From contig NZ_ARWB01000001.1 of NCBI RefSeq assembly GCF_000384475.1, positions 3,413,039 through 3,477,038 on the forward strand: a stretch of DNA of 64,000 bases. The letters run 5' to 3'. Position numbers and translations under genes: made by a program. Numbering within the stretch: position 1 is the first letter of the stretch; every line of letters begins with the position of its first letter. The notes under the pieces are model-generated. The model was not told where the DNA came from, made no database searches, and worked only from the letters and a program-made list of their open reading frames with translations. Source of the DNA: Methylopila sp. M107 (lineage in GTDB: Bacteria > Pseudomonadota > Alphaproteobacteria > Rhizobiales > Methylopilaceae). This document shows, one piece after another, positions 1 through 64,000 of this stretch.

Positions 1-2
1 GA

Positions 3-605
3 CTGACGTTCAATGTTCTCCGGTCTGGTAATAGTTTGGCGATCGGTTCATCGGGTCAGTATCGTATTATTTGGTCTCATGAGAAGGCCTTCAAGAATGG
101 ATCCTTTTCCGTGTCAGTGGCTGTCGCGACCTACGGCCGATCGGGCAAACGCAAAAATGTAGTTTACATAAAGGGAAAGAAAAATTCCTACAACACTTCA
201 CTTTCTACGTTTTTTCGTGAAGGCGGAGGGTCAACAGATGTTGTAATGACAGGCTCATTAGGAAGCGCCGAGGTTAAATTTTATCGAGAATTTGAAACTG
301 GAGATAGAGAGCTTGTGCGCAGGCGTTTGGCGGGCTCTCAAGAGGGCGTTTGGCATGGTATGGTGCAGTTCAAGGACCAGTACGCGATTTACACGACGCA
401 ACATTCCAGTTTCAATTGTTACCTGTCATACACAAATATTTCCAATGGAGACGCCGTAGGGGCAGTTCGCCTCAATAATGGCCGATTGGCCAATAAGTGC
501 AATGGCGGTACGAGCATCAAAATGGCGGATGGAAGTATTGGTTCGCTGATTAGCGTCAGCGATGACAATATCGGAACCTACTTCTTGAGGCATAAGAGCG
601 ATTAG
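3..605 (+). CDS. Partial hypothetical protein, low GC
   Basis: The reading frame is open from base 3 to the TAG at 603-605, so the gene probably begins left of the window; the first internal start would be TTG at 36. About 200 residues are visible, rich in Ser, Gly, Asn and Tyr with alternating polar/hydrophobic stretches that suggest beta strands. Two cysteines lie in the C-terminal third. I recognise no family. Base composition is close to 48% GC with AT-rich third positions, very unlike the neighbouring genes, which points to recent transfer or to the edge of an island continuing leftwards. Function unknown; moderately sure that it is coding because the frame is long in an AT-richer context. 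Confidence 0.55.
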   Translation: MTFNVLRSGNSLAIGSSGQYRIIWSHEKAFKNGSFSVSVAVATYGRSGKRKNVVYIKGKKNSYNTSLSTFFREGGGSTDVVMTGSLGSAEVKFYREFETGDRELVRRRLAGSQEGVWHGMVQFKDQYAIYTTQHSSFNCYLSYTNISNGDAVGAVRLNNGRLANKCNGGTSIKMADGSIGSLISVSDDNIGTYFLRHKSD

Positions 606-958
606 ACATGTGCGACCTTAGCCTGAGGGCGGAGGATCGGGACGATATGCGAAGCGAAGGCGCGCCTTTCTGATTGACACGCTGCGGCGCCCGACCGCCC
701 AACAGAGCCAGCTCGCCGGCGCGCGACATCATCGGATGGTGACGACGATGCGCCGGTTCAAACGTCCCTGAGATGCGGGGCGACGCGTCGGCGTCAGGCT
801 TTCGCGCGCCAGGCGAGACGGCTATGGCCCACGCCGATCGATAGCTCCGTCGCCCGTGCGAGGAATGCGGAGCCCCGCTTCACACCCTCCCGCGCGTTGC
901 CCCCGCGCCCCAAACCCTCTATCGCCATTCGCCCTCGACGATCGACAGGGCGAATGCG
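606..958. other. Intergenic, no gene seen
   Basis: This 353-base gap marks the shift from the low-GC fragment on the left to typical high-GC chromosome. I see no tRNA, no clear terminator hairpin with a T tract and no convincing short gene. It may contain the border of a transferred segment, but no direct repeat or integrase remnant can be seen. Confidence 0.4.
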
Positions 959-2302
959 GTGGCCTCCAGAACTGACCAGAGCTTGGGTGCGCCAAAAAAC
1001 TCGCCGGCCCGCGTGCTGTTCGCGAGCCTGATCGGCACCACGATCGAGTTCTTCGACTTCTACATCTACGCGACCGCCGCCGTTTTGGTGTTCCCAAAAC
1101 TGTTCTTTCCGGGCGCGGACCCGGCGACCGCGACGCTGCAGTCCTTCGCGACCTTCGCCATCGCCTTCTTCGCGCGCCCCGTCGGCGCCGCTCTGTTCGG
1201 GCACTTCGGCGACAGGGTCGGGCGCAAGGCGACGCTGGTCGCGGCGCTCATGACCATGGGGCTCTCCACCGTCGCGATCGGGCTGCTGCCGACCTATGGG
1301 CCGCTCGGCGCGCTCGGGCCTTATGGCGACGTCGGCATCCTCGCGCCGATCCTGCTCTGCCTGTTCCGCATCGGCCAGGGGCTCGGGCTCGGCGGCGAAT
1401 GGGGCGGGGCGGTGCTGCTCGCGACCGAGAACGCGCCTCCGGGCAAGGAAGCCTGGTACGGCATGTTCCCGCAGCTCGGCGCGCCGATCGGGTTTTTGTG
1501 CTCGACGGGCAGCTTTCTGCTGCTGACGGATCTTTTGACCGAAGAGCAGTTCCTGAACTGGGGCTGGCGCGTGCCGTTCGTCGCGAGCGCGGCGCTGGTG
1601 CTGGTCGGGCTTTGGGTCCGGCTCAAGATCGCCGAGACTCCCGCGTTCCAGAAGACCATCGAGCGCGAGGAGCGCGAGCGGGTGCCGCTCGCCGCCGCCG
1701 TCTCGGGCCACGCGGCGACGCTCGCGCTCGCCACAATCGCCGCCGCCGCGACGTTTGCGATCTTCTACCTGATGACGGTGTTCACGCTGAGCTGGGGCAC
1801 CTCGGCGCTGGGATACACGCGCGGGGAGTTCCTGCCGCTGCAGATGATCGGCGTGGTGTTTTTGGGATTGATGATCCCGGTCTCCGCCAAATTCGCCGAC
1901 CGGTTCGGGCGCGAGACGACGCTGATCATCGCGAGCCTGCTGATCGTCGCCTTCGGCTTCACTTTCGAAACGCTGTTCGTCGCCGGAAACCCGGTTTCGG
2001 TCGCGGTCTTCCTGTCGATCGGGCTCGGGCTGATGGGGCTGACCTATGGACCGCTCGGCGCGGCGCTCGCCGAACTGTTCCCGACGGCGGTGCGCTACAC
2101 CGGCGCCTCGGTCGCCTTCACGCTCGCCGGCATTCTGGGCGCCTCGCCCGCGCCATATGTCGCGACCGCGCTCGGCAAGACCTACGGGCTCGGCGCCGTG
2201 GGGCTGTATCTGTCGGGCGTCGCGGCCGCGGCCGCGATCGCGTTCTGGGCGATCGGCCGGCGGCGCAGCTTTGCGGCCAATGCGGCCGGAGTGGCCGCAT
2301 GA
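959..2302 (+). CDS. MFS transporter, metabolite:H+ symporter (MHS) type
   Basis: A 447-residue inner-membrane protein with about 12 hydrophobic segments. The first helix carries IEFFDFYIYATAA, typical of the MHS branch (ProP, KgtP, ShiA relatives). The loop after helix 2 has the MFS motif A in the form GHFGDRVGRKA (residues about 81-91), and helix 4/5 carries GLGLGGEWGGA, also characteristic of MHS proteins. The start is a GTG; no in-frame ATG lies closer to the first helix. The substrate cannot be predicted from sequence; dicarboxylates, betaine or aromatic acids are family possibilities. It stands alone, 34 bases before the next gene, with which it may be co-transcribed. A long open antisense frame covers it but is a high-GC artefact. 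Confidence 0.88.
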   Translation: MASRTDQSLGAPKNSPARVLFASLIGTTIEFFDFYIYATAAVLVFPKLFFPGADPATATLQSFATFAIAFFARPVGAALFGHFGDRVGRKATLVAALMTMGLSTVAIGLLPTYGPLGALGPYGDVGILAPILLCLFRIGQGLGLGGEWGGAVLLATENAPPGKEAWYGMFPQLGAPIGFLCSTGSFLLLTDLLTEEQFLNWGWRVPFVASAALVLVGLWVRLKIAETPAFQKTIEREERERVPLAAAVSGHAATLALATIAAAATFAIFYLMTVFTLSWGTSALGYTRGEFLPLQMIGVVFLGLMIPVSAKFADRFGRETTLIIASLLIVAFGFTFETLFVAGNPVSVAVFLSIGLGLMGLTYGPLGAALAELFPTAVRYTGASVAFTLAGILGASPAPYVATALGKTYGLGAVGLYLSGVAAAAAIAFWAIGRRRSFAANAAGVAA

Positions 2303-2336
2303 GGCGGCCTCTGGCCATAGCGCTGGCCACATCGCG

Positions 2337-3065
2337 ATGATCCCCTGGGTCCACCTCGACAGCGCGCTGGCGCCCGGCGGCGACCACGATCTGCGCCTGC
2401 TCCGGCGCGGCGCGGAATTCTCGATCCGGCTCGGCCACAACGAGCTGATGAACAGCCGATTGTCCGGCTCGGAGAAGGCTTTAGCGACATTGACGGCCGC
2501 GAAGCTCGTCGGCCGCGCGGCGCCCAGAACGCTGATCGGCGGCCTCGGCATGGGGTTTACGCTGGGGGCGGCGCTGGGCTCGCTGCCGGCCGACGCCAAG
2601 GTCGTGGTGGCGGAGCTCGTTCCGGCCGTCGTGGCCTGGGCGCGCGGCCCGATGGCCGAACTGTTTGGCGGGATGCTCGACGACCCCCGCGTCGAGATCG
2701 TGCAGGACGACGTCGGCGTGCTGATCCGCTCCGGCCGCGGCGGCTGGGACGGCATCATGCTCGACGTCGACAACGGCCCGGAAGCCATGACGCGCTCGGC
2801 CAATGACGGGCTTTACGGCCAAGAAGGTCTAGGCGACGCCCATGCGGCGCTGCGCCCCGGCGGGGTGCTGGCGGTATGGTCGCAGGGGCCCGATCCCGCG
2901 TTCGGCAAACGCCTGTCGCGCACGGGTTTTTCCGTCGAGGAGAAGCGGGTGCGGGCGAGCGACAGCGGCAAGGGCGCGCGGCACGTCATCTGGCTGGCGA
3001 CCAAGCAGGGGGCCCGGGCGCAGTTTACCGGTCCCAGGTCCGGAGCGCCCCGCCGGCGGCGCTGA
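2337..3065 (+). CDS. Spermidine synthase-like protein
   Basis: A 242-residue protein with the Rossmann-like methyltransferase fold of the SpeE family. The glycine loop reads GGLGMGFTLGAAL (about residues 63-75), followed by an acidic AELVP strand end and QDDV. At the position where true aminopropyltransferases have DSTDP, this protein has DVDNGP, so the usual catalytic and substrate-binding residues are altered. It also lacks most of the N-terminal beta domain of SpeE. It is better described as a spermidine-synthase-like protein of unknown reaction than as SpeE. The ATG at 2337 was chosen because it directly precedes the conserved part; the frame is open upstream but runs inside the MFS gene. 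It converges on nth with only 4 bases between stops. Confidence 0.75.
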   Translation: MIPWVHLDSALAPGGDHDLRLLRRGAEFSIRLGHNELMNSRLSGSEKALATLTAAKLVGRAAPRTLIGGLGMGFTLGAALGSLPADAKVVVAELVPAVVAWARGPMAELFGGMLDDPRVEIVQDDVGVLIRSGRGGWDGIMLDVDNGPEAMTRSANDGLYGQEGLGDAHAALRPGGVLAVWSQGPDPAFGKRLSRTGFSVEEKRVRASDSGKGARHVIWLATKQGARAQFTGPRSGAPRRRR

Positions 3066-3069
3066 AGCC

Positions 3070-3777
3070 TCATGCGACCGGCTTCGGCTCGAACGGGCAC
3101 AGATCCGCGATAAGGCACCGAAAGCATTCCGGTTTCCGCGCCTTGCAGACATAGCGCCCGTGCAGGATCAGCCAGTGGTGCGCGTGCCGGCGATAGCGCA
3201 TCGGCACCGTCTTCTCGAGCCCGAGCTCGACTTCGAGCGGCGTCTTGCCCGGCGCGAGCCGGGTGCGGTTGCCAAGGCGGAACAGGTGGGTGTCGACCGC
3301 CATGGTGGGCTCGCCGAAGGCCGTGTTCATCACCACATTCGCGGTCTTGCGGCCGACGCCCGGCAGCAGCTCCAGCGCCGCGCGCGAGGGCGGCACGACG
3401 CCGCCATGCTCGAAAATCAGCTTTTCGGACAAGGCGATGACGTTCTTCGCTTTGTTGCGAAACAGCCCGATCGTGCGGATCAGTTCGCGCACGCGGTCCT
3501 CGCCGAGCGCCACCATGGCCTCAGGGGTCGCGGCTTCGGCGAACAGTTTTCGGGTCGCCTTGTTGACGCCGACGTCCGTCGCCTGCGCCGAGAGCACGAC
3601 GGCGACCAGGAGCGTGAAAGGGTCGGTGTATTCCAGCTCGCCCTTGGGTTCCGGATCGAGCGCTTCGAAGCGGCGGAAGATCTCCTCCACGGTCGCGGCC
3701 GGCAGTCGCCGCGGCTGGACGGCGCGCTTCTGTTTCGCGGGCGGCTTGGCGGCGGCGGAGGACTGTCGGGAGGCCAT
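3070..3777 (-). CDS. nth: Endonuclease III (DNA glycosylase/AP lyase)
   Basis: A 235-residue base-excision repair enzyme that removes oxidised pyrimidines and cleaves the abasic site. The helix-hairpin-helix LLPGVGRKTANVV carries the catalytic lysine (K144) and VDTH the catalytic aspartate (D162). The C-terminal 4Fe-4S motif Cys-X6-Cys-X2-Cys-X5-Cys is intact (C211, C218, C221, C227). The ATG at 3777 gives a 20-residue basic N-terminal tail before the conserved domain. It is divergent from the DUF2244 gene with only 20 bases between start codons, so their promoters must overlap or lie inside the opposite gene. Confidence 0.95.
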   Translation of the reverse strand: MASRQSSAAAKPPAKQKRAVQPRRLPAATVEEIFRRFEALDPEPKGELEYTDPFTLLVAVVLSAQATDVGVNKATRKLFAEAATPEAMVALGEDRVRELIRTIGLFRNKAKNVIALSEKLIFEHGGVVPPSRAALELLPGVGRKTANVVMNTAFGEPTMAVDTHLFRLGNRTRLAPGKTPLEVELGLEKTVPMRYRRHAHHWLILHGRYVCKARKPECFRCLIADLCPFEPKPVA

Positions 3778-3797
3778 GGTTTTGTTATAGTGAGCCG

Positions 3798-4349
3798 ATG
3801 AGCGAGCGCGCCACCAGCTTCGAGCCGGCCGCATCGGGCGTCCCCAGAAACGTGGGCGCGGACGAACAGGTCTTTGCGGCCGAGATCAAGCCGCACCGCT
3901 CGCTCGGCCCCCGCGGCTTCGCCATCGTGATCGGCGCCTTCGCAACGCTGTCCGCGCTGATCAGCGTGCCGTTCTACCTGCTCGGCGCCTGGCCGGTGGT
4001 GGGTTTCCTCGGCCTCGACGTGCTCGCGCTCTGGATCGCGTTCCGTCTGTCCTTCGCCCAGGCGCGGGCCTGCGAGCAGGTGGCGCTGAGCTACATCGAG
4101 CTGGTCGTGCGCAAGATCGCGCCGGGCGGCGCGATGCGGGAGTGGCGCTTCAACCCGAGCTGGGTGCGCATCGAGTCCGAGAAGGACGAGGAGTTCGGCA
4201 TGACCCGGCTCTCGGTCACGGCTCGCGAGTCCAGGCTCGCCATCGCGGAGGCCCTGTCGCCGCATGAGCGCGCCGACTTCGCGGAAGCGTTCGGACGGGC
4301 GCTCGCGACAGCGAAGGCGGGTCCGCGACGCGAGGCGTCGAACGGCTGA
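3798..4349 (+). CDS. DUF2244 family membrane protein
   Basis: A 183-residue protein with two close transmembrane helices at about residues 45-90 (FAIVIGAFATLSALISV and WPVVGFLGLDVLALWIAF), preceded by the family hallmark PHRSLGPRGF. The C-terminal half is cytoplasmic with alternating strands. DUF2244 proteins are common in Alphaproteobacteria and have no assigned function. Its placement beside nth on the opposite strand may mean a shared regulatory gap. The ATG at 3798 is the first in the frame. Confidence 0.85.
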   Translation: MSERATSFEPAASGVPRNVGADEQVFAAEIKPHRSLGPRGFAIVIGAFATLSALISVPFYLLGAWPVVGFLGLDVLALWIAFRLSFAQARACEQVALSYIELVVRKIAPGGAMREWRFNPSWVRIESEKDEEFGMTRLSVTARESRLAIAEALSPHERADFAEAFGRALATAKAGPRREASNG

Positions 4350-4523
4350 CCTTCTGTCGCCGGAATGTCACGCGCCGCGATTTCGACTTAATGGCAGGAA
4401 GACATTCCGGAACCGCCGACGTGCGTCCGCGTTTGGTCTCCATGCGACGGCCCGTAGCGATCGGGAGCGAGCCGACGTTTCGAACCGAGCCCGGTTGCGT
4501 TTCAGCTCAAAGGATTGCGTTCC

Positions 4524-4688
4524 ATGGAAGGGCCACTCATCGGCATTCTGATTACCGTTCTGGTGATCGTCCTGGTGCTCTGGCTGATCGGCATGCTGCC
4601 GATCGACGGCCGCGCCAAGCAGATCGCCCGGATCATCGTCATCATCATCGGCATCATCTCGCTGCTGAAGTACCTCGCGGTCTTCTGA
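4524..4688 (+). CDS. Small two-helix membrane protein (Thivi_2564-like)
   Basis: A 54-residue protein made almost wholly of two hydrophobic helices (residues about 4-25 and 36-53) joined by a short polar turn with DGRAKQ. The pattern resembles the small Thivi_2564-type membrane proteins, whose function is unknown. The ATG at 4524 follows an AAAGGA sequence 8 bases upstream. The frame ends 26 bases before the stop of galE, which faces it. It is short, but the clean amphipathic layout and the start signal argue that it is real. Confidence 0.65.
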   Translation: MEGPLIGILITVLVIVLVLWLIGMLPIDGRAKQIARIIVIIIGIISLLKYLAVF

Positions 4689-4714
4689 GACGAGGCGAAA
4701 CGACGCCCTATCAT

Positions 4715-5734
4715 TCAGCCGACGCGGCGCCCTGCAGGAGCGGGGCGCCGCGTCTGCGTCGGCCACCAGCTTCTTTCCCATCGCAGGGCATCGGCCACGA
4801 TGCGGTCGAGATCGGCGCGCTCGGGCCGCCATCCGAGCCGATCGCGGATCAGCGAGGCGTCAGCGATCGAGACGTAAGGGTCGCCCGGCCGGCTTGCGTC
4901 CCGGCGGACAGGAAAATCCCCGCCCGTCACGCGCCGCACCGCTTCCACGACCTCCTTCACCGAATAGCCGCGTCCGTACCCGCAGTTGAGCGTGAGGTTC
5001 TCGCCGCCGCGCCTTAGGTGCCGCAACGCCGCGACATGGGCGTCGGCGAGGTCCGACACGTGGATGTAGTCACGCACCCCGGTGCCGTCGGGGGTCGGCA
5101 GTCCGTCCCCGAAAATGCTGAGCCCCTCGTTCAGCCCCAGCGCCGCCCGCGCCGCGACCGTGATGAGGTTCGCGGCTTCCGGCGCGCGCTGTCCGGTGCG
5201 GCCGGCGGGATCCGCGCCGGCGACGTTGAAATAGCGCAGGGTCACGTAAGTGAGATCGTGAGCCGCGGCCGTGTCCCGCAGAATCCATTCCGACATCAGC
5301 TTCGACAGTCCGTATGGCGACGCCGGCGCGCAAGGCGCGGTCTCGGGCGTCGGCGTCGGCGGCTCGCGACCGTAGACGGCGGCGGTCGAGGAGAAGATCA
5401 CATGGCGCGCCCGGGACGCGACGACCGCCGCCAGCAGGTCGCGCGTCTTCGCCGTGTTCGCCGCGTAGTAGCCGAGCGGGTCGCGGACGGAATCCGGCGC
5501 CGAAATCCGCGCGGCGAAGTGCGCCACCGCGTCGACCCCATGGTCCTCGATCGTGCGCAAGACGAGGTTGGCGTCCGCGACGTCGCCGATCACCAGCGGA
5601 ACGCCGTCGGGAACCGCGTTCCTGTCGCCGGTGGACAGATCGTCGAGCACCACCGCGGGCTCGCCGGCGTCGCGCAGGGCGTGCGCCATGTGCGACCCGA
5701 TATAGCCGGCGCCCCCTGTGATCAGCACCGCCAT
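4715..5734 (-). CDS. galE: UDP-glucose 4-epimerase
   Basis: A 339-residue extended short-chain dehydrogenase that interconverts UDP-glucose and UDP-galactose for polysaccharide synthesis. The N-terminal NAD loop is GGAGYIGS (residues 7-14), the catalytic Ser/Thr lies in SSTAAVYG and the Tyr-X3-Lys pair in YGLSK. The substrate motif RYFNVAGAD and the late segment GVRDYIHVSDLADAH are typical GalE features. The ATG at 5734 puts the Rossmann strand MAVLITGG at the very N-terminus as in the family; an upstream in-frame start would add 22 residues without homology. It likely feeds the polysaccharide locus at 13-20 kb. Confidence 0.93.
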   Translation of the reverse strand: MAVLITGGAGYIGSHMAHALRDAGEPAVVLDDLSTGDRNAVPDGVPLVIGDVADANLVLRTIEDHGVDAVAHFAARISAPDSVRDPLGYYAANTAKTRDLLAAVVASRARHVIFSSTAAVYGREPPTPTPETAPCAPASPYGLSKLMSEWILRDTAAAHDLTYVTLRYFNVAGADPAGRTGQRAPEAANLITVAARAALGLNEGLSIFGDGLPTPDGTGVRDYIHVSDLADAHVAALRHLRRGGENLTLNCGYGRGYSVKEVVEAVRRVTGGDFPVRRDASRPGDPYVSIADASLIRDRLGWRPERADLDRIVADALRWERSWWPTQTRRPAPAGRRVG

Positions 5735-5929
5735 CGATCGCCCTCGCGGCCGCACGGCTGAATCGCCTGCGCAATCTGCGGGTAGCATAGCCGCGGCCAT
5801 CTTTCCGTTTGGTTGAAATGCGCGCCGGCGGCTTGGCCCGCGTGCGACGTCGTGTTCACGTCGGCGTCAACGCTTCCTTCACCTTGAGGTTCGAAAGTCG
5901 GACTTCATTCAGGAAGCGGACGGCGATCA

Positions 5930-8074
5930 ATGGCGAATGCAGGTGCGGCGGCGGTCGCGGTTCGCGCTCCGCACCGGTGGTGGCGGAGCCTTGCGGCGAG
6001 GGCCACGGCCGCCGCTGCGATCATGCTCGCCACGCTCGCCTTGCTGCTGATCGCCATCAGCGCGTCCGGCGTCCGCGAGCAGACCGGGCGTGGCATCGAG
6101 CGCGAGGCGGCCGCCAGGGCCGACGAACTCGTCGCCCGCCTCGAAGCGGGGGACCTCGCCCTCAACGACGTCGGGCAGGCCGCGACCGCATCCGGCCTCG
6201 CTTACGCCTATGTGGACTCGGCGTCCGGGCGGCCGGTGTCGGGAACGCGCCCGGCGGCGCCGGCTCCCGCCGTCTCGGAGCAGCGACTGGGCGAGACGCA
6301 GCGGACCGACGCGACGCTTGTCGTGGCGTCCGAAGGCGTCGCGCATATCGCCAAGGCCGTGACGGTCGCGGGCGAGCCGATGACGCTGCGCGTCGGGAAA
6401 TCGCTCGCCGCCGCCGAAGACGCCGGGACCCGGACCGCGATGCAGGGCGTCGCCGCGGCGCTCGCCTTCCTGGCGCTGGCTCTGCCGATCCTCGCCTTCG
6501 CGGTCGACCGCGTGGCCGCTCCGCTTCGGGCGCTGACGCGCGCCGTCTCGACGCCCGGTTCGTCGCAGGCGGAAATGCGCGCGGCCGGCTCTCGCGGCGA
6601 CGAGGTCGGCGCGCTTGCCCGCGCCCATCTCGCCATCGCGCGCAACCTTGCGCAGAACGCGGACGCGCTTCACCGGCTGACCTTCGACGATCCCCTGACG
6701 CAGTTGCCGAACCGCGCCAGCCTGACGAGCCGGGTCGCCGCCGCGCTGCAGATCGGCCAGCCGCTCGCGGTGCTGAAGATCGAGGTTCAGGGCCTGTCCC
6801 GGGTCGCCGCCGGCCTCGGCCAGCAGTTCGGCGACGAGGCCGTGCGACGCGCCGGCGAACGGCTGCGCGAGATGGCGATCGACTGGGCGCGCGACGCGGA
6901 GTCGCCCATCGTGCGCGCCGCGGACGACGCCGAGCCGATGCTGGCCCGGATTTCCGACACCGGCTTCGGCCTGCTGCTGTTCGGCGCGGAATCCGGCGCC
7001 GCGCAGGCGCTTGCGACGGCCGCGCTCGCGGCTTTCGAAGCGCCGCTGTTCGTGGGCGAACATCACGTCGCGACGACGCTCGCCATCGGCGTGGCGCTCG
7101 CGCCGGCGGACGGCGACGACGCGGGCGCTTTGCTGAGGTCCGCGGCGGCAGCGGTCTCGGCCGCGCGCGCGGCCGGCCCGCAGTCCATTCGCTTCGCCGG
7201 CGCCGAGCTCAACCGGATGGCCTATGGCCGGCTGCGGCTGGAGCAGGACCTGCGGCGCGCGATCGATCGCGGCGAACTCGAACTGCACTACCAGCCGCAG
7301 ATCGCGCTGTCGTCGCGCGCCGTCTCCGGCGCCGAGGCGCTGGTGCGCTGGCGGCATCCGATCCGCGGGCTGGTTTCGCCCATGGAGTTCGTGCCGCTCG
7401 CCGAGGAATGCGGTCTGATCGAGCCGCTCGGGCGGTTCGTCCTCGCGCAGGCGAGCCGCACCGCCGCGGACTGGCACGCGCGGGGGCTCCCGCTGAGGAT
7501 CGCGGTCAACGTCTCGGCGATCCAGTTCGGGCACCAGCGCTTCGCCGACCGGACGCTCGACATCATCGGCGCGGCCGGCGCGGACCCGTCGCAGATCGAG
7601 CTCGAGATCACCGAGAGCGCGGCCATGGGCGACCCGGCGCATGCGGCCCGCGAACTCGCCCCGCTCAAGTCCGCCGGCATCAGGATCGCGATCGACGATT
7701 TTGGCACCGGCTATTCGAACCTGTCGGCTTTGACGCGCCTGCCGTTCGACGTGCTGAAGATCGACCGCGCCTTCGTCCGCGACGCCTCCGGCGCGATCGG
7801 CGCGCGGGCCGTGGTCGCGGCCGTCATGGGCCTCGCCCGGAACCTCGGCTTCGAGACCGTGGCCGAAGGCGTCGAGACCGAAGACCAGCTCGAATTCGTG
7901 ACAGAGCAGGGCTGTACGCATGTGCAGGGCTATCTGTTCGGCAAGCCGATGCCGGCGCCGGCCTTCGAGGCCTGGTACAGGCAGCGCATGATCGACGACC
8001 TGCGCGCGCTGGGCGAACGCGGCGCTGATCAGCCGCGGCCCGAGCCGGCCTGGGCCGCGAGCCTGTCGGCGTGA
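5930..8074 (+). CDS. Membrane c-di-GMP phosphodiesterase (degenerate GGDEF + EAL)
   Basis: A 714-residue inner-membrane signalling protein. Helix 1 (about residues 23-46) and helix 2 (about 166-190) flank a periplasmic sensor region. A GGDEF-fold domain follows at about 235-400, opening with DPLTQLPNRASL, but the signature loop reads SDTGF (near residue 342), so it should not make c-di-GMP. The EAL domain (about 430-690) is complete: EALVRW, NVSAIQF, EITES, DDFGTGYSNL, KID and AEGVET are present, so phosphodiesterase activity is expected. The stop codon overlaps the start of the next gene (GTGA), implying translational coupling with the acyl-carrier-like protein. Confidence 0.92.
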   Translation: MANAGAAAVAVRAPHRWWRSLAARATAAAAIMLATLALLLIAISASGVREQTGRGIEREAAARADELVARLEAGDLALNDVGQAATASGLAYAYVDSASGRPVSGTRPAAPAPAVSEQRLGETQRTDATLVVASEGVAHIAKAVTVAGEPMTLRVGKSLAAAEDAGTRTAMQGVAAALAFLALALPILAFAVDRVAAPLRALTRAVSTPGSSQAEMRAAGSRGDEVGALARAHLAIARNLAQNADALHRLTFDDPLTQLPNRASLTSRVAAALQIGQPLAVLKIEVQGLSRVAAGLGQQFGDEAVRRAGERLREMAIDWARDAESPIVRAADDAEPMLARISDTGFGLLLFGAESGAAQALATAALAAFEAPLFVGEHHVATTLAIGVALAPADGDDAGALLRSAAAAVSAARAAGPQSIRFAGAELNRMAYGRLRLEQDLRRAIDRGELELHYQPQIALSSRAVSGAEALVRWRHPIRGLVSPMEFVPLAEECGLIEPLGRFVLAQASRTAADWHARGLPLRIAVNVSAIQFGHQRFADRTLDIIGAAGADPSQIELEITESAAMGDPAHAARELAPLKSAGIRIAIDDFGTGYSNLSALTRLPFDVLKIDRAFVRDASGAIGARAVVAAVMGLARNLGFETVAEGVETEDQLEFVTEQGCTHVQGYLFGKPMPAPAFEAWYRQRMIDDLRALGERGADQPRPEPAWAASLSA

Positions 8075-8388
8075 GGCGACTTGCGGCGATCGGCGCGTTT
8101 TTTCTCGCCGGCCTCGTCGGGTCGGGCGCGGTGGCGCAGACGGGCGGCGGAACGATCGAGCGCAAGGTGACGGCGATCGTGGCCGGCCAGCTCGGCGTCG
8201 ATCCCGCCAAGATCCGGCCGGGATCGAGCCTGCGGAGCGACCTCGGCGCGGACGATCTCGACCAGGTCGAACTGGTGATGGCGCTCGAGGAAGAGTTCGA
8301 CGTCTCGATCCCCGACGACGAAGCCGACAGAGCCAAGACGGTCGGCGAGATGGTCGCGCTGGTGGCCCGGTTGAAGTCCCGTCATTGA
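8071..8388 (+). CDS. Exported acyl-carrier-protein-like protein lacking the phosphopantetheine serine
   Basis: A 105-residue protein. Residues 1-22 form a signal peptide (basic MRRL, hydrophobic core, AVA/Q cleavage), and residues about 28-104 match the acyl carrier protein fold very closely, including GVDPAKI, VELVMALEEEF and VSIPDDEA. In ACPs the 4'-phosphopantetheine is attached to the serine of the DSL motif; here the sequence is GADDLDQVEL, so the serine position (residue 62) is aspartate. It should therefore stay apo, and would act in the periplasm if the signal works. GTG start overlaps the EAL gene stop. A role as a scaffold or binding domain is possible; no function is claimed. Confidence 0.8.
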   Translation: MRRLAAIGAFFLAGLVGSGAVAQTGGGTIERKVTAIVAGQLGVDPAKIRPGSSLRSDLGADDLDQVELVMALEEEFDVSIPDDEADRAKTVGEMVALVARLKSRH

Positions 8389-8454
8389 GCCGTCGCGGCG
8401 AAGCGTTTAGAACCGCCGCCCTGACATGACGGCCGGACGAAACGCAAAGCCCCG

Positions 8455-9348
8455 ATGACGCCCGTATCCAATCCGCACGACACCGCCCGAATTCTGGTCG
8501 AGGCGCTGCCCTACATGCAGCGCTACGACAACGCGACCATCGTGGTGAAATACGGCGGCAACGCCATGGGCGACGCCGACGCGGCGCGCTGGTTCGCGCA
8601 GGACGTGGCGATCCTGAAGGAGGTCGGCATCAACCCCGTCGTGGTCCACGGCGGCGGTCCGCAGATCGGCAGGATGCTGGAGCGGCTGGGCATCAAGTCC
8701 GAGTTCAAGGCGGGCCTGCGCGTCACCGACGCCGACACCGTCGAGGTCGTCGAGATGATCCTCGCGGGCTCGATCAACAAGAACCTCGTCGCCTCGATCA
8801 ACGCCGAAGGCGGCCGCGCGATCGGGCTTTCGGGCAAGGACGGCGGGATGGTGACGGCGCGCAAGGTGACGCGCTCGATCATCGACCCCGCCACCGGGCG
8901 CCAGGAGGTGATCGACTTCGGCTTCGTCGGCGAGCCCGACAAGGTCGACCGCACCGTGCTCGACTGGGCGATTTCGTCGGACCAGATTCCGGTCGTCGCG
9001 CCGGTCGCCTCGGGCAGCGACGGCACGCAGACCTACAACGTCAACGCCGACACCTTCGCGGGCGCGATCGCGGGCGCCGTCGACGCCAAGCGCCTGCTGC
9101 TGCTGACCGACGTGCCGGGCGTGCTCGACAAGGACAAGAACCTGATCGACCAGCTGACCGTCGAGCAGGCGCGCGCGCTGATCGCCGACGGCACCATTTC
9201 GGGCGGCATGATCCCCAAGGTCGAAACCTGCATCTACGCGGTCGAGCGCGGCGTCGAAGGCGTCGTCATCCTCGACGGCAAGACCCCGCACGCGGTGCTG
9301 ATCGAGCTTCTGACCGAGGGCGGCGCCGGAACGCTGATCACGCGCTGA
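8455..9348 (+). CDS. argB: Acetylglutamate kinase
   Basis: A 297-residue amino-acid kinase catalysing the second step of arginine synthesis, phosphorylating N-acetyl-L-glutamate with ATP. The N-terminal lysine motif VVKYGGNAM, the glycine-rich HGGGPQIG, the arginine site in GLRVTDADT and the C-terminal [10 protein letters not shown] are all present. Length and the N-terminal helix match the arginine-inhibited hexameric type. The ATG at 8455 is the first in frame. Its stop overlaps the next gene (ATGA), so the two are translationally coupled. Ornithine from this pathway is the substrate of the decarboxylase encoded near 30 kb. Confidence 0.96.
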
Positions 9349-9692
9349 TGACCGTCATCCCGTTCAAGCGCCCGGAGCAGAAGAAGACCGCGCCCCCCGT
9401 CCAGACACGGCGGTCGCTCGGCGAGTTCGCGGGCGCCATGGCGCTGACGGGGCTGGTGTTCTTTCTGCTGCCGATGCTCTGGTCCGGATTTTCTATGCAG
9501 CTGCTGACGGTGGTCCATCTGCTGATCGCGGTGGTCTACTTCCAGCAGGGGCCGCGCATCGCGGCGGCGGTCTGGATCGCGCTGACGCTTCTCACCCTGG
9601 TCATCACCTCGGCGCCGTCGCCTGTCACCTACGCTCTGTGGCGCGGGCAGGTCGCGCTCGACGCCGGTCTCGCGCCGGCGGCGCCGAAGTGA
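9348..9692 (+). CDS. Small membrane protein coupled to argB
   Basis: A 114-residue protein with a basic N-terminal tail (residues 1-25) and three hydrophobic segments (about 28-47, 51-66 and 71-90). No family is recognised. It is translationally coupled to argB by an ATGA overlap, which supports it being a real gene. The C-terminal tail is short and Ala/Pro-rich. Function unknown. Confidence 0.6.
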   Translation: MTVIPFKRPEQKKTAPPVQTRRSLGEFAGAMALTGLVFFLLPMLWSGFSMQLLTVVHLLIAVVYFQQGPRIAAAVWIALTLLTLVITSAPSPVTYALWRGQVALDAGLAPAAPK

Positions 9693-9776
9693 CGGGGGCG
9701 CGAGCGTCGCAACGATTGGTTCACCATGTTGGCGCGACTCTGGACCACCTAGGCGAGCAGGTTCAGGCGGCGTTTC

Positions 9777-10538
9777 ATGACCATCATGCCCGATAGCGCG
9801 GACTTCACGCCCGTCGAGGAACACGCCCGCATCGCCGAGGCCAAGGGCTTCGACCATGTCGAGACCTGGGTGTTCGACCTCGACAACACGCTCTACCCGG
9901 CGTCGTCGCGGCTGTTCGACCAGATCGACGCCAAGATCACGGCCTATGTCATGGCCCGCACCGGCCTCGACGGCATGTCGGCCAAGGCGCTGCAGAAATT
10001 CTATTACCACCGGCACGGCACCACGCTGCGCGGGCTGATGGCCGAGGACGGGCTCGATCCGGACGATTTCCTCGCTTACGTCCACGACATCGACCATTCG
10101 GTCCTCGTGCCGGCGCCGGAGCTCGCGGTCGCGATCGCGCGGCTGCCGGGACGGCGCTTCGTGCTGACCAACGGATCGCGGCGGCACGCCGAGAGCGTCA
10201 TCGCGCGGCTCGGGGTCGCCGAGCTGTTCGAGGACGTGTTCGACATCGCCGCCGCTGGCTATGTGCCGAAGCCGGAGGCCGAGGCCTACCGGCTGTTTCT
10301 CGACCTCCACGGCATCGAGCCGGCCAAGGCCGCGATGTTCGAGGACCTGTCGAAGAACCTCGTGATCCCCCACGCGCTCGGGATGCGCACCGTGCTGGTG
10401 ACGCCGCTCGGCGGCGAGCCGGAGGGGCTGGAGCGGCTCGAGACCCCGGCCGACGCGGAGCCTGCGCCTTATGTCGACCACGTCACCGACGACCTTCCGG
10501 GTTTTTTGGCCGGACTGGCCTTGGTGGCCGCGGAATAA
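9777..10538 (+). CDS. HAD-superfamily pyrimidine 5'-nucleotidase
   Basis: A 253-residue cytoplasmic phosphatase of the HAD superfamily. Motif I is VFDLDNTLY (nucleophile D34, acid/base D36), motif II TNG, motif III lysine in VPKPEAEAY, and motif IV MFEDLSKN. The early segment NTLYPASSRLFDQID matches the pyrimidine 5'-nucleotidase (Sdt1/PynA-like) branch found beside argB in many Hyphomicrobiales. It likely dephosphorylates UMP/CMP or modified pyrimidine nucleotides. ATG at 9777 or 9786 are both possible; the first has a GGCGG sequence 7 bases upstream. It converges on the ThDP enzyme across an inverted repeat. Confidence 0.85.
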   Translation: MTIMPDSADFTPVEEHARIAEAKGFDHVETWVFDLDNTLYPASSRLFDQIDAKITAYVMARTGLDGMSAKALQKFYYHRHGTTLRGLMAEDGLDPDDFLAYVHDIDHSVLVPAPELAVAIARLPGRRFVLTNGSRRHAESVIARLGVAELFEDVFDIAAAGYVPKPEAEAYRLFLDLHGIEPAKAAMFEDLSKNLVIPHALGMRTVLVTPLGGEPEGLERLETPADAEPAPYVDHVTDDLPGFLAGLALVAAE

Positions 10539-10542
10539 ACTG

Positions 10543-10661
10543 CTTGTCCCGGCCTTGAGCCGGGACCCGGACGCGCTGAACAACCCAAACAAAGCGGCGC
10601 GTCGTCCGTAGTTTTTTGGTCGTCGTTGAGGCTCTGGGTCCCGGCTCGAGGCGGGGACAAG
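10543..10661. repeat. Dispersed inverted repeat, family A
   Basis: Two near-identical arms face each other: 10543-10568 (CTTGTCCCGG...GGGACCC) and 10636-10661 (GGGTCCCGGC...GGGACAAG). Each arm is itself a small hairpin. The same arm sequence recurs at 34802-34830. It fills the gap between two convergent genes and could fold into a bidirectional terminator-like structure, but there is no long T tract. Confidence 0.75.
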
Positions 10662-10672
10662 AGAAGGCCGCT

Positions 10673-12346
10673 TCATCGTCCCGCAGCTTCAGCCTCCGCG
10701 CGGGTCTTCGCGATCGTGGTCGACGGCGTGATCGCCTCCGGGTCCATCTTCACGTGGATCACCGCGGGGCGCCCGCAGGCCCGCGCGGCCGCGAAGGCTG
10801 GCGCGAACTCTCCGGCCCCGCCCACCGAAAACCCCTCCGCCCCGAACGCCCGCGCATAGGCGGCGAAATCCGGGTTCGTCAGGCCAGTGCCGAATGGCCG
10901 CCCCGGATACTCCCGCTCCTGATGCATGCGGATCGTGCCGTACTGGCCGTTGTCGAACACCAGCACGACAATCGCGAGATCGTATTGAACGGCCGTCGCG
11001 AGCTCCTGGCCCGTCATCAGAAAACAGCCGTCGCCGGCGAGCGCGACGACCTCGCGCTCCGGAAACAGCCGCTTGGCCGCGATCGCGCCGGGGACGCCGT
11101 AACCCATCGAGCCCGAGGTCGGGGCCGCCTGCGTGCCGTATCGCGTGACGCGGTGGAAGCGGTGGAACCAGCTCGAATAGTTGCCGGCGCCGTTCGTCAC
11201 GATCGCGGCCTCGGGAAGCGTCGCGAACGCCGCCATCACCTCGGCCATCTGCACCGCGCCGGGATGGGCGGGGACCGTCCCGCTCCAGCCGAGGTAGTCG
11301 TCATGCGCGCGGACCGTCTCTTCCGCCCATGCGACGCCTCCGGGGGGCGGCTGCACGGCTTCGAGCGACGCCGCGAAGGCGGCCGGCGAGGCGTTGAGGC
11401 CAAGCGCGGGCTGGTAAACCCGGCCGAGTTCCTCCGCGTCGGCATGGACATGCACAAGCGTCTGGCGCGGGGAGGGGACTTCGAGCGCCGTGTAGCCCTG
11501 ACTCGGGATCTCGGACAGCCGGCCACCGATCAGCAGGACGAGGTCGGCCTCCGTCACCCGCGCCAGCAGCTTCGGGTTCGGGCCGATTCCCAGATCGCCC
11601 GCGTAGCAGCGATGCGTCGCCCGAAACAGCATCTGGCGGCGAAACGTCGCCGCGACCGGCAGGTCGAAGCGCTCCGCAAAGCGGGTGAGGCGCGCGACCG
11701 CCGCTTCCGACCACCGACCGCCGCCGACGAGCGCGATCGGGCGCTTGGCCGCCCAGAGCAGCTTCTGCAGCTGCGCCATGTCGGCGAGGCCCGGCCACGT
11801 TTCGGCGGGGACGACGGGCGGGGCGTCCTCGACCTCGGCCCGGTCGATCAGCATGTCCTCGGGCAGCGCGATCACCACGGGTCCCGGTCGCCCCTGAGTC
11901 GCCGTGCGGATCGCGCGCGACAGCAGTTCGGGGATGCGGGCGGCGTCGTCGATCTCGACGACCCATTTGGCGATCGAGCCGAACACGGCGCGGTAGTCGA
12001 GCTCCTGGAACGCCTCGCGATCGCGAAAACCGCGTTCGACCTGTCCGACGAACAGGATCAGCGGCGTCCCATCCTGCGCCGCGACATGCACGCCGCTCAT
12101 GGCGTTGGCCGCGCCCGGTCCCCGCGTCGCGAAGCACAGGCCCGGCTTTCCGGTCAGCTTGGCCGAAGCGTCCGCCATCATCGACGCGCCGCCTTCGTGC
12201 CGGCAGACGACGAAGTCGAAGCTTTTCGCCCGCATCGCCTCGAGCACCGCGAGGTAGCTCTCGCCAGGCACGCCGAAGCCGGAGTTCAGGCCGTTCGCGA
12301 TCAGCCCGTCCACGAGAATCTCGGCGCCGGTGCGGGGAAGGAGCAT
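10673..12346 (-). CDS. Thiamine-diphosphate-dependent enzyme, acetolactate-synthase-like
   Basis: A 557-residue three-domain ThDP enzyme. The N-terminal Pyr domain has the activating glutamate in GVPGESYLAVLEAM, the central domain resembles the FAD/nucleotide domain of acetolactate synthases, and the C-terminal PP domain has the Mg/ThDP motif GDGCFLMTGQ followed by VFDNGQYGTIRMHQ. A start at ATG 12346 places the Pyr domain at the N-terminus; upstream residues in the same frame are low-complexity. There is no small regulatory subunit gene nearby, and argB-type amino-acid genes are on the other strand, so this is probably not the main IlvB. Other 2-oxoacid decarboxylases or carboligases are possible. 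Confidence 0.85.
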   Translation of the reverse strand: MLLPRTGAEILVDGLIANGLNSGFGVPGESYLAVLEAMRAKSFDFVVCRHEGGASMMADASAKLTGKPGLCFATRGPGAANAMSGVHVAAQDGTPLILFVGQVERGFRDREAFQELDYRAVFGSIAKWVVEIDDAARIPELLSRAIRTATQGRPGPVVIALPEDMLIDRAEVEDAPPVVPAETWPGLADMAQLQKLLWAAKRPIALVGGGRWSEAAVARLTRFAERFDLPVAATFRRQMLFRATHRCYAGDLGIGPNPKLLARVTEADLVLLIGGRLSEIPSQGYTALEVPSPRQTLVHVHADAEELGRVYQPALGLNASPAAFAASLEAVQPPPGGVAWAEETVRAHDDYLGWSGTVPAHPGAVQMAEVMAAFATLPEAAIVTNGAGNYSSWFHRFHRVTRYGTQAAPTSGSMGYGVPGAIAAKRLFPEREVVALAGDGCFLMTGQELATAVQYDLAIVVLVFDNGQYGTIRMHQEREYPGRPFGTGLTNPDFAAYARAFGAEGFSVGGAGEFAPAFAAARACGRPAVIHVKMDPEAITPSTTIAKTRAEAEAAGR

Positions 12347-13288
12347 GCGAAGATCCCGTTGTTGTCTTGAGTTGCGGCCATGCGCGCCGGGTCGACCGGA
12401 AAGCATACACCCTGCGCGGCGCCGCCGCCCGGATCCTCCTCCGTGCGGCACGCACGGGGGAGGGGGACCGCGCGGCACGCGCGGTGGAGGGGGCGGAGCG
12501 TAGGGCGCGACGGTTTAACGCCCCCCGCCGCGCGCGTATTGCGCCTGTCGATGGAGCGGCGGCGCGAGGCCGCCCCCTCCACCATGCTGGCGCATGGTCC
12601 CCCTCCCCCGCTTCGCGGAGGAGGATCGAGGGCGCGCCTTTTCGTTCGCCGGCTCGATCTCGCCGTCGTCGTCATGGCCTGCGATGTCAGACAGCGCATG
12701 CGAGAAGCAGGAAGGCGCGGAACGCCAGGCCACCGCTCATTCCGTAGTTTTCGGATAACCGGTCGCCCGGCGCCCCGCGCGCGGCGTTTCGCATCGGCTG
12801 CAGAAGCCGCGCTCCGACGTCGGGCGAACCGTCGGTCCGGGGACTAACCCGGGTTCCGGTCCCATTGCGGCGACTTGGCGGGTCCGGACATCCTTTCGGG
12901 ACGTCGGCCCGGCAGTTTCGCCTCCCGTCGCGTTACGGCCCACTGAAGGGCGGCCCCGTCTTCACAGGGCGGGCGGCCAGTTTCACGCCGGGCGATCTCA
13001 TCGATCTCACCCGCCAAGCCCGAAGGCGAAGCGGTCGAGACCGCGCATCTTGCCCGACGCCGCAGTCCGACGTCCCGCGGCCGAAGCTCCGGTGCTTCCA
13101 GCCGCTGGCGCCGCCCTCTCCCCGCATGGCCGGCCGGTACCGATCACGCCTTCCCGAAGGAAAGAGGTGATCAAAAAAGAACATAGGATAAAAATCTTAT
13201 CAAGGAAATTATGCCAAATGGCGTCCGGATCGTCCTCGCAGCCGATCGTCGCCGTGCGGCGCGGACGCCGCTGCGGAATCGGCCGCGG
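12347..13288. other. Long non-coding stretch (942 bases)
   Basis: No convincing gene lies here: the open frames are Arg/Pro-rich antisense-type translations without recognisable domains or start signals. It holds the nested inverted repeat at 12434-12625 and an AT-rich pocket near 13165-13215, unusual for this chromosome. No tRNA or known riboswitch could be recognised by eye. Confidence 0.55.
12434..12625. repeat. Large nested inverted repeat, family C
   Basis: The left arm (12434-12496) and right arm (12570-12625) are reverse complements over three conserved blocks: TCCTCCTCCG, CGGGGGAGGGGGACC and GGTGGAGGGGGCGG. Between the blocks each arm carries different short hairpin tips (for example GCGCGGCACGCGC on the left and ATGCGCCAGCAT on the right), so the tips have changed while the stems are kept. 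The end block recurs in the hairpin at 33669-33717. Confidence 0.75.
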
Positions 13289-14080
13289 TCAGCCGTTCGG
13301 GTCGGGCGCGATCTCGACCGGCACGCGGGACAGGAACAGACGGCGGACGGCGCGGGGCAGCATCCGGCCGACGCGGATCGCCGCCACGATCTGCCACGGG
13401 AAGGCGATCACCGGCTTACCGGCGTCGATCTTGCGGCGGATCAGTTTCGCCGCTTCGTCGGCCGTCATCTCGAAGGGTTTTGGGCCGAGATAGCGCGCGC
13501 TCATGTCGCTCGTGACGAAACCGGGGCAGATCACGCTGACCGAAATCCCGTCCGGCGCCAGGAAGTCGCCGAGCGCCTCGCCCCAGGCGAACACGCCGGC
13601 CTTGGAGGCCGAATAGGCCGCGGTGTCGCCGACAGGCTGCAGCGCCGCGAGCGAACTCATGATCGCGATCCGGCCCTTCTTTCGGGCGCGCATCGGATCG
13701 ACCAGCGGCGTGACGGTCGCGACCGCGCCCTCAAGGTTGATGCGCAGCTGCCGCTGTGCGGTCGCGAAGGTCTCGAAACCGCGTCCCTGTTCCAGTCCGC
13801 CCGAGACCCCGGCGTTCGCGATCACCAGGTCGACGGGGTTTTTCGTTTCGAAAGCGAGGATCGCGGCGGCGAGCCGCTCCGTGTCGGTCACGTCGACGCC
13901 GGCGGTCTCGACGGTCGCGCCCTTGGCGACGCACTCGGCCGCAACCGTTTCGAGCCTTGCGACGTCGCGCCCGATGAGCAGCATTGCGACGCCGGGGCCG
14001 GCATAGACGCGCGCAAGCGCCGCGCCGATGCCTCGTCCTGCGCCCGTCAGGACGACGGAGGTCGGTTCGGCCACGCTCAC
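13289..14080 (-). CDS. Short-chain dehydrogenase/reductase
   Basis: A 263-residue classical SDR. The cofactor loop is TGAGRGIG (residues about 10-17), the central NAG motif is IANAGVSGG, and the active-site Ser and Tyr-X3-Lys lie in SSLAALQPVGDTAAYSASKAG. A basic residue pattern after strand 2 (IGRDVARLE) suggests NADP(H). The GTG at 14080 overlaps the stop of the upstream KpsS-like gene (GTGA), which fixes the start and shows one operon. An export-locus role, such as modifying a sugar or lipid precursor for capsule, is inference only; the exact substrate is unknown. The C-terminal 40 residues are basic and amphipathic. Confidence 0.85.
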   Translation of the reverse strand: MSVAEPTSVVLTGAGRGIGAALARVYAGPGVAMLLIGRDVARLETVAAECVAKGATVETAGVDVTDTERLAAAILAFETKNPVDLVIANAGVSGGLEQGRGFETFATAQRQLRINLEGAVATVTPLVDPMRARKKGRIAIMSSLAALQPVGDTAAYSASKAGVFAWGEALGDFLAPDGISVSVICPGFVTSDMSARYLGPKPFEMTADEAAKLIRRKIDAGKPVIAFPWQIVAAIRVGRMLPRAVRRLFLSRVPVEIAPDPNG

Positions 14081-15396
14081 TCGCCGGGTACGGCCGACCG
14101 GGCCACGCGATAGGCGCGCCCGTCGCTCCATTCGAGCGCGACGGCGCGGGATTGCCCGATGGGCGCGAGCTTGACGAGGCGCGCCACCGCGTTGTCGACC
14201 CCGATCGCGATCGCCTCGCGCGAATAGAAGCCGCCGTTCAGCTGGGTGCGGGCGTCCACGACCTTGCGGAAGTTCCGGACCATCGCCGGATCGGGATTGG
14301 TCGGGTCGTTCCAGAACGTCTCCAGCGTGCCCTGATGGGTCAGGCCCTCGATGTCGTAGATCGCCTGGCCGAGCGCGACGGTCGGGCGGCCGCGGTCGAT
14401 CGCCATCGTGCCCATCGTCGAGTTCACCACGACGACGCCGGCCGCGCCGTCGACCAGCGCCTCGCCGTCGCCGCCGTCGATGTAGAGCAGACGTTCGCCG
14501 AGGTTCGTCGCCTGGGCCGTGGCGTTGGTGATGCGGCGGCGGTTGACCAGCCCGTTGTCCAGCGGATGCAGCTTCACCACCAGCCGCGCATTGGCCGGCG
14601 CGTGCGCCGCAAACGAGCGCGCGACGAGGTTCACCACCTCGGTCATCGAACTGAACGGCGAATGCAGGCGGATCTGGTAGTCGCTGTCGAGCTGCAACGG
14701 CAGCAGGAAGTAGGGCGCCTTCGACTTGCGCAGGGATTTCTCGACGTCTTCGGCGCGCTTCGCCTCGGCGTCGCCGCGGATCTTCCTTCCGACCCAGCCG
14801 GCGTACTCAACCAGGCAGTGGTTCGGGCGATAGCGGCGGTAGAACGGATAGAGATAGGGCACGAAGGTGTTGCTCAGATTGTAGAGCACGTCCCAGAGGG
14901 TGCGGGCGCGCATGTCGCCATGGATCGGCTGCGGCTCCGCGATGTCGGGGAGTTCGCTCGCCATGCGCTCGAGCGTCTGCGGATCGCGCGGCAGGCCGGA
15001 GAAGCCGTTGACCCCGCCTTCCTCCATCGTGATCCAGTGCGGGCGGAAATAGCCTTCCTCGAACACGTGGACGTTGACGCCCCGAAGCTGCGCGGTGGCG
15101 ATCGCGACGCGATGATAGGGCCGCCCGTCGCCGAACAGCACGAGGTCGGTGACGCCGCGCTCGTCAAGGAACTTCGACAGGAAGCCCCGCCAGTTGTGGA
15201 ACCGGCCGCGATAGTCGACCGCGCCGGGGATGTTCCAGAAGAGCCGGTCGCCGAGATTGAGGTTGATGCGCGCGACGCCGTAGCCCTGCGACCTCAGCGA
15301 CTCTCCGAGCCTGACGAAGAACGGCGATGCGAGCCCTTGGAGAAATAGGAAGGTGCGGCCGGGCCGCGATCCGATCTGCTCCGCTCCGTCGCTCAT
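14077..15396 (-). CDS. Capsule polysaccharide biosynthesis protein, KpsS-like
   Basis: A 439-residue cytoplasmic glycosyltransferase of the capsule KpsS/LipB family, which adds Kdo residues to the phosphatidylglycerol anchor of group 2-type capsules. Recognisable segments include RTFLFLQGLASPFFVRLGESL at the N-terminus, the FGDGRPYH loop, HVFEEGYFRPHWITMEEGGVNG, KLHPLDNG and VVVNSTMGTMAIDRGRPTVAL. These are typical of the family and include acidic and His residues near the sugar-nucleotide site. The ATG at 15396 begins just before the conserved N-terminal strand. It is divergent from the KpsC-like gene and overlaps the downstream SDR. Confidence 0.88.
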   Translation of the reverse strand: MSDGAEQIGSRPGRTFLFLQGLASPFFVRLGESLRSQGYGVARINLNLGDRLFWNIPGAVDYRGRFHNWRGFLSKFLDERGVTDLVLFGDGRPYHRVAIATAQLRGVNVHVFEEGYFRPHWITMEEGGVNGFSGLPRDPQTLERMASELPDIAEPQPIHGDMRARTLWDVLYNLSNTFVPYLYPFYRRYRPNHCLVEYAGWVGRKIRGDAEAKRAEDVEKSLRKSKAPYFLLPLQLDSDYQIRLHSPFSSMTEVVNLVARSFAAHAPANARLVVKLHPLDNGLVNRRRITNATAQATNLGERLLYIDGGDGEALVDGAAGVVVVNSTMGTMAIDRGRPTVALGQAIYDIEGLTHQGTLETFWNDPTNPDPAMVRNFRKVVDARTQLNGGFYSREAIAIGVDNAVARLVKLAPIGQSRAVALEWSDGRAYRVARSAVPGE

Positions 15397-15513
15397 GCAC
15401 AAATACCCCCTCGGGCGACGCAATGTCGCGCGACCTGATTCGGCCCGCCCCCACGCGCCCTCTGTCCGACGGCAAGACACGCGCCGCCTCGACAGTGTAG
15501 GTCTTTCAGGGCG

Positions 15514-17160
15514 TTGCATTGGCCAACCAGCGCAATTAGCGCTCACCACGGCGACGTCACGAAGCGACCTTGGACCAGTCTTTTGAACCACACGCCTGAA
15601 AAAGTGGCAATCGTTTCGCGACGACTGCGTGGTCGAGACGCAGATGTCGCGGCGATCGCAGGGGTCCATGCAACAAGCAGGCCGAGTAAACACATCGAAA
15701 TTGTGGGGGTATTCACCACCGAGGGCGACCCCCGCCAAGCCGCAGCCCGCGCCCTGGCGAGCCGGCAAAGCGTCCCGCTGACAATTCTCTCCACAAATAC
15801 TATCAGATTACCTTGTTTAGACGAGGCCGGGCGCCCGCTGAGCTATCGCGTCACCGGCGGAGCGGCGGAGCGGCGGGATCCCGGCGCCTCCGCGGACGCC
15901 CTCCGCCGCGCGCTCTCCGGACTGATCGCCGCCGCTGGCCCGGCGGACCTCGTGCTGCCGGCGGGATTCGATCCGGAGGACCCCGCAATCGTCTGGCTCG
16001 ATCCTTATCGGCGCAAGGTCGTCACGGCGTGGCGCGGAATCGAAATCGCCGGCGACGTCCTGCGGCATCGGGCCCGGACGGCGCGGCGCGCCTTCGCGGT
16101 CGGCGTCACCGGCTGGAAGCGCCCGATCGTCACCGCGTTCCTCGACGGCCCCAACGGCCCGCCGCATTTCACGCGAGATCCGGAAGAGGCCGCGCGCGCC
16201 GCGAAGGCTGCTTCCGGCCGGGTCGTGGCCTGGGCGTCGCGGCGGATCGAGGGCGCGGAGGCCGCCGCGCAGGCGCAAGGCGCGCCGTTCGGCCGGCTGG
16301 AGGACGGGTTCGTCCGCTCGGTTGGGCTCGGCTCGGCCTTCGTCGCGCCGCTCTCGCTCGTGCTCGACGAGAGCGGCGTCTACTACGACCCCTCGCGGCC
16401 GAGCGACCTCGAGACGATCCTGAACGCGGCCGAAATCCCGCCGGACCTCATCGCGCGCGCGGCGGCGCTGCGCGGGCGGCTCGTGGCGGAGAGCCTCACG
16501 AAGTACAATGTCGGATCCCCGAGCGCGCCGGTCGTCCCTCAGGGCGCCTTTGGCGTGCTGGTGCCCGGGCAGGTGGAGGACGACGCCTCGATCCTGAAAG
16601 GGGCCGGCGCCGTGCGCACCAACCGGGACCTGCTCGCCGCCGTCCGCGCCCGCCGTCCGGACGCCTTCATCGTCTACAAGCCCCATCCCGACGTCGTCGC
16701 GGGCTACAGGGTCGGCGCCGTCGACGACGCGGCCCTCAAGACCCTCGCCGACGCCGTGGTGGTCGGCGGATCGATCGCGCCGCTTTACGCCGAATGCCGC
16801 GCGGTCGAGACGATGACGTCGCTCTCGGGGTTCGAGGCGCTCTTGCGCGGGCTGGAGGTCACGACCCACGGCCAGCCGTTCTACGCCGGCTGGGGGCTGA
16901 CGGAAGATCTGGCGCCGCATTCGCGCCGAGGGCGGGCGCGCACGCTCGACGAGCTCGTCGCGGCGGCGCTCATCCTCTATCCGCTCTATTGCGACCCGGA
17001 AACGCGCCTGCCATGCGGCCCGGAATCCGCGCTCGACAGGCTCGTCGAGCAGCGCGCTCTCGCGGCCGCGCCGACGGGAAGGCTGGCCGCCAGGCTTCGC
17101 CACGCCTATGCGCTGACGCGCCATCGGCTGCTCGGGCCGATCGCCCGGAGACTGCCTTGA
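15514..17160 (+). CDS. Capsule polysaccharide biosynthesis protein, KpsC-like (single module)
   Basis: KpsC-type Kdo transferases usually have two related modules; here one module is clear (about residues 190-530): RAFAVGVTGWKRPIV, EDGFVRSVGLGSAF, LSLVLDESGVYYDPSRPSDLE, YKPHPDVVAGYR, SLSGFEALLRGLEV and PFYAGWGLTED. The N-terminal part has little recognisable similarity and the first 100 codons (15514-15830) are AT-richer than the rest, so the true start is doubtful: TTG 15514, GTG 15604 or a later GTG are all possible. It is divergent from the KpsS-like gene and its stop overlaps the next gene (TTGA). Partner enzymes for chain synthesis and ABC export are not in the window. Confidence 0.82.
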   Translation: MHWPTSAISAHHGDVTKRPWTSLLNHTPEKVAIVSRRLRGRDADVAAIAGVHATSRPSKHIEIVGVFTTEGDPRQAAARALASRQSVPLTILSTNTIRLPCLDEAGRPLSYRVTGGAAERRDPGASADALRRALSGLIAAAGPADLVLPAGFDPEDPAIVWLDPYRRKVVTAWRGIEIAGDVLRHRARTARRAFAVGVTGWKRPIVTAFLDGPNGPPHFTRDPEEAARAAKAASGRVVAWASRRIEGAEAAAQAQGAPFGRLEDGFVRSVGLGSAFVAPLSLVLDESGVYYDPSRPSDLETILNAAEIPPDLIARAAALRGRLVAESLTKYNVGSPSAPVVPQGAFGVLVPGQVEDDASILKGAGAVRTNRDLLAAVRARRPDAFIVYKPHPDVVAGYRVGAVDDAALKTLADAVVVGGSIAPLYAECRAVETMTSLSGFEALLRGLEVTTHGQPFYAGWGLTEDLAPHSRRGRARTLDELVAAALILYPLYCDPETRLPCGPESALDRLVEQRALAAAPTGRLAARLRHAYALTRHRLLGPIARRLP

Positions 17161-18626
17161 TCCCGCTCGCCATCGCGTTCGTGCTGTCGTTCGGCCTGTC
17201 GCTCGCGCTCGAGAGCCAGCCGCCGAGCCTGCGGGCGCTGCGCGCGCCCGGCCGCGCGCTCGCCCTGCGGCTGCTCGTCCATGTCGTGATCTTCGCGGCG
17301 GCCTTCTCGCTGTCCTGGCGGCCGTGGCACGCCGCTCTGGTGACGTCGGTGGTCGCGTTCCTGTTCGGCGCCGGCAGCGCGATGAAATACCGGATCCTCG
17401 GCGAGCCGGTCGTGTTCACCGACTTCGCGCTGGTGCGCCTCGCGATCAGGCACCCGCGGCTCTACTACGCCGAGAAGCTCGCCGAGCCGAAGGCGCTCGG
17501 CGTGTTCGCGGCTCTCGCGCTCGCGACCGCCGGCTGGTTTGCGGTCGAGCCGTCGATCCTCCCGCCGGGCGGCTGGCCGCTGCTCGCGGTTCCGCCGCTC
17601 GTCGTCGCGGCCGCCGTGCTGGCGCTGAGGTCCGCATGGGCTGCGCGTTTCGCCGGCCCGCTGCTCGTCGAACGTCCCGATCTCGACGCCGACGTCGCGC
17701 GCTTCGGGCTCGGCGCGACCATGACGCTGCACTGGCTCGGATGGCGCAGCCGGCCGCGCCCGGGACCCGCCGCCGCGCGCCTGATGGCCGAGGCGAAGGA
17801 CGTCCCGCCGGCGGCGCCGGACGTCGTGGTCGCGATCCAGTGCGAGAGTTTTACGGACGTCGCCTCGCGCGGCGTCGCAGGTCCTGAGCTCCCGAACTAT
17901 CGCGCGCTGTGCGACGAGGCGCTCGCCTGGGGCCGTTGCCGCGTGCCGGCCGAGGGCGCCTATACGATGCGGGCCGAGTTCGGATTCCTCACGGGCCTGC
18001 CGACCGCGGCGCTGGGATACGACGCCTTCGACCCGTATCTCGTCTCGCCCGCCTACGCGCAGGCGTCGGCGGCGCAGCGGTTCCGGCGCGCCGGATACAA
18101 GACCGTGTTTCTGCACCCCTACGACCGGCGGTTCTTTTCGCGGGACGAGTTGGTCCCGCTGCTGGGCTTCGATCGCTTCGTCGACGGCGAAGCCTTTGCG
18201 CCGGCGGACAGGTTCGGGCCCTATGTCGGCGACGCCGCGGTGGCGCGCGCGATCGCCGAGGAAGTCGCGAAGGCCGACGGCCCGCTGTTCCTGTTCGTGG
18301 TGACGATCGAGAATCACGGGCCCTGGGGACCGGGGCGGCTGCCGAGCATCGACGACCCGGAGGCGCAGTACGCCGCGCACCTGCGAAATTCCGACTCCAT
18401 GATGGGCGCGGTCGCGGACGCGCTGAAGACCCGGCCGGGCGGCGGGCTGCTCTGCCTCTACGGCGACCACGCGCCCGCGCGGACACTGCATCCCACGATG
18501 CAGGACCGCCGGGCGGCCGACTACGTCGTCTGGGACTCGCGGCGACTCGCATCGTCGCCGACTCCGCGGCTCGATCTCGACGTCGACGCGGTCGGGCGTC
18601 TGATGGTCGAACGCTCCGGCGCCTGA
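17157..18626 (+). CDS. LtaS/OpgB-like membrane sulfatase-fold transferase
   Basis: A 489-residue protein: about four to five transmembrane helices (residues about 1-165) followed by an extracytoplasmic alkaline-phosphatase-fold domain. Metal and nucleophile motifs of the LTA synthase/phosphoglycerol transferase family are present: IQCESFTD, AYTMRAEFGFLTG (nucleophile threonine), NHGPWG and LYGDHAP. It likely transfers a phosphoglycerol or phosphoethanolamine group from a phospholipid to a cell-surface glycan. The frame lacks ATG near the first helix; TTG at 17157 overlapping the KpsC stop gives a perfect membrane helix at the N-terminus and suggests coupling. Placement suggests it decorates the capsule or a periplasmic glucan. 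Confidence 0.85.
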   Translation: MIPLAIAFVLSFGLSLALESQPPSLRALRAPGRALALRLLVHVVIFAAAFSLSWRPWHAALVTSVVAFLFGAGSAMKYRILGEPVVFTDFALVRLAIRHPRLYYAEKLAEPKALGVFAALALATAGWFAVEPSILPPGGWPLLAVPPLVVAAAVLALRSAWAARFAGPLLVERPDLDADVARFGLGATMTLHWLGWRSRPRPGPAAARLMAEAKDVPPAAPDVVVAIQCESFTDVASRGVAGPELPNYRALCDEALAWGRCRVPAEGAYTMRAEFGFLTGLPTAALGYDAFDPYLVSPAYAQASAAQRFRRAGYKTVFLHPYDRRFFSRDELVPLLGFDRFVDGEAFAPADRFGPYVGDAAVARAIAEEVAKADGPLFLFVVTIENHGPWGPGRLPSIDDPEAQYAAHLRNSDSMMGAVADALKTRPGGGLLCLYGDHAPARTLHPTMQDRRAADYVVWDSRRLASSPTPRLDLDVDAVGRLMVERSGA

Positions 18627-18753
18627 TTGTTGCTCAAACGACGCATTCTCCCAGGCAACCGATGGCGCAAATGAGGCCCGGGCGTTCACTTCTTCGGCGT
18701 TAGTTGTGAGGCAATGCCTTCGGTGCTAACCCGGTCGCTCGGGGTTGTACGAA

Positions 18754-19920
18754 ATGCGAGGACGAATGCGGTCCACGAGCGTAACCGGCGTGGCGATCGC
18801 CACCGCCGCCGCCTGCCTTTTGGCGGGGTGTTCGGTGCTTCCGGCGACGGGTCCGTCGACCCAGCAGATCACCACGACCGGTCAGGGCAAGGCGCTGACC
18901 GACTACGTTCTGGTCAATCTCGACCAGCGCGGCGTGGACATTCTTTCGCAGTACCGCGTCTCCGTCTTCGCGCAGCGCTTCGCAGCGCCGCGGCCCCAGC
19001 CGAACCAGATCGTCGGCATCGGCGACGGCCTCAACATCACCATCTTCGAGGCGGGCCAGGGCGGCCTGTTCTCGAGCGAATACGGCGCGCGCGTCACGTT
19101 CATGCAGCGCGTCGACTCGGACGGGTCCATCACGGTTCCTTACGCGGGGCGCGTGAAGGCGGCCGGCACCTCCCCGCAGGAGGTCGAGAAGAAGATCGTG
19201 GCGGCGCTCGAAGGCCGCGCGATCCAGCCGCAGGCGCTGGTCGCGATCGAGCAGACGGTCCAGCGCAGCTACGTGGTCGCGGGCGAAGTCAACGGCGGCG
19301 GCCGCAAGCCGATCTCGGCCGCCGGCGACCGCATCCTCGACGCGATCGCGATTTCGGGCGGCGCGCGCAGCCCGGCCTACGAGACGCGCGTCACCCTGCA
19401 GCGCGGCTCGGCGCAGGGCACCGCGATCATGAAGGACCTGATCGACAACCCGCCGGAGAATGTCTACGTCCAGCCCGGCGACCGCATCTATCTCGCGCGC
19501 GATCCCGAGATCTTCCTCGCCTTCGGCGCCGTGCCGAGGCCCGGCCCGATCCCGTTCGGCACCGACAAGGTCACGCTGCTTGAAGCGGTCGGCATGGCGG
19601 GCGGGCTGATCGACAACCGCTCGGATCCCGGCGCGTTCTTCGTGTTCCGCTACGAGCCGGAATCGGCGCTCAAGCAGATCAAGCCCGACTACGACGGCAA
19701 GTTCGGGGCCAAGGTGCCGGTGGTCTACCGCATCGACCTGCGCGATCCGCGCGCCTATTTCTTCGCCAAGGGCTTCACGGTCCGCGATCGTGACGTGCTT
19801 TACGTCGCGAACTCCGCGGCGGTCGAACTGCAGAAGTTCCTGCAGATCGTCGGAGCCGCGAGGAACGTCGCGCAGACCTACGAGACGGCCGACCGGCTGT
19901 TCATCAACCCGCGGAATTGA
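18754..19920 (+). CDS. Polysaccharide export outer-membrane lipoprotein (Wza/KpsD-like, OPX)
   Basis: A 388-residue periplasmic/outer-membrane protein. The signal peptide ends in the lipobox LLAGC (lipidated Cys 26). The Poly_export domain starts at IVGIGDGLNITIFE (about residue 88) and is followed by SLBB-type repeats (YVVAGEVNGGGRKPI and AFGAVPRPGPIPFGTDKVTLLEAVGMAGGL). It would form the secretion channel for the polysaccharide made by the neighbouring KpsS/KpsC-like enzymes. The ATG at 18754 has GGGG 9 bases upstream; ATG 18766 is an alternative. No inner-membrane co-polymerase or ABC exporter is adjacent. Confidence 0.92.
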   Translation: MRGRMRSTSVTGVAIATAAACLLAGCSVLPATGPSTQQITTTGQGKALTDYVLVNLDQRGVDILSQYRVSVFAQRFAAPRPQPNQIVGIGDGLNITIFEAGQGGLFSSEYGARVTFMQRVDSDGSITVPYAGRVKAAGTSPQEVEKKIVAALEGRAIQPQALVAIEQTVQRSYVVAGEVNGGGRKPISAAGDRILDAIAISGGARSPAYETRVTLQRGSAQGTAIMKDLIDNPPENVYVQPGDRIYLARDPEIFLAFGAVPRPGPIPFGTDKVTLLEAVGMAGGLIDNRSDPGAFFVFRYEPESALKQIKPDYDGKFGAKVPVVYRIDLRDPRAYFFAKGFTVRDRDVLYVANSAAVELQKFLQIVGAARNVAQTYETADRLFINPRN

Positions 19921-19962
19921 TCCCGCGATGGCGGGCCGGACGTTTCCGGTCCGCCCGCCGGA

Positions 19963-20949
19963 TCAGCCTCGATAGACGAGCGCGCCGCCGGTCAGTCCGG
20001 CGCCGGCCGCGGCGAGCAGCAGGGTTTCGCCTGGCCGGATCGCCCGCGCCTCATGCGACAGGCTGAGCGACAGCGGGATCGTGGCGGCGGACGAGTTGCC
20101 GTAGTCCGCAACGGTGTCGACCATCGCGGCCTCGGCCACGCCGAGCTTGCGCCCGACCGCCGCGAAAATCCGCGCATTGGCCTGATGGGGCACGAACCGG
20201 TCGACGGCGTCGACGGCAAGGCCGGCCTCCGCGAGCGCCTCCTGGGAACAGGCCGTCATCAGCCGCACGGCCTCGCCGAAGAGCGCGCCGCCGTTCGAGA
20301 TCGCCATGCGGGTGTCCTCGATCGGCGTGTCCGCGCCGAACGGCTGCTCGCTGCCGCCCGCCGCGATCGAGACCAGCCTATATCCTGCGCCGTCGGACGC
20401 GAGCGACTGGCCCACGACGCCGCGCGCCGGATCATCGACCGGTCCGACGAGCACCGCGCCGGCGGCGTCTGCGAACAACGCCGCGCCGCCGCGTTCCGCG
20501 AAATTGATGCGGCGGCTCAGCAGGTTCGCGGCGATGACCAGCACCGCGCGGCCATGCGCGCGGACCTGCGCGTCGGCGAGGCTTAAAGCGTAGAGGAAGC
20601 CCGCGCAGGCGCCCGCGAGGTCGACGGCGCCGGCGCGCGAAAGTCCGAGTTTGTGCGCGACAAGCGGCCCGGAGGGCGGCAGCAGCCGATCCGGCGTCGA
20701 GGTCGCGAGCAGCAGCAGCCCGACGTCGGTCCGCTCCAGCCCGGCGGCGTCAAGCGCGCTCTCGCCGGCCTGCGCCGCGAGGTCGGTCAGCTTCTCGTCC
20801 GGCTCGGCCCAGCGCCGCTCGCGCACGCCGGTGCGGCGCTCGATCCAACCGGCCTCCAGCCCGAGGCTCGCCTCGATCTCGGCGCTCGACACCCGGCGCG
20901 CGGGGACCGCGTGGCCGAGGCCGAGGATGCGGGTTCCGGCGGACTTCAT
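19963..20949 (-). CDS. bioZ: 3-oxoacyl-ACP synthase III-like, probable BioZ
   Basis: A 328-residue condensing enzyme with the KAS III triad: cysteine in GACAGFLYA (C115), histidine in PHQAN and asparagine in YGNSSAA. Its start overlaps the stop of bioA (ATGA), so they are one operon. In Hyphomicrobiales a FabH-like enzyme encoded with bio genes (BioZ) condenses glutaryl-CoA with malonyl-ACP to start the pimeloyl chain of biotin. The bioA-bioZ order is the same as the end of the known bioBFDAZ operon. BioZ identity rests on context; ordinary FabH activity cannot be excluded from sequence alone. Confidence 0.8.
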
Positions 20950-22211
20950 CGGCTCGATCCGAACATTTCGCCGGCCTCCTCGATCGCCTCGTAGAGACGG
21001 TCGAGCTCGGGCTCTGTCACGCAATAGGGCGGCATCAGATAGACGACGTCGCCCAGCGGACGGACCAGCAGGCCGCGCTCGAGAAAGAAGGCGCGCAGAC
21101 GCGGGCCGACGTCGGCCAGATAGCCGGGATCGGCGACCACGAGGTCGACGGCCGCGATCGTGCCGCAGCGCCGGACGTTGCGGAAGCGGCGGTCGCCCTC
21201 GAAGCGCGCGAGCCGGGCGGCCTGCGCTTCGCAGAGCGCCGTCACGCGTTCCGCTACCGGCTCCTCGCGCCAGACCGCGAGATTGGCGAGCGCGGCCGCG
21301 CAGGCGATCGGGTTCGCGGTGAACGAGGAGGAATGAAAGAAGGTCTTGGACCGGTCCGTCGACCAGTGCGCCTCGAAAATCTCGTCCGTCGCGAGGGTCG
21401 CGGCGAGCGGGACCGCGCCGCCCGTCAGGCCCTTGGAGGTGCAGAGGATGTCGGGCGAAATCCCCGCCTGCTGGCAGGCGAACAGCGTACCGGTGCGGCC
21501 CCAGCCGGTCATGACCTCGTCGGCGATGACGAGGGCGCCGTGGGCGCGGGCGACCTCGGCGAGCCTCGCCAGCGTTTCGGGGCCGTACATCCGCATGCCG
21601 CCGGCGCCGAGCACAAGCGGCTCCAGCAGCAGCGCCGCGAGATCGCCGCGCCTTCCCGCAGCCTCCAGCGCGTCGAGCGCCGCCTGCTCGGCCCCGTCGC
21701 CGGGGAATGGGATGCGCTCGACCTCGTAGAACAGCGGCTCATAGGCGGCGTTGAACACGCCGCGCTCGCCGACGCTCATCGTCCCGATCGTGTCGCCGTG
21801 ATAGGCGCCGTCGAGCGCCGCGATGCGGGCGCGCGCCACGCCGCGGTTGCGGAAGGCGCCGAGCGCCATCTTGATCGCCACCTCGACGGCGGTGGAGCCG
21901 GAATCCGAGAAGAACACGCGGGTCAGTCCGGACGGCGCGAGCGCGACCAGCTCGGTCGCCAGCCGTTCGGCCGGCGCGTGGGTGAGACCCGCGAAGATGA
22001 TCTGGTCGAGGTTTTGGGCCGCCTCCGCGATCGCCGCCATGATTTTCGGATGGCGATGGCCATGCGTCGTCACCCACCAGGACGAGATCGCGTCGAGAAT
22101 TCTCGCGCCGTCGGCTGTCGTCAGCCACGCGCCCTCGGCCCGCACGATCGTCGGCGGATCGGGCTCGAGGGCGTGCTGGGTGAAGGGACGCCAGACGGCG
22201 GAAGCGGTCAT
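20946..22211 (-). CDS. bioA: Adenosylmethionine-8-amino-7-oxononanoate aminotransferase
   Basis: A 421-residue class III PLP aminotransferase that converts KAPA to DAPA using S-adenosylmethionine. N-terminal WRPFTQHA, the substrate-side [10 protein letters not shown], the phosphate-binding [20 protein letters not shown] and the Schiff-base lysine in CTSKGLTGG identify BioA rather than other class III enzymes. Full length. ATG at 22211 is directly before the conserved start. bioB, bioF and bioD are not in the window, so the biotin genes appear split in this genome. Confidence 0.93.
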
Positions 22212-22344
22212 TTGGGAACAGGTCTCGCGAAGGCCGCATCCCTAGCCGCCCCGGAGGCGGGCGCCAAGCCAGGGGCCGCCGCGCTCATCAGGCATTGTTT
22301 CTAGCATCATTCGGCGCCATTTTTGATGCGCAGGAGGATGCTGC

Positions 22345-22542
22345 ATGCGAACCACCGTGACGCTCGACGATGATCTCGTCGCCAAGGCTCAGGAGTTCAC
22401 GGGAATTCAGGAACGGTCGGCGCTGATGCGTGCGGCGTTAGAAGCATTGGTGCAACGAGAGGCAGCCCAGCGACTGGCGCGTCTTGGCGGGACCGCGCCG
22501 GGCCTCGTTGCGCCGCCACGCAGACGCTTTCCGCCCGAATGA
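22345..22542 (+). CDS. vapB: VapB-type antitoxin
   Basis: A 65-residue protein with an N-terminal ribbon-helix-helix DNA-binding domain (RTTVTLDDDLVAKAQEFTG, then a helix with SALMRAALEALVQRE) and a C-terminal basic/proline tail that would wrap the toxin. An AGGAGG sequence lies about 8 bases before the ATG. Its stop overlaps the toxin start (ATGA). Such antitoxins bind their own promoter, so the short region 22290-22340 probably holds the operator. Confidence 0.85.
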   Translation: MRTTVTLDDDLVAKAQEFTGIQERSALMRAALEALVQREAAQRLARLGGTAPGLVAPPRRRFPPE

Positions 22543-22907
22543 TCCTCGTCGACACCTCGCTTTGGATCGATCATCTCGGCAAGGCCAACGAGACGCTCAT
22601 GGAGCTGCTCTTGGCCAGCCAGATACTCAGTCATCCCTATATTGTGGGAGAAGTGGCTCTAGGCGACCTTCCCAATAGAGCCCGGACCATCGAGAGCCTG
22701 CTGGTGCTGCCGCGCGCAGTGGTCGCGGCGACCAACGAGGTCCCACCATTCATCGAGCGTCATAATCTGTTCGGCACGGGCATCGGATATGTCGACGCCC
22801 ACCTCCTGATGTCAGCGCTACTGACGCCGGACGCCAAACTCTGGACTCGCGACAAGCGCCTCAACGCCGCCGCGGTCCGCCTCGGCGTCGCGGCGGATTT
22901 CGTCTGA
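22539..22907 (+). CDS. vapC: VapC-type PIN-domain ribonuclease toxin
   Basis: A 122-residue PIN-domain protein. The acidic active-site residues are visible: D5 in MILVDTSLWIDHL, E38 in VGEVALGDL, D86 in GIGYVDAHLL and D105 in LWTRDKRL. It is full length with all key residues, so it should be an active RNase neutralised by the upstream antitoxin. The stop lies 7 bases from the stop of homospermidine synthase, which converges on it. GC content is close to its neighbours. Confidence 0.9.
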   Translation: MILVDTSLWIDHLGKANETLMELLLASQILSHPYIVGEVALGDLPNRARTIESLLVLPRAVVAATNEVPPFIERHNLFGTGIGYVDAHLLMSALLTPDAKLWTRDKRLNAAAVRLGVAADFV

Positions 22908-22914
22908 GCGAAGC

Positions 22915-24348
22915 TCACCCCACGAAAAAGTTCCGGAACTGCCAGGGGTCGCTTTCGTCGATCTCTTCCGGGAACAGGCCCGGGCGGTTCTCGAGCGGCG
23001 TCCAGTCGGTGTAGTAGCCTTCGACCGGGCCGAGATAGGGCTTCTGGATCTCGAGGCAGCGCTTGAAGTCCATCTCGTCGGTCTCGACGATGCCCTCGTT
23101 CGGATTCTCGAGCGCCCAGACCATGCCGGCGAGGATGGCGGAGGTCACCTGAAGGCCGGTCGCGTTCTGGTAAGGCGCGAGCGTGCGGGTTTCTTCGAGC
23201 GAGAGCTGCGAGCCGAACCAGTAGGCGCCCTTGGCGTGGCCGTAGAGCAGCACGCCGAGCTCGTCGATCCCGTCGACAAGCTCGTCCTCGTCGAGCACGT
23301 GCAGCGTCTCCTGCACCTTGCCTTCCGCGCCGAACAGCTCGTGCCACGACAGCACGGCGTCGTCGGCCGGGTGATAGGCGTAGTGGCAGGTCGGGCGATA
23401 GACCGCCTTGCCGTCTTCCCAGACGGTGAAGAAGTCGGCGATCGAGATCGACTCGTTGTGCGTGACGAGGAAGCCGTATTGCGGCCCCGGCGTCGGGCAC
23501 CAGGTGCGCACCTTCGTGGCCGCGCCGGGCTGCATCAGATAGATCGCGGCGGCCTTCGGGTCGTCATGGGTCTTGCCGTTCGCCGGCATCCACTTTTCGT
23601 GGCTCCCCCAGCCGAGCTCGGCCGGCTGCAGACCTTCCGAGATGAAGCCTTCGACCGACCAGGTGTTGAGGAACACGCCGCGCGGCTTCGGGTCGGTGGT
23701 GCGCTGGGTGTCGCGCTCGGCGATGTGGACGCCCTTGACGCCGATGTGGCGGAGCAGCGCCGCCCATTCCTCGCGGGTCGTGGGCTCCGGCACGTTGAGC
23801 TTCAGGTCGGAGGCGATGTTGAGCGCGGCCTGCTTGACGAAGAACGACACCATTCCGGGGTTCGCGCCGCAGGTGGAGACGGCGGTCGGCAGGCCCTTCG
23901 GCGAACGGCGGCGAAGGTCGAGCGTCATCTCGCGCAGCGCATAGTTGGAGCGCTCGGACGGGCCCTTGGTCTTGTCGAAATAAAAGCCGAGCCACGGCTC
24001 GTTGACGGTGTCGATGTAGAGCGCGCCGAGTTCCTGGCAGAGCTCGATCAGGTCGGCCGAGCCGGTGTCGACCGAGAGGTTGACGCAAAAGCCCTGGCCG
24101 CCGCCATTGGTCAGCAGCGGGGTCAGCAGCTCGCGATAGTTTTCCTTGGTGACGTGCTTCTGGATGAAGGGCACGCCGTATTCGTCGAGGATGTGCTTGT
24201 TGAGGTCGGACGGGTCGATCGCGACGATGCGGTCCTTGTCGTATTCGAAGTGCCGCACGATCAGCGGCAGCGTCCCGCGCCCGATCGAGCCGAAGCCGAT
24301 GATGACGATCGGGCCGTCGATTTTTCCGTAGACGGGCCAGTCGGTCAT
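22915..24348 (-). CDS. hss: Homospermidine synthase
   Basis: A 477-residue NAD-dependent enzyme that joins two putrescine units (or putrescine and spermidine) to give homospermidine. The N-terminal Rossmann motif is IVIIGFGSIGRG, followed by AIDPSDLNKH, and the catalytic region contains YIDTVNEPW and STCGANPGMVS, as in the bacterial Saccharop_dh-type synthases. Full length. Homospermidine is a major polyamine in Hyphomicrobiales, and the ornithine decarboxylase at 30-31 kb supplies putrescine. The ATG at 24348 is preceded by a GAGGAGC sequence. Confidence 0.95.
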   Translation of the reverse strand: MTDWPVYGKIDGPIVIIGFGSIGRGTLPLIVRHFEYDKDRIVAIDPSDLNKHILDEYGVPFIQKHVTKENYRELLTPLLTNGGGQGFCVNLSVDTGSADLIELCQELGALYIDTVNEPWLGFYFDKTKGPSERSNYALREMTLDLRRRSPKGLPTAVSTCGANPGMVSFFVKQAALNIASDLKLNVPEPTTREEWAALLRHIGVKGVHIAERDTQRTTDPKPRGVFLNTWSVEGFISEGLQPAELGWGSHEKWMPANGKTHDDPKAAAIYLMQPGAATKVRTWCPTPGPQYGFLVTHNESISIADFFTVWEDGKAVYRPTCHYAYHPADDAVLSWHELFGAEGKVQETLHVLDEDELVDGIDELGVLLYGHAKGAYWFGSQLSLEETRTLAPYQNATGLQVTSAILAGMVWALENPNEGIVETDEMDFKRCLEIQKPYLGPVEGYYTDWTPLENRPGLFPEEIDESDPWQFRNFFVG

Positions 24349-24462
24349 TCGCAGCTCCTCGCAGGTTTTCGTTGCGTCGCAGCGATAAACCCGAAAGAGC
24401 GCGAGAGATCAACGACAGGGGCATGACGGCATGGTTCTCAGACGGTTCTCGCCGTCTCCGCC

Positions 24463-24548
24463 GTCATGGTCGGGCTTGACCGGACCATCCACCTCCGTCC
24501 TCGAGCTCGGCGACGAAAGTGGGTCCTCCGGTCAAGCCGGATGATGAC
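24463..24548. repeat. Dispersed inverted repeat, family B
   Basis: Arms at 24463-24492 (GTCATGGTCGGGCTTGACCG...) and 24519-24548 (reverse complement, ending ...GGATGATGAC) pair with a 26-base loop. It follows the stop side of the DoxX gene and lies upstream of hss. The same GTCAT(G/C)...GGCTTGA core occurs at 30088-30172, 34877-34973 and 60281-60372. Confidence 0.7.
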
Positions 24549-24557
24549 GACGGCGCT

Positions 24558-25043
24558 TCAGCGAAACCGCTTCGCGATCAGGTGGTCCAGCGAGACGACG
24601 CCAGGTCCGCGCGCGATGATCAGCAGGAAGCAGGCGGCCCATGTGCCATGCGTCGGCCATGCGTCGGGATAGACGAAAATCTGGATCACCAGCGTCATGC
24701 CGAGCAGGGCGAGCGCCGCGAAGCGGCTGCCCAGGCCGATGACGAGCAACACTGGAAACAGGTGTTCCGCGATCGCCGCGCCATGGGCCGCAAGCGTCGG
24801 GTCGACCAGCGGCAGCTTGTACTCGTCCTGAAACAGGAACACGGCGCTGTCGGAGAGCTTGAAGATGTTCAGCCCGTCTGTCTTGGTCTGGCCCGACTGC
24901 CAGAACGCCGCCGCGATCGGGATGCGCGCCATCAGCGCGAGCGCGGAGTAGGGGATCTGCTCGAACAGCCCGATCACGCGCTGGATCAGCCCGGCGGCCC
25001 CGGTCCGAGGCGCGGCGGACGCGGATGCGATGGCGGCGTTCAT
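24558..25043 (-). CDS. DoxX family membrane protein of the bufferin-type operon
   Basis: A 161-residue protein with four hydrophobic helices (about residues 35-55, 85-105, 108-125 and 130-150) and the DoxX-type start [21 protein letters not shown]. DoxX proteins commonly end DUF2282-DUF692-DUF2063 operons. Its start overlaps the upstream DUF2063 gene stop (ATGA), so it is translationally coupled. It may handle electrons or quinones for metal/redox homeostasis in the membrane; this is inference. No signal peptide beyond the first helix. Confidence 0.88.
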
Positions 25044-25822
25044 GACGCGTCTCCTGTGGGATCGGCCGAGCCGAGGCCGACCGCGAGGCCGGCTTCGATG
25101 AGCCCGATGAGATTCTGGGTGAGGTCGAAGTCTTGCACGTCGTCCGCCGCGATCGCGGCCGCCGCGCCGAGCGGCGCGCCGGATTTCAGCGCGCCGAGGA
25201 ACGCGGCGCCGCCCGGCGGCAAGGCGCGTACGAGGACGTCCATGCCGGGCCGCGCGACCAGCGCGTCCTCGCCGCGCCAATCCTCGATCGGCCCGAGTTC
25301 CGTCTCGCCTGCGTTCATCGCCCAGATCGTCACGACCGGACGCGCCGAGCGCACGGTTTCGACCGAGGGGTGGAGCGTGAGCGCAGCGCGGTCGAGCGCT
25401 TCCGGATCGAGCGCTGCGAACGCCTCGGCTCCGAGCGGCTCGGCGTCGGCCGCGTGATAGGCGCGGGTGCGGGCGGCCTCCAGCCGCGCGACGTCGGCGA
25501 GATAGGGCAGCTCGTCGAGACCGGGCGCCAAGGCGACGAAGTCCGGAAAGTCGTCGCCATAGCTCATCATCACGGGCGAGCGCGGCCGGTGGCCGGCGAC
25601 ATAGGCGCGAGCGAGTTCGGCGAAGAACTCGTCGCCGACGATTCTCTGAACGGCCGGAAAGCGCTTCGCGATCGCGCCGGCGAGCGAGACCGCGACATTG
25701 TTGCGATAGACCGCGAACCGCCTTTCGGGCCGCGTATCGCCCGAAGGCGCGAGCTGTTCGGGCGCTGGCCGCGCGGGATCTTCGAGCGAGGCGGCGAAGG
25801 CGGACTGGAGCACTGCGGACAT
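25040..25822 (-). CDS. bufC: BufC/HvfC-like DUF2063 protein
   Basis: A 260-residue protein. The N-terminal DUF2063 domain contains [19 protein letters not shown], the hallmark YRNN block, followed by [13 protein letters not shown] and [14 protein letters not shown]. In bufferin and related MNIO systems this protein is the partner that recruits the precursor peptide to the DUF692 enzyme; the older label of putative DNA-binding domain is not supported by that work. It lies 12 bases after the DUF692 gene and overlaps the DoxX gene. Confidence 0.88.
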
Positions 25823-25834
25823 CGTCGTGCTCCC

Positions 25835-26683
25835 TCAGGCCGCGCGTCTGCGGGCGGCGGCGGCGAGCGCCGCATCGGCGCGGCGCGCCTCAGTGCGGAG
25901 CGTCGCCCAGTCCGGCACGTCGTTGTCCCATTCGATCAGGCTCGGGAGCGGGCCGGCGCGGGCCAGCACGTCGGCGTAGAGCGCCCAGACGGCCTCCGGC
26001 GTGACCGAGCCATGGGCGTCGATCAGCAGCGGCGCGCCCGCGTCGTCGAGGTCGGCGTCGTGGCCGGCCAGATGGATCTCGCCGACACGATCGAGCGGAA
26101 AGGCCGCAAGATAGTCGTGCGCCGAAAAGCCGTGATTGGTCGCGGAGACGAACACGTTGTTGACGTCGAGCAGCAGCCCGCAGCCGGTCGCGCGGGCGAT
26201 CTCGGCCAGGAACGCGGTCTCGGGAATTTCGCTCTCGGTGAAGGTGACGTAGGTCGCGGGGTTCTCGAGCAGCATCCGCCGGCCGAGCGCGGTTTGCGTC
26301 TCGTCGACATGCGCGATCACGCTGCGAAGCGTCTCGGCCGTGTAGGGCAGGGGGAGCAGGTCGTTCAGGAAGGCGCCGTCATGCGTCGACCAGGCGAGGT
26401 GCTCGGAAAAGCTCTCGGGTTCGTATCGGTCGCATAGGATTTTCAGGCGCTGCAGGTGGTCACGGTCGAGCGGGTCGGCGCCGCCGATCGACAGGCCGAC
26501 GCCATGGATCGACAGCGCATGCTCCTCACGCAGCCGCCGCAGCATGGCGTGGGGCGGGCCGCCCGCGCCCATGTAGTTTTCGGCGTGGACCTCGAAGAAG
26601 CCGGCAAAGTCGTCGGCGAGGATCGAGTCGAAATGCTCGGGCTTGAAGCCGACGCCGGATGTGGCGGGGAGGGCGGTGCGCAT
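25835..26683 (-). CDS. bufB: BufB/HvfB-like DUF692 multinuclear iron oxidative enzyme (MNIO)
   Basis: A 282-residue TIM-barrel enzyme of the DUF692/MNIO family. Metal-ligand segments of the family are visible: [53 protein letters not shown] and LIDAHGSV. MNIOs use two or three iron ions to modify cysteines in ribosomally made peptides; in bufferins they make thiooxazole groups that bind copper. The gene follows the precursor gene bufA after a 162-base gap filled by an inverted repeat. ATG at 26683 is the first in frame and precedes the conserved GVGFKPEHF. Confidence 0.92.
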
Positions 26684-26723
26684 GGGACGCCTCGTGTTTT
26701 TGTGACCGGTGCTCGCGCATAGC

Positions 26724-26834
26724 GCCCCTCTCCCCTTGAGGGAGAGGGTAGGGTGAGGGGTGACGGCGGCGCGTTATCAAAGGAAGGCGCCGCCCGCACC
26801 CCCACCCCCGACCCCTCCCCTCAAGGGGAGGGGA
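26724..26834. repeat. Dispersed inverted repeat, family D, between bufA and bufB
   Basis: Left arm 26724-26772 (CCCCTCTCCCCTTGAGGGAG...) and right arm 26786-26834 (...CCCCTCAAGGGGAGGGG) are reverse complements over about 45 bases with a few mismatches and a 13-base loop. Each arm also holds its own small CCTC/GAGG hairpin. Read on the minus strand it comes just after the bufA stop and would strongly structure the operon transcript. Confidence 0.78.
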
Positions 26835-26845
26835 GAAGTGACGAG

Positions 26846-27136
26846 TCACATCTTGATGGCTTCGAGGGAGCCCATGCCCTTCGGGGTCTTCATCGTGGTG
26901 CAGGTGCCCTTGGGCACGGCCTTCCATGCGTTGCCCTGATAGTCGGCCTTCGAGGTGCCCGCGCAGGTGGTGCCGGCGCCGGCGGCGCAGTCGTTCTGGC
27001 CCTTGAGCGCGACGCCGTAACACTTCTCCTTGCCGGCCATCTTGTCCTCGGCCGAGGCGGTCGATGCGAGCGAAACAGCGGACAGCGCGGCGAGCAGCGA
27101 GCCGGCGAGCGCGACGTTGACGGTGCGACGATGCAT
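26846..27136 (-). CDS. bufA: Bufferin-type precursor, DUF2282 (BufA)
   Basis: A 96-residue exported peptide: Sec signal peptide (residues 1-29, ending in STASA) followed by a mature part with four cysteines at 39, 50, 58 and 79, in the DUF2282 pattern [19 protein letters not shown] and VPKGTC. In the described bufferins these cysteines are modified by the MNIO and bind copper in the periplasm. An AGGAGA ribosome site lies at 27143-27148, 6 bases before the ATG. The gene is first in the operon and is followed by an inverted repeat, so it may be expressed more strongly than the modification enzymes. Confidence 0.9.
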
Positions 27137-27190
27137 GGTGTTTCTCCTGAAGCCTTCTGGCTGAGCCGTTCGTCGGCTCGTGACTGAGGC

Positions 27191-27216
27191 TTCGTCGCGG
27201 TCCCGGGGAATGTTAC
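27191..27216 (-). promoter_or_regulatory. Putative ECF (SigF-type) promoter of the buf operon
   Basis: Read on the minus strand the site is GTAACA, 16 bases, CGAA. It fits the GTAACC-N16-CGAA form described for Caulobacter SigF, and lies 55 bases upstream of the bufA start. The matching site on the other strand (27283-27308) has the same spacing. Confidence 0.72.
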
Positions 27217-27282
27217 GTACGATCACGCAATCACGCGTTCGTGAGAGTTCGGCGCGACGCAGTCTCCCGTCCGAGGGCGCGC

Positions 27283-27308
27283 GTAACGATCGTCCGCGCT
27301 TCCGCGTA
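27283..27308 (+). promoter_or_regulatory. Putative ECF (SigF-type) autoregulatory promoter of sigF-nrsF
   Basis: GTAACG, 16 bases, CGTA, ending 20 bases before the GTG start of the sigma factor. The -35 element and spacing equal those of the buf promoter on the other strand, which suggests that the sigma factor drives both its own gene pair and the buf operon. Confidence 0.65.
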
Positions 27309-27328
27309 AAGCCCATCAAGAGGTCCGT

Positions 27329-27880
27329 GTGAACGAGCGAGAACGGGATTGGACCCCGTGGATGAGAGCGGCGATCGCCGGCGACGCCGGCGCCTACCGG
27401 CGCCTGCTCGCGGCGCTCGCCCCGTTCATCCGGAGCGTCGCGCGAAGCCGCGCGGCGTCGTTCGGGCTCGTGGCTGCGGATGTCGAAGATGTGGTGCAGG
27501 AGACATTGCTCGCGATTCATCTGAAGCGCGGCACCTGGGATGACGGCCAGCCGGTCGGCCCCTGGGTCGCGGCGATCGCGCGCAACAAGCTGATCGACGC
27601 GCTGCGTCGGAAGGGCCGGCGGGTGCACGTGCCGGTCGACGACTTCGCCGACATTCTTCCGGCGGAGGAGAAGGACGAGGGGTTGGCCCCCGGCGAGGCC
27701 GAGAGGCTGATCTCGGTGCTGAAAGGTCGCCAGCACGCGGTGGTGAAGTCGATCTCGCTCGACGGCGCGGACATCGCCGAGACCGCCGAGCGGCTGAAGA
27801 TGAGCGAGGGCGCGGTGAGGGTCGCGCTGCACAGGGGTCTGGCTGCGCTCAGCCAGGCTTATAGGAGCTTCCGGGAATGA
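27329..27880 (+). CDS. sigF: ECF sigma factor, SigF type
   Basis: A 183-residue ECF sigma factor. Region 2 (about residues 22-90) contains [20 protein letters not shown] and [21 protein letters not shown], which binds the -10 element; region 4 (about 125-178) contains [23 protein letters not shown], a helix-turn-helix for the -35 element. These features fit the group paired with NrsF anti-sigma factors. GTG at 27329 was chosen over GTG 27327, which is out of frame. The stop overlaps the anti-sigma start (ATGA). Divergent from bufA. Confidence 0.9.
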
Positions 27881-28515
27881 GGACCGACGACCTGATCAAC
27901 GCCATCGCCGCCGACGCCGGGACATCGCCCCGGCGGTTCGCGCCGGCGCTGTGGGCGGCGCTCGCGGTCTCGGCGGTCGCGGCCTGGTTTGTCGGCTGGA
28001 GCATGATGCCGCCGCGGCCTCCGGTCGATCCGGCCTTCGCTGCCGTGCGCTTTCCGATGAAGTTCGTGCTGACCGGCGCCTTCGGCGTGGCGGCGGCCGC
28101 GCTCGCCATGCGTCTCGCGACGCCGGGCGCGGCCTTGAGGCCCGCGCGCGGCGTGCTGTTCGCGGCGCTGGCGCTGCTCGCGGCGGCGGTTCTGGCCGAA
28201 CTTTACGTCACGCCGGGCGATCTCTGGGAAACGCGGATGGTCGGACAGAACTGGCTCGTCTGCCTGATCCACGTGCCGATCCTGTCCGCCATCCCGCTGG
28301 TTGTGACGTTGCTCGCTTTCCGGCGCGGCGCGCCCGGGTCGCCGACGCGTCTCGGGGCGGCGGCCGGCCTGCTCGCCGGCGCGGTCGGCGCGACGGTCTA
28401 CGCCGCGCACTGCCCGGACGACTCCCCGTTGTTCCTTGGGGTGTGGTACACCCTCGCCGTCGGCTTGGTGACCATCGTCGGCGCGGCGATCGGTTCGCGC
28501 ATTCTCAGGTGGTGA
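27877..28515 (+). CDS. nrsF: NrsF-type anti-sigma factor (DUF1109)
   Basis: A 212-residue membrane protein with a short cytoplasmic N-terminus and six hydrophobic helices. Two cysteines, C129 in [10 protein letters not shown] and C179 in [12 protein letters not shown], are in the family-conserved places; the spacing of 50 residues equals that of the cysteines reported as essential for metal sensing in Caulobacter NrsF. It holds the sigma factor inactive until envelope metal stress. Translationally coupled to sigF (ATGA). Confidence 0.9.
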
Positions 28516-28561
28516 GGCGCCGGACGGCGACCGCCTGACCGCGGCGACGCTGGAGGTCCAC

Positions 28562-28825
28562 ATGCTCCCGCCCTGGCTTCAGCCGTCGAAACCGAAGCGA
28601 CACGGCGAGCACGCCTTCGACCGCGATCCGGAGCGATCCGAAAAGGCGATCCACCTCGAACTCCTTGCGATCGGCATCGGCGCGGCGATCGTCTGGTTCG
28701 TCGTCGTCGCGTTCGTTTCGATCCTGTTCCAGTCGGTCTGGCCGATCGTCGTCGGCGTCGTTTTGGCCGCGGCGTTGCTCTGGGGCGTCCGCGCGATCTG
28801 GCGGAAACTGCAGCGCCGCGCATGA
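28562..28825 (+). CDS. Small membrane protein downstream of nrsF
   Basis: An 87-residue protein with a charged N-terminal third (residues 1-30, HGEHAFDRDPERSEK) and two hydrophobic helices (about 33-55 and 58-76) ending in a basic tail. No family is recognised. It lies 46 bases after nrsF on the same strand with a TGGAGG sequence before the ATG, so it may be part of the sigF-nrsF transcript. Function unknown. Confidence 0.6.
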   Translation: MLPPWLQPSKPKRHGEHAFDRDPERSEKAIHLELLAIGIGAAIVWFVVVAFVSILFQSVWPIVVGVVLAAALLWGVRAIWRKLQRRA

Positions 28826-28973
28826 CGTCCTGCTGCGTCCTGCGCCCGTTAACCCTCTGATACGCATTAACTTTGAGTCAAAACTTCGCGGCGAAATTGA
28901 CGCTTCGGCAGTGCCGCCGCGGCGCCTGTTCGGCTACATCGACCTCGACCAGAGATTGTCGGGGAGGCGCAAG

Positions 28974-29519
28974 ATGGGCTGGAAAGCGATGGCGATCGCA
29001 TTCGTCGCGAGCTTCGTCACGGTCTCGACCGCGAATGCAGGCTTCCTGGACTTCCTGTTCGGTCGCCGCGCTCCGGCCGCGGCGCAGCCAGTCGCGCAGC
29101 ATCCCGACGTCACGGTGACCAAGCCCCGCGTCAAGCGCGTGGCGAAGGCGGACGGACCGCGCAAGCCGAAGCAGATGCGGCTGGTCGCGCTCACCCCGAA
29201 GGACCAGCGCGCCCGGACCATCGATCCGATCGCCAATCCCGACTGGTACCTGACCGACCCGACCCTGCGGCGCGGCGACATTCTCGTGCTCGCCGACCGG
29301 GTGCTGGTGTTCAAGGGCGGGGAGATCGGCGCGCCGAAGAGCTACGTCTCGCTGAACGAGACGAGGCTCTACAACCGCAAGGAACGGCTGCTGATCGCCG
29401 AGATGACCAAGCAGCCGAACGAGCCGTTCCTGCTCGCCGACAAAGCCGGCCCGCGCCAGCCCCGCCTCCTGAAGTCCGCGAGCCTGCTCAGGCCGCTCGA
29501 GCTGCGATCCGGCCTCTGA
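28974..29519 (+). CDS. Exported hypothetical protein
   Basis: A 181-residue protein with a clear signal peptide (MGWKAMAIAFVASFVTVSTANA/G, cleavage near 22), a basic proline-rich linker (residues about 30-70) and a compact C-terminal domain from DPIANPDWYLTDPTLRRGDIL onwards. The latter resembles small uncharacterised periplasmic proteins of Hyphomicrobiales; I cannot name a family. ATG 28974 follows GGGGAGG at 28961-28967. Its 3' end overlaps the facing GNAT gene by 32 bases, an unusual tail-to-tail overlap. Confidence 0.7.
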   Translation: MGWKAMAIAFVASFVTVSTANAGFLDFLFGRRAPAAAQPVAQHPDVTVTKPRVKRVAKADGPRKPKQMRLVALTPKDQRARTIDPIANPDWYLTDPTLRRGDILVLADRVLVFKGGEIGAPKSYVSLNETRLYNRKERLLIAEMTKQPNEPFLLADKAGPRQPRLLKSASLLRPLELRSGL

Positions 29520-30039
29520 CGACCTTGCGCGGCGCGAACTCGACCACGCCCGTCGCGCGCACCTCGCCCGAGACGCCCGCAAGCGCGCCGGCCTGAAGCT
29601 CGAGCGCGAGGAAGCGCTCGCGCTCCACCGGTCCCGGCATGGCGAGGTCTTCGGTCGCCGCGCCCGAAAAGCCGAAGCGCTCGTAATAGGGCGCGTCGCC
29701 GACCAGAATCACGGCTTCGTGGCCGAGCTCGGCGGCCCGCGCCAGGCCGGCCTGCATCAGCGCCGAGCCGACGCCGCCTTCGCGAACGTCTTGCTCGACC
29801 GCGAGCGGTCCAAGCATAAGCGCGGGCCGCTCGGTTCCGACCGACACGTGCCAGAAACGCAGCGTGCCGATCATCCGGCCGGCCTCGTCCACCGCCTTGA
29901 GCGCGAGACCACGCGCAGGGACGCGGCCCTCGCGCAGACGCTCGCAGGTCTTGGTGAAACGAACCGGACCGAAGGCGCGGTCGAGCAGAGCCTCGCGGGC
30001 CCCGGCGTCAGCCGGAGCCTCGTCAAGAATGACGGCCAT
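29488..30039 (-). CDS. GNAT family N-acetyltransferase
   Basis: A 183-residue acetyltransferase of the YhbS-like branch. The acetyl-CoA loop is in LGPLAVEQDVREGGVGSALMQAGLARA (motif A, R/Q-X2-G-X-G/A as REGGVG), followed by AVILVGDAPYYERFGFSGA, the typical beta-5/alpha-4 segment. N-terminus has no signal. Substrate unknown. The convergent upstream neighbour overlaps its last 32 bases. Confidence 0.87.
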   Translation of the reverse strand: MAVILDEAPADAGAREALLDRAFGPVRFTKTCERLREGRVPARGLALKAVDEAGRMIGTLRFWHVSVGTERPALMLGPLAVEQDVREGGVGSALMQAGLARAAELGHEAVILVGDAPYYERFGFSGAATEDLAMPGPVERERFLALELQAGALAGVSGEVRATGVVEFAPRKVVRGRIAARAA

Positions 30040-30087
30040 GAAACCCTCCCGATGGGGTTAAGGCGAAATTCGACGATCTCCGCCGCC

Positions 30088-30172
30088 CGTCATGCCTGGA
30101 CTTGATCCGGGCATATATCCGACCGCCCGCGTCCGCGGGCGATGGATCGCCGGGTCAAGCTCGGCGATGACG
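30088..30172. repeat. Dispersed inverted repeat, family B
   Basis: Arms 30088-30120 (CGTCATGCCTGGACTTGATC...) and 30141-30172 (...GTCAAGCTCGGCGATGACG) pair imperfectly around a GC-rich mini-hairpin at 30123-30140. It lies between the ornithine decarboxylase stop and the GNAT start, both on the minus strand. Confidence 0.68.
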
Positions 30173-30206
30173 GTCTGGCGCTCTTGGACTGATCCCCTTT
30201 GAGGGC

Positions 30207-31364
30207 TCAGATGACGTGCGAAGCCAGCGGCGAGAAGCCGTTGAACGCGACCGCCGCATAGGTGGTCGTGTAGGCTCCGCAGGCCTCGATCAGAACCTTG
30301 TCGCCGATCGAAAGGCTGATCGGCAGCGGATAGGCGTTCTTCTCGTACATCACGTCGGCCGAATCGCAGGTCGGGCCGGCGAGCACGCACGGCGCGGTCG
30401 CATCCCCGTCATGGGCGGTGCGGATCGGGTACCGGATCGCCTCGTCCATCGTCTCGGCGAGGCCGCCGAACTTGCCGATGTCGAGATAGACCCAGCGGAT
30501 CTCGTCGGCCGAATCCGACTTCTTCGAGATCAGCACGACCTCCGCCTCGATCACGCCGGCGTCGCCGACCATGCCGCGGCCCGGCTCGATGATGGTCTCC
30601 GGGATGCGGTTGCCGAAGTGGGCCTTCAGGCTCTCGAAGATCGCGTTGCCGTAGGCGTCGACGGCGGGCACGTCCTTGAGGTAGCGGGTCGGGAAGCCGC
30701 CGCCGAGGTTCACCATCGACAGATAGATGCCGCGACGCTCGCACTCGGCGAAGATGCCGGCCGCGGAGGCCAGCGCCGCGTCCCACGCGCCGACATTGTT
30801 CTGCTGCGAACCGACATGGAACGACACGCCGTAGGCGGTGAGGCCACGGACATGGGCGTGCTCCAGCACGTCGGCGGCCATCTCGGGCACGCAGCCGAAC
30901 TTGCGCGACAGCGGCCACTCGGCGCCGGCGCCGTCGGCGAGGATGCGGCAGAACACGCGGGCGCCAGGCGCTGCGCGCTCGATCTTCTCGACCTCTTCGC
31001 GGCAGTCGACGGCGAACAGGCGGACGCCACGCGCGAAGGCGGCGGCGACGTCGCGCTCCTTCTTGATGGTGTTGCCGAACGAGATGCGGTCGGGGCTGAC
31101 GCCGGTCGCGAGCGCCATGTCGATCTCCACGACCGACGCGCAATCGAAGCACGAGCCGAGGTCGGCCAGCAGCTGCAGGATTTCCGGCGCCGGGTTCGCC
31201 TTGACGGCGTAGAACACGCGGGTGTCCGGAAGGGCGCGGGCGAACTTGGCGTAGTTCGCGCGCACGATCTCGCTGTCGACGACCATGATCGGGCCGTCGG
31301 TCTGGGCGTTCTGGAGGAAGCCTCGGAGGCGGTCGTTGTCGAGGGCGTCGAGGTGAGAGGTCAT
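30207..31364 (-). CDS. odc: Ornithine decarboxylase (fold type III)
   Basis: A 385-residue PLP enzyme of the alanine-racemase fold, of the eukaryotic-like ornithine/lysine decarboxylase family. The Schiff-base lysine is K55 in VFYAVKANP; HVGSQ, GGGFP and EPGRGMVGDAG bind PLP phosphate, and CDSADVMYE carries the catalytic cysteine and substrate aspartate. It makes putrescine from ornithine, feeding the homospermidine synthase at 22.9-24.3 kb. ATG 31364 is chosen since the family begins with the short MTSHL-type leader; an ATG two codons upstream also exists. A long non-coding leader precedes it. Confidence 0.93.
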   Translation of the reverse strand: MTSHLDALDNDRLRGFLQNAQTDGPIMVVDSEIVRANYAKFARALPDTRVFYAVKANPAPEILQLLADLGSCFDCASVVEIDMALATGVSPDRISFGNTIKKERDVAAAFARGVRLFAVDCREEVEKIERAAPGARVFCRILADGAGAEWPLSRKFGCVPEMAADVLEHAHVRGLTAYGVSFHVGSQQNNVGAWDAALASAAGIFAECERRGIYLSMVNLGGGFPTRYLKDVPAVDAYGNAIFESLKAHFGNRIPETIIEPGRGMVGDAGVIEAEVVLISKKSDSADEIRWVYLDIGKFGGLAETMDEAIRYPIRTAHDGDATAPCVLAGPTCDSADVMYEKNAYPLPISLSIGDKVLIEACGAYTTTYAAVAFNGFSPLASHVI

Positions 31365-31983
31365 GGCCATCAGTCCCAAGCACATTGTGTCGTGATGGAT
31401 CGTCGCTCTCCGGTTCCGCGCGGTGTGGAGACACGCGGATCGAAGGTTGCGTCGTTCCGTGGCCGCCTTCTTGCGAAGACGAACCGCTAAATCACGCCGT
31501 AGTCGCCACGATCCCCGGACACGGATGTCCGTTGCTTGGAACCGTCGCCACGCTTGGTCTGGGAGTTACCCGCGCCACGCGCCCGGCAAGGAAGTAGTCG
31601 CCTCTTTAGTGTCGCCGGCCTTTGGAGAGCCGACAGAGACCAAAAAAGCCCTCTACGTCGTTGCTTCACGTCGCGTCCGCCGCCGGAGAGGCGACTTAGA
31701 GCCGGTTGGGATTTCCGGCCATCGGGTTGCCCGGCGGGGAGTTCCCGCCAACCCGACACACGACACAGGCACGCACGAAATTGGGCAAGCGCGGAGATAA
31801 GTGCGTTCGCCCCTCCACGCAAGCGAAACCTTTGAATTGTGACAGTGTTTTTTCCTAACGGAATCTTAATCGGCCGGGGTCCGCCCGTTCCATCGCAGCC
31901 GCTTGCTCGAAATCGAGGCGGCGGCTACGACTCAAGCCGCCCGTCGACCACGGGACCCGCCCGATCTCAGCTTCCGGACAGTG
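31365..31983. other. Long untranslated region; possible odc leader RNA (speF-motif candidate)
   Basis: No gene is seen in these 619 bases between the divergent odc (minus) and the glucan gene (plus). In Alphaproteobacteria a large conserved RNA, the speF motif, lies upstream of ornithine decarboxylase genes. The region has the right place and length, lower GC than flanking genes and several local inverted repeats, but I cannot confirm the consensus by eye. The AT-rich pocket near 31840-31870 is a plausible promoter for the plus-strand gene. Confidence 0.35.
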
Positions 31984-33663
31984 ATGCCCGACACCGATTT
32001 CCAGACAGTCTCGCGCCGTCGCGCGCTCTTTCTCGCTTCCGGCGTCGCCGCCGCGGCGCTGCTGCGGTTGGATCCCGCTTCGGCCCAGCAGCAGCCGGCG
32101 CGCAGCTTCGGCTACGAGGACGTGCTGAAGCGCGCGCGCGAACTCGCCGGACGGCCTTATGAGGCGGCGCCCAAGCAACTGCCGCCGGAGCTGGAGAAGC
32201 TCACCTTCGACCAGTACCGCAACATCATCTTCCGCCCCGAAAAGGCGATGCTGGACGCCGGCGGCGGGCCGTTCCGGCTGCATCTGTTCCATCCGGGCTT
32301 CCTGTTCACCAAGACGATCGTGGTGAACGTCGTGCGCGACGGCATCGCGGCGTCTGTCCCGTATGCGAGCGCCATGTTCGACTATGGCGGCGTCAAGCTC
32401 GCGCGCCCGCTGCCGGTCGACCTCGGCTTCGGCGGCCTGAAGATCAACTATCCGCTCAACGACCCGCGCAGCTTCGACGAGCTGATCACCTTCATCGGGT
32501 CGAGCTATTTCCGCGTGCTCGGCCGCGGCGACGTCTATGGCCTGTCGGCGCGCGGCGCGACGGTCAACAACGGCGCGCCTCCCGGCGGCGAGGAGTTTCC
32601 GTTCTTCCGCGAGTTCTGGGTCGAGATGCCGGGCGCGAACGCCAATCGCGTCGTCATCTACTCCCTGATGGACAGCGAGTCGCTCACCGGCGCCTATCGG
32701 TTCGAGGTCTATCCGGGCGAGGAATCGGTGGTCGAGGTCTCGGCCACGATCGTGCCGCGCAAACCGATCGAGAAGCTCGGCATCGGGGCGCTGACCTCGA
32801 TGTTCTATTACAGCGAGCTCAACCGCGCGACCTTCACGGATTTCCGGCCGGAGCTGCATGATTCCGACGGCCTGCTGATCCGCACCGGGACGGGCGAATG
32901 GCTGTGGCGGCCGCTGGTCAATCCGGAGGGCCCGCCCGAGATCTCGCAGTTCTGGGACCGTGACCCGAAGGGCTTCGGCCTGATCCAGCGCGACCGCAAC
33001 TTCGATCACTACGAGGATCTGGAGCTCGGCTACGAGGCGCGCCCGAGCTACTGGATCGAGCCGCATGGCCAGTGGGGCGAGGGGCGCCTCGAACTCTTCG
33101 CCTTCAAGACCGCCGACGAGACCAATGACAACATCGTGCTGTCCTGGGTGCCCAAGGCGCCGGTCGAGCCAGGCAAGGAGCTCGCCTTCTCCTATCGCCT
33201 GACCTGCATGCCGGACGACCACGGCATCAACAAGGGCGGCCGCGTCGTGAACACGTTTACGGCCCCCGCCGCGGCGCTCGGCGCGGCGGAAGGCCCGGGG
33301 GAGGGGACACAGCGCTTCCTGATCGACTTCTCCGGCGGCGACCTGCCTTACTTCCTGAAGGACCCCGCCAAGGTGTCGGTGGTCGCGTCGGTGTCGTCCG
33401 GCGAACTCATCCGCAGCTTCCTGATGCTGAACCCGAAGATCCAGGGGTTCCGCGTCGGCCTCGACGTGCGGGCCGACAAGGGCCAGACGGTCGACATCCG
33501 CGCCTTCCTGAAGGCCGGCGACCGTGCGCTGACCGAAACCTGGACGCTGCCTTTCCGCCGGCTCGAGCCGCCCGCGCCGCCGCAGCCGCCGGCTCCGCAG
33601 CCGGAGCCAGTGGCGCAACCGGCGCCGGCCGCGCCTGCGTCGCCCGAGCCGCCGAAGCCGTAA
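31984..33663 (+). CDS. Periplasmic glucan biosynthesis protein (OpgG/OpgD family)
   Basis: A 559-residue periplasmic protein. A TAT signal is visible (SRRRALFLASGVAAAALL, residues about 10-28), as in OpgD. The MdoG domain follows: YEDVLKRARELAGRPY, FDQYRNIIFRPEKAM, FGGLKINYPLND, FIGSSYFRVLGRGDVYGLSARG, FYYSELNR and DSDGLLI are all characteristic. It acts in osmoregulated periplasmic glucan branching. The C-terminal 35 residues are a Pro/Ala/Glu-rich tail. A partner glucosyltransferase (opgH) is not in the window. ATG 31984 directly precedes the TAT motif. Confidence 0.93.
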   Translation: MPDTDFQTVSRRRALFLASGVAAAALLRLDPASAQQQPARSFGYEDVLKRARELAGRPYEAAPKQLPPELEKLTFDQYRNIIFRPEKAMLDAGGGPFRLHLFHPGFLFTKTIVVNVVRDGIAASVPYASAMFDYGGVKLARPLPVDLGFGGLKINYPLNDPRSFDELITFIGSSYFRVLGRGDVYGLSARGATVNNGAPPGGEEFPFFREFWVEMPGANANRVVIYSLMDSESLTGAYRFEVYPGEESVVEVSATIVPRKPIEKLGIGALTSMFYYSELNRATFTDFRPELHDSDGLLIRTGTGEWLWRPLVNPEGPPEISQFWDRDPKGFGLIQRDRNFDHYEDLELGYEARPSYWIEPHGQWGEGRLELFAFKTADETNDNIVLSWVPKAPVEPGKELAFSYRLTCMPDDHGINKGGRVVNTFTAPAAALGAAEGPGEGTQRFLIDFSGGDLPYFLKDPAKVSVVASVSSGELIRSFLMLNPKIQGFRVGLDVRADKGQTVDIRAFLKAGDRALTETWTLPFRRLEPPAPPQPPAPQPEPVAQPAPAAPASPEPPKP

Positions 33664-33668
33664 GGCGC

Positions 33669-33717
33669 GGCCCTCTCTGATCCTCCCCCGCTTCGCGGAG
33701 GAGGATCAGAGAGGGCC
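33669..33717. terminator. Perfect inverted repeat between convergent genes
   Basis: An 18-base perfect stem (33669-33686 with 33700-33717) and a 13-base loop lie between the stops of the glucan gene (33663) and modC (33721). There is no T tract, so it is a candidate bidirectional terminator or mRNA-end hairpin. The loop-proximal CCTCCCCCGCTTCGCGGAGGA block is shared with the repeat at 12434-12625. Confidence 0.72.
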
Positions 33718-33720
33718 GCC

Positions 33721-34791
33721 TCACCCCCGCGAGACCGCGACGCTCTTGATCAGCGCGTGCACCACCCGTCCGGGCGCAAGGCCGAGTTCGTCGGCGGCGC
33801 GACGGGTGATCTCGGACTTCAGCACCACCCCGCCGACGTCGACCAGCACGCTGGCGTAGGCGCCGTCGCCGCGGGCGATCTTGCGCACCACGCCCGGCAG
33901 GACGTTGCGCACCGACGAGCGCTGCGGCGGATCGAGCGCGAGCGCGACGTCGCGGGCGAGCAGACGAAGCCGCGCGGACGAGCCGAGCTCTCCGAGCAGC
34001 CCCGGCGCCCAGACGCGGTGGCGGCCGAGCGTCAGGCCGGTGAGTTCGTAGGCCTCGTCGATCTCGTCGATCCGGGCCTCGACGGTGACGCCGTCGAGGA
34101 AGCGGTCGCCGGCGCTTGCAAGCCCCGCCGCCGCGATCGCGCTCTCGACCGCGCCTTGCGCCGAGACCTTGCCGCCGTCCAGCACCACGAGCCGGTCGGC
34201 GAGCCGCCGGGCCTCCTCCAGCGCGTGGGTGACGTAGAGCACTGGAACCGGCGTCTCGGCGACGACCCGCTCCAGGAACGGCATGATCTCGGCCTTGCGC
34301 TCGGCGTCGAGCGCCGCCAGCGGCTCGTCGAACAGCAGCGCGCGGGGCCCGGACAGCAGCGCGCGCCCGATCGCGACGCGCTGGCGCTCGCCGCCCGACA
34401 GCGAGCGCGGGCGGCGCGCGAGCAGCGCGCCGATGCCGAGCGTCTCGACGACCTGGTCGAAGGCCGGCTCCGCAGTCTTCCGGCGCCTGCGCCCGAACAT
34501 CAGGTTCGAGCGCACCGAAAGATGCGGAAACAGCCGGCTGTCCTGAAACACGACGCCGATGCGCCGCTTGCGGGCGGGCAGGTCGATGCGCTTGGCGCGG
34601 TCGTAGAGCGTGTCCGGCCCGAGCGTGATGCGCCCGTCGTCGGGCCGCGCCAGACCCGCGACCGCCGCGACCAGCGTTGATTTTCCGGCGCCCGAGCGCC
34701 CAAGCACGGCGGTCACGCCCGGCGGCGCCTCGAACACGACGTCGAGCGTGAAGTCGCCCACGGGGCGGAGGATGTCGACCGAAAGCGTCAT
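33721..34791 (-). CDS. modC: Molybdate ABC transporter ATP-binding protein
   Basis: A 356-residue ATPase. Walker A is GRSGAGKST (residues 31-39), the Q-loop is VVFQDSRLFPHL, the ABC signature LSGGERQR, and Walker B ALLFDEPLAALD. A C-terminal TOBE (Mop-like) domain from about residue 285 (SARLRLLARDVAL, VLPGVVRKIA, VDVGGVVLKSEIT) would bind molybdate and tune transport. It is the last gene of a modAB-modC string but is separated from modB by 304 bases containing two dispersed repeats. Confidence 0.93.
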   Translation of the reverse strand: MTLSVDILRPVGDFTLDVVFEAPPGVTAVLGRSGAGKSTLVAAVAGLARPDDGRITLGPDTLYDRAKRIDLPARKRRIGVVFQDSRLFPHLSVRSNLMFGRRRRKTAEPAFDQVVETLGIGALLARRPRSLSGGERQRVAIGRALLSGPRALLFDEPLAALDAERKAEIMPFLERVVAETPVPVLYVTHALEEARRLADRLVVLDGGKVSAQGAVESAIAAAGLASAGDRFLDGVTVEARIDEIDEAYELTGLTLGRHRVWAPGLLGELGSSARLRLLARDVALALDPPQRSSVRNVLPGVVRKIARGDGAYASVLVDVGGVVLKSEITRRAADELGLAPGRVVHALIKSVAVSRG

Positions 34792-34801
34792 GACGACTTC
34801 T

Positions 34802-34830
34802 CTTGTCCCGGCCTCGAGCCGGGACCCAGA
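34802..34830. repeat. Single arm of repeat family A
   Basis: CTTGTCCCGGCCTCGAGCCG followed by GGACCCAGA; nearly identical to the arms at 10543-10568 and 10636-10661. Only one arm is seen, a few bases upstream of the modC start. Confidence 0.65.
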
Positions 34831-34876
34831 CGCGCGGCGGTTTGAGGGTCCGGAGCCGCTTCGCGTTGCTCGTGCT

Positions 34877-34973
34877 CGTCATGCCCGCGCGGCGGCGCGG
34901 GTATCCATGACTTGCTGGGAACCTGGAGCGCTACGCCGAAGTCGTGGATACCCGGCTTCCCCGGGCATGACGG
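34877..34973. repeat. Dispersed inverted repeat, family B
   Basis: Arms 34877-34913 (CGTCATGCCCG...GTATCCATGACTT) and 34939-34973 (AAGTCGTGGATACCCGG...CATGACGG) pair over most of their length. The GTGGATACCCG block is shared with 60281-60372. Confidence 0.75.
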
Positions 34974-35095
34974 ACGGATGAGACCGCGCGCGGTCGCGGC
35001 GAGCTTCAGCGACGCGATCCGAGCCATCCGGGAACGCCGCCAGTCCGGATCCCGGATCAAACCCTGGACAGAAAACGCTGAGCCCGCGGCGCCGC

Positions 35096-35806
35096 TCATC
35101 CGGAAATCCGCCCCGCGAGCCGCCGCGCCAGCAGCTCGGACGCGACCAGGGCGGCGAGCGACAGGACGATCGCGACCAGCACCAGCTTGCCGGCGGCCGC
35201 GTCGCCGCCGGGCGTCTGCGTCAGCGAGTAGATCGCGGCCGGCAGTGTCCTGGTTTCGCCGGGGATGTTCGAGACGAACGTGATCGTCGCGCCGAACTCG
35301 CCGAGCGCCTTGGCGAAACCGAGCACGATCCCGGCGAGCAGGCCGGGAACCGCGAGCGGCAGCGTGACGGAGAAGAAGACGCCGGCGCGGCTCGCGCCGA
35401 GCGTCGAGGCCGCGTCCTCGAGCCGCCGGTCGACGGCCTCCAGCGACAGGCGGATCGCCCGCACCATCAGCGGAAAACCCATGACGGCGGCCGCAAGCGC
35501 CGCGCCCGTCCAGCGGAACGAGAACACCAGCCCGCAGCAGCTTTCGAGCCCGTGGCCGAACAGCCCTTTGCGACCGAACGCGATCAGCAGCAGATAGCCG
35601 GTGACGACGGGCGGCAGCACCAGCGGCAGGTGCACCACCCCATCGAGCAGCGTCTTGCCCCAGAATTTTCCGCGGGCGAGCGCGAGCGCCGTCAGCACCG
35701 CCAGCGGCAGGCTCGCAAGCGTGCCCACGGTCGCGACGATCAGGCTGAGCCGGACGGCGACAAGGTCGTCCGGCTCGAGCCCGAGAAACGTCGCGAGAAA
35801 CTCCAG
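35096..35806 (-). CDS. modB: Molybdate ABC transporter permease, probable CTG start
   Basis: A 236-residue permease with five to six helices. The EAA loop reads ASTLGASRAGVFFSVTLPLAVPGLLAG, followed by ALGEFGATITFVSN, which is diagnostic of ModB. The first canonical start (GTG 35728) would cut the first helix; the conserved N-terminus LEFLATFLGLEPDDLVAVRLSL lies in frame upstream with no ATG, GTG or TTG. A CTG at 35806, 5 bases after the modA stop and 8 bases after GGGAG, is the likely start. It forms an operon with modA. Confidence 0.85.
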   Translation of the reverse strand: MEFLATFLGLEPDDLVAVRLSLIVATVGTLASLPLAVLTALALARGKFWGKTLLDGVVHLPLVLPPVVTGYLLLIAFGRKGLFGHGLESCCGLVFSFRWTGAALAAAVMGFPLMVRAIRLSLEAVDRRLEDAASTLGASRAGVFFSVTLPLAVPGLLAGIVLGFAKALGEFGATITFVSNIPGETRTLPAAIYSLTQTPGGDAAAGKLVLVAIVLSLAALVASELLARRLAGRISG

Positions 35807-35810
35807 CGCC

Positions 35811-36647
35811 TCAGCTCCCGGATGTGACCACGGTGAAGCCGGCGGCCTCGAACTGCTTCTTGGCCGCGGCGGAGGACAGGAATTTCAGGAACGCCCCGGC
35901 GTTCGGGCTTTTCGCGCCCTTCAGCTGCGCCGCCGGATAGATGATCGGCGGGTGGCTGTCGGCCGGAAAGGTCCCGACGATCTTCACGCCTTTGTCGGCG
36001 GCGGCGTCGGTCTTGTAGACGATGCCGAGCGGGGCCTCGCCGCGCGAGACCAGAGCGAGCGCCGCCCGCACGTTCTCCGCGCCGGCGACCTTCGCCGACA
36101 CGCTGTCCCAGATCCCGAGCTTTTCGAGCGCGGCCTTGCCGTATTTGCCGGCCGGAACCGACGAGACCTCGCCCATGGCGAGGCGGCCGTCGCCGAGCAG
36201 GCCGGCGAGGTCCGCGCCGGACTTCAGCTCGACGTCGCCCTTCGACCAGTCCGCAGGCGCGACCAGCACCAGCTTGTTGCCGAGGAGGTCCGCGCGCGTG
36301 CCGGCCGCGACCAGGTCCTTCTTCTCGACATAGTCCATCCACGGCACGTCGGCCGAGATGAACAGGTCGGCGGGCGCGTCCTGCTCGAGCTGCTTGGCGA
36401 GCGCCGAGGAGGCGGCGTAGCTCGCCTTGACCTCGACGCCGCTCTCCTTGGTCCAGTCCTTGGCGATGGCGTCGAGCGCGTTCTTCAGCGAGGCGGCCGC
36501 GAACACGACGACGGGGGACTTCGCGTCGGCGGTCGCCGCGCTCGACATCGACGGCGCGTTGGCCTCCTGGGCGATCGCTGCGAACGGCGACAGAGCGAGC
36601 GCCGCTGCGAGAGCCGCGCCGCCGAAAAGTCTGCGGGTGATGGACAT
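35811..36647 (-). CDS. modA: Molybdate ABC transporter substrate-binding protein
   Basis: A 278-residue periplasmic binding protein with a signal peptide (MSITRRLFGGAALAAALALSP, cleavage after AIAQ near 31) and an acidic/Ser linker to residue 55. The mature fold starts VVVFAAASLKNALDAIAKDW, with oxyanion-contact serines in AAASL and ASSALAKQ, ADLFISAD, and ALVSRGEAPLGIVYKTDA, all standard ModA features. ATG 36647 follows GGAGAG. First gene of the modABC string. Confidence 0.94.
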   Translation of the reverse strand: MSITRRLFGGAALAAALALSPFAAIAQEANAPSMSSAATADAKSPVVVFAAASLKNALDAIAKDWTKESGVEVKASYAASSALAKQLEQDAPADLFISADVPWMDYVEKKDLVAAGTRADLLGNKLVLVAPADWSKGDVELKSGADLAGLLGDGRLAMGEVSSVPAGKYGKAALEKLGIWDSVSAKVAGAENVRAALALVSRGEAPLGIVYKTDAAADKGVKIVGTFPADSHPPIIYPAAQLKGAKSPNAGAFLKFLSSAAAKKQFEAAGFTVVTSGS

Positions 36648-36947
36648 GATGTTCTCTCCGCGCCGAGCGAGCGGCGGCGTTGGTCGTGGGACGCGGACGC
36701 CGCCACGGCCTCCATCGGGGCCGTTACGCGGGGTCTTGGGGCACATCGCCTTCAGCGGCGGACAGAGCGGGCGGGACGATGCCAAACCGCAGGCCGCGCG
36801 GCAAGCGCGAGGGCGAGCCGCCGGCAGGTCCATCCGGCGAGGCTTCGTCGCAACAGTTCCGAAAACTTCAACCTCAACGGATCACTAACCAGATGCGTGC
36901 GTTTATAGCGACGTGGGGAAACCGCCTGTCTCGGGGTCTTTGGTAAC
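36648..36947. other. Intergenic region upstream of modA
   Basis: A 300-base divergent gap between modA (minus) and the exported DUF302-like gene (plus). It becomes AT-richer towards 36860-36945, as expected for promoters. I could not recognise a ModE box or a molybdenum-cofactor RNA with confidence. Confidence 0.35.
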
Positions 36948-37403
36948 ATGCGCGTTGCGATCTTCCTGTGCGCCATCCTGGCGTTCGTCCTTGCTGCGGC
37001 CGCGTTGCCGACCAGCCTGCCGGCGGAAGCCGTCGCGCCGCACGGGTCGCGTCCGCAGACCGTCGCCAGCGCGCAGGGCCTTAAGGCGACCGTCGCGGCG
37101 CTGGAAGCCGCCCTGCGTCGCCGCGGCGTCGAGACCGTCGTGAAGGTCGACCGCCCCAATGCGTCCGGCTCCGCCACGCTCGTGATGTTCGTCGACCCGG
37201 CCCACAAGGGCGAGCCGACCGGCTACGCGATGGACGAGATCGAGCCGCGCCTGCGCGTCCTCGTCTCCGAGGAGCGCGGCAGGGTGTCGATCGCGTTCGA
37301 CGACGCGCCGACGCTCGCCCGCCGCGCCGGGCTCGATTTCGAGGATGCGACCGCCGCAAGCCGCGCGCTGCTGGCGGCCGTCAAGGAAGCCGCAGCGTCG
37401 TAA
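36948..37403 (+). CDS. Exported DUF302-like protein
   Basis: A 151-residue protein with a signal peptide (residues 1-27, MRVAIFLCAILAFVLAAAAL, cleavage near PAEA). The rest resembles DUF302: TVAALEAALRRRGVETVVKVD, VMFVDPAHKGEPTGYAMDEIEPRLRVLVSE, then VSIAFDDAPTLARRAGL. DUF302 proteins are of unknown function and often periplasmic. The match is by pattern and not certain. It is divergent from modA and faces the TonB-like gene. Confidence 0.6.
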   Translation: MRVAIFLCAILAFVLAAAALPTSLPAEAVAPHGSRPQTVASAQGLKATVAALEAALRRRGVETVVKVDRPNASGSATLVMFVDPAHKGEPTGYAMDEIEPRLRVLVSEERGRVSIAFDDAPTLARRAGLDFEDATAASRALLAAVKEAAAS

Positions 37404-37425
37404 CGGCGCTGGGCCTATCTTCGTC

Positions 37426-37830
37426 CTATCGGTCGGCCGTCTGCTCGTAGAAGGAGATCGGCAGCGAGAAGCTCCGCTCCTCCGCCTCCATATCGGGCGG
37501 AAACGGTGGAAACGAGCGGCTCGCGTCCTGGATCATCGCGATCGCGGCGCGTTCCAGCGCCGGCGTCGCTGAGCCCGGATCGACGGCGACTTGCACGAGC
37601 TCCCCGGAGCGCCTGACCTCGAACCGGACGACCACCCGTCCCGCGCTCTCGTAAGCGGCAAAATTCCTGCGCCGGTTGACCGCGGTCCTGATCCGGCAAC
37701 CGTAGTCGCAGTCCGAGGCGATCGGTTCTTCGGATGGCTGGGCTTCTTCGGGCCGCGAGCCGGGGTCCGAGATCAGGGTCACGAACACAAAGTAGACTAA
37801 GAGGCTGACGAGAAACGCAACGAGCGGCAT
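37426..37830 (-). CDS. Short TonB-family protein
   Basis: A 134-residue protein: one N-terminal transmembrane helix (residues 3-21), a short linker with two cysteines (CDYGC) and a TonB C-terminal-like domain (residues about 48-132) with GRVVVRFEVRRSGELVQVAVDPGSATPALERAAIAMI. The long proline-rich spacer of real TonB is missing, so it probably cannot span the periplasm. It may be a domain used in another energy or trafficking complex. It lies 30 bases after the two-component cluster on the same strand and may be co-transcribed. Confidence 0.7.
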   Translation of the reverse strand: MPLVAFLVSLLVYFVFVTLISDPGSRPEEAQPSEEPIASDCDYGCRIRTAVNRRRNFAAYESAGRVVVRFEVRRSGELVQVAVDPGSATPALERAAIAMIQDASRSFPPFPPDMEAEERSFSLPISFYEQTADR

Positions 37831-37860
37831 CGAGGATCTCCACGCGAGATCATCGATCGA

Positions 37861-38913
37861 TCAGGCCGGAAAGGCCAGCATGATCCGTGTGCCCTGGCCT
37901 GTCGCATCGCGCTCGACGCGGGACTGGATCGACGCCGCCATGGCGCGGACGATCTTCTGGCCGAGCCCGGTGCCGCTCGGCGGCGCGTCTTCGGCCATGC
38001 CCACGCCGTCGTCCTCCACGCTCAGCGCCAGCATGGCGCCGGAATGCGAGAGTCGCACGCGCACCTCGCCCTCTTGCCCGTGCGGATAGGCGTATTTGAA
38101 GGCGTTGGTGACGAGTTCCGTGACGATCACGCCGAGCGAGACCGCCCGGTCGGTCGCCATCTTCACGGGCGCCGCGCTGATCAGGATGTGGTGGGGGCGC
38201 TCGGCGGTGCGCAGCGAGCTTTCTAGCTCCTCGGCGAGGCCCGAAAGATATTCGGCCATGTCGACCGCGCGCACGTCCGAGGAGGTGTAGAGCCGACGGT
38301 GAATCTGGGCGATCGCGAGGATGCGCGCCTCGGTCTCCCGCATCATCTCGCGCGCCGGCCCGTCCGGCAGGCTCGACGACTGCAGATGCATGAACGCCGA
38401 AACGAGCTGTAGCGAGTTGCCGACGCGGTGGTTGACCTCGCGCAGCAGCGTCTCGGCGCGGTCGCGCGCCTCCACCACGGCGCGCTCGGCCGCCTCCTTC
38501 AGCCGGCGCATCTCGACCTGCTCGAGCGCATGCGCGATCGAGGCGCGCAGCAGCGCCAGGAATTCGCCGGCGACGTCCTTGATGACGTAGTCGGCCGCGC
38601 CGGCCTTCAGCGCCGCGATCGCGACGCGGCCGTCCTCGCTGCCCGTCACGTAGATCACCGGCGGCGCCTCGGGCAGCGCCTTCAGCGCCGGCAGGATGTC
38701 GAGGCCCGTCTCCGGGCCGAGGAAGTGGTCGAGCGCGACGACGTCGAAGGTCTCCGACATCACCAGCTCGAGCGCCTCGGCGCAGGAGCCGACCGACGAC
38801 ACCGTGTAGCCGCCACGCTGGAGGTCGCGGCCGACGAGACGCCGCAGGCCTTCGTCGTCCTCGACGAGAAGGACCTTCTTCGCGGCCGGCGCGTCGGTCG
38901 CGGGACTGGTCAT
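37861..38913 (-). CDS. Response-regulator/histidine-kinase hybrid (REC + HisKA_2)
   Basis: A 350-residue soluble protein. The N-terminal REC domain (about 14-130) has acidic VEDDEG, phospho-acceptor aspartate in VVALDHFLGP, conserved Thr in VTGSED and Lys in YVIKDV. A HisKA_2-type dimerisation helix (REVNHRVGNSLQLVSAF, phospho-His in VNHR) and HATPase domain (ELVTNAFKYAYP, DDGVGM, GTGLGQKIV) follow. It probably receives phosphate on REC and controls its kinase output. Start overlaps the upstream regulator gene (ATGA). Confidence 0.9.
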   Translation of the reverse strand: MTSPATDAPAAKKVLLVEDDEGLRRLVGRDLQRGGYTVSSVGSCAEALELVMSETFDVVALDHFLGPETGLDILPALKALPEAPPVIYVTGSEDGRVAIAALKAGAADYVIKDVAGEFLALLRASIAHALEQVEMRRLKEAAERAVVEARDRAETLLREVNHRVGNSLQLVSAFMHLQSSSLPDGPAREMMRETEARILAIAQIHRRLYTSSDVRAVDMAEYLSGLAEELESSLRTAERPHHILISAAPVKMATDRAVSLGVIVTELVTNAFKYAYPHGQEGEVRVRLSHSGAMLALSVEDDGVGMAEDAPPSGTGLGQKIVRAMAASIQSRVERDATGQGTRIMLAFPA

Positions 38914-39347
38914 GCGTCCGGGACCTGCATCACCGAGATGAACAGGCCGAGCTGGCGGATCGCGGTCGCGAAGGTTTCGTAATCGACCGGCTTGGTGATG
39001 TAGACGTTGCAGCCGAGGTCGTAGCAGCGCTGGATCTCGACCTTGTCGTCGGTTGTCGTGAGCACGATCACGGGCGCCCGCTTCAGCCGGTCGTGCTTTT
39101 TCAGCACGCCGAGGATGTCGATGCCGGTCATGTCCGGCAGGTTGAGGTCGAGCAGGATCAGCAGCGGCCCGTGCGCCTCGGTGTCCTCCGACTGCAGGAA
39201 GGCGAGCGCCGAGGTGCCGTCCGCGAAATGGCGGATCTCGTTGTTCACGCCCGCGCGCCGGACGTTCTTCTCGATCAGGCGGGCATGGCCCTCGTCGTCC
39301 TCGATCATGACGATGGTGACGGAGCGTGGTTTGGCGGGGGCGCTCAT
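38910..39347 (-). CDS. Single-domain response regulator (Rcp1-like)
   Basis: A 145-residue stand-alone receiver. Acidic pair in IEDDEGH, phospho-acceptor aspartate in LILLDLNLPDMTGIDIL, Thr in VLTTTDD and Lys in YITKPVDY are present. The extended loop after strand 3 is typical of Rcp1-like phosphotransfer regulators partnered with phytochrome- or CHASE3-type kinases. No output domain, so it acts by protein contact or as a phosphate shuttle between the two neighbouring kinases. Overlaps both neighbours by ATGA. Confidence 0.9.
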   Translation of the reverse strand: MSAPAKPRSVTIVMIEDDEGHARLIEKNVRRAGVNNEIRHFADGTSALAFLQSEDTEAHGPLLILLDLNLPDMTGIDILGVLKKHDRLKRAPVIVLTTTDDKVEIQRCYDLGCNVYITKPVDYETFATAIRQLGLFISVMQVPDA

Positions 39348-40843
39348 GCGGCGGGGCTTTCCTGCGTCGGCCGCAGCACGGCCGGAAAGGTGAGGTGGAA
39401 CGTCGAGCCGATTCCGGGCTGAGACGTCAGGCGGATCGCGCCGCCGAGCTTGCGGACGTTCGCGCGCACGAAGGCGAGTCCGAGGCCCTCGCCCGGCTGG
39501 TCCTGCGCGCCCGCGCGCCGGAACAGCTCGAAGACGCGCTCGTGGTCCCTGGCGTCGATCCCGCGGCCATTGTCCTCGATGGCGTATTCGACGAGCGACC
39601 CGATGCGGCGTCCCGACACCGAAATCCGTCCCGGCCGCGAGCGGTCGAGATATTTGACCGCGTTCTCGATCAGGTTCTGGAACACCTGTTCGATGGACAG
39701 CCGGTCGCTGACCATGGAGGGCAGGCCGGCCTGGACCTCGATCTCGGCGTCGGCCGCCTGGGTCTGCTGGTAGATGGTGTCGGCGATGGCCCTGACCATG
39801 TCTTCGACCGGAATCGATTCAGGGCTGATCTGCCGGCGTCCCTGCCGCGAGAGCGACAGGATGGCGTTGATCAGCCGGTCCATCTTGGCGGTCGACGTGC
39901 GGATGAAGCCGATCGCCTCCGGAAGGTCCTCCTCGATGGCGAGCCGCGCTTCGCTGGTGACGCGCTTGGACTCTTCGTCGTCGAGCCTGTCGATCTGCTC
40001 CTTCAGCACTTTTCGCGCGGCCTCGAGCTCGCTCGTGAAGCCCATCACGTTGACGAGCGGCGCCCGAAGGTCATGGCTGACGATGTAGGCGAAGCGCTGG
40101 ATCTCGTCGTTCGCGGCCGTCAGATCCGCGGTCCGCTCGGCGACCGCGGCCTCCAGACCGACATTCGACTGCGCGAGCGCCTGATGGGCCTCGGCGAGTT
40201 CCTTGGTCTGCCGGCGCACGAGAAGCTGCGCGCCGATCGCGAGCGTGGCGGCGCCCACGAGACCGATCGCGACCGCGGCCAGCAGGAGGCGCGACAGCGT
40301 GATTGCGGCGTCGGCCCTCTCGGCGAACTGCTTGTCCTCGTGCTCCGCCATGGCGCGGACGGTGCGGCGGATCGCGAGCATGGCGTCGCGGCCGCGTTCC
40401 GTTTCAAGGATGGCGCGCGCGCCCTGCAGGTCGCCCTCGCGCTGTAGCCTGACGGTCTCCCCAAGCTCCGCCATCTTGACGGCGAGCTGCCTGTCGAGCT
40501 CCTGCAGCATGGCGGCCTGCGGGCCTTCGGGCGGGACGAGCTCGTGCAGGCGCTTGAGCCGCGCCTCGGAATTTTCGACCGCGGCCTTGTAGGGGCCGAG
40601 ATAGCGTTCGTCATTGGTGAGCAGGAAGCCGCGCTGCCCGGTCTCGGCGTCCTGAGCGAGGCTCAGCGCCCTGACGATCTCGGCCTTGGTCTCGAGCGTG
40701 GCGGCGACTTCGCGCCCATAGCTCACGGTGCGGGAGACGAGCCAGACGGAGACGGCGCCAACCGCGAGCAGAGCCGCGAAGCCGAGCGTCAGCAGCAGCA
40801 CCTCGCGCCGCGCCGTCGCTCCCCCGAACGGAACTCCGCCCAT
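39344..40843 (-). CDS. CHASE3-domain sensor histidine kinase
   Basis: A 499-residue inner-membrane kinase: helix 1 (about 15-37), CHASE3 sensor with DAETGQRGFLLT, helix 2 (about 190-212), a coiled coil, HisKA with phospho-His in SHDLRAPLVNVM, and HATPase with NLIENAVKYL, EDNGRGID and GEGLGLAFV. ATG 40843 was chosen because a GGAGCGGAG sequence lies just upstream; ATG 40864 and GTG 40888 are possible alternatives. It heads a three-gene operon with the two regulators downstream. Confidence 0.9.
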   Translation of the reverse strand: MGGVPFGGATARREVLLLTLGFAALLAVGAVSVWLVSRTVSYGREVAATLETKAEIVRALSLAQDAETGQRGFLLTNDERYLGPYKAAVENSEARLKRLHELVPPEGPQAAMLQELDRQLAVKMAELGETVRLQREGDLQGARAILETERGRDAMLAIRRTVRAMAEHEDKQFAERADAAITLSRLLLAAVAIGLVGAATLAIGAQLLVRRQTKELAEAHQALAQSNVGLEAAVAERTADLTAANDEIQRFAYIVSHDLRAPLVNVMGFTSELEAARKVLKEQIDRLDDEESKRVTSEARLAIEEDLPEAIGFIRTSTAKMDRLINAILSLSRQGRRQISPESIPVEDMVRAIADTIYQQTQAADAEIEVQAGLPSMVSDRLSIEQVFQNLIENAVKYLDRSRPGRISVSGRRIGSLVEYAIEDNGRGIDARDHERVFELFRRAGAQDQPGEGLGLAFVRANVRKLGGAIRLTSQPGIGSTFHLTFPAVLRPTQESPAA

Positions 40844-40961
40844 CTCCGCTCCGCCAACGCGCATACGCCCGCGCGATGCTGCTTCCACTTAGGAGTCACA
40901 TGCCCATTCACGGTACCGGCGTCCAGCGAATTTCGAACCGCCCGGGAGTATTGTCGATCGA

Positions 40962-41708
40962 TCAATCCATGATCGAGAGGTTCGACGCGCCGGCGCGGTC
41001 CAGCGCCTTGCGCCGCCCATCGACCGACGCCCAGTTGAAGCGCATCCGCACGCGTCCGTTCGCGAGGCGCCTCACGCCGCGCACGGGCCCGAGCCGCCCG
41101 GCGATCTCGCCGAAGGTCGCGACCGGCACCGTCCCGGTGACCTTGAAGCCGCGGGACGCCAGGATTTCCCGCACCCGCACGCAGTAGGCGACGGAGCGAT
41201 GCGAGAACCGGCTCTCGCCATGGCCGGCGCGGTACTTCATCACCGTGCCGCAGATGTCTTCGCCGGTCAGCTTCCAGGCCTGGCTGAGATAGCGGACGCC
41301 GTACCGGATGTTGGTGGCGGGATCGAACAGCCGCGGCAGCGGCTCGGAGAAGCCGAGCATGCGCGCGGTCGAGGGCAGCACCTGCATCAGCCCGATCTCG
41401 CCGACGCCGCCGACCGCGCGGGCGTTGAACCCGCTCTCGACGCTGGTGACCGCCTCGGCGATCTCGGGCGGCAGGCCGGCGGCCTCCGCCTCCTTGCGCA
41501 GCATCGCGCGGATCGCCGCCTCGTCGGGCTGGCCCGTTGCGGCGTCGTCCGGCGCGACGACGGGCGCCGTCGGCGCCGCGGCCTCCGGCGCAAGCGCTGC
41601 AGCGGGGGCGGGCGCCGCTTCCGCGGTTTCGGCGCGCGGGACGGAGGCCGACAGCGTCCAGCCGACGAGCGCCGCGGCGAGCCAGACCGTTCGCAGAGGC
41701 GCCGTCAT
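40962..41708 (-). CDS. Periplasmic lytic transglycosylase (SLT domain)
   Basis: A 248-residue protein with a signal peptide (1-26), an Ala/Pro-rich linker (about 27-60) and a Slt domain (about 65-185). The catalytic glutamate is E91 in VTSVESGFNARAVG, followed by GEIGLMQVLPSTARMLGF and NIRYGVRYLSQA, the standard motif set. It cleaves peptidoglycan glycan strands. The C-terminal 60 residues are basic with no clear domain. Not obviously linked to a secretion system in the window. Confidence 0.9.
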   Translation of the reverse strand: MTAPLRTVWLAAALVGWTLSASVPRAETAEAAPAPAAALAPEAAAPTAPVVAPDDAATGQPDEAAIRAMLRKEAEAAGLPPEIAEAVTSVESGFNARAVGGVGEIGLMQVLPSTARMLGFSEPLPRLFDPATNIRYGVRYLSQAWKLTGEDICGTVMKYRAGHGESRFSHRSVAYCVRVREILASRGFKVTGTVPVATFGEIAGRLGPVRGVRRLANGRVRMRFNWASVDGRRKALDRAGASNLSIMD

Positions 41709-41807
41709 GCAAGTCCTCGACGCTCAAACGGGGCGCAAGAGCGCCCCGTCGTTTCATTGAGGGCGACGGAATACGTCTCGCCAGCCCTCCGCGATACTGA
41801 TCCCGCC

Positions 41808-42974
41808 TCAGACGATGAGGAAGTCTCCCTTGTCGAGATCCTTCACGCCGTCGAGCGTCGCGACATAGGTGCGCTGGCCGGCGCCGTCGCCATTGGCGTC
41901 CCAGAACAACTCATGCGTCTTGGTGTTGTAAAGGAACGTTCCGGCGTCCGTATCGGCGACCGGGTTCTTGCCCGTCACGAGTTCGAAATCGGCGTCGAGA
42001 TTGTCGAACCCGGCCGCGTCGAACGACAGCACGTCCTGGCCGCGCTTGAAGTCGAGGATCAGGTCGCCGTCATGGGCCTGGTCGACGAACGCGAAGGTGT
42101 CCGCGCCGCCGCCGCCGAGCAGGCTGTCAAAGCCGTCGCCGCCCTGCAGCGTGTCTGCGCCGCCGTCGCCCGCAAGGCGGTCGTTATCGGCGCCGCCGTC
42201 AATCAGGTCCGCGCCCGAGCCGCCGCCGAGGAGATCCTTGCCGGAACCGCCGAAGATCACGTCGGCGCCGCCTTGGCCCTCGATGTCGTCGTCCGCCGCG
42301 CCGCCGTCGAGCAGATCGTCGCCGCTGCCCCCCGCAAGGCTGTCGCGGCCGGCGCCGCCGGAAAGCGTGTCATTTCCCGAGCCGCCGTCGAGCCTGTCGC
42401 CCGCCTCGTCTCCCGAGAGGCTGTCGTTCCCGGCGCCGCCCACGAGCAGATCCTGGCCGACGCCGCCGCCAAGGACGTCGTCGCCGTCGCCGCCGAACAG
42501 ATCGTCGCCGCCATTGCCGCCGCTCAGCGTGTCGTCGCCGTCGTCGCCGATGAGCGTGTCGCCTCCGGCCCCGCCGGAGATCACGTCGTCGCCGTCATAG
42601 CCCTGGAGCCGGTCACGCGCGAAATTGCCCGTGAGCGTGTCGTCGCCCGACAGCAGGTCGGCCGTGAAGGCTCCCGATCTCCCGTCTTCGACGACCGTCT
42701 CGTAGTAGTCGACGAGCGAATGGGACACGTCGTCGATCCGGCCGACGAGATCGCCGTGCCTGTCGTAGAGGAATATGTCCGTGATCGTGCCGCCGGTCGG
42801 GACCTTGCCCGCGCCATAGGTGAAGCCGTCGCCTTCGAGGACGAGTTCGTAACCGTCGCGGCTGACGAGCGAGATCGTCGACGACGTGCCCCTGCGCAAT
42901 GCCGCGTCCGGGTCGAAGAACTCGAGAAACTCAAGGCCATTGACTGCGAAATTGGTGATCGTGCCGACTGCCAT
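41808..42974 (-). CDS. RTX-type calcium-binding secreted protein
   Basis: A 388-residue acidic protein. About 18 RTX nonapeptides of form GGXGXDXLX lie at residues about 107-297 (for example GGAGGDTLI, GGNGGDDLF, GGSGNDTLS), which form a calcium-dependent beta roll. The last 85 residues hold the usual RTX C-terminal domain with ADTFAFVD, FKRGQDVLSFDAAGF, TFLYNTKTHELFWDANG and end in DFLIV, the type I secretion signal type. The N-terminal 100 residues have no recognised catalytic domain. Secretion genes are elsewhere. Confidence 0.92.
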   Translation of the reverse strand: MAVGTITNFAVNGLEFLEFFDPDAALRRGTSSTISLVSRDGYELVLEGDGFTYGAGKVPTGGTITDIFLYDRHGDLVGRIDDVSHSLVDYYETVVEDGRSGAFTADLLSGDDTLTGNFARDRLQGYDGDDVISGGAGGDTLIGDDGDDTLSGGNGGDDLFGGDGDDVLGGGVGQDLLVGGAGNDSLSGDEAGDRLDGGSGNDTLSGGAGRDSLAGGSGDDLLDGGAADDDIEGQGGADVIFGGSGKDLLGGGSGADLIDGGADNDRLAGDGGADTLQGGDGFDSLLGGGGADTFAFVDQAHDGDLILDFKRGQDVLSFDAAGFDNLDADFELVTGKNPVADTDAGTFLYNTKTHELFWDANGDGAGQRTYVATLDGVKDLDKGDFLIV

Positions 42975-43179
42975 GGCGGTCTGTCCCGACTGTTGATGGC
43001 GCCCCAGTTTGGCGGAGTGTTCCCTACGTTGAGGAAAATGCTACCGCTTCCTGCCGCGAAGGTGGCGAGATTGCGGCGAAATTCGATCCATGGCCGCGGC
43101 GGCGCCCGTTAGGCATTCGCCAAAGCTTTGGCGCCAGAACTCCTATGAGGATCACAGGGTTCGGGGACGCTTCAAGCTC

Positions 43180-44454
43180 ATGACCACGTCGGACGCCACG
43201 GGCGCGCGCGCGTTCGGTCTCAGCCGCTGGTCGGGCGTGACGCTCGCGGCGCTCGGCCTCGCGGTCGCGCTCGCCGGCGCGCTCGCCTATCGCGCGCTGA
43301 CCGAGGCGGGCGGCTCGAACAGCTACGCGCTGCTCGCCGACGCCTTCCTGCACGGCCGCTTCGACAGCCCGACCTGCTTCGACATCGACTGCGCCCGCTA
43401 CATGCAGCGCATCTTCGTGATCTTCCCGCCGGTTCCGGCGCTATTCGCCATGCCGCTGGTGGCGCTGTTCGGGCCGGACACGTCTGGCTTCCTGATCGTC
43501 TCGGGCCTCCTGCTCGCCGGCGTCGCCTGGACCTGGAGCGCCATCGGCGAACGGCTCGGGCTTATGCGGGAGGCGCGCATCTGGACGACGGCGGCCTTCG
43601 TGTTCGGCACGCCGGCGTTCTACGTGACTCTGCGCGGCGACGACGTCTGGTTCTTCGCGCAGATCGTCGGGCTCCTGCTCGTCAGCCTCGCGGTTCTCGC
43701 ATCGCTCGACCGGCGTCTCTGGCTCGCGGGCGCGCTGATCGGGCTCGCCTTCCTGTCCCGCCAGATGACGCTGCTGCTCGCGCCCTTCCTGTTCGCCCTG
43801 TCGCGTCCGCAAGGGAGCCGCCTGATCGCCTTCGACCGCGCCACGATCCTCGACGCGCTGAAGATCGGCCTGCCGCTCGCGGCGGCGCTCGGCGTCTACT
43901 TCGCCTACAACTGGGCGCGGTTCGGCTCGCCGCTCGACACCGGCTACGGCTACATCGCGGCCTATCCGGACGAGGCGCGGCGCACCTTCATCACCTTCCG
44001 GATGGAGGACATCGGGCTGTTCTCGAAGGACTACCTGCTGTTCAACGCGCTGCACCTGTTCGTGCAGGGGTTCCACGCCGAGTTCGGCGGGCGCTACATG
44101 ACCGAACTCGTGCGGATGGACCCGATGGGCACCTCGCTGTTCGCCGCCAGCCCGTTCCTGCTGTTCGCCTTCTACGCCCGCCGCGACGCGCGGCTGCTGG
44201 CGGGCGCGCTCGTGATCGCGGCGATCGCCGGGGTGACGCTGTTCTACCATTCGAACGGCTTCGCCCAGCACAACGTCCAGCGCTACGCGCTCGACTGGCT
44301 GCCGGCCCTCTACCTGCTGCTGCTCCCGGCGCTCGCCGGGGCGTCGGACCGGGTCGACGAGCGGCTGAAGATGTTCAAGCTGCTCGCGGTCTACGCGTTC
44401 GCGCTGAACGTCGTCGCGTTCGGGATCGCGGGTGTCACGAAGGGCGCGATCTGA
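43180..44454 (+). CDS. Multi-pass membrane protein, GT-C glycosyltransferase-like
   Basis: A 424-residue protein with about 10-11 transmembrane helices. The first periplasmic loop after helix 1 contains acidic residues in FDSPTCFDIDCARYMQR, as polyprenyl-phosphate-sugar-dependent GT-C enzymes do. Other segments (FLSRQMTLLLAPFLFAL, WARFGSPLDTGYGY, FYHSNGFAQHNVQRYALDWLPAL) resemble bacterial mannosyl/arabinosyl-type transferases. It is convergent with a GtrA protein and a UbiA-type prenyltransferase, an often seen grouping for lipid-linked sugar transfer. Exact sugar unknown. ATG 43180 chosen as nearest to the first helix. Confidence 0.75.
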   Translation: MTTSDATGARAFGLSRWSGVTLAALGLAVALAGALAYRALTEAGGSNSYALLADAFLHGRFDSPTCFDIDCARYMQRIFVIFPPVPALFAMPLVALFGPDTSGFLIVSGLLLAGVAWTWSAIGERLGLMREARIWTTAAFVFGTPAFYVTLRGDDVWFFAQIVGLLLVSLAVLASLDRRLWLAGALIGLAFLSRQMTLLLAPFLFALSRPQGSRLIAFDRATILDALKIGLPLAAALGVYFAYNWARFGSPLDTGYGYIAAYPDEARRTFITFRMEDIGLFSKDYLLFNALHLFVQGFHAEFGGRYMTELVRMDPMGTSLFAASPFLLFAFYARRDARLLAGALVIAAIAGVTLFYHSNGFAQHNVQRYALDWLPALYLLLLPALAGASDRVDERLKMFKLLAVYAFALNVVAFGIAGVTKGAI

Positions 44455-44463
44455 CGGGGCGCG

Positions 44464-44919
44464 TCAGACGTCGCGGAACGTCAGCAGCCGATGCCCGACA
44501 TAGCTGGTCGCTGCGCCGATGCCGATCGCGGCCGCGTGGGCGATCGGCTCGACCCAGAGCGTCCAGCCGATCGCGGGCGCGAGCCAGTGGGCGAAGAAGA
44601 TCGCGAGCAGCCAAACCTCCGCCGCGCCCACGAGATTGACCAGGATGAACTTCCAGAGCTGGTCGCGCGCGTCGCCCTCATGCGCTTCGAAGACGAAGAA
44701 GCGGTAGAGGAAGAAGCCGACCACCATGCCGATCCCGTAGGCGCAGATGACGGACGCGCCGAACGGCATGACCTCGTTGAGCGGAAACCGCGCGCCCCAG
44801 TTGACCAGGGCCGCGAAGCCGCCCGCCATCAGGAACCGGCCGATCCGTTTCAGCTCCGCGGGCGTCATGCGGTTTCGCAGGGCCGGCGGCATGAGCGCGA
44901 AGGCGTCGTCGAAGGACAT
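44464..44919 (-). CDS. GtrA family membrane protein
   Basis: A 151-residue four-helix protein. RFLMAGGFAALVNWGARF opens helix 1 and the C-terminal VGHRLLTF is the GtrA signature, with FFLYRFFVFE between helices 2 and 3. GtrA proteins are proposed to flip polyprenyl-phosphate sugars across the inner membrane. It lies 7 bases after the UbiA-type gene on the same strand and faces the GT-C-like gene, so it fits as the flippase step. Confidence 0.87.
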   Translation of the reverse strand: MSFDDAFALMPPALRNRMTPAELKRIGRFLMAGGFAALVNWGARFPLNEVMPFGASVICAYGIGMVVGFFLYRFFVFEAHEGDARDQLWKFILVNLVGAAEVWLLAIFFAHWLAPAIGWTLWVEPIAHAAAIGIGAATSYVGHRLLTFRDV

Positions 44920-44926
44920 CGGTCGG

Positions 44927-46066
44927 TCACCAGGGAAGCAGGCGGGCCGGGAACACCGCCGCGACGAACGCGACCGCCATCGCCGCGCCGAGGAACAGGC
45001 TCGCTTTGTCCTTGACGGCGAACACCACCGGATCGTCGTTCAGCTGGCCGCGGCCCGAATAGATCCAGATGCGGCCGACGAACACGAACAGCGCGCACGG
45101 GAACGCCCAGAGCATCGCGGGCGTCGTGTAGTAGCCGGCGCGGAACGCCTCCTCGATCAGGTAGAGCACCATGACGAGGACCGCCGACACGCCGCTTGCG
45201 ACCCCGATCGCGATCAAAGCCGGGCCGTCGGACGCGATGTAGCCTCTTCCCTCTGCGCGATCGCGCCCGCTCTCCACCACGCGCAGGATCTCCGTGTGGC
45301 GCTTCGCGAGCGAGAGCGAGGCGAACAGGAACATCGAGAAGACGAGGAGCCAGGGCGACGCCGGGACCGCCGCGATCGTGATGCCGATGACGAGGCGCAT
45401 CGTGAACAGCGCCGCGAGCGCGAAGGCGTCCAGCACCATGATGCGCTTCACGCGCAGCGAATAGGCGAGGGTGAGGCCGAGATACGCCAGGAAGGCGGCG
45501 AACACGGCGGAGCCGAGCGCGAGCGCCCCTGTCAGCGCGACCAGAATGCCCAAAGGCGCGGCGACGAGGCCCGACGCGACCGACAGCCGTCCGCTCGCGA
45601 ACGGGCGGCGGCGCTTGGTCCAGTGGCGGCGGTCGTCCTCGAGGTCCCAGAGGTCGTTCAGCACATAGGTCGAGGAGGCGAGGATCCCGAGCAGCAGCGC
45701 GCCTGCGAGCACGGTGAGCCAGCCGTCCGGATCGAAGGCGCGTCCGCCGAGCACCAGCGGCACCGCGACCAGGACGTTCTTGGCCCACTGGTGCAGCCGG
45801 GCGGCCCGGAGGACGTCGCGCCAGCCGGCGGGGCCGGCGGCGGCGGCGGCGTCCGGAGGCGTTATGGAGGCCGCCGGCGCGCGTTCGTCGAGGCGCCGGC
45901 CGAGATGGGCCGAACCCCTGACGGCCCAGCTCGCGAGCCGATGCGCCTCGCATGGAAAGCGCCGCACGAACGCCAGCGCCTGCTCGGCTGTCGCGATCGG
46001 CCGGCTCGGGGCGGCGGCGGGCTCGGCGGCGTCCGCAATCGGAAATTGATCGGTCGCTGAGGTCAC
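44927..46066 (-). CDS. UbiA family prenyltransferase
   Basis: A 379-residue protein with an 80-residue soluble N-terminus and nine or so helices. The aspartate-rich substrate motif is in STYVLNDLWDLEDDRRHWTKRRRP (first half conserved as NDLWDLEDD) and the second motif region around AKRHTEIL. The sequence after LHQWAKN is that of the decaprenyl-phosphate phosphoribosyltransferase-like branch. Many relatives carry an N-terminal HAD phosphatase; here only a short segment with FVRRFPCEAHRLASWAVRG remains. GTG start at 46066. Probably makes a lipid-linked pentose used by the neighbouring GT-C enzyme (inference). Confidence 0.85.
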   Translation of the reverse strand: MTSATDQFPIADAAEPAAAPSRPIATAEQALAFVRRFPCEAHRLASWAVRGSAHLGRRLDERAPAASITPPDAAAAAGPAGWRDVLRAARLHQWAKNVLVAVPLVLGGRAFDPDGWLTVLAGALLLGILASSTYVLNDLWDLEDDRRHWTKRRRPFASGRLSVASGLVAAPLGILVALTGALALGSAVFAAFLAYLGLTLAYSLRVKRIMVLDAFALAALFTMRLVIGITIAAVPASPWLLVFSMFLFASLSLAKRHTEILRVVESGRDRAEGRGYIASDGPALIAIGVASGVSAVLVMVLYLIEEAFRAGYYTTPAMLWAFPCALFVFVGRIWIYSGRGQLNDDPVVFAVKDKASLFLGAAMAVAFVAAVFPARLLPW

Positions 46067-46268
46067 ACGTCTCTCCGGAAACCGACGTGGAGCGGCGTCG
46101 TTTCGCCGCTGGATTGATTTCGCTCAGATCGCTGTCATACAGCGTCGCGGTTAAGAAGCGTCCTATGTTGGCCACGATCTGAAGACTGTCTGCGCGCGGC
46201 GCGCGGCTCAATTTCGCCTCGCTGCCCTTCACGCGTTCCTCGCCTGAACAAACCTCTCAAATGGCTTG

Positions 46269-48974
46269 ATGTCCCAGCAGACCAGAAGCGCCGAAGAGCG
46301 CAAGGCGGAAACGGCCGGCGACGCTCCTGAGGACGGACAGGGGCCGTCGCCGCTGCATTTCCCGCGGCTGCGCGCCTGGGCCGCGACGGTGCCGTGGCGG
46401 ACCGTGGGCGCGTTCGCGTCGCTCGTGCTGTTCGGCGTCGTGCTGTTCGTCCTGCACAACCTTCTCGAGGAGGTGGAGCTCGCCGACGTCAAGACGGCGA
46501 TCTCGGGAACGCCCTGGAGGACGCTCGGGATCGCGCTCGCCGCGACCGCCGCGAGCTACGTGGCGCTGACGGGCTACGACTGGTTCGGCATCATCCATAT
46601 CAAGCGGCGGGAGGTCGGCTACCCGGTCGCGGCGCTCGCTTCGTTCACGGGTTATGCGCTGAGCTACACGATCGGCTTCCAGCTGCTGGTCGCGGGCGCG
46701 GTGCGCTACCGGATCTACGCCGGCGCGGGCCTCGGCGCGGCCGAGGTCGCGGCCATCACGGCGATCTCGGCGGTGACGCTGTGGCTCGGCATCTTCTTCA
46801 CGCTCGGCCTCGGCCTCGTCACCGAGGCGCCCGACGTGTCCCGTCTCGACGGCCTGAGCCCCACGGTCAACATGGCGATCGGCGTCGCGATCCTGGCGGC
46901 CATCGCGGCCTATGTGGTCTGGGTCGGCAGACGCGAGCGCGCCGTGACGGTCGAGGGCTACCGGCTCGCTCTGCCGGGCGCCAAGTCGACCGGGGCGCAG
47001 ATCCTGATCGGTCTCGTCGACCTGCTCGGCGCCTCCTTCGCGCTCTGGGTGCTGCTCCCGCAGGACGCCGTCATCGCCTTCCCGACCTTCGCGGCGCTGT
47101 TCGTCGTCGCCATGACGCTCGGCATGCTGAGCCACGCGCCGGGCGGGGCGGGGGTGATCGAGGCGACGGTGCTGCTCGCGCTGCCGAACCTGCCAGCGGA
47201 CAGCGTGCTGGCCAGCCTGCTGCTCTGGCGCGTGGTCTACTACCTGATCCCGTTCACTCTGGCGCTCGCGCTGCTCGGCGGATCGGAACTCGCGCGCCGC
47301 AAGGGGTATCTCGCGCGCGCCGGCACGCTGCTCGCGGCCGTCATGCGGCCTGTCGCGCCGATCGTGCTCGCGGCGGCCGTGTTCCTCGGCGGCATCGTGC
47401 TGCTGATTTCCGGCGCTCTCCCGGCCGAAACCGACCGGCTGCACGTGCTGCGTCGCATCGTGCCGCTGCCCTTCGTCGAAGCCTCGCATCTGCTCGCGAG
47501 CGTGGTCGGCGTCGTGCTTCTCGTCGTCGCGCGCGGCCTGCTGCGGCGGCTCGACAGCGCCTACCGCGTCGCCCAGATCCTGCTGCTTGCGGGCCTCGTC
47601 TTCTCGCTCGCCAAGGGCGTCGACGTCGAGGAGGCGACGGTGCTCGCCGTCGTGCTCGCGCTGCTCACCATCAACCGCCGCGCCTTCTATCGCCGGGCCT
47701 CGCTCTGGGACCAGGACCTCGCGCCGGCATGGCTCGCCGCCGTCGCGATCGTGCTCGGCGGCTCGATCTGGCTCGGCTTCTTCGCCTATCGCAACGTCGG
47801 CTATTCGAGCGAGCTGTGGTGGGATTTCGCCTATCGCGGCGACGCGCCGCGCTTCCTGCGCGCGAGCCTCGCGGCCGGCGTCGCCGCGCTCGCCATCGGC
47901 CTCCATGCGCTGCTCCACCGGCACGGAAAGCCGCGGCCGAACCTGCCGGAGCCGGCCGCGCGGCTTGCGGCCATCGTCGCGACCTCGCCGCGGGCGGACG
48001 CCAATCTCGCCTTTCTCGGCGACAAGCGCTTCCTGTTCTCGGAAGCCGGCGACGCCTTCATCATGTATCAGGTGCAGGGCCGCAGCTGGGTCGCGATGGG
48101 CGATCCGGTGGGCCCGCCCGAGCGCACCTCCGAACTGCTCTGGTCGTTCCGCGAACTCGCGGACCAGCATGGCGGCTGGCCGGTCTTCTACCAGGCGAGC
48201 GTCCAGCGGCTTCCGACCTATCTCGACCTCGGCCTGACCCTTCTGAAGCTCGGCGAGGAGGCGCGCGTCGATCTTTCGCTGTTCACGCTGGAAGGCAAGG
48301 CCGGCTACGAGTGGCGCTACATCGACCGCAAGGCGACCAAGGAGGGGCTCGAGATCACCGTCGTTCCGGCGCCCGACGCAGTCTCGCTCTATCCAGAGCT
48401 TAAGGCGGTCTCGGACAGCTGGATGACGACCCGGAAAAGCGGCGAGAAGGGTTTTTCGCTCGGCTTCTGGTCCGAACCCTATCTGCGCCACTTCGACATC
48501 GCGGTCGTCCGCCATCAGGGCAGGGTCGTCGGCTTCGCCAATATGTGGGGAAGCGCTGACCGCGAGGAATCCACCGTCGACATCATGCGCTACGCGCCAG
48601 ACGCGCCGAAGGGCGTGATGGACGCGCTGTTCGTGCGCCTGATGCTGCGCGCCAAGGCGGACGGCTATCGCTGGTTCAATCTCGGCATGGCGCCGCTGTC
48701 CGGCCTGACCGAGCATCCACTCGGTCCGACCTGGAACAGGGTCGGGGCCTTCCTGTTCCGCTACGGCGACAATTTCTACAATTTCGAAGGGCTGCGGACA
48801 TACAAGTCGAAGTTCAATCCGATGTGGGAGCCCCGCTACCTCGCCTGTCCGGGCGGCTGGGTGCTGCCGCAGATCCTGATCGACATCACCGCGCTGATCG
48901 CCGACGCGCCGAAGCGCCACGTGCCGGTGCCGACCGACACGCCGCCGCTGGTTCCCGAGGAGTCCGTGGCGTGA
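46269..48974 (+). CDS. lpiA: Lysyl-phosphatidylglycerol synthase/flippase
   Basis: A 901-residue MprF-type protein. The N-terminal half has about 14 helices including the flippase domain (FTGYALSYTIGFQLLVAGAVRYRIY); the cytoplasmic C-terminal domain (DUF2156, about residues 560-890) transfers lysine from lysyl-tRNA to phosphatidylglycerol and includes FLGDKRFLFSEAG, WVAMGDPVG, GFSLGFW, VDIMRYAPDAPKGVMDALF and FNLGMAPLSG. In rhizobia this gene (lpiA) is acid-induced and is followed by acvB, as here. ATG 46269 or TTG 46266 are possible; the ATG was taken. Stop overlaps acvB start (GTGA). Confidence 0.93.
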   Translation: MSQQTRSAEERKAETAGDAPEDGQGPSPLHFPRLRAWAATVPWRTVGAFASLVLFGVVLFVLHNLLEEVELADVKTAISGTPWRTLGIALAATAASYVALTGYDWFGIIHIKRREVGYPVAALASFTGYALSYTIGFQLLVAGAVRYRIYAGAGLGAAEVAAITAISAVTLWLGIFFTLGLGLVTEAPDVSRLDGLSPTVNMAIGVAILAAIAAYVVWVGRRERAVTVEGYRLALPGAKSTGAQILIGLVDLLGASFALWVLLPQDAVIAFPTFAALFVVAMTLGMLSHAPGGAGVIEATVLLALPNLPADSVLASLLLWRVVYYLIPFTLALALLGGSELARRKGYLARAGTLLAAVMRPVAPIVLAAAVFLGGIVLLISGALPAETDRLHVLRRIVPLPFVEASHLLASVVGVVLLVVARGLLRRLDSAYRVAQILLLAGLVFSLAKGVDVEEATVLAVVLALLTINRRAFYRRASLWDQDLAPAWLAAVAIVLGGSIWLGFFAYRNVGYSSELWWDFAYRGDAPRFLRASLAAGVAALAIGLHALLHRHGKPRPNLPEPAARLAAIVATSPRADANLAFLGDKRFLFSEAGDAFIMYQVQGRSWVAMGDPVGPPERTSELLWSFRELADQHGGWPVFYQASVQRLPTYLDLGLTLLKLGEEARVDLSLFTLEGKAGYEWRYIDRKATKEGLEITVVPAPDAVSLYPELKAVSDSWMTTRKSGEKGFSLGFWSEPYLRHFDIAVVRHQGRVVGFANMWGSADREESTVDIMRYAPDAPKGVMDALFVRLMLRAKADGYRWFNLGMAPLSGLTEHPLGPTWNRVGAFLFRYGDNFYNFEGLRTYKSKFNPMWEPRYLACPGGWVLPQILIDITALIADAPKRHVPVPTDTPPLVPEESVA

Positions 48975-50353
48975 GGCGCGGCTCGCTGGCGCTTCTGGCG
49001 CTCGTCATGCTGGCGGTCCCGGCGGCGGCGGACGATCTCCGCCGCACGACGGTCGGCAACGAAACCCTGTCGGGCGCGCCGGTCGTCGCGCCGGCCGGAG
49101 AGCCGTCGGCGATCGTCGTGCTGATCTCCGACCTCGACGGCTGGACGCCGGCCCGCGCGGCGGAGGCCGACGCCTACGCCAAGGCCGGCGCGATGGCGAT
49201 CGGGGTCGATCTGCCAAAATATCTCGAAGGCATCGCGCGCGAGAAGGACGGCTGCACCTACCTCGCCGGCGACATCGAGGAATATGGCCGTCTCGCCGGC
49301 AAGGAGATGGCCATGAAGGCCTATCGCCTGCCGGTGCTGGTCGGCGTCGGCAAGGGCGCGGACGTCGTCTATGGCATGCTCGCCCAGGCGCCCGCCAACA
49401 TGTTCGCCGGCGCCGTTTCGCTCGGCTTCTCCGGCCGCATCCCGACCACGAAGACGCTTTGCGACAGCCCGAAGACGCAGCGTCATGAGGGGCCGGATCT
49501 GGTGCTCGGCAACGACACGCCCCAGCAGCTGCAGGGAGAATGGCGCGTCCTGACCAAGGGGCCGGCGTCCGACTTCATCAAGGGTTACGTCAACGACCTG
49601 CCGACCGCCGACTATGTCGAGGAGGCGCCCGACGCCGACATGGCCGCGGAGGCGCAGGCCGCGGCGCTCGAGCTCGGCGGCGGCTCCTCCGACGCGGTCA
49701 AGAACCTGCCGCTGGTGCTCTACCCGCCGACCGGTCCGACCCCGAAGGGCCTCGCAGTGATCTACGCCGGCGACGGCGGATGGCGCGACCTCGACAAGTC
49801 GATCGCGGGCTACTTCCAGCAGGAGGGCTACGGCGTCGTCGGCGTCGACACGCTGCGCTATTTCTGGAACGAGAAATCCCCGAAGGAGATGGGCGACGAC
49901 CTGGAAGCCATCGTCGGGCGCTACGCCAAGGACTGGAAGACGAACCGAATCCTACTCGGCGGCTATTCGTTCGGCGCCGACGTCATCCCGTTCGCCTGGG
50001 GCAACGTGTCGAAGCAGGTGCGCGACCGGGTCAAGCTGATCGCGCTGCTCGGCCTGTCGAAGACCGCGGACTTCGAGGTCAGCGTCTCCGGCTGGCTCGG
50101 GGTCGGCTCGGGCGACCATGACGTGCTGAAGCCGGCTTCGCAGATGCCGATGGACAAGGTCCTGTGCATGTACGGCCAGGACGAGATCGCCGAGCCCGAC
50201 AACGACGTCGCCTGCGCGACCGACGCCATCGACCCGAAGGCGCGCGTCCAGCTGCCCGGCGGGCATCATTTCGACGGCAATTACGAAAAGCTCGCTGAAC
50301 GCATCGACGCCGAGTTCATGAAGCGGACCGGCGCGGCGAAGAAAGCTCCCTAG
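48971..50353 (+). CDS. acvB: AcvB/VirJ-like lysyl-phosphatidylglycerol hydrolase
   Basis: A 460-residue periplasmic protein with a signal peptide (MRRGSLALLALVMLAVPAAA, residues 1-20). The N-terminal VirJ-like part is followed by an alpha/beta-hydrolase domain with the serine nucleophile in GGYSFGADVIPF, acidic residue in YGQDE and histidine in LPGGHHFDG. In Agrobacterium AcvB hydrolyses the lysyl-phosphatidylglycerol made by LpiA. The two genes overlap (GTGA), which supports the assignment. Start is GTG at 48971. Confidence 0.92.
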   Translation: MRRGSLALLALVMLAVPAAADDLRRTTVGNETLSGAPVVAPAGEPSAIVVLISDLDGWTPARAAEADAYAKAGAMAIGVDLPKYLEGIAREKDGCTYLAGDIEEYGRLAGKEMAMKAYRLPVLVGVGKGADVVYGMLAQAPANMFAGAVSLGFSGRIPTTKTLCDSPKTQRHEGPDLVLGNDTPQQLQGEWRVLTKGPASDFIKGYVNDLPTADYVEEAPDADMAAEAQAAALELGGGSSDAVKNLPLVLYPPTGPTPKGLAVIYAGDGGWRDLDKSIAGYFQQEGYGVVGVDTLRYFWNEKSPKEMGDDLEAIVGRYAKDWKTNRILLGGYSFGADVIPFAWGNVSKQVRDRVKLIALLGLSKTADFEVSVSGWLGVGSGDHDVLKPASQMPMDKVLCMYGQDEIAEPDNDVACATDAIDPKARVQLPGGHHFDGNYEKLAERIDAEFMKRTGAAKKAP

Positions 50354-50640
50354 CGAGGTTTCTCGTCATACTCCGCGTCATGAACCGGCGCCTCGGCCTG
50401 CTCGCGGCCAAGCGATTCGCGGTAGGCGACGCAGCCGCGCAGGAATTTCGGCCATGGCGGGACCGCGAGCTGCGGATCGACGCGTTCCGGCAGCAGCCCC
50501 CAGAGCTGCGGATGATGCCAGCACAGGTCGTGCCCCGTGCTGTCGCGATGCTCCCGGATTCCGGCGCGAAGCCTGAGGACCTCGGCGATCAATTATTCGC
50601 GTGTCAGCGCCGCGAGATCGCTGTCAAAGCGCGCTTCCAT
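50350..50640 (-). pseudogene. Small conserved gene with in-frame TAA at codon 16
   Basis: From ATG 50640 (preceded by AAGGAG with 7-base spacing, a very good ribosome site) the frame reads 15 codons ending ALTRE, then TAA (50593-50595), then TTG ATC GCC and 80 codons to the stop at 50350, with DLCWHHPQLWGLLP and KFLRGCVAYRESL. Similar small proteins of unknown function in Hyphomicrobiales read TREELIAEV at this point, so TAA probably replaces a GAA codon. Either this is a recent nonsense mutation, or translation restarts at the TTG 50592. Function unknown. Confidence 0.62.
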
Positions 50641-50773
50641 GGCGCGGTCTCCTTCACAGTTTGTTTCACATGGCTTCACGGGCGTGGAACGAGAGTCCAC
50701 TCTGCGCGTTCCGAAGAGTTGGCCTCAAGATGCGGGCGAACCGCGCGCGGGGCCCGTCATGAGGAGACGCCGC

Positions 50774-51871
50774 ATGCCGACGCCCGACCCCATCGACCAC
50801 CGCATCGACCCCCATGCTCCCGCGACGATCGGCGAGCGCGTCACGCGTATTCTCGGCGTCGTGGCCCGCGATCCGGTCGCGCGCGCCGAGCTCGACATGG
50901 CGCGCGTGCTCGAAGAGCTCCGGTTGCTCGGCGCCCAGCCGATCGAGGACTGCACGCCGGAGGAGGCGCGCCGGCAGCCTTCGCCCGCCGACGCGGTTTC
51001 TTCGCTGATGGCGAAATATGGGATTCCGGAATCCGACGACGACGTCACGACGCGCGACGCGACCTATGACAGCGGCGGCGAGCGCCTCGGCCTGCGGATC
51101 TATCGTCCGGCCGCAGGAGCCGAGCCGCGCCCGATCGTGGTCTACTACCCGGGCGGAGGCTGGGTGCTTTCGAACCTCGACGACTACGACGCCAGCGCCC
51201 GCGCGATTGCGGGACGGGCCGGCGCGACGGTCGTCGCGGTCGAGACGCGCCGCGCCCCCGAGCACAAATTTCCGGCCGCCCATGACGACGCCGTCGCGGC
51301 CTACGCACACGTGCTGGAACACGCCGCGGACTTCGGCGGGTCCCCGGACCTTGTCGCGGTGGCGGGCGAGAGCGCGGGTGGCAACCTCGCGCTCAACGTC
51401 GCGATCGCGGCCCGCGACAGGGGCCTGACGCCGCCGACGCATCTTGCGCTGATCTACCCGATCGCGGGCGTCGACATGACGGCGCCGTCGTTCAAGATCA
51501 ACGAATTCGCACGCCCGGTGAACAAGGCCGTCATCGAGTGGATTTTTGGGCACGCGCTTATGAGCGCGGCCGAAAAGGACGATCCGCGGCTCGACCTCGT
51601 CGGCCGCGCCGACCTGTCCGGACTGCCCGCGACCACCCTGCTGACGGCCGAGATCGACCCGCTCCGCTCGGAAGGCCTGCAGCTCGGCGAACGCTTGAGG
51701 GAGGCGCGCGTCGTTGTGAACGGCGTCGATTTCGAAGGAGTCGCCCACGGCTTCTTCGGCATGGGCGATCTCGTGCGTCACGCCCGCACCGCGCAGGACA
51801 TCGTGGGCCGCGACCTGTCCGCCGCCTTCGCGGTCGACGGCCGCGGCATCCGGGTCGGACGGGCGCTGTAG
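50774..51871 (+). CDS. Alpha/beta hydrolase, HSL (lipase/esterase) family
   Basis: A 365-residue enzyme with an N-terminal helical cap (residues about 1-95). The nucleophile is in GESAGGN, the acid in LLTAEIDPLRSEG and the histidine in GVAHGFFGM, so the catalytic triad is complete. The oxyanion-hole motif HGGGW appears as YYPGGGW, with His replaced by Pro. GAGGAG lies 8 bases before ATG 50774; ATG 50759 is an alternative. No signal peptide. The substrate is unknown; short-chain esters are typical. Confidence 0.88.
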   Translation: MPTPDPIDHRIDPHAPATIGERVTRILGVVARDPVARAELDMARVLEELRLLGAQPIEDCTPEEARRQPSPADAVSSLMAKYGIPESDDDVTTRDATYDSGGERLGLRIYRPAAGAEPRPIVVYYPGGGWVLSNLDDYDASARAIAGRAGATVVAVETRRAPEHKFPAAHDDAVAAYAHVLEHAADFGGSPDLVAVAGESAGGNLALNVAIAARDRGLTPPTHLALIYPIAGVDMTAPSFKINEFARPVNKAVIEWIFGHALMSAAEKDDPRLDLVGRADLSGLPATTLLTAEIDPLRSEGLQLGERLREARVVVNGVDFEGVAHGFFGMGDLVRHARTAQDIVGRDLSAAFAVDGRGIRVGRAL

Positions 51872-51943
51872 CGCTCGGGGGCTGTTCTCGCGCCCCGGCT
51901 CAGTGGACCGGGCGACGGCGTCTCCCGCGTCGCCGTCCGGAAA

Positions 51944-52978
51944 TCAGTCGCGATCCGCGATGAGCTGCGGGGGCTCGGCATAACAGTCCGTGGTCCGCCG
52001 CAAGGGGAGCGAGAGAAGCGCCTCGAGCGAGACCTGCGGAAACAGCTCCTGCAACTGGTCGTGGACGGCGGCCGCGGACTGCCCGCCGGGTTTCGACGTT
52101 CCGACCCGGCTGTCGTTCATGTTGTGGACGGTCGACAGCCAGCCGATGGCGGTTTGGTCGTGATGGGTCGGGAGCGTGATTTTCGTGTGCGATCCGAGGC
52201 CGAACGCAAGTTTCAGATCGTCTTTACTTGACACGATCCCCAGCCCGAATGCGTTCAACGGGTAATTCCTGACGCGCATCTGGAAATGCTCATGCGTTCG
52301 TCGACTGAGGGAATAGCCGTTATTGAACGATATGACAGTGTTGTCGGCCACGTCGTTCGCTATTCGCAATATGTCATCAACATACGTTTTTGAAAGAGCG
52401 TCGTCTTCATCGTACCGATACGAGTAAAATCGTTCACGCTTGACGATTTTTTTTATCATTTTCTTCGCCGAGCTCGCGACGCCGTCGCCTTCGTTCAGTT
52501 CGATGACGAAAAGCCTCGCGACCGATGCGCACATCGAAAGTATTTCGCCCTTGTAGGGCTCCGGAAGGTCTTCGTTGATAAGAATGATCCCGTATGACTG
52601 GTCATAAGCTTCCGACATCATCCGATAGGTCGGAAAGCAAAAGCCCTTGAACAGAGACAGTCTCACGTCCAGCCGACTCGGATCGAAGATGACCTGCTTC
52701 GCATCCTGCAGGGTCTTTCCCCGCGTGGCCCGGAACGAGCCCAGCGTTTTGGATGTCACTACGCTCAGCCGCGTAATTCCGAACAGCTTCAACGATGTGT
52801 CCTTCAGGTCCGCCGGGTGTGGCCGCCCGTTTCCCGTGGCCGGCGTGGCCGCGACCGCGCTGGGAATGGCTCTTGGCCTCGGCGCGACGTGCTTCGCGCC
52901 TTCGGGATGATAGGTCGCGGCCTCTGATCGGCGCAAGGCGCTCTTGCGCTCGCAGGCGTTCTGGGTTGCGATCCGCAC
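51944..52978 (-). CDS. Putative rhamnosyl-transferase-like protein, lower GC
   Basis: A 344-residue protein. After about 60 low-complexity residues, the core from LKLFGITRLSVVTSK shows LSLFKGFCFPTYRMMSEAYDQSYGIILINEDLPEPY and FYSYRYDEDDALSKTYVDDI, which resembles the Rhamno_transf family of surface-polysaccharide glycosyltransferases; the acidic RYDEDD could hold a metal/sugar nucleotide. The start GTG 52978 is uncertain. Codon use around 52200-52640 is AT-richer than flanking genes, suggesting transfer. Its 5' end overlaps nothing but faces an FAD enzyme gene. Confidence 0.62.
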   Translation of the reverse strand: MRIATQNACERKSALRRSEAATYHPEGAKHVAPRPRAIPSAVAATPATGNGRPHPADLKDTSLKLFGITRLSVVTSKTLGSFRATRGKTLQDAKQVIFDPSRLDVRLSLFKGFCFPTYRMMSEAYDQSYGIILINEDLPEPYKGEILSMCASVARLFVIELNEGDGVASSAKKMIKKIVKRERFYSYRYDEDDALSKTYVDDILRIANDVADNTVISFNNGYSLSRRTHEHFQMRVRNYPLNAFGLGIVSSKDDLKLAFGLGSHTKITLPTHHDQTAIGWLSTVHNMNDSRVGTSKPGGQSAAAVHDQLQELFPQVSLEALLSLPLRRTTDCYAEPPQLIADRD

Positions 52979-53066
52979 GGAAGCGGCCCGTCGTCCAGGA
53001 CTGAGCGCGCCGGACGCTTGCGCCCGGCCGCGACCGGGCGATGTCCCGTGTCGATTGCGAGCGCAT

Positions 53067-54290
53067 ATGGAAATCGCCTGTCAATCCTGCGTTGCGGGCG
53101 GCGGTCCGGCCGGGTTGATGCTCGGACTGCTGCTGGCGCGCGCCGGCGTCGACGTCGTCGTGCTGGAGAAGCACTCGGATTTCCTGCGCGATTTCCGCGG
53201 CGACACGATTCACCCCTCGACGCTCAACATCCTCGACGATCTGGGCCTGCTCGACGCCTTCCTGAAGCTGTCGCATCAGGAGGTGCAGACGCTCACCGGC
53301 TTTGTCGAGGACGAGCCCTTCGTGATCGGCGACTTCCGGCGCATCCGCGCCGTGCGGCCCTTCATCGCTCTCATCCCGCAATGGGATTTTCTCGATTTCA
53401 TTGCGGGCGAGGCGGCGCGTCACCCGAATTTCCGCCTGATCCGGCAGGCCGAGGCGAAGACGCTCGTCCGGCGCGACGGCAAGGTCGCCGGACTGAATGC
53501 GGAGACGGCCGATGGGCCGCTGACGATCTCATGCGATCTCGTCGTGGGCGCGGATGGTCGCCGCTCGACGATCCGCGGGGCGGCGGGTTTCGAGGTCGAG
53601 ACGCTCGGCGCGCCGATGGACGTGGTCTGGTTCCGCTTGCCGCGACGGGAGACGGACGGCTCGGCGACGGGCGGGCGCTTTTCGGCGGGCGGCCTGTTCG
53701 TCACGATTTTTCGCGGCGACTACTGGCAGTGCGCGCTGGTGATCCCGAAGGGCGGCGCCGAGGCGTTGAAGGCCGATGGGCTGGAGGCGTTCCACCGGCG
53801 GATCGCGCGTCTTGCCCCGCCGCTCGCGGACCGGGCGGCGACGATCGACGGCTGGGACAAGGTCAGCGTGCTGTCGGTGACGGTCGACCGGTTGAAGCGC
53901 TGGCATGCGCCCGGCGTGCTCTGCATTGGCGACGCCGCCCACGCCATGTCGCCGATCGGCGGCGTCGGCATCAACCTCGCGATCCAGGACGCGGTCGCGA
54001 CCGCAAACATCCTGGCGGGGCCGCTTCGGGAGGGCAGGGCGACCGACGAGGACCTCGCGAAAGTCCAGAGGCGACGGCTGTTCCCGACGCGCGTGATCCA
54101 GCGGCTGCAGGTCGTCGTGCAGAACCGCGTCGTATCGCCGGTGCTCGCGTCGACCGGGCGGCTGAAGCCGCCGCTTGCGTTGCGGTTGATGCGCGCCGTC
54201 CCGGCGCTGACCGCAATACCTGCGCGGATCGTGGGGATCGGCGTACGCCCGGAGCGCGTGGCGGACTCGGCGGTTGCGGCCCGGCGCTAA
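53067..54290 (+). CDS. FAD-dependent monooxygenase
   Basis: A 407-residue flavoprotein of the PheA/TfdB (PHBH-like) class. FAD-binding motif GGGPAGLMLGLLLARAG near the N-terminus, the DG motif in VVGADGRRSTIR, and GDAAHAMSPIGGVGINLAIQDA, the second FAD/ribityl motif, are all present. Segment DFRGDTIHPSTLNILDDLGL is typical of this subgroup. It probably hydroxylates an aromatic substrate using NAD(P)H, but no partner catabolic genes are nearby. ATG 53067 places GGGPAG at residues 11-16. Stop lies 4 bases before the bolA stop, which converges. Confidence 0.9.
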   Translation: MEIACQSCVAGGGPAGLMLGLLLARAGVDVVVLEKHSDFLRDFRGDTIHPSTLNILDDLGLLDAFLKLSHQEVQTLTGFVEDEPFVIGDFRRIRAVRPFIALIPQWDFLDFIAGEAARHPNFRLIRQAEAKTLVRRDGKVAGLNAETADGPLTISCDLVVGADGRRSTIRGAAGFEVETLGAPMDVVWFRLPRRETDGSATGGRFSAGGLFVTIFRGDYWQCALVIPKGGAEALKADGLEAFHRRIARLAPPLADRAATIDGWDKVSVLSVTVDRLKRWHAPGVLCIGDAAHAMSPIGGVGINLAIQDAVATANILAGPLREGRATDEDLAKVQRRRLFPTRVIQRLQVVVQNRVVSPVLASTGRLKPPLALRLMRAVPALTAIPARIVGIGVRPERVADSAVAARR

Positions 54291-54294
54291 AGTT

Positions 54295-54573
54295 TCAAGG
54301 CCGGCCCGGCTCTTCCGGCGACCGCGCGTCGATCGCGAGCGCATGGACGGGCCCCGCGAGTTCGGCGGCGAGCAACTGGTTGACGCGGCGATGCCGGTCG
54401 ACGCGGCTCAGGCCCGAAAACGCGCCGGAGACGATGCGCACCCGAAAATGCGTCTCGCCTTCCGGCCGCGCGCCGGCATGGCCGGCGTGGAGATGGCTCT
54501 CGTCCACCACTTCGAGCCGCTCGGGATTCAGCGCCTCGGTGAGGGCGGTTTCGATTCGTGCGCGCACGCTCAT
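54295..54573 (-). CDS. bolA: BolA family protein
   Basis: A 92-residue BolA/IbaG-type protein. The histidine of ESHLHAGH, the strand FRVRIVSGAFSG and RVNQLLAAEL (helix 3) are typical. BolA proteins pair with monothiol glutaredoxins in iron-sulfur cluster handling. ATG 54573 is three codons inside a slightly longer frame and begins the usual MSVRARIE. It is divergent from the J-domain gene and part of the conserved bolA / J-domain / cobS / cobT neighbourhood of Hyphomicrobiales. Confidence 0.9.
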   Translation of the reverse strand: MSVRARIETALTEALNPERLEVVDESHLHAGHAGARPEGETHFRVRIVSGAFSGLSRVDRHRRVNQLLAAELAGPVHALAIDARSPEEPGRP

Positions 54574-54712
54574 GGCGTCGGTTCCCCGCATGCTTCGTCC
54601 GGGCCGCGAGATGTCGACGCCAATGCGCCGGCGTCAAGTCCCGCGGCGCGCGCGAGACCATGCGCCGCGCGTTCTTGTTCGGTTATGCGTCGGCGCCCAT
54701 AATGGCGGTGCG

Positions 54713-55348
54713 ATGAAGCTCGAGAGCGAATGGTTCGACAAGGTTCGGGTGTCCCGGGGAGGCGAAAGCCGCCCCGAGCCCGAGGCCGCGCGCTGCGACC
54801 ATCCCGGCTGCCGCGCCGTCGGCTCGCACCGTGCGCCCAAGGGGCGGGACCGCGAGAACCAGTACTGGCGCTTCTGCCTTGACCATGTCCGCCAGTACAA
54901 CCAGTCGTACAATTTCTTCTCCGGCATGTCGGACGAGGCGCTCCGCGCCTACGAGCGCGACGCCCATGTCGGCCACCGCCCGACCTGGAGCATGGGCCGC
55001 AATGGCGGGCCGTCGGCGGAGACGCGCAACAAGAAGGACCGGTCGCGCGGCCAGAACCGAGGCTGGGCGAACGATTTCAAGTTCGAGGACGGGTTCGGGG
55101 TGTTCGGCGACGAGCCCGGCCGGGCCGCGCCGGAGGAGCCGCGCCGCGAGATCAAGAAGGTCGAGATGAAGTCGCTCGAGGCGCTCAATCTCGGGGCCGG
55201 CGCATCGCGTGAGGAGATCCGCGCGCGCTACAAGGAACTGCTGATCCGCTTCCATCCGGACACGAATGGCGGCGACCGCGGCGCCGAGGATAAATTGCGC
55301 GAGATCATCCAAGCCTATAATTATCTGCGATCCGTCGGCTTCTGCTGA
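54713..55348 (+). CDS. J-domain (DnaJ-like) protein
   Basis: A 211-residue protein. The N-terminal half has CDHPGC and CLDH, a possible zinc site, within a segment conserved in alphaproteobacterial homologues (NQYWRFCLDHVRQYNQSYNFF). The C-terminal J domain (about 150-209) has ALNLGAGASREEIRARYKELL and the Hsp70-activating HPD in RFHPDTNGGD. It lies just before cobS on the same strand and is a standard neighbour of it. ATG 54713 opens the conserved MKLESEWFD. Confidence 0.9.
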   Translation: MKLESEWFDKVRVSRGGESRPEPEAARCDHPGCRAVGSHRAPKGRDRENQYWRFCLDHVRQYNQSYNFFSGMSDEALRAYERDAHVGHRPTWSMGRNGGPSAETRNKKDRSRGQNRGWANDFKFEDGFGVFGDEPGRAAPEEPRREIKKVEMKSLEALNLGAGASREEIRARYKELLIRFHPDTNGGDRGAEDKLREIIQAYNYLRSVGFC

Positions 55349-55443
55349 TTTCAACGGGCTCGGCGCGCGTTTGACGCCGCGCCGCCAAACGGGACGCGCG
55401 GGCCGGACAACGCCCGCGATCGAAGCGCCCGCCAGGAGTATTC

Positions 55444-56442
55444 ATGACCGCCTCCCTCGCTGATCCGCTGGTCGAAGCGCCGACGCCCGACATGAAGGTG
55501 TCGGCCCGCCAGGTCTTCGGCATCGACAGCGACATGGAGGTGCCGGCCTATGGCGAGGCCAAGGGCGCGGTGCCGGACCTCGATCCGGACTACCTGTTCG
55601 ACCACGACACCACGCTCGCGATCCTGGCCGGCTTCAAGATGAACCGGCGCGTGATGATCACGGGCTATCACGGCACCGGCAAATCGACCCATGTCGAGCA
55701 GGTGGCGGCGCGGCTCAACTGGCCGTGCGTGCGCATCAATCTCGACAGCCATGTCAGCCGCATCGACCTGATCGGCAAGGACGCCATCGTCCTGAAGGAC
55801 GGCCAGCAGGTCACCGAGTTCCGCGACGGCATCTTGCCGTGGGCGCTGCAGAACAACGTCGCGCTGGTGTTCGACGAATACGACGCCGGCCGCCCCGACG
55901 TGATGTTCGTGATCCAGCGTGTGCTCGAAGTCTCGGGCAAGCTGACGCTGCTGGACCAGCGCCGCATCATCCGGCCGCACCCGGCGTTCCGGCTGTTCTC
56001 GACCGCGAACACGGTCGGCCTCGGCGACGCCTCGGGCCTCTATCACGGCACCCAACAGATCAATCAGGGCCAGATGGACCGCTGGTCGATCGTCACCACG
56101 CTGAATTACCTGCCGCACGACCGCGAGGTCGACATCGTGCTGGCCAAGGCCCCGCATTACCAAGAGGATCCGGCAGGGCGCGACACCGTCTCCAAGATGG
56201 TGCGGCTCGCGGACCTGACGCGCCAGGCCTTCATGAACGGAGATCTTTCCACCGTCATGAGCCCGCGCACGGTGATCACCTGGGCGGAGAACGCCGACAT
56301 CTTCTCGGACGTCGGCTTCTCGTTCCGACTGACCTTCCTCAACAAGTGCGACGAGCTGGAGCGCGGGCTGGTGGCCGAGTTCTACCAGCGCTGCTTCGGC
56401 AAGGAGCTGCCGGAGAGCGCCGTCAACGTGGCGATGAGCTGA
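55444..56442 (+). CDS. cobS: Aerobic cobaltochelatase subunit CobS
   Basis: A 332-residue AAA+ ATPase. Walker A is in GYHGTGKST (residues about 76-84), Walker B in [12 protein letters not shown], and sensor region in [14 protein letters not shown]. The N-terminal [24 protein letters not shown] is specific to CobS. With CobT and CobN it inserts cobalt into hydrogenobyrinic acid diamide in B12 synthesis. An AGGAG site lies 5 bases upstream of the ATG. CobT is downstream but separated by a DUF29 gene. Confidence 0.95.
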
Positions 56443-56460
56443 CGCGAAGGGAGCGCGGCG

Positions 56461-56937
56461 ATGGTCGCGAAGGTCAAGGACCGGCCGAAGGCGAGGGCCG
56501 CCTATGAGGACGACTTTTCGGCGTGGCTCAATGAGCAGGCCGCGCTGATCCGTTCTGGGCGCGTCGCGGACATCGACGCGGAGAACGTCGCCGAGGAACT
56601 TGAAGGAATCGCTCGATCGGAATTCAGAAGTCTGATCAGCGCGCTGACAGTGCTCATCCTGCACATGCTGAAATGGGATCATCAGCCCGAGCGCCGATCG
56701 TCCTCATGGATTAGCTCAATCAACGAGCAGCGCGACCAATTTGATTTGATCCTCGAAGACAATCCGAGCTTCAAGCCACGGCTACCGGATGCGCTTCAAA
56801 AGGCGCATCGAGCGTCGCGCCGCCGTGCGGTCCAAGAGACGGGACTGTCGCTGGCGAGCTTTCCAGAGACTTGCCCGTATGACTGGGACGAGTTGCTGAC
56901 GCGCGCCCATGACGTTTCGGGTCTGGCGGATCGGTGA
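56461..56937 (+). CDS. DUF29 family protein inserted between cobS and cobT
   Basis: A 158-residue all-helical protein of the DUF29 family: [62 protein letters not shown] and the C-terminal [13 protein letters not shown] are diagnostic. DUF29 proteins are widespread, often multicopy, with unknown function. It starts 18 bases after cobS and overlaps cobT by GTGA. Its codons are AT-richer than cobS/cobT, suggesting a newcomer that has become part of the operon. Confidence 0.88.
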
Positions 56938-58814
56938 TCTCCAACCGCAAGCCAGGCGAGAAGGCCCCGCCGCCGTCCGAACCGCTGAAGCGCGCGGTCG
57001 CGGGGTGTCTGCGCGCGATCTCGGGCGATCCTGAGGTCGAGGTCGCGTTCGCCTCCGAACGGCCGGCCCTCATGGGCCACAAGGCGCGCCTGCCGGAGCC
57101 GCCGCGGCGCCTCGAGGCGCATGACGTCGCAGTGCTGCGCGGCTATGCGGACTCCATGGCGCTGCGCCTCGCCTGCCACGATCAGGCGACCCACGCCAAG
57201 CTTGCGCCGCAGGGCGCCGAGGCCCGCGCCGTGTTCGACGCGGTCGAGCAGGCGCGCGTCGAGGCGATCGGCTCGCGACGCATGGAGGGCGCCGCCCAGA
57301 ACCTCACCGCGATGCTGGAGGACCGCTATCTCCGCAGCCCGCACGCCGACGTCACCGACCGCGCCGACGCCCCGCTCGAGGAGGCGGTCGCGCTGATGGT
57401 CCGCGAGCGCCTCACCGGCCGGAAGCCGCCGGACGCCGCGCGCAAGCTCGTCGAGCTGTGGCGGCCGTGGATCGAGGACAAGGCCGGCCCCAATCTCGCC
57501 CGGCTCGATCGCGTGCTCGAGGACCAGAACGCCTTCGCCCGCGCCATCCGCGACCTACTGACCTCGCTCGACATGGGCGAGGAGCTGTCCGCCGAACGCG
57601 AGCAGTCCGAGGACGAGGGGGAGGGCGACGGCGACCAGCCGCCTCCGCAGGAGGGCGAGGCCGCCGACGCGCCCGACGAGGCGAGCGACGGCGCGGACGA
57701 GACCGAGACCGAAAGCTCGTCCGAAGCGGACGACAACGCCGAGCAGATGGAGGCGGCCGACGCGCCGCCGACCGACACGCCGGAAGAGGACGAACTCGGC
57801 GAGGCCGAGGACGCCACCGAACCTTGGCGTCCGAAGGATGACAACCGCCGCGACCGCGAGAAGCCGGCTTATGTCGCCTACACCACGAAGTTCGACGAAG
57901 AGGCGCTGGCCGAAGAACTCTGCGACGCGGAGGAGCTGACGCGGCTGCGCTCCTATCTCGACAAGCAGCTCTCCCAGCTTCAGGGCGTGGTCGGCCGGCT
58001 CGCGAACCGCCTGCAGCGCCGCCTGCTCGCCCAGCAGAGCCGCGCCTGGGATTTCGACCTCGAAGAGGGCATGCTGGACCCCTCGCGCCTGTCGCGCGTC
58101 ATCATCGATCCGATGAGCGCGCTGTCCTTCATGCGCGAGCGCGACACCGATTTTCGCGACACCGTGGTCACGCTGCTGCTCGACAATTCGGGCTCGATGC
58201 GCGGGCGCCCGATCACGGTCGCGGCGACCTGCGCGGATATTCTGGCGCGCACGCTTGAGCGCTGCGGCGTGAAGGTCGAGATTCTCGGCTTCACGACTCG
58301 CGCCTGGAAGGGCGGCCAGTCGCGCGAGCAGTGGATCGGCGCGGGCAAGCCGATGGGGCCGGGCCGGCTGAACGACCTCCGCCACATCGTCTACAAAGCC
58401 GCCGACGCGCCCTGGCGGCGCACGCGCAAGAACCTCGGCCTGATGATGCGCGAGGGACTGCTCAAGGAAAACATCGACGGCGAGGCGCTCGACTGGGCGC
58501 ACAATCGCCTGCTGGCGCGGCCCGAGCAGCGGCGCATCCTGATGGTGATCTCGGACGGCGCGCCGGTCGACGATTCCACGCTCTCGGTCAATCCAGGCAA
58601 TTACCTCGAGAAGCATCTGCGGCGCGTGATCGAGGAGATCGAGACCCGCTCGCCCGTCGAACTGATCGCGATCGGCATCGGCCACGACGTGACGCGCTAC
58701 TACCGACGCGCGGTGACGATCGTCGACGCCGAGGAGCTTGGCGGCGTGATGACCGAGAAGCTCGCGGAGCTGTTCGAGGAGACGGGTCCCGCGCCGCGCG
58801 GGCGGCTCCACTGA
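56934..58814 (+). CDS. cobT: Aerobic cobaltochelatase subunit CobT
   Basis: A 626-residue protein. The N-terminal helical CobT domain (about 10-220) is followed by a strongly acidic linker (about 222-305) and a C-terminal von Willebrand factor A domain with the MIDAS motif [10 protein letters not shown] (near residue 415). [13 protein letters not shown] and [10 protein letters not shown]-type segments are typical. It is the chaperone-like partner of CobS in the cobalt chelatase. GTG 56934 overlaps the DUF29 stop; this GTG gives the usual [10 protein letters not shown] start. Confidence 0.95.
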
Positions 58815-59794
58815 GGCGCCTCGCCGCCGCGCTCGCGCTGCTTGCGGCGCTGGCCGACCCTGCGGCCGCGCAGGACGCCGCGCCGACCGCGATCGAGGTC
58901 GCGGCGCAGTCCGTCGACCGCTTCGACGGCCGCGCCGGCATAGGCGAGGCGATCGGCGGCCTGGTCTATCTCGGCGGCTTGCGCCTTACCTCCTCCGATC
59001 CGGATTTCGGCGGCCTGTCGGGACTTCGGCTGTCGGAAAACGGCGCACGCTTCACGGCCATCAGCGACCGCGGCTACTGGTTCACGGGCGAGATCGTCCA
59101 TGAGGGGACGAAGCCGGTCGCGCTCCGCGGCGTCGAAAAATCCCCGACGCCCGGCCGCGACGGCAAGCCTCTGCCGGGCCGGAAGGGGTTCGACACCGAG
59201 GGGCTCGAAATCTTCGGCAAGACCGCCTGGATCACGACCGAGCGGGTGAACTGGCTGACGCGCTATGCGCTCGACGAGGCCGGCCGGCCGAAGGGGGCGG
59301 GGCAGGCGGTCGCGCTGCCGAAAGGCGCGACGACCGTCTCGCTCAATGCGGGCTACGAGGGCGTCGCGCGGCTCGGCTCCGGCGCGCTGATGCTTGTGGC
59401 GCAGAGCCGCGTCGCGGGCGGCGAGGACAACCGCGCCTACGTCATCGGGCCGAAGACCAGCTTCGCCTTTGCGATCAGGCGCGACGACGATTTCGTGCCA
59501 ACCGACCTCGCCCGGCTGCCCGGCGGCGGCCTGATCCTGATGGAGCGGCGCTACCGCCCGCCATTCTCGCTGTCGGTGCGCATGAAGCGTCTGAGCGAGG
59601 CCGAGGTCGCGCCCGGCGCCGTGCTCGACGGGCCGACGCTGTTCCGGGCCAGCTACGGCCAGTCGGTCGACAATTTCGAGGCTATCTCGGCGCATCGCGG
59701 ACCGGACGGGCGGACGGTCGTCAGCATCCTGTCCGACGACAATTTCCACCCGCTGCAAAGCACGCTTCTGCTGCAGTTCGCGCTGGAAAAGTAG
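58811..59794 (+). CDS. Exported esterase-like phytase-domain protein, probable CTG start
   Basis: A 327-residue protein. The signal peptide ([20 protein letters not shown]) begins directly at a CTG codon that overlaps the cobT stop (CTGA); no ATG, GTG or TTG is in frame between there and the mature domain, and upstream frame lies inside cobT. The mature part is the phytase-like (PF13449-type) beta-propeller: [46 protein letters not shown] and [13 protein letters not shown]. Function unknown; commonly found after cobT. Confidence 0.85.
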
Positions 59795-59924
59795 CGCGTT
59801 CGATAAACCGGTCGCGACGCCAGCTTGGCCAAACGGCGGCCGCGACTCCCGCCTGTTGCCAATCGATCAAATTCGCGCAGACTAGCCAGCACTGCCGAAT
59901 TGTCGGCTGGAGCCGGGGAGATCG

Positions 59925-60272
59925 ATGCACGCCTTCTGGTCAACGGCGTTCGCCGTCACGGCGATTCTCGGTATGACAGGCGCGGCGACCGCCGATGAGA
60001 AAATGTTCGCGTCGGTCGTCCTGAAAATGAACTCGGACCCAAAATTCTACCAACAAATTGTCGACTATTGCATCGCTGGCGTTCTTAAAGATCCGAACGC
60101 AATCGAATTCAATATGCGCGTGACGGGGCTTTCAAGAGAGAAGGCGCCGATCGTTTCATGCCAGAGAATCATGAAAGCTTATAAGAGCGGAAGATATACG
60201 TATAAGCATCAGGTCGGCGTCGCCGCCGGAAATTACGATCCCGAGGTGATCAAGATTCTTCAGGGTCGGTAG
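59925..60272 (+). CDS. Small exported protein, AT-richer
   Basis: A 115-residue protein with a signal peptide (MHAFWSTAFAVTAILGMTGAATA/D, about 1-23) and a mature domain with two cysteines (YCIAGVLKD and VSCQRIMKAY) that could form a disulfide. No family recognised. Codons are markedly AT-richer than in neighbouring genes. A GGGGAG lies 4 bases before the ATG. Followed by a family B repeat. Confidence 0.65.
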   Translation: MHAFWSTAFAVTAILGMTGAATADEKMFASVVLKMNSDPKFYQQIVDYCIAGVLKDPNAIEFNMRVTGLSREKAPIVSCQRIMKAYKSGRYTYKHQVGVAAGNYDPEVIKILQGR

Positions 60273-60280
60273 CTCTCGAT

Positions 60281-60372
60281 CGCCCGGCGTCGGAGCCGGG
60301 TATCCACGACTCATTGAGATCGTAGAGCTCTGAGATCTTGTCGTGGATACCCGAGCAAGCTCGGGCTTGACG
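60281..60372. repeat. Dispersed inverted repeat, family B
   Basis: Arms 60281-60310 (CGCCCGGCG...GGGTATCCACGAC) and 60340-60372 (GTCGTGGATACCCGAGC...) pair with a short central hairpin (GAGATCGTAGAGCTCTGAGATC). It lies between convergent genes and shares the GTGGATACCCG block with 34877-34973. Confidence 0.72.
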
Positions 60373-60461
60373 GTCAAGGCGTCGCTCGCCACAGCGTCAC
60401 GCGCATGGCCCGGTCAACCGGGCTTTGGCGATCGCCTCGCAAGACGCCCGCCCCGTCCGTC

Positions 60462-61004
60462 TCACTGCATCGGCTGTGGGACCGGCATGTCGCGCACGTT
60501 CATCGTGCGGCCTTCGCCGAGGTCGATGTCGCCGGGCTTCGCGTCGGCGGCGCAGTCGCCGACGCGCTTGGCCGTGATCGTGGTCTGCTGCGTGTTCGGC
60601 CCGGCCGGAATGCCGGCCTGCACGCCGCGGGGCGCGTTGCTGCCCGACATCTTGACGTCGGTCTTCATCGTGTAGGCGCTGCTGAAGTCGCCGGTGACGA
60701 CGGTGTGCGAGCTCGTCGTCATGTCGCCGACGCGGCAGTCGCTTTCGAGGATGATGGAGTCGCCTTCCTTCTTCTGCTCCTGGCGCGAGCACATCTGGCT
60801 CGCCATGCCGCCGAACCTTGCGTTCAGCAGTTTGTCGGTCTCGGCGTCGAGGCACATCTTGATGATCTGCGGCGGCATCGCGGCGGTGTCGACCTGGATG
60901 CTCATTTCCCACTGGCCCGGCGCGCGGGGCGGCAGGTCGAAGCCGGCCGCCGCAAGCGGGCCCGCGGCGAATGCGAGCGGAATGACGAGAAGGGGGAGAC
61001 GCAT
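60462..61004 (-). CDS. Exported DUF3617 protein
   Basis: A 180-residue protein with a signal peptide (residues 1-20, MRLPLLVIPLAFAAGPLAAA). The DUF3617 domain begins PPRAPGQWEMSIQV, with cysteines at KMCLDAETD, QMCSRQ, SDCRVGD and GDCAADAKPGD, a typical disulfide pattern of this periplasmic family of unknown function. ATG 61004 opens the signal peptide; the upstream in-frame codons have no helix. Single gene, 77 bases from the next stop. Confidence 0.87.
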   Translation of the reverse strand: MRLPLLVIPLAFAAGPLAAAGFDLPPRAPGQWEMSIQVDTAAMPPQIIKMCLDAETDKLLNARFGGMASQMCSRQEQKKEGDSIILESDCRVGDMTTSSHTVVTGDFSSAYTMKTDVKMSGSNAPRGVQAGIPAGPNTQQTTITAKRVGDCAADAKPGDIDLGEGRTMNVRDMPVPQPMQ

Positions 61005-61081
61005 CGGGGGGTTCCTCAAGGGCTTCTTATTGGCCGGCAGCACTCGCACGGCACAGTTGACGACCGCAAGCCCACGATGGA

Positions 61082-61978
61082 TCACCCAACTGGGGTATGA
61101 TTGCGGCCGGCCGCCCCCGATTGCGCGAGCGCCGCGATCCCTTCCCGGTAGGTCGGATAAGCGAGTTCGACGCCCAGCCCCTCCTTGAGGAGCCGGTTCG
61201 CCACGCGCTTGTTCGACGAATAGAAGCTGCGCGCCATCGGCGTCAGCTCGGCGGTCTCGAACGGAATGTCGGGCGGGACCGGAACGCCGATCAGCCGCGC
61301 CGCGTGCTCGATGACGTCCTGCGGCGGCGCGGGCTCGTCGTCCGTGACGTTGATCACCGGCCCGACTTCGGGCCTCGCGACGCCGGCCGCGACGGCGGCG
61401 GCGATGTCGTCCACATGGATGCGGTTGAACACCTGGCCGGGCTTCACCAGCCGGCGCGCGGTCCCCGCCCTCAGATTGTCGATCGTGCTGCGGCCGGGGC
61501 CGTAGATGCCGGCGAGGCGGAAGATCTGGAGGGCGGAGCCTGCCCGCTCAGCGAAGCCGCGCCAGCCGGCCTCGACTTCGATGCGTCGCCGGCCGCGCTC
61601 GCTGTCCGCCTCCGGCGGGGTCGTCTCGTCGACCCAGTCGCCGCCGGCGTCGGCGTAGACCCCGATGGTCGAGAGATAGCCGATCCACTTCAGGCTCTTC
61701 GCCCGCCCGAGCGCGTCGCCGGCGCCGCGCAGCGTCGGGTCGCCGTCCTCGTCGGGGCCGGCGGAGACCAGGACATGGGTCGCGGCCTCTACGGCGCGCG
61801 CGAGATCCGGCGTCGTTGTCCGCCCGTCGAAGACATGCGCCACGAGCCCGTCGGCGGAGAGCTTCGCGGCGCCGTCGGCGGTGCGCGAGGTGACGTCGAC
61901 GGCGTCGAAGGCGGCGCCGTGCAGCTCCACGAAGCGCTTCGCCGAATAGCCGCAACCGAACACGATGAGCCGCGTCAT
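61082..61978 (-). CDS. NAD-dependent epimerase/dehydratase-like SDR
   Basis: A 298-residue extended-SDR protein of the YeeZ-like branch. The N-terminal Rossmann motif is IVFGCGYSAKRF (GXGYSA form), followed by VTSRTADGA. The active-site region YLSTIGVYADAGGDWVDE has Ser/Thr and Tyr but the Tyr-X3-Lys lysine is not in the usual place. RLAGIYGPGRSTIDNLR and FNRIHVDDIAAAV are conserved. Its start overlaps the queG stop (ATGA), so the two are one operon. Substrate unknown. Confidence 0.85.
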   Translation of the reverse strand: MTRLIVFGCGYSAKRFVELHGAAFDAVDVTSRTADGAAKLSADGLVAHVFDGRTTTPDLARAVEAATHVLVSAGPDEDGDPTLRGAGDALGRAKSLKWIGYLSTIGVYADAGGDWVDETTPPEADSERGRRRIEVEAGWRGFAERAGSALQIFRLAGIYGPGRSTIDNLRAGTARRLVKPGQVFNRIHVDDIAAAVAAGVARPEVGPVINVTDDEPAPPQDVIEHAARLIGVPVPPDIPFETAELTPMARSFYSSNKRVANRLLKEGLGVELAYPTYREGIAALAQSGAAGRNHTPVG

Positions 61979-63108
61979 GCGGCCTCCCGCGACAGGCCCG
62001 CGTCCCACTCGGCGGCTGCGTCGGCGTCGCGCTCGTCGGGCCGCCGCTCGGAGGCGAGGCGCCCGAACGCATCCCCGTCCATCAGCCGAGACAGCGCCCA
62101 GACGGCTGCGCCGCGCACGACCGGAGAAGCGTCGTCGATCAACGCGCGGGCCGCCGCGGCGGCTTCGGGAGTTCCGGCGTTGCCGAGCGCGATTGCGACG
62201 TTGCGCACGAAGCGGTCACGCCCGATCCGCTTGACCGGCGACTTTGCGAACAGTTTTCGAAAATCCCCGTCGTTTAGCCCGGCGAGTTCCGACAGCCGCG
62301 GCGCCTTCAGCGCGTCTCGCGCGGAAAGCCGCATCTCGCGGCCGGCCTCGGCGAACTTGTTCCACGGGCAGGCCGCGAGGCAGTCGTCGCAGCCATAGAT
62401 CCGGTTGCCCATCGCGGCGCGGAATTCGCGCGCGATCGGGCCGTGATGCTCGATCGTGAGGTAGGAGACGCAGCGCCGCGCGTCGAGCCGGTAAGGCGCT
62501 GGAAAGGCGTCGGTCGGGCAGGCGTCGAGGCAGGCCCGGCACGAGCCGCAGGCGTCCTGCGCGGGCTCGTCGGCCGGCAGGTCGGCGGTGGTGAAGATCG
62601 CGCCGAGGAACAGCCAGGAGCCGAACCGCTTCGAGACCAGATTTGTGTGCTTGCCCTGCCAGCCGAGACCGGCGGCTTCCGCGAGCGGCTTCTCCATCAC
62701 GGGCGCGGTGTCCACGAACACCTTGACGTCGTGGCCGGCCGCCGCGAGCGCGCCGGAAATCTGCTTCAGCCGGCCCTTGATCAGCTCGTGATAATCGTCG
62801 CCTTGCGCATAGACCGAGATCGCGCCGCGCGAGCCGTCTTCGAGGATTTTGCGCGGATCGTCGGCGGGACCGTAGTTCATCGCGAGCATCACGACGGAGC
62901 GGGCGTCGGCCCAGAGCGCGGCCGGCCGGCCGCGCAGTTCGGCGCGGTCCGCGAGCCAGTCCATCGTGGCGTGACGGCCCTCCGCCAGCGCCTCGGCGAG
63001 GCGCGGCGCGGCCTGCGGGATCGATCGGGGCGTCGTGACGGCCACCGCGTCGAAGCCGAGCGCCAGCGCCCGGCGCTCGATTTCGCGCCGCAGGGCGTCG
63101 GGCGTCAT
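61975..63108 (-). CDS. queG: Epoxyqueuosine reductase
   Basis: A 377-residue cobalamin- and iron-sulfur-dependent enzyme that makes queuosine in tRNA by reducing epoxyqueuosine. Two 4Fe-4S motifs are intact: CGSCRACLDACP and CDDCLAACPW. The cobalamin-domain segment MNYGPADDPRKI and LTIEHHGPIAREFRAAMGNRIYGCDDC are characteristic, and a HEAT-like C-terminal repeat follows. It needs B12, which fits the cobST genes nearby. Coupled with the SDR downstream. Confidence 0.94.
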   Translation of the reverse strand: MTPDALRREIERRALALGFDAVAVTTPRSIPQAAPRLAEALAEGRHATMDWLADRAELRGRPAALWADARSVVMLAMNYGPADDPRKILEDGSRGAISVYAQGDDYHELIKGRLKQISGALAAAGHDVKVFVDTAPVMEKPLAEAAGLGWQGKHTNLVSKRFGSWLFLGAIFTTADLPADEPAQDACGSCRACLDACPTDAFPAPYRLDARRCVSYLTIEHHGPIAREFRAAMGNRIYGCDDCLAACPWNKFAEAGREMRLSARDALKAPRLSELAGLNDGDFRKLFAKSPVKRIGRDRFVRNVAIALGNAGTPEAAAAARALIDDASPVVRGAAVWALSRLMDGDAFGRLASERRPDERDADAAAEWDAGLSREAA

Positions 63109-63150
63109 CGCGGGAGGTTTCGCGCGGCGGCCGTCATGGCGTGCGCCCCG

Positions 63151-64000
63151 TCAGACCTCGACCCGGGTCTTCTCGAACTGGCCGGCCTTGCGGTAGCGCC
63201 AGAGATAGCCCGGAACGACGGAACCGATCGGGGTCGGCTCGATCCCAAAGGCCCGCAGCGTCCGGCCGGTCGCCTCCGCGTCGCTCGACACGACATTGTC
63301 GGTCTCGAGCATCGTCACCTGATCGACGGTGAGCGGCGCGTTCGGCAGCAGCTGGAGAAGCTTGGCCTGCGCCTTGGCGAGGCCGAAGGGCAGCGGCGCG
63401 AGGATGCGATTGCGTCCGGTCTCCTTCAGCACATAGCGCAGGATCTCCTCGAAGCTCAGCACTTCGGGCCCGCCGAGTTCGTAGGCGCCGTCGCCGCCCG
63501 CGACTGCGCCGTCGAGCGCGCCGGCGACCGCCTGAGCGACGTCTCCGACGAAGACCGGCTGGAACAGCGTTTTTCCGCCGCCGATCAGCGGCAAAGCGGG
63601 GGAGACCCGCGCCATCGCGGCGAAGCGGTTGAAGAACGAATCTTCCGGCCCAAACACGATCGACGGGCGGAGGATCACGGCGTCGGGAAAGACCTCGAGG
63701 GCCGCGTCTTCGCCGGCCGATTTGCTGCGGCCGTACTCTGCCGCGCTCTGCCGGTCGGCGCCGATCGCAGACATCTGCAGGAAGCTCGTCGCGCCCGCCT
63801 CTTTGGCGGCCCGCGCCGCGAGCCTCGGCCCCTCGGCCTGCAGCGCGTCGAATGTCTGCTTGCCGCTCTCGGCCAGGATGCCGACGAGATTCACCACCGC
63901 GTCCGCGCCCCGGGCGGCCTGCAGCACCGATTCGGGAAACCGCATGTTCGCCTGCGTCGCGACGATCTGCCCGACGCCGCCCAAGGGCTGCAGGTGTCCC
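63151..64000 (-). CDS. NDUFA9-like NAD(P)-binding protein, cut by right edge
   Basis: About 283 residues are visible; the frame stays open to base 64000 on the minus strand, so the N-terminal Rossmann glycine motif is outside the window. The visible part has DAVVNLVGILAESGKQTFDALQAEG, SFLQMSAIGADRQSAAEYGRSKSAGE, VILRPSIVFGPEDSFFNRFA and LFQPVFVGDVAQAV, typical of the complex I NDUFA9-like atypical SDR family. The role is likely in respiratory complex or ubiquinone-related function (inference). An internal in-frame start at 63984 is not the true one, because GHLQPLG upstream of it matches the family. Confidence 0.87.
   Translation of the reverse strand, partial: GHLQPLGGVGQIVATQANMRFPESVLQAARGADAVVNLVGILAESGKQTFDALQAEGPRLAARAAKEAGATSFLQMSAIGADRQSAAEYGRSKSAGEDAALEVFPDAVILRPSIVFGPEDSFFNRFAAMARVSPALPLIGGGKTLFQPVFVGDVAQAVAGALDGAVAGGDGAYELGGPEVLSFEEILRYVLKETGRNRILAPLPFGLAKAQAKLLQLLPNAPLTVDQVTMLETDNVVSSDAEATGRTLRAFGIEPTPIGSVVPGYLWRYRKAGQFEKTRVEV

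Follow-up and report, generated by a model that had tools for sequence, protein, structure and literature searches.

The bufferin operon of Methylopila sp. M107 is best read, from sequence comparison, as the optional cargo of an ECF16 regulon for envelope oxidation. In the window, i.e., the whole 64,000-nucleotide stretch of DNA analysed here, a Buf1 operon lies divergent from a sigF-nrsF pair. We put the probability at roughly 0.8 that the operon is under an ECF16 SigF/NrsF switch and that copper buffering is part of a wider response to envelope oxidation, since SigF-type promoters are also predicted at msr and egtB genes. The switch probably also controls genes for the repair of oxidised proteins and would thus not be dedicated to the peptide. 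Gene content, promoter motifs with their conservation and operon absence come from the sequences, while the release mechanism, chemistry, copper binding and signal are taken from published relatives.

The earlier note placed doxX-bufC-bufB-bufA on the minus strand (24558–27136) and sigF-nrsF on the plus strand (27329–28515), and this order was recovered as claimed, see Table 1. The start of doxX is probably the ATG at 25043, which overlaps the bufC stop by 4 nt, and not the TTG of the listed open reading frame. The nrsF start overlaps the end of sigF by 4 nt, and sigF itself starts with GTG. An Rfam search of 24000–29000 gave no match at gathering score, and a sigma-70 consensus scan of 24300–28900 found no site.

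Table 1. Features of the bufferin locus, in positions of the window.
Feature	Position	Strand	Description	Evidence
doxX	24558..25043	-	161 aa membrane protein	PF07681 60.6 bits (cut-off 23.6)
bufC	25040..25822	-	260 aa, DUF2063, MNIO enzyme partner	PF09836 91.1 bits (cut-off 27.2)
bufB	25835..26683	-	282 aa MNIO bufferin maturase	PF05114 (MbnB_TglH_ChrH) 342.9 bits (cut-off 25)
Palindromic interspersed repeat	26722..26838		bufA-bufB gap	limits are those of the BLAST matches
bufA	26846..27136	-	96 aa Buf1 (DUF2282) precursor	PF10048 89.4 bits (cut-off 22.4)
SigF-type promoter of bufA (predicted)	27191..27216	-	54 nt upstream of ATG	GTAAC-N17-CGAA
SigF-type promoter of sigF (predicted)	27283..27308	+	20 nt upstream of GTG	GTAAC-N17-CGTA
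sigF	27329..27880	+	183 aa ECF-type sigma factor	Sigma70_r2 46.5 bits (cut-off 24), Sigma70_r4_2 36.9 (25.7)
nrsF	27877..28515	+	212 aa membrane anti-sigma factor	PF06532 (NrsF, DUF1109) 160.7 bits (cut-off 26.8)

All core parts of a Buf1 cluster, i.e., the DUF2282 precursor, a BufB-type MNIO, the DUF2063 partner and DoxX, score above their Pfam or NCBIfam cut-offs. BufB reaches 374.7 bits against NCBIfam NF050167 (MNIO_BufB, cut-off 310), and it has conserved H/D/E/N residues in the alignment. BufA has four cysteines, at 39, 50, 58 and 79; of 111 other BufA copies, 82 share their 11-8-21 spacing and 19 have 11-7-21. By eye, its N-terminus resembles a Sec signal (MHRR, a hydrophobic stretch, and ASA before ED); a comparison with solved structures gave no relative at E-values up to 1. 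The two family scores and the four cysteines support the bufferin identity proposed earlier, of the Buf1 type. That the locus instead belongs to the oxazolin/HvfA or Buf2 branch has next to no chance of being right: the weak NCBIfam matches in its favour (BufA2 25.4, HvfC 52.9 and, for the doxX product, HvfX 43 bits) all fall under their cut-offs of 60, 142 and 80, whereas DUF2282 and MNIO_BufB exceed theirs. In the available part of Antoine et al. 2025 (PMC12452194), sigma and NrsF genes are companions of Buf1 clusters, not of Buf2 clusters. The Buf1 clusters described there have the same DUF2282, MNIO, DUF2063 and DoxX core, and nothing essential in that part differs from the present copy, in which bufA and bufB are separated by a repeat element.

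Among the best 80 of 569 confirmed BufB loci, drawn from public genome records with many MAGs and some short contigs, the fetched flanks hold BufA in 79, BufC in 80, DoxX in 77, SigF in 53 and NrsF in 52, and all six genes together in 48. This recurrence argues that the gene set is not a product of chance. BufB matches shorter than some 240 residues did not enter the BufA/BufB alignments, and duplicate loci of the M107 genome were left out of the NrsF-cysteine, promoter and BufA-spacing counts. As a bufferin operon the locus is ordinary, and its type is already published, with arrangement, promoters and sigma control in Caulobacter and Sinorhizobium meliloti. The idea that it extends the system to another lineage is therefore weak, as the RpoE7-EcfR7 pair of S. 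meliloti with SMb20530-SMb20527 is already a rhizobial example (PMC6180224, available part) and many public alphaproteobacterial records have the arrangement.

The homology of the SigF/NrsF pair holds, with the Pfam scores of Table 1 and 257.5 bits for SigF against NCBIfam NF009165 (cut-off 198). NrsF is a member of the Pfam NrsF family and not NCBI's strict NrsF, as it scores 111.5 bits against the equivalog NF042994 (cut-off 300). C129 and C179, noted before for their 50-residue spacing, are present and are its only two cysteines. With the present sequence included and two weak NrsF matches (L046, L122) left out, C129 is found in 77 of 77 sequences and C179 in 76.

In addition to what the earlier note observed, the gap between bufA and sigF contains back-to-back SigF-type promoters with the motif GTAAC-N17-CGWA, and the ECF16-type form GTAAC-N16/17-CGAA is found at the locus. 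Motif conservation supports promoters before both genes. Of 60 divergent sigF/bufA loci, which are related and not independent of each other, 52 have the two sites together, while 200 shuffled sets gave zero loci with both. The sigF site is present in 12/12 same-genus genomes, 19–21 nt upstream, and the bufA site in all eight of these that carry the operon (two of them, G001 and G009, with N18 spacing).

For the wider regulon, 128 strict sites in the 12 genomes were used, and open reading frames starting at most 160 nt downstream were clustered, with no preselection of genes. A thirteenth genome, G008, which is 88% complete and has genes split over several frames, was left out of the clustering. 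Strict sites do not outnumber those of the reversed control motif, with 16 against 19 in the M107 genome and 158 against 178 in 13 same-genus genomes (128 against 161 without G008). Single sites therefore prove nothing, and conservation between genomes was used instead. Counted without a reversed-motif control, the groups with sites cover sigF (12 of the 12 genomes), msrP (11), an MsrQ-like gene (8), egtB (7), rpoH, msrB and bufA (6 each) and msrA (4). Spacer identity within the seven groups measured is only 36–60%. Homologues of msrP, egtB, msrB and msrA were located by protein search, and of 1500 permuted motifs counted upstream of them not one equalled the real motif; the margin is small for msrA (real motif 4/16, best permuted motif 3).

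Of the products, MsrP (409.7 bits, cut-off 207), EgtB (575.9, 360), MsrA (172.7, 108.1) and MsrB (169.4, 113.05) exceed their cut-offs, and the MsrQ-like protein, at 106.5, lies under NCBI's MsrQ cut-off of 130. The rpoH sites, 88–100 nt upstream, are more distant than most others. G004 has no site before msrP or egtB, and the strict egtB site is missing in 5/13 genomes; GTAAT-type sites about 86 nt upstream of egtB in three genomes were left uncounted. Three further groups with the motif, of three genomes each, encode a membrane protein of 99 aa, a protein with an Hpt domain and one of the catalase family. Two more were rejected as other-frame reading frames over the MsrQ-like and rpoH genes, and the M107 sites in L002, L003, L007, L010, L011 and L013, found in no group of at least three genomes, were put down to chance.

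Four of the 12 same-genus genomes keep sigF-nrsF with no MNIO gene found, and in two of these a homospermidine synthase gene abuts sigF at the place the operon takes in other genomes. All four have the msrP site. That the pair is the operon's own, as had been proposed, is not supported: the motif also stands before methionine-sulfoxide-repair genes across the genus, and the pair persists where no MNIO gene is found. There is a slightly better than even chance that the ECF16 sigma factor of the genus is a general envelope redox regulator (of msrP, the msrQ-like gene, msrA, msrB, egtB of ergothioneine synthesis and rpoH, which encodes the heat-shock sigma factor), with the bufferin operon a replaceable module. 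If true, copper buffering, methionine-sulfoxide repair and ergothioneine synthesis would form a single coordinated response. Since the sigma pair is shared by genomes of the genus that have the operon and genomes that lack it, their comparison allows the roles of switch and cargo to be separated.

We suggest the following mechanism, modelled largely on studied relatives. NrsF in the inner membrane would hold SigF until a thiol-attacking periplasmic insult, at or near C179, frees it; the insult could come from a surplus of copper or of some other metal, or from oxidants, hypochlorite and peroxide among them. The freed SigF would transcribe its own gene and, back to back, bufABC-doxX. BufB and BufC would oxidise the two central BufA cysteines (C50, C58) to thiooxazoles, BufA would be exported by Sec with formation of a C39-C79 disulfide, and the mature peptide would bind copper in the periplasm. 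For residues 30–96 of BufA, with the cleavage site placed by eye, the calculated monoisotopic mass is 6857.26 Da if unmodified and 6847.18 Da with two thiooxazoles (4 H lost in each) and one disulfide. Through the same SigF promoters, msrP, the msrQ-like gene, msrA, msrB, egtB and perhaps rpoH would be switched on.

The relatives differ in their inducers. In the available parts of the sources, NrsF-type switches are induced by Cu, Cr and Cd, by H2O2, or by HOCl, and S. meliloti is reported not to respond to H2O2, Cd or chromate (PMC6180224). This would be reconciled between Caulobacter, Bradyrhizobium, Brucella and S. meliloti if, as the genome comparison suggests, NrsF responds to a kind of damage that copper and oxidants both cause and not to copper as such. 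The closest precedent is CC3254-CC3257 (bufferin 1) of Caulobacter crescentus/vibrioides, with the same DUF2282, DUF692 and DoxX genes under SigF-NrsF, the promoter GTAACC-N16-CGAA and NrsF cysteines C131/C181, likewise 50 apart (PMC3511200, PMC8224329, parts available). Its ECF16 regulon includes MsrPQ and the bufferin operons (PMC8224329), and MsrP is shared with the regulon predicted here. However, Caulobacter possesses another, paralogous cluster driven by SigF, where the M107 genome yielded one gene each for MNIO and DUF2282. Here msrP is at a different locus from the msrQ-like gene, and the predicted targets further include egtB, msrA, msrB and rpoH. Neither egtB nor rpoH was found named as an ECF16 target in the open-licence literature available.

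In S. meliloti the four-gene set SMb20530-SMb20527, with DUF692 and DUF2063, is divergent from the sigma/anti-sigma genes, is called orthologous to CC3254-CC3257, has the same promoter motif as here and is raised together with the pair by RpoE7 overexpression. Unlike in the predicted regulon, no methionine-sulfoxide reductase target, and no signal, was found in the available part of that report (PMC6180224). Bradyrhizobium japonicum EcfF-OsrA is an ECF16 sigma factor with an NrsF-type anti-sigma whose cysteines are at exactly 129 and 179, as here. It is H2O2-induced, with the motif GTAAC-N14/15-(c,t)CG(t,a) and methionine-sulfoxide reductases in its regulon, as predicted here, and no bufferin genes were found named in the part available (PMC3420878). 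The Brucella ECF16 regulon is reported, in partly available sources, to include MsrPQ homologues.

A dedicated copper circuit, in which SigF/NrsF would be a copper sensor whose purpose is to switch on the bufferin operon, would fit the divergent genes with their promoters in one common gap and the bufA site in every operon-bearing genome. Partly available reports agree with it, as copper induces the Caulobacter SigF regulon and a sigF::Tn5 mutant is copper-sensitive (PMC8224329), and the four divergent genes are the strongest RpoE7 targets in S. meliloti (PMC6180224). The operon-free genomes that keep the pair and the msrP site make it quite improbable. It is also unlikely that the peptide's target is not copper but a different metal or an oxidant (gold, silver, chromate, hypochlorite). 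This would agree with relatives induced by Cr and Cd (PMC3511200), the Cupriavidus gig cluster induced by Au, Ag and Cu (as told in PMC8224329), both from parts of these papers, and a predicted regulon made up mostly of methionine-sulfoxide repair. Against it, Caulobacter Buf1 reportedly binds Cu(I) as well as Cu(II) via thiooxazoles (PMC12452194, available part), and all four cysteines are kept here.

By BLAST, the repeat element in the bufA-bufB gap is not found in G011, Ciceribacter L064 or Labrys L080, where the long gaps look palindromic by eye only, and is found in G009 (83% over 80 nt). In the M107 genome it gives 61 BLAST rows that merge to 40 places, and the RNA fold of 26684–26849 has an energy of -100.8 kcal/mol (z -6.75).

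The bufferin operon and the facing sigF-nrsF pair are present as the earlier note had described them, with coordinates, strands and Pfam scores in agreement, and its gene naming is borne out by all six Pfam scores and by the bufferin maturase score of BufB. The NCBIfam models for BufA2, HvfC, HvfX and the strict NrsF model all score below cut-off for these proteins. In the genome, a single 4.45-Mb contig, one MNIO, one DUF2282 and one NrsF gene were found.

Genes of the bufferin operon and the facing sigma pair, in window coordinates
Gene	Coordinates	Strand	Family support
bufA	27136-26846	minus	Pfam above curated cut-off
bufB	26683-25835	minus	Pfam above curated cut-off; NCBIfam bufferin maturase 374.7 bits (cut-off 310)
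bufC	25822-25040	minus	Pfam above curated cut-off
doxX	25043-24558	minus	Pfam above curated cut-off
sigF (GTG start)	27329-27880	plus	Pfam above curated cut-off; NCBIfam NF009165 (RNA polymerase sigma factor), 257.5 bits (cut-off 198)
nrsF	27877-28515	plus	Pfam above curated cut-off

After nrsF lies an 87-residue membrane-like protein (28562-28825; PF06570 21.9, cut-off 29.1), for which no Pfam family exceeds its cut-off and no NCBIfam model matches. At 22345-22907, between bioA and a homospermidine synthase-like gene, a VapB-like antitoxin (PF09957, 52.3 bits) is followed by a PIN-domain protein slightly below cut-off (20.5 vs 23.6).

The key residues are retained, as the earlier note stated. 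The four BufA cysteines (39, 50, 58 and 79) are invariant in an alignment of 12 copies; their 11-8-21 spacing is identical in 82 of 111 other copies, while 19 have 11-7-21. Among 80 BufB sequences (our own and 79 others), E31, H33, H60, H95, E140, N141, D173, N176, H204, D222 and H224 are, with others, invariant, and the solved relative 3BWW has the same residue at most invariant positions, H33 being an exception. In NrsF, C129 is kept in 77/77 sequences and C179 in 76/77 (own included). Conservation is lower at the adjacent H132 and H178 (5/77 and 47/77), an argument against a fixed metal site with four ligands.

The system is of a known kind, found in another species; its extension to a new lineage, as had been proposed, is not supported, as the same divergent gene set and promoter motif are already described for Sinorhizobium meliloti RpoE7-EcfR7 (PMC6180224). 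In Caulobacter, CC3254-CC3257 are reported to be under SigF control together with a paralogous cluster and MsrPQ, and the regulon is released when C131 and C181 of NrsF are substituted (PMC3511200, PMC8224329). The cysteines of Bradyrhizobium OsrA have exactly the numbers seen here, 129 and 179; C129 is reportedly required for sigma-factor interaction and C179 for the H2O2 response (PMC3420878). The Antoine survey lists sigma and NrsF genes among Buf1 companions (PMC12452194). In the best 80 of 569 BufB loci, sigF is absent from the fetched flank of 27 (e.g. L089-L127; some contigs are short). Of these 27, 17 cluster in a single group of 20 rows in the BufB tree (weak support, 85/79). This suggests that some bufferin operons are under other control.

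The bufA/sigF gap contains GTAAC-N17-CGAA 54 nt upstream of bufA and GTAAC-N17-CGTA 20 nt upstream of sigF. Published motifs are GTAACC-N16-CGAA in Caulobacter (PMC3511200) and, for ECF16, (T/C)GTAAC-N17-CGAA, quoted in a Brucella paper (PMC8315932). When GTAA[CT]-N16-18-CG[AT]A was allowed in 60 divergent regions (own and 59 others), the sigF site was found in 59, the bufA site in 52 and both in 52; the means of 200 shuffled sets were 0.36, 0.225 and 0.

Genome-wide, the strict motif, GTAAC-N17-CGWA, occurs 16 times vs 19 for its reversed pattern, and 158 vs 178 times in the 13 same-genus genomes. Beyond bufA and sigF, sites in our genome lie 33 nt upstream of each of MsrP, MsrB and EgtB, and 35 nt upstream of an MsrA with a signal-like N-terminus. 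We grouped ORFs starting at most 160 nt downstream of the 128 strict sites in 12 genomes (own included, G008 excluded), without preselecting genes. The groups were sigF (12/12 genomes, site at 19-21 nt), msrP (11/12), MsrQ-like (8/12), egtB (7/12), rpoH (6/12, site at 88-100 nt; TIGR02392 358.5, cut-off 323.1), msrB and bufA (6/12 each) and msrA (4/12). The msrB and msrA groups each mix periplasmic-looking and cytoplasmic-looking forms; the MsrQ-like protein passes Pfam Ferric_reduct (37.9, cut-off 28) and is below the NCBIfam MsrQ cut-off (106.5 bits vs 130). In the seven groups other than msrA, fixed letters are 95-100% identical and spacers 36-60%, the latter being the informative figure because the search preselected the fixed letters. 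In upstream regions of homologues from a protein search independent of the motif (G008 included), N17 sites precede msrP in 12/13, egtB in 8/13, msrB in 6/15 and msrA in 4/16; these counts were never reached by 1500 permuted motifs (maxima 3, 1, 3 and 3). For rpoH and egtB, the loci with the motif are L009, L016 and same-genus homologues; neither gene is named as an ECF16 sigma target in the available parts of the literature.

NrsF is found in 13/13 same-genus genomes (own included). Four of them, with a listed completeness of 100% each, yielded no MNIO gene (G002, G003, G006 and G007), and all four retain the msrP site. The earlier note's reading as a private copper circuit is not upheld, as the motif also precedes further genes and the sigma pair persists where no MNIO gene was found; judged from sequence, the operon would sit within a wider predicted, testable regulon. 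In the window and in G009-G012, doxX-bufCBA lies between homospermidine synthase and sigF, as it does in G001, but at a larger distance, and in G002 and G007 sigF adjoins homospermidine synthase; the latter was not found within the stretch examined in G003-G006. In the BufB tree, all eight sequences from the genus group in a single clade (support 100/94), which would make operon loss simpler than repeated gain. In G008 (L026, L045, L047; listed 88% complete) NrsF is matched three times, and the MNIO match is split in two.

The 162-nt bufA-bufB gap contains a palindromic interspersed repeat element (26722-26838) and has a predicted fold of -100.8 kcal/mol (z -6.75). Across the genome, 61 BLAST rows reduce to 40 places, 20 of them at least 70 nt long. 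Among eight other loci searched (L020, L021, L024, L030, L039, L040, L064, L080), BLAST matched only L040 of G009, at the same position (83% over 80 nt), and not the other seven, including L039 of G011, L064 and L080. It can be speculated that the element may stabilise the bufA messenger or reduce bufB, giving more precursor than enzyme. By eye, long palindromic-looking gaps are seen in G011 (L039), Ciceribacter (L064) and Labrys (L080).
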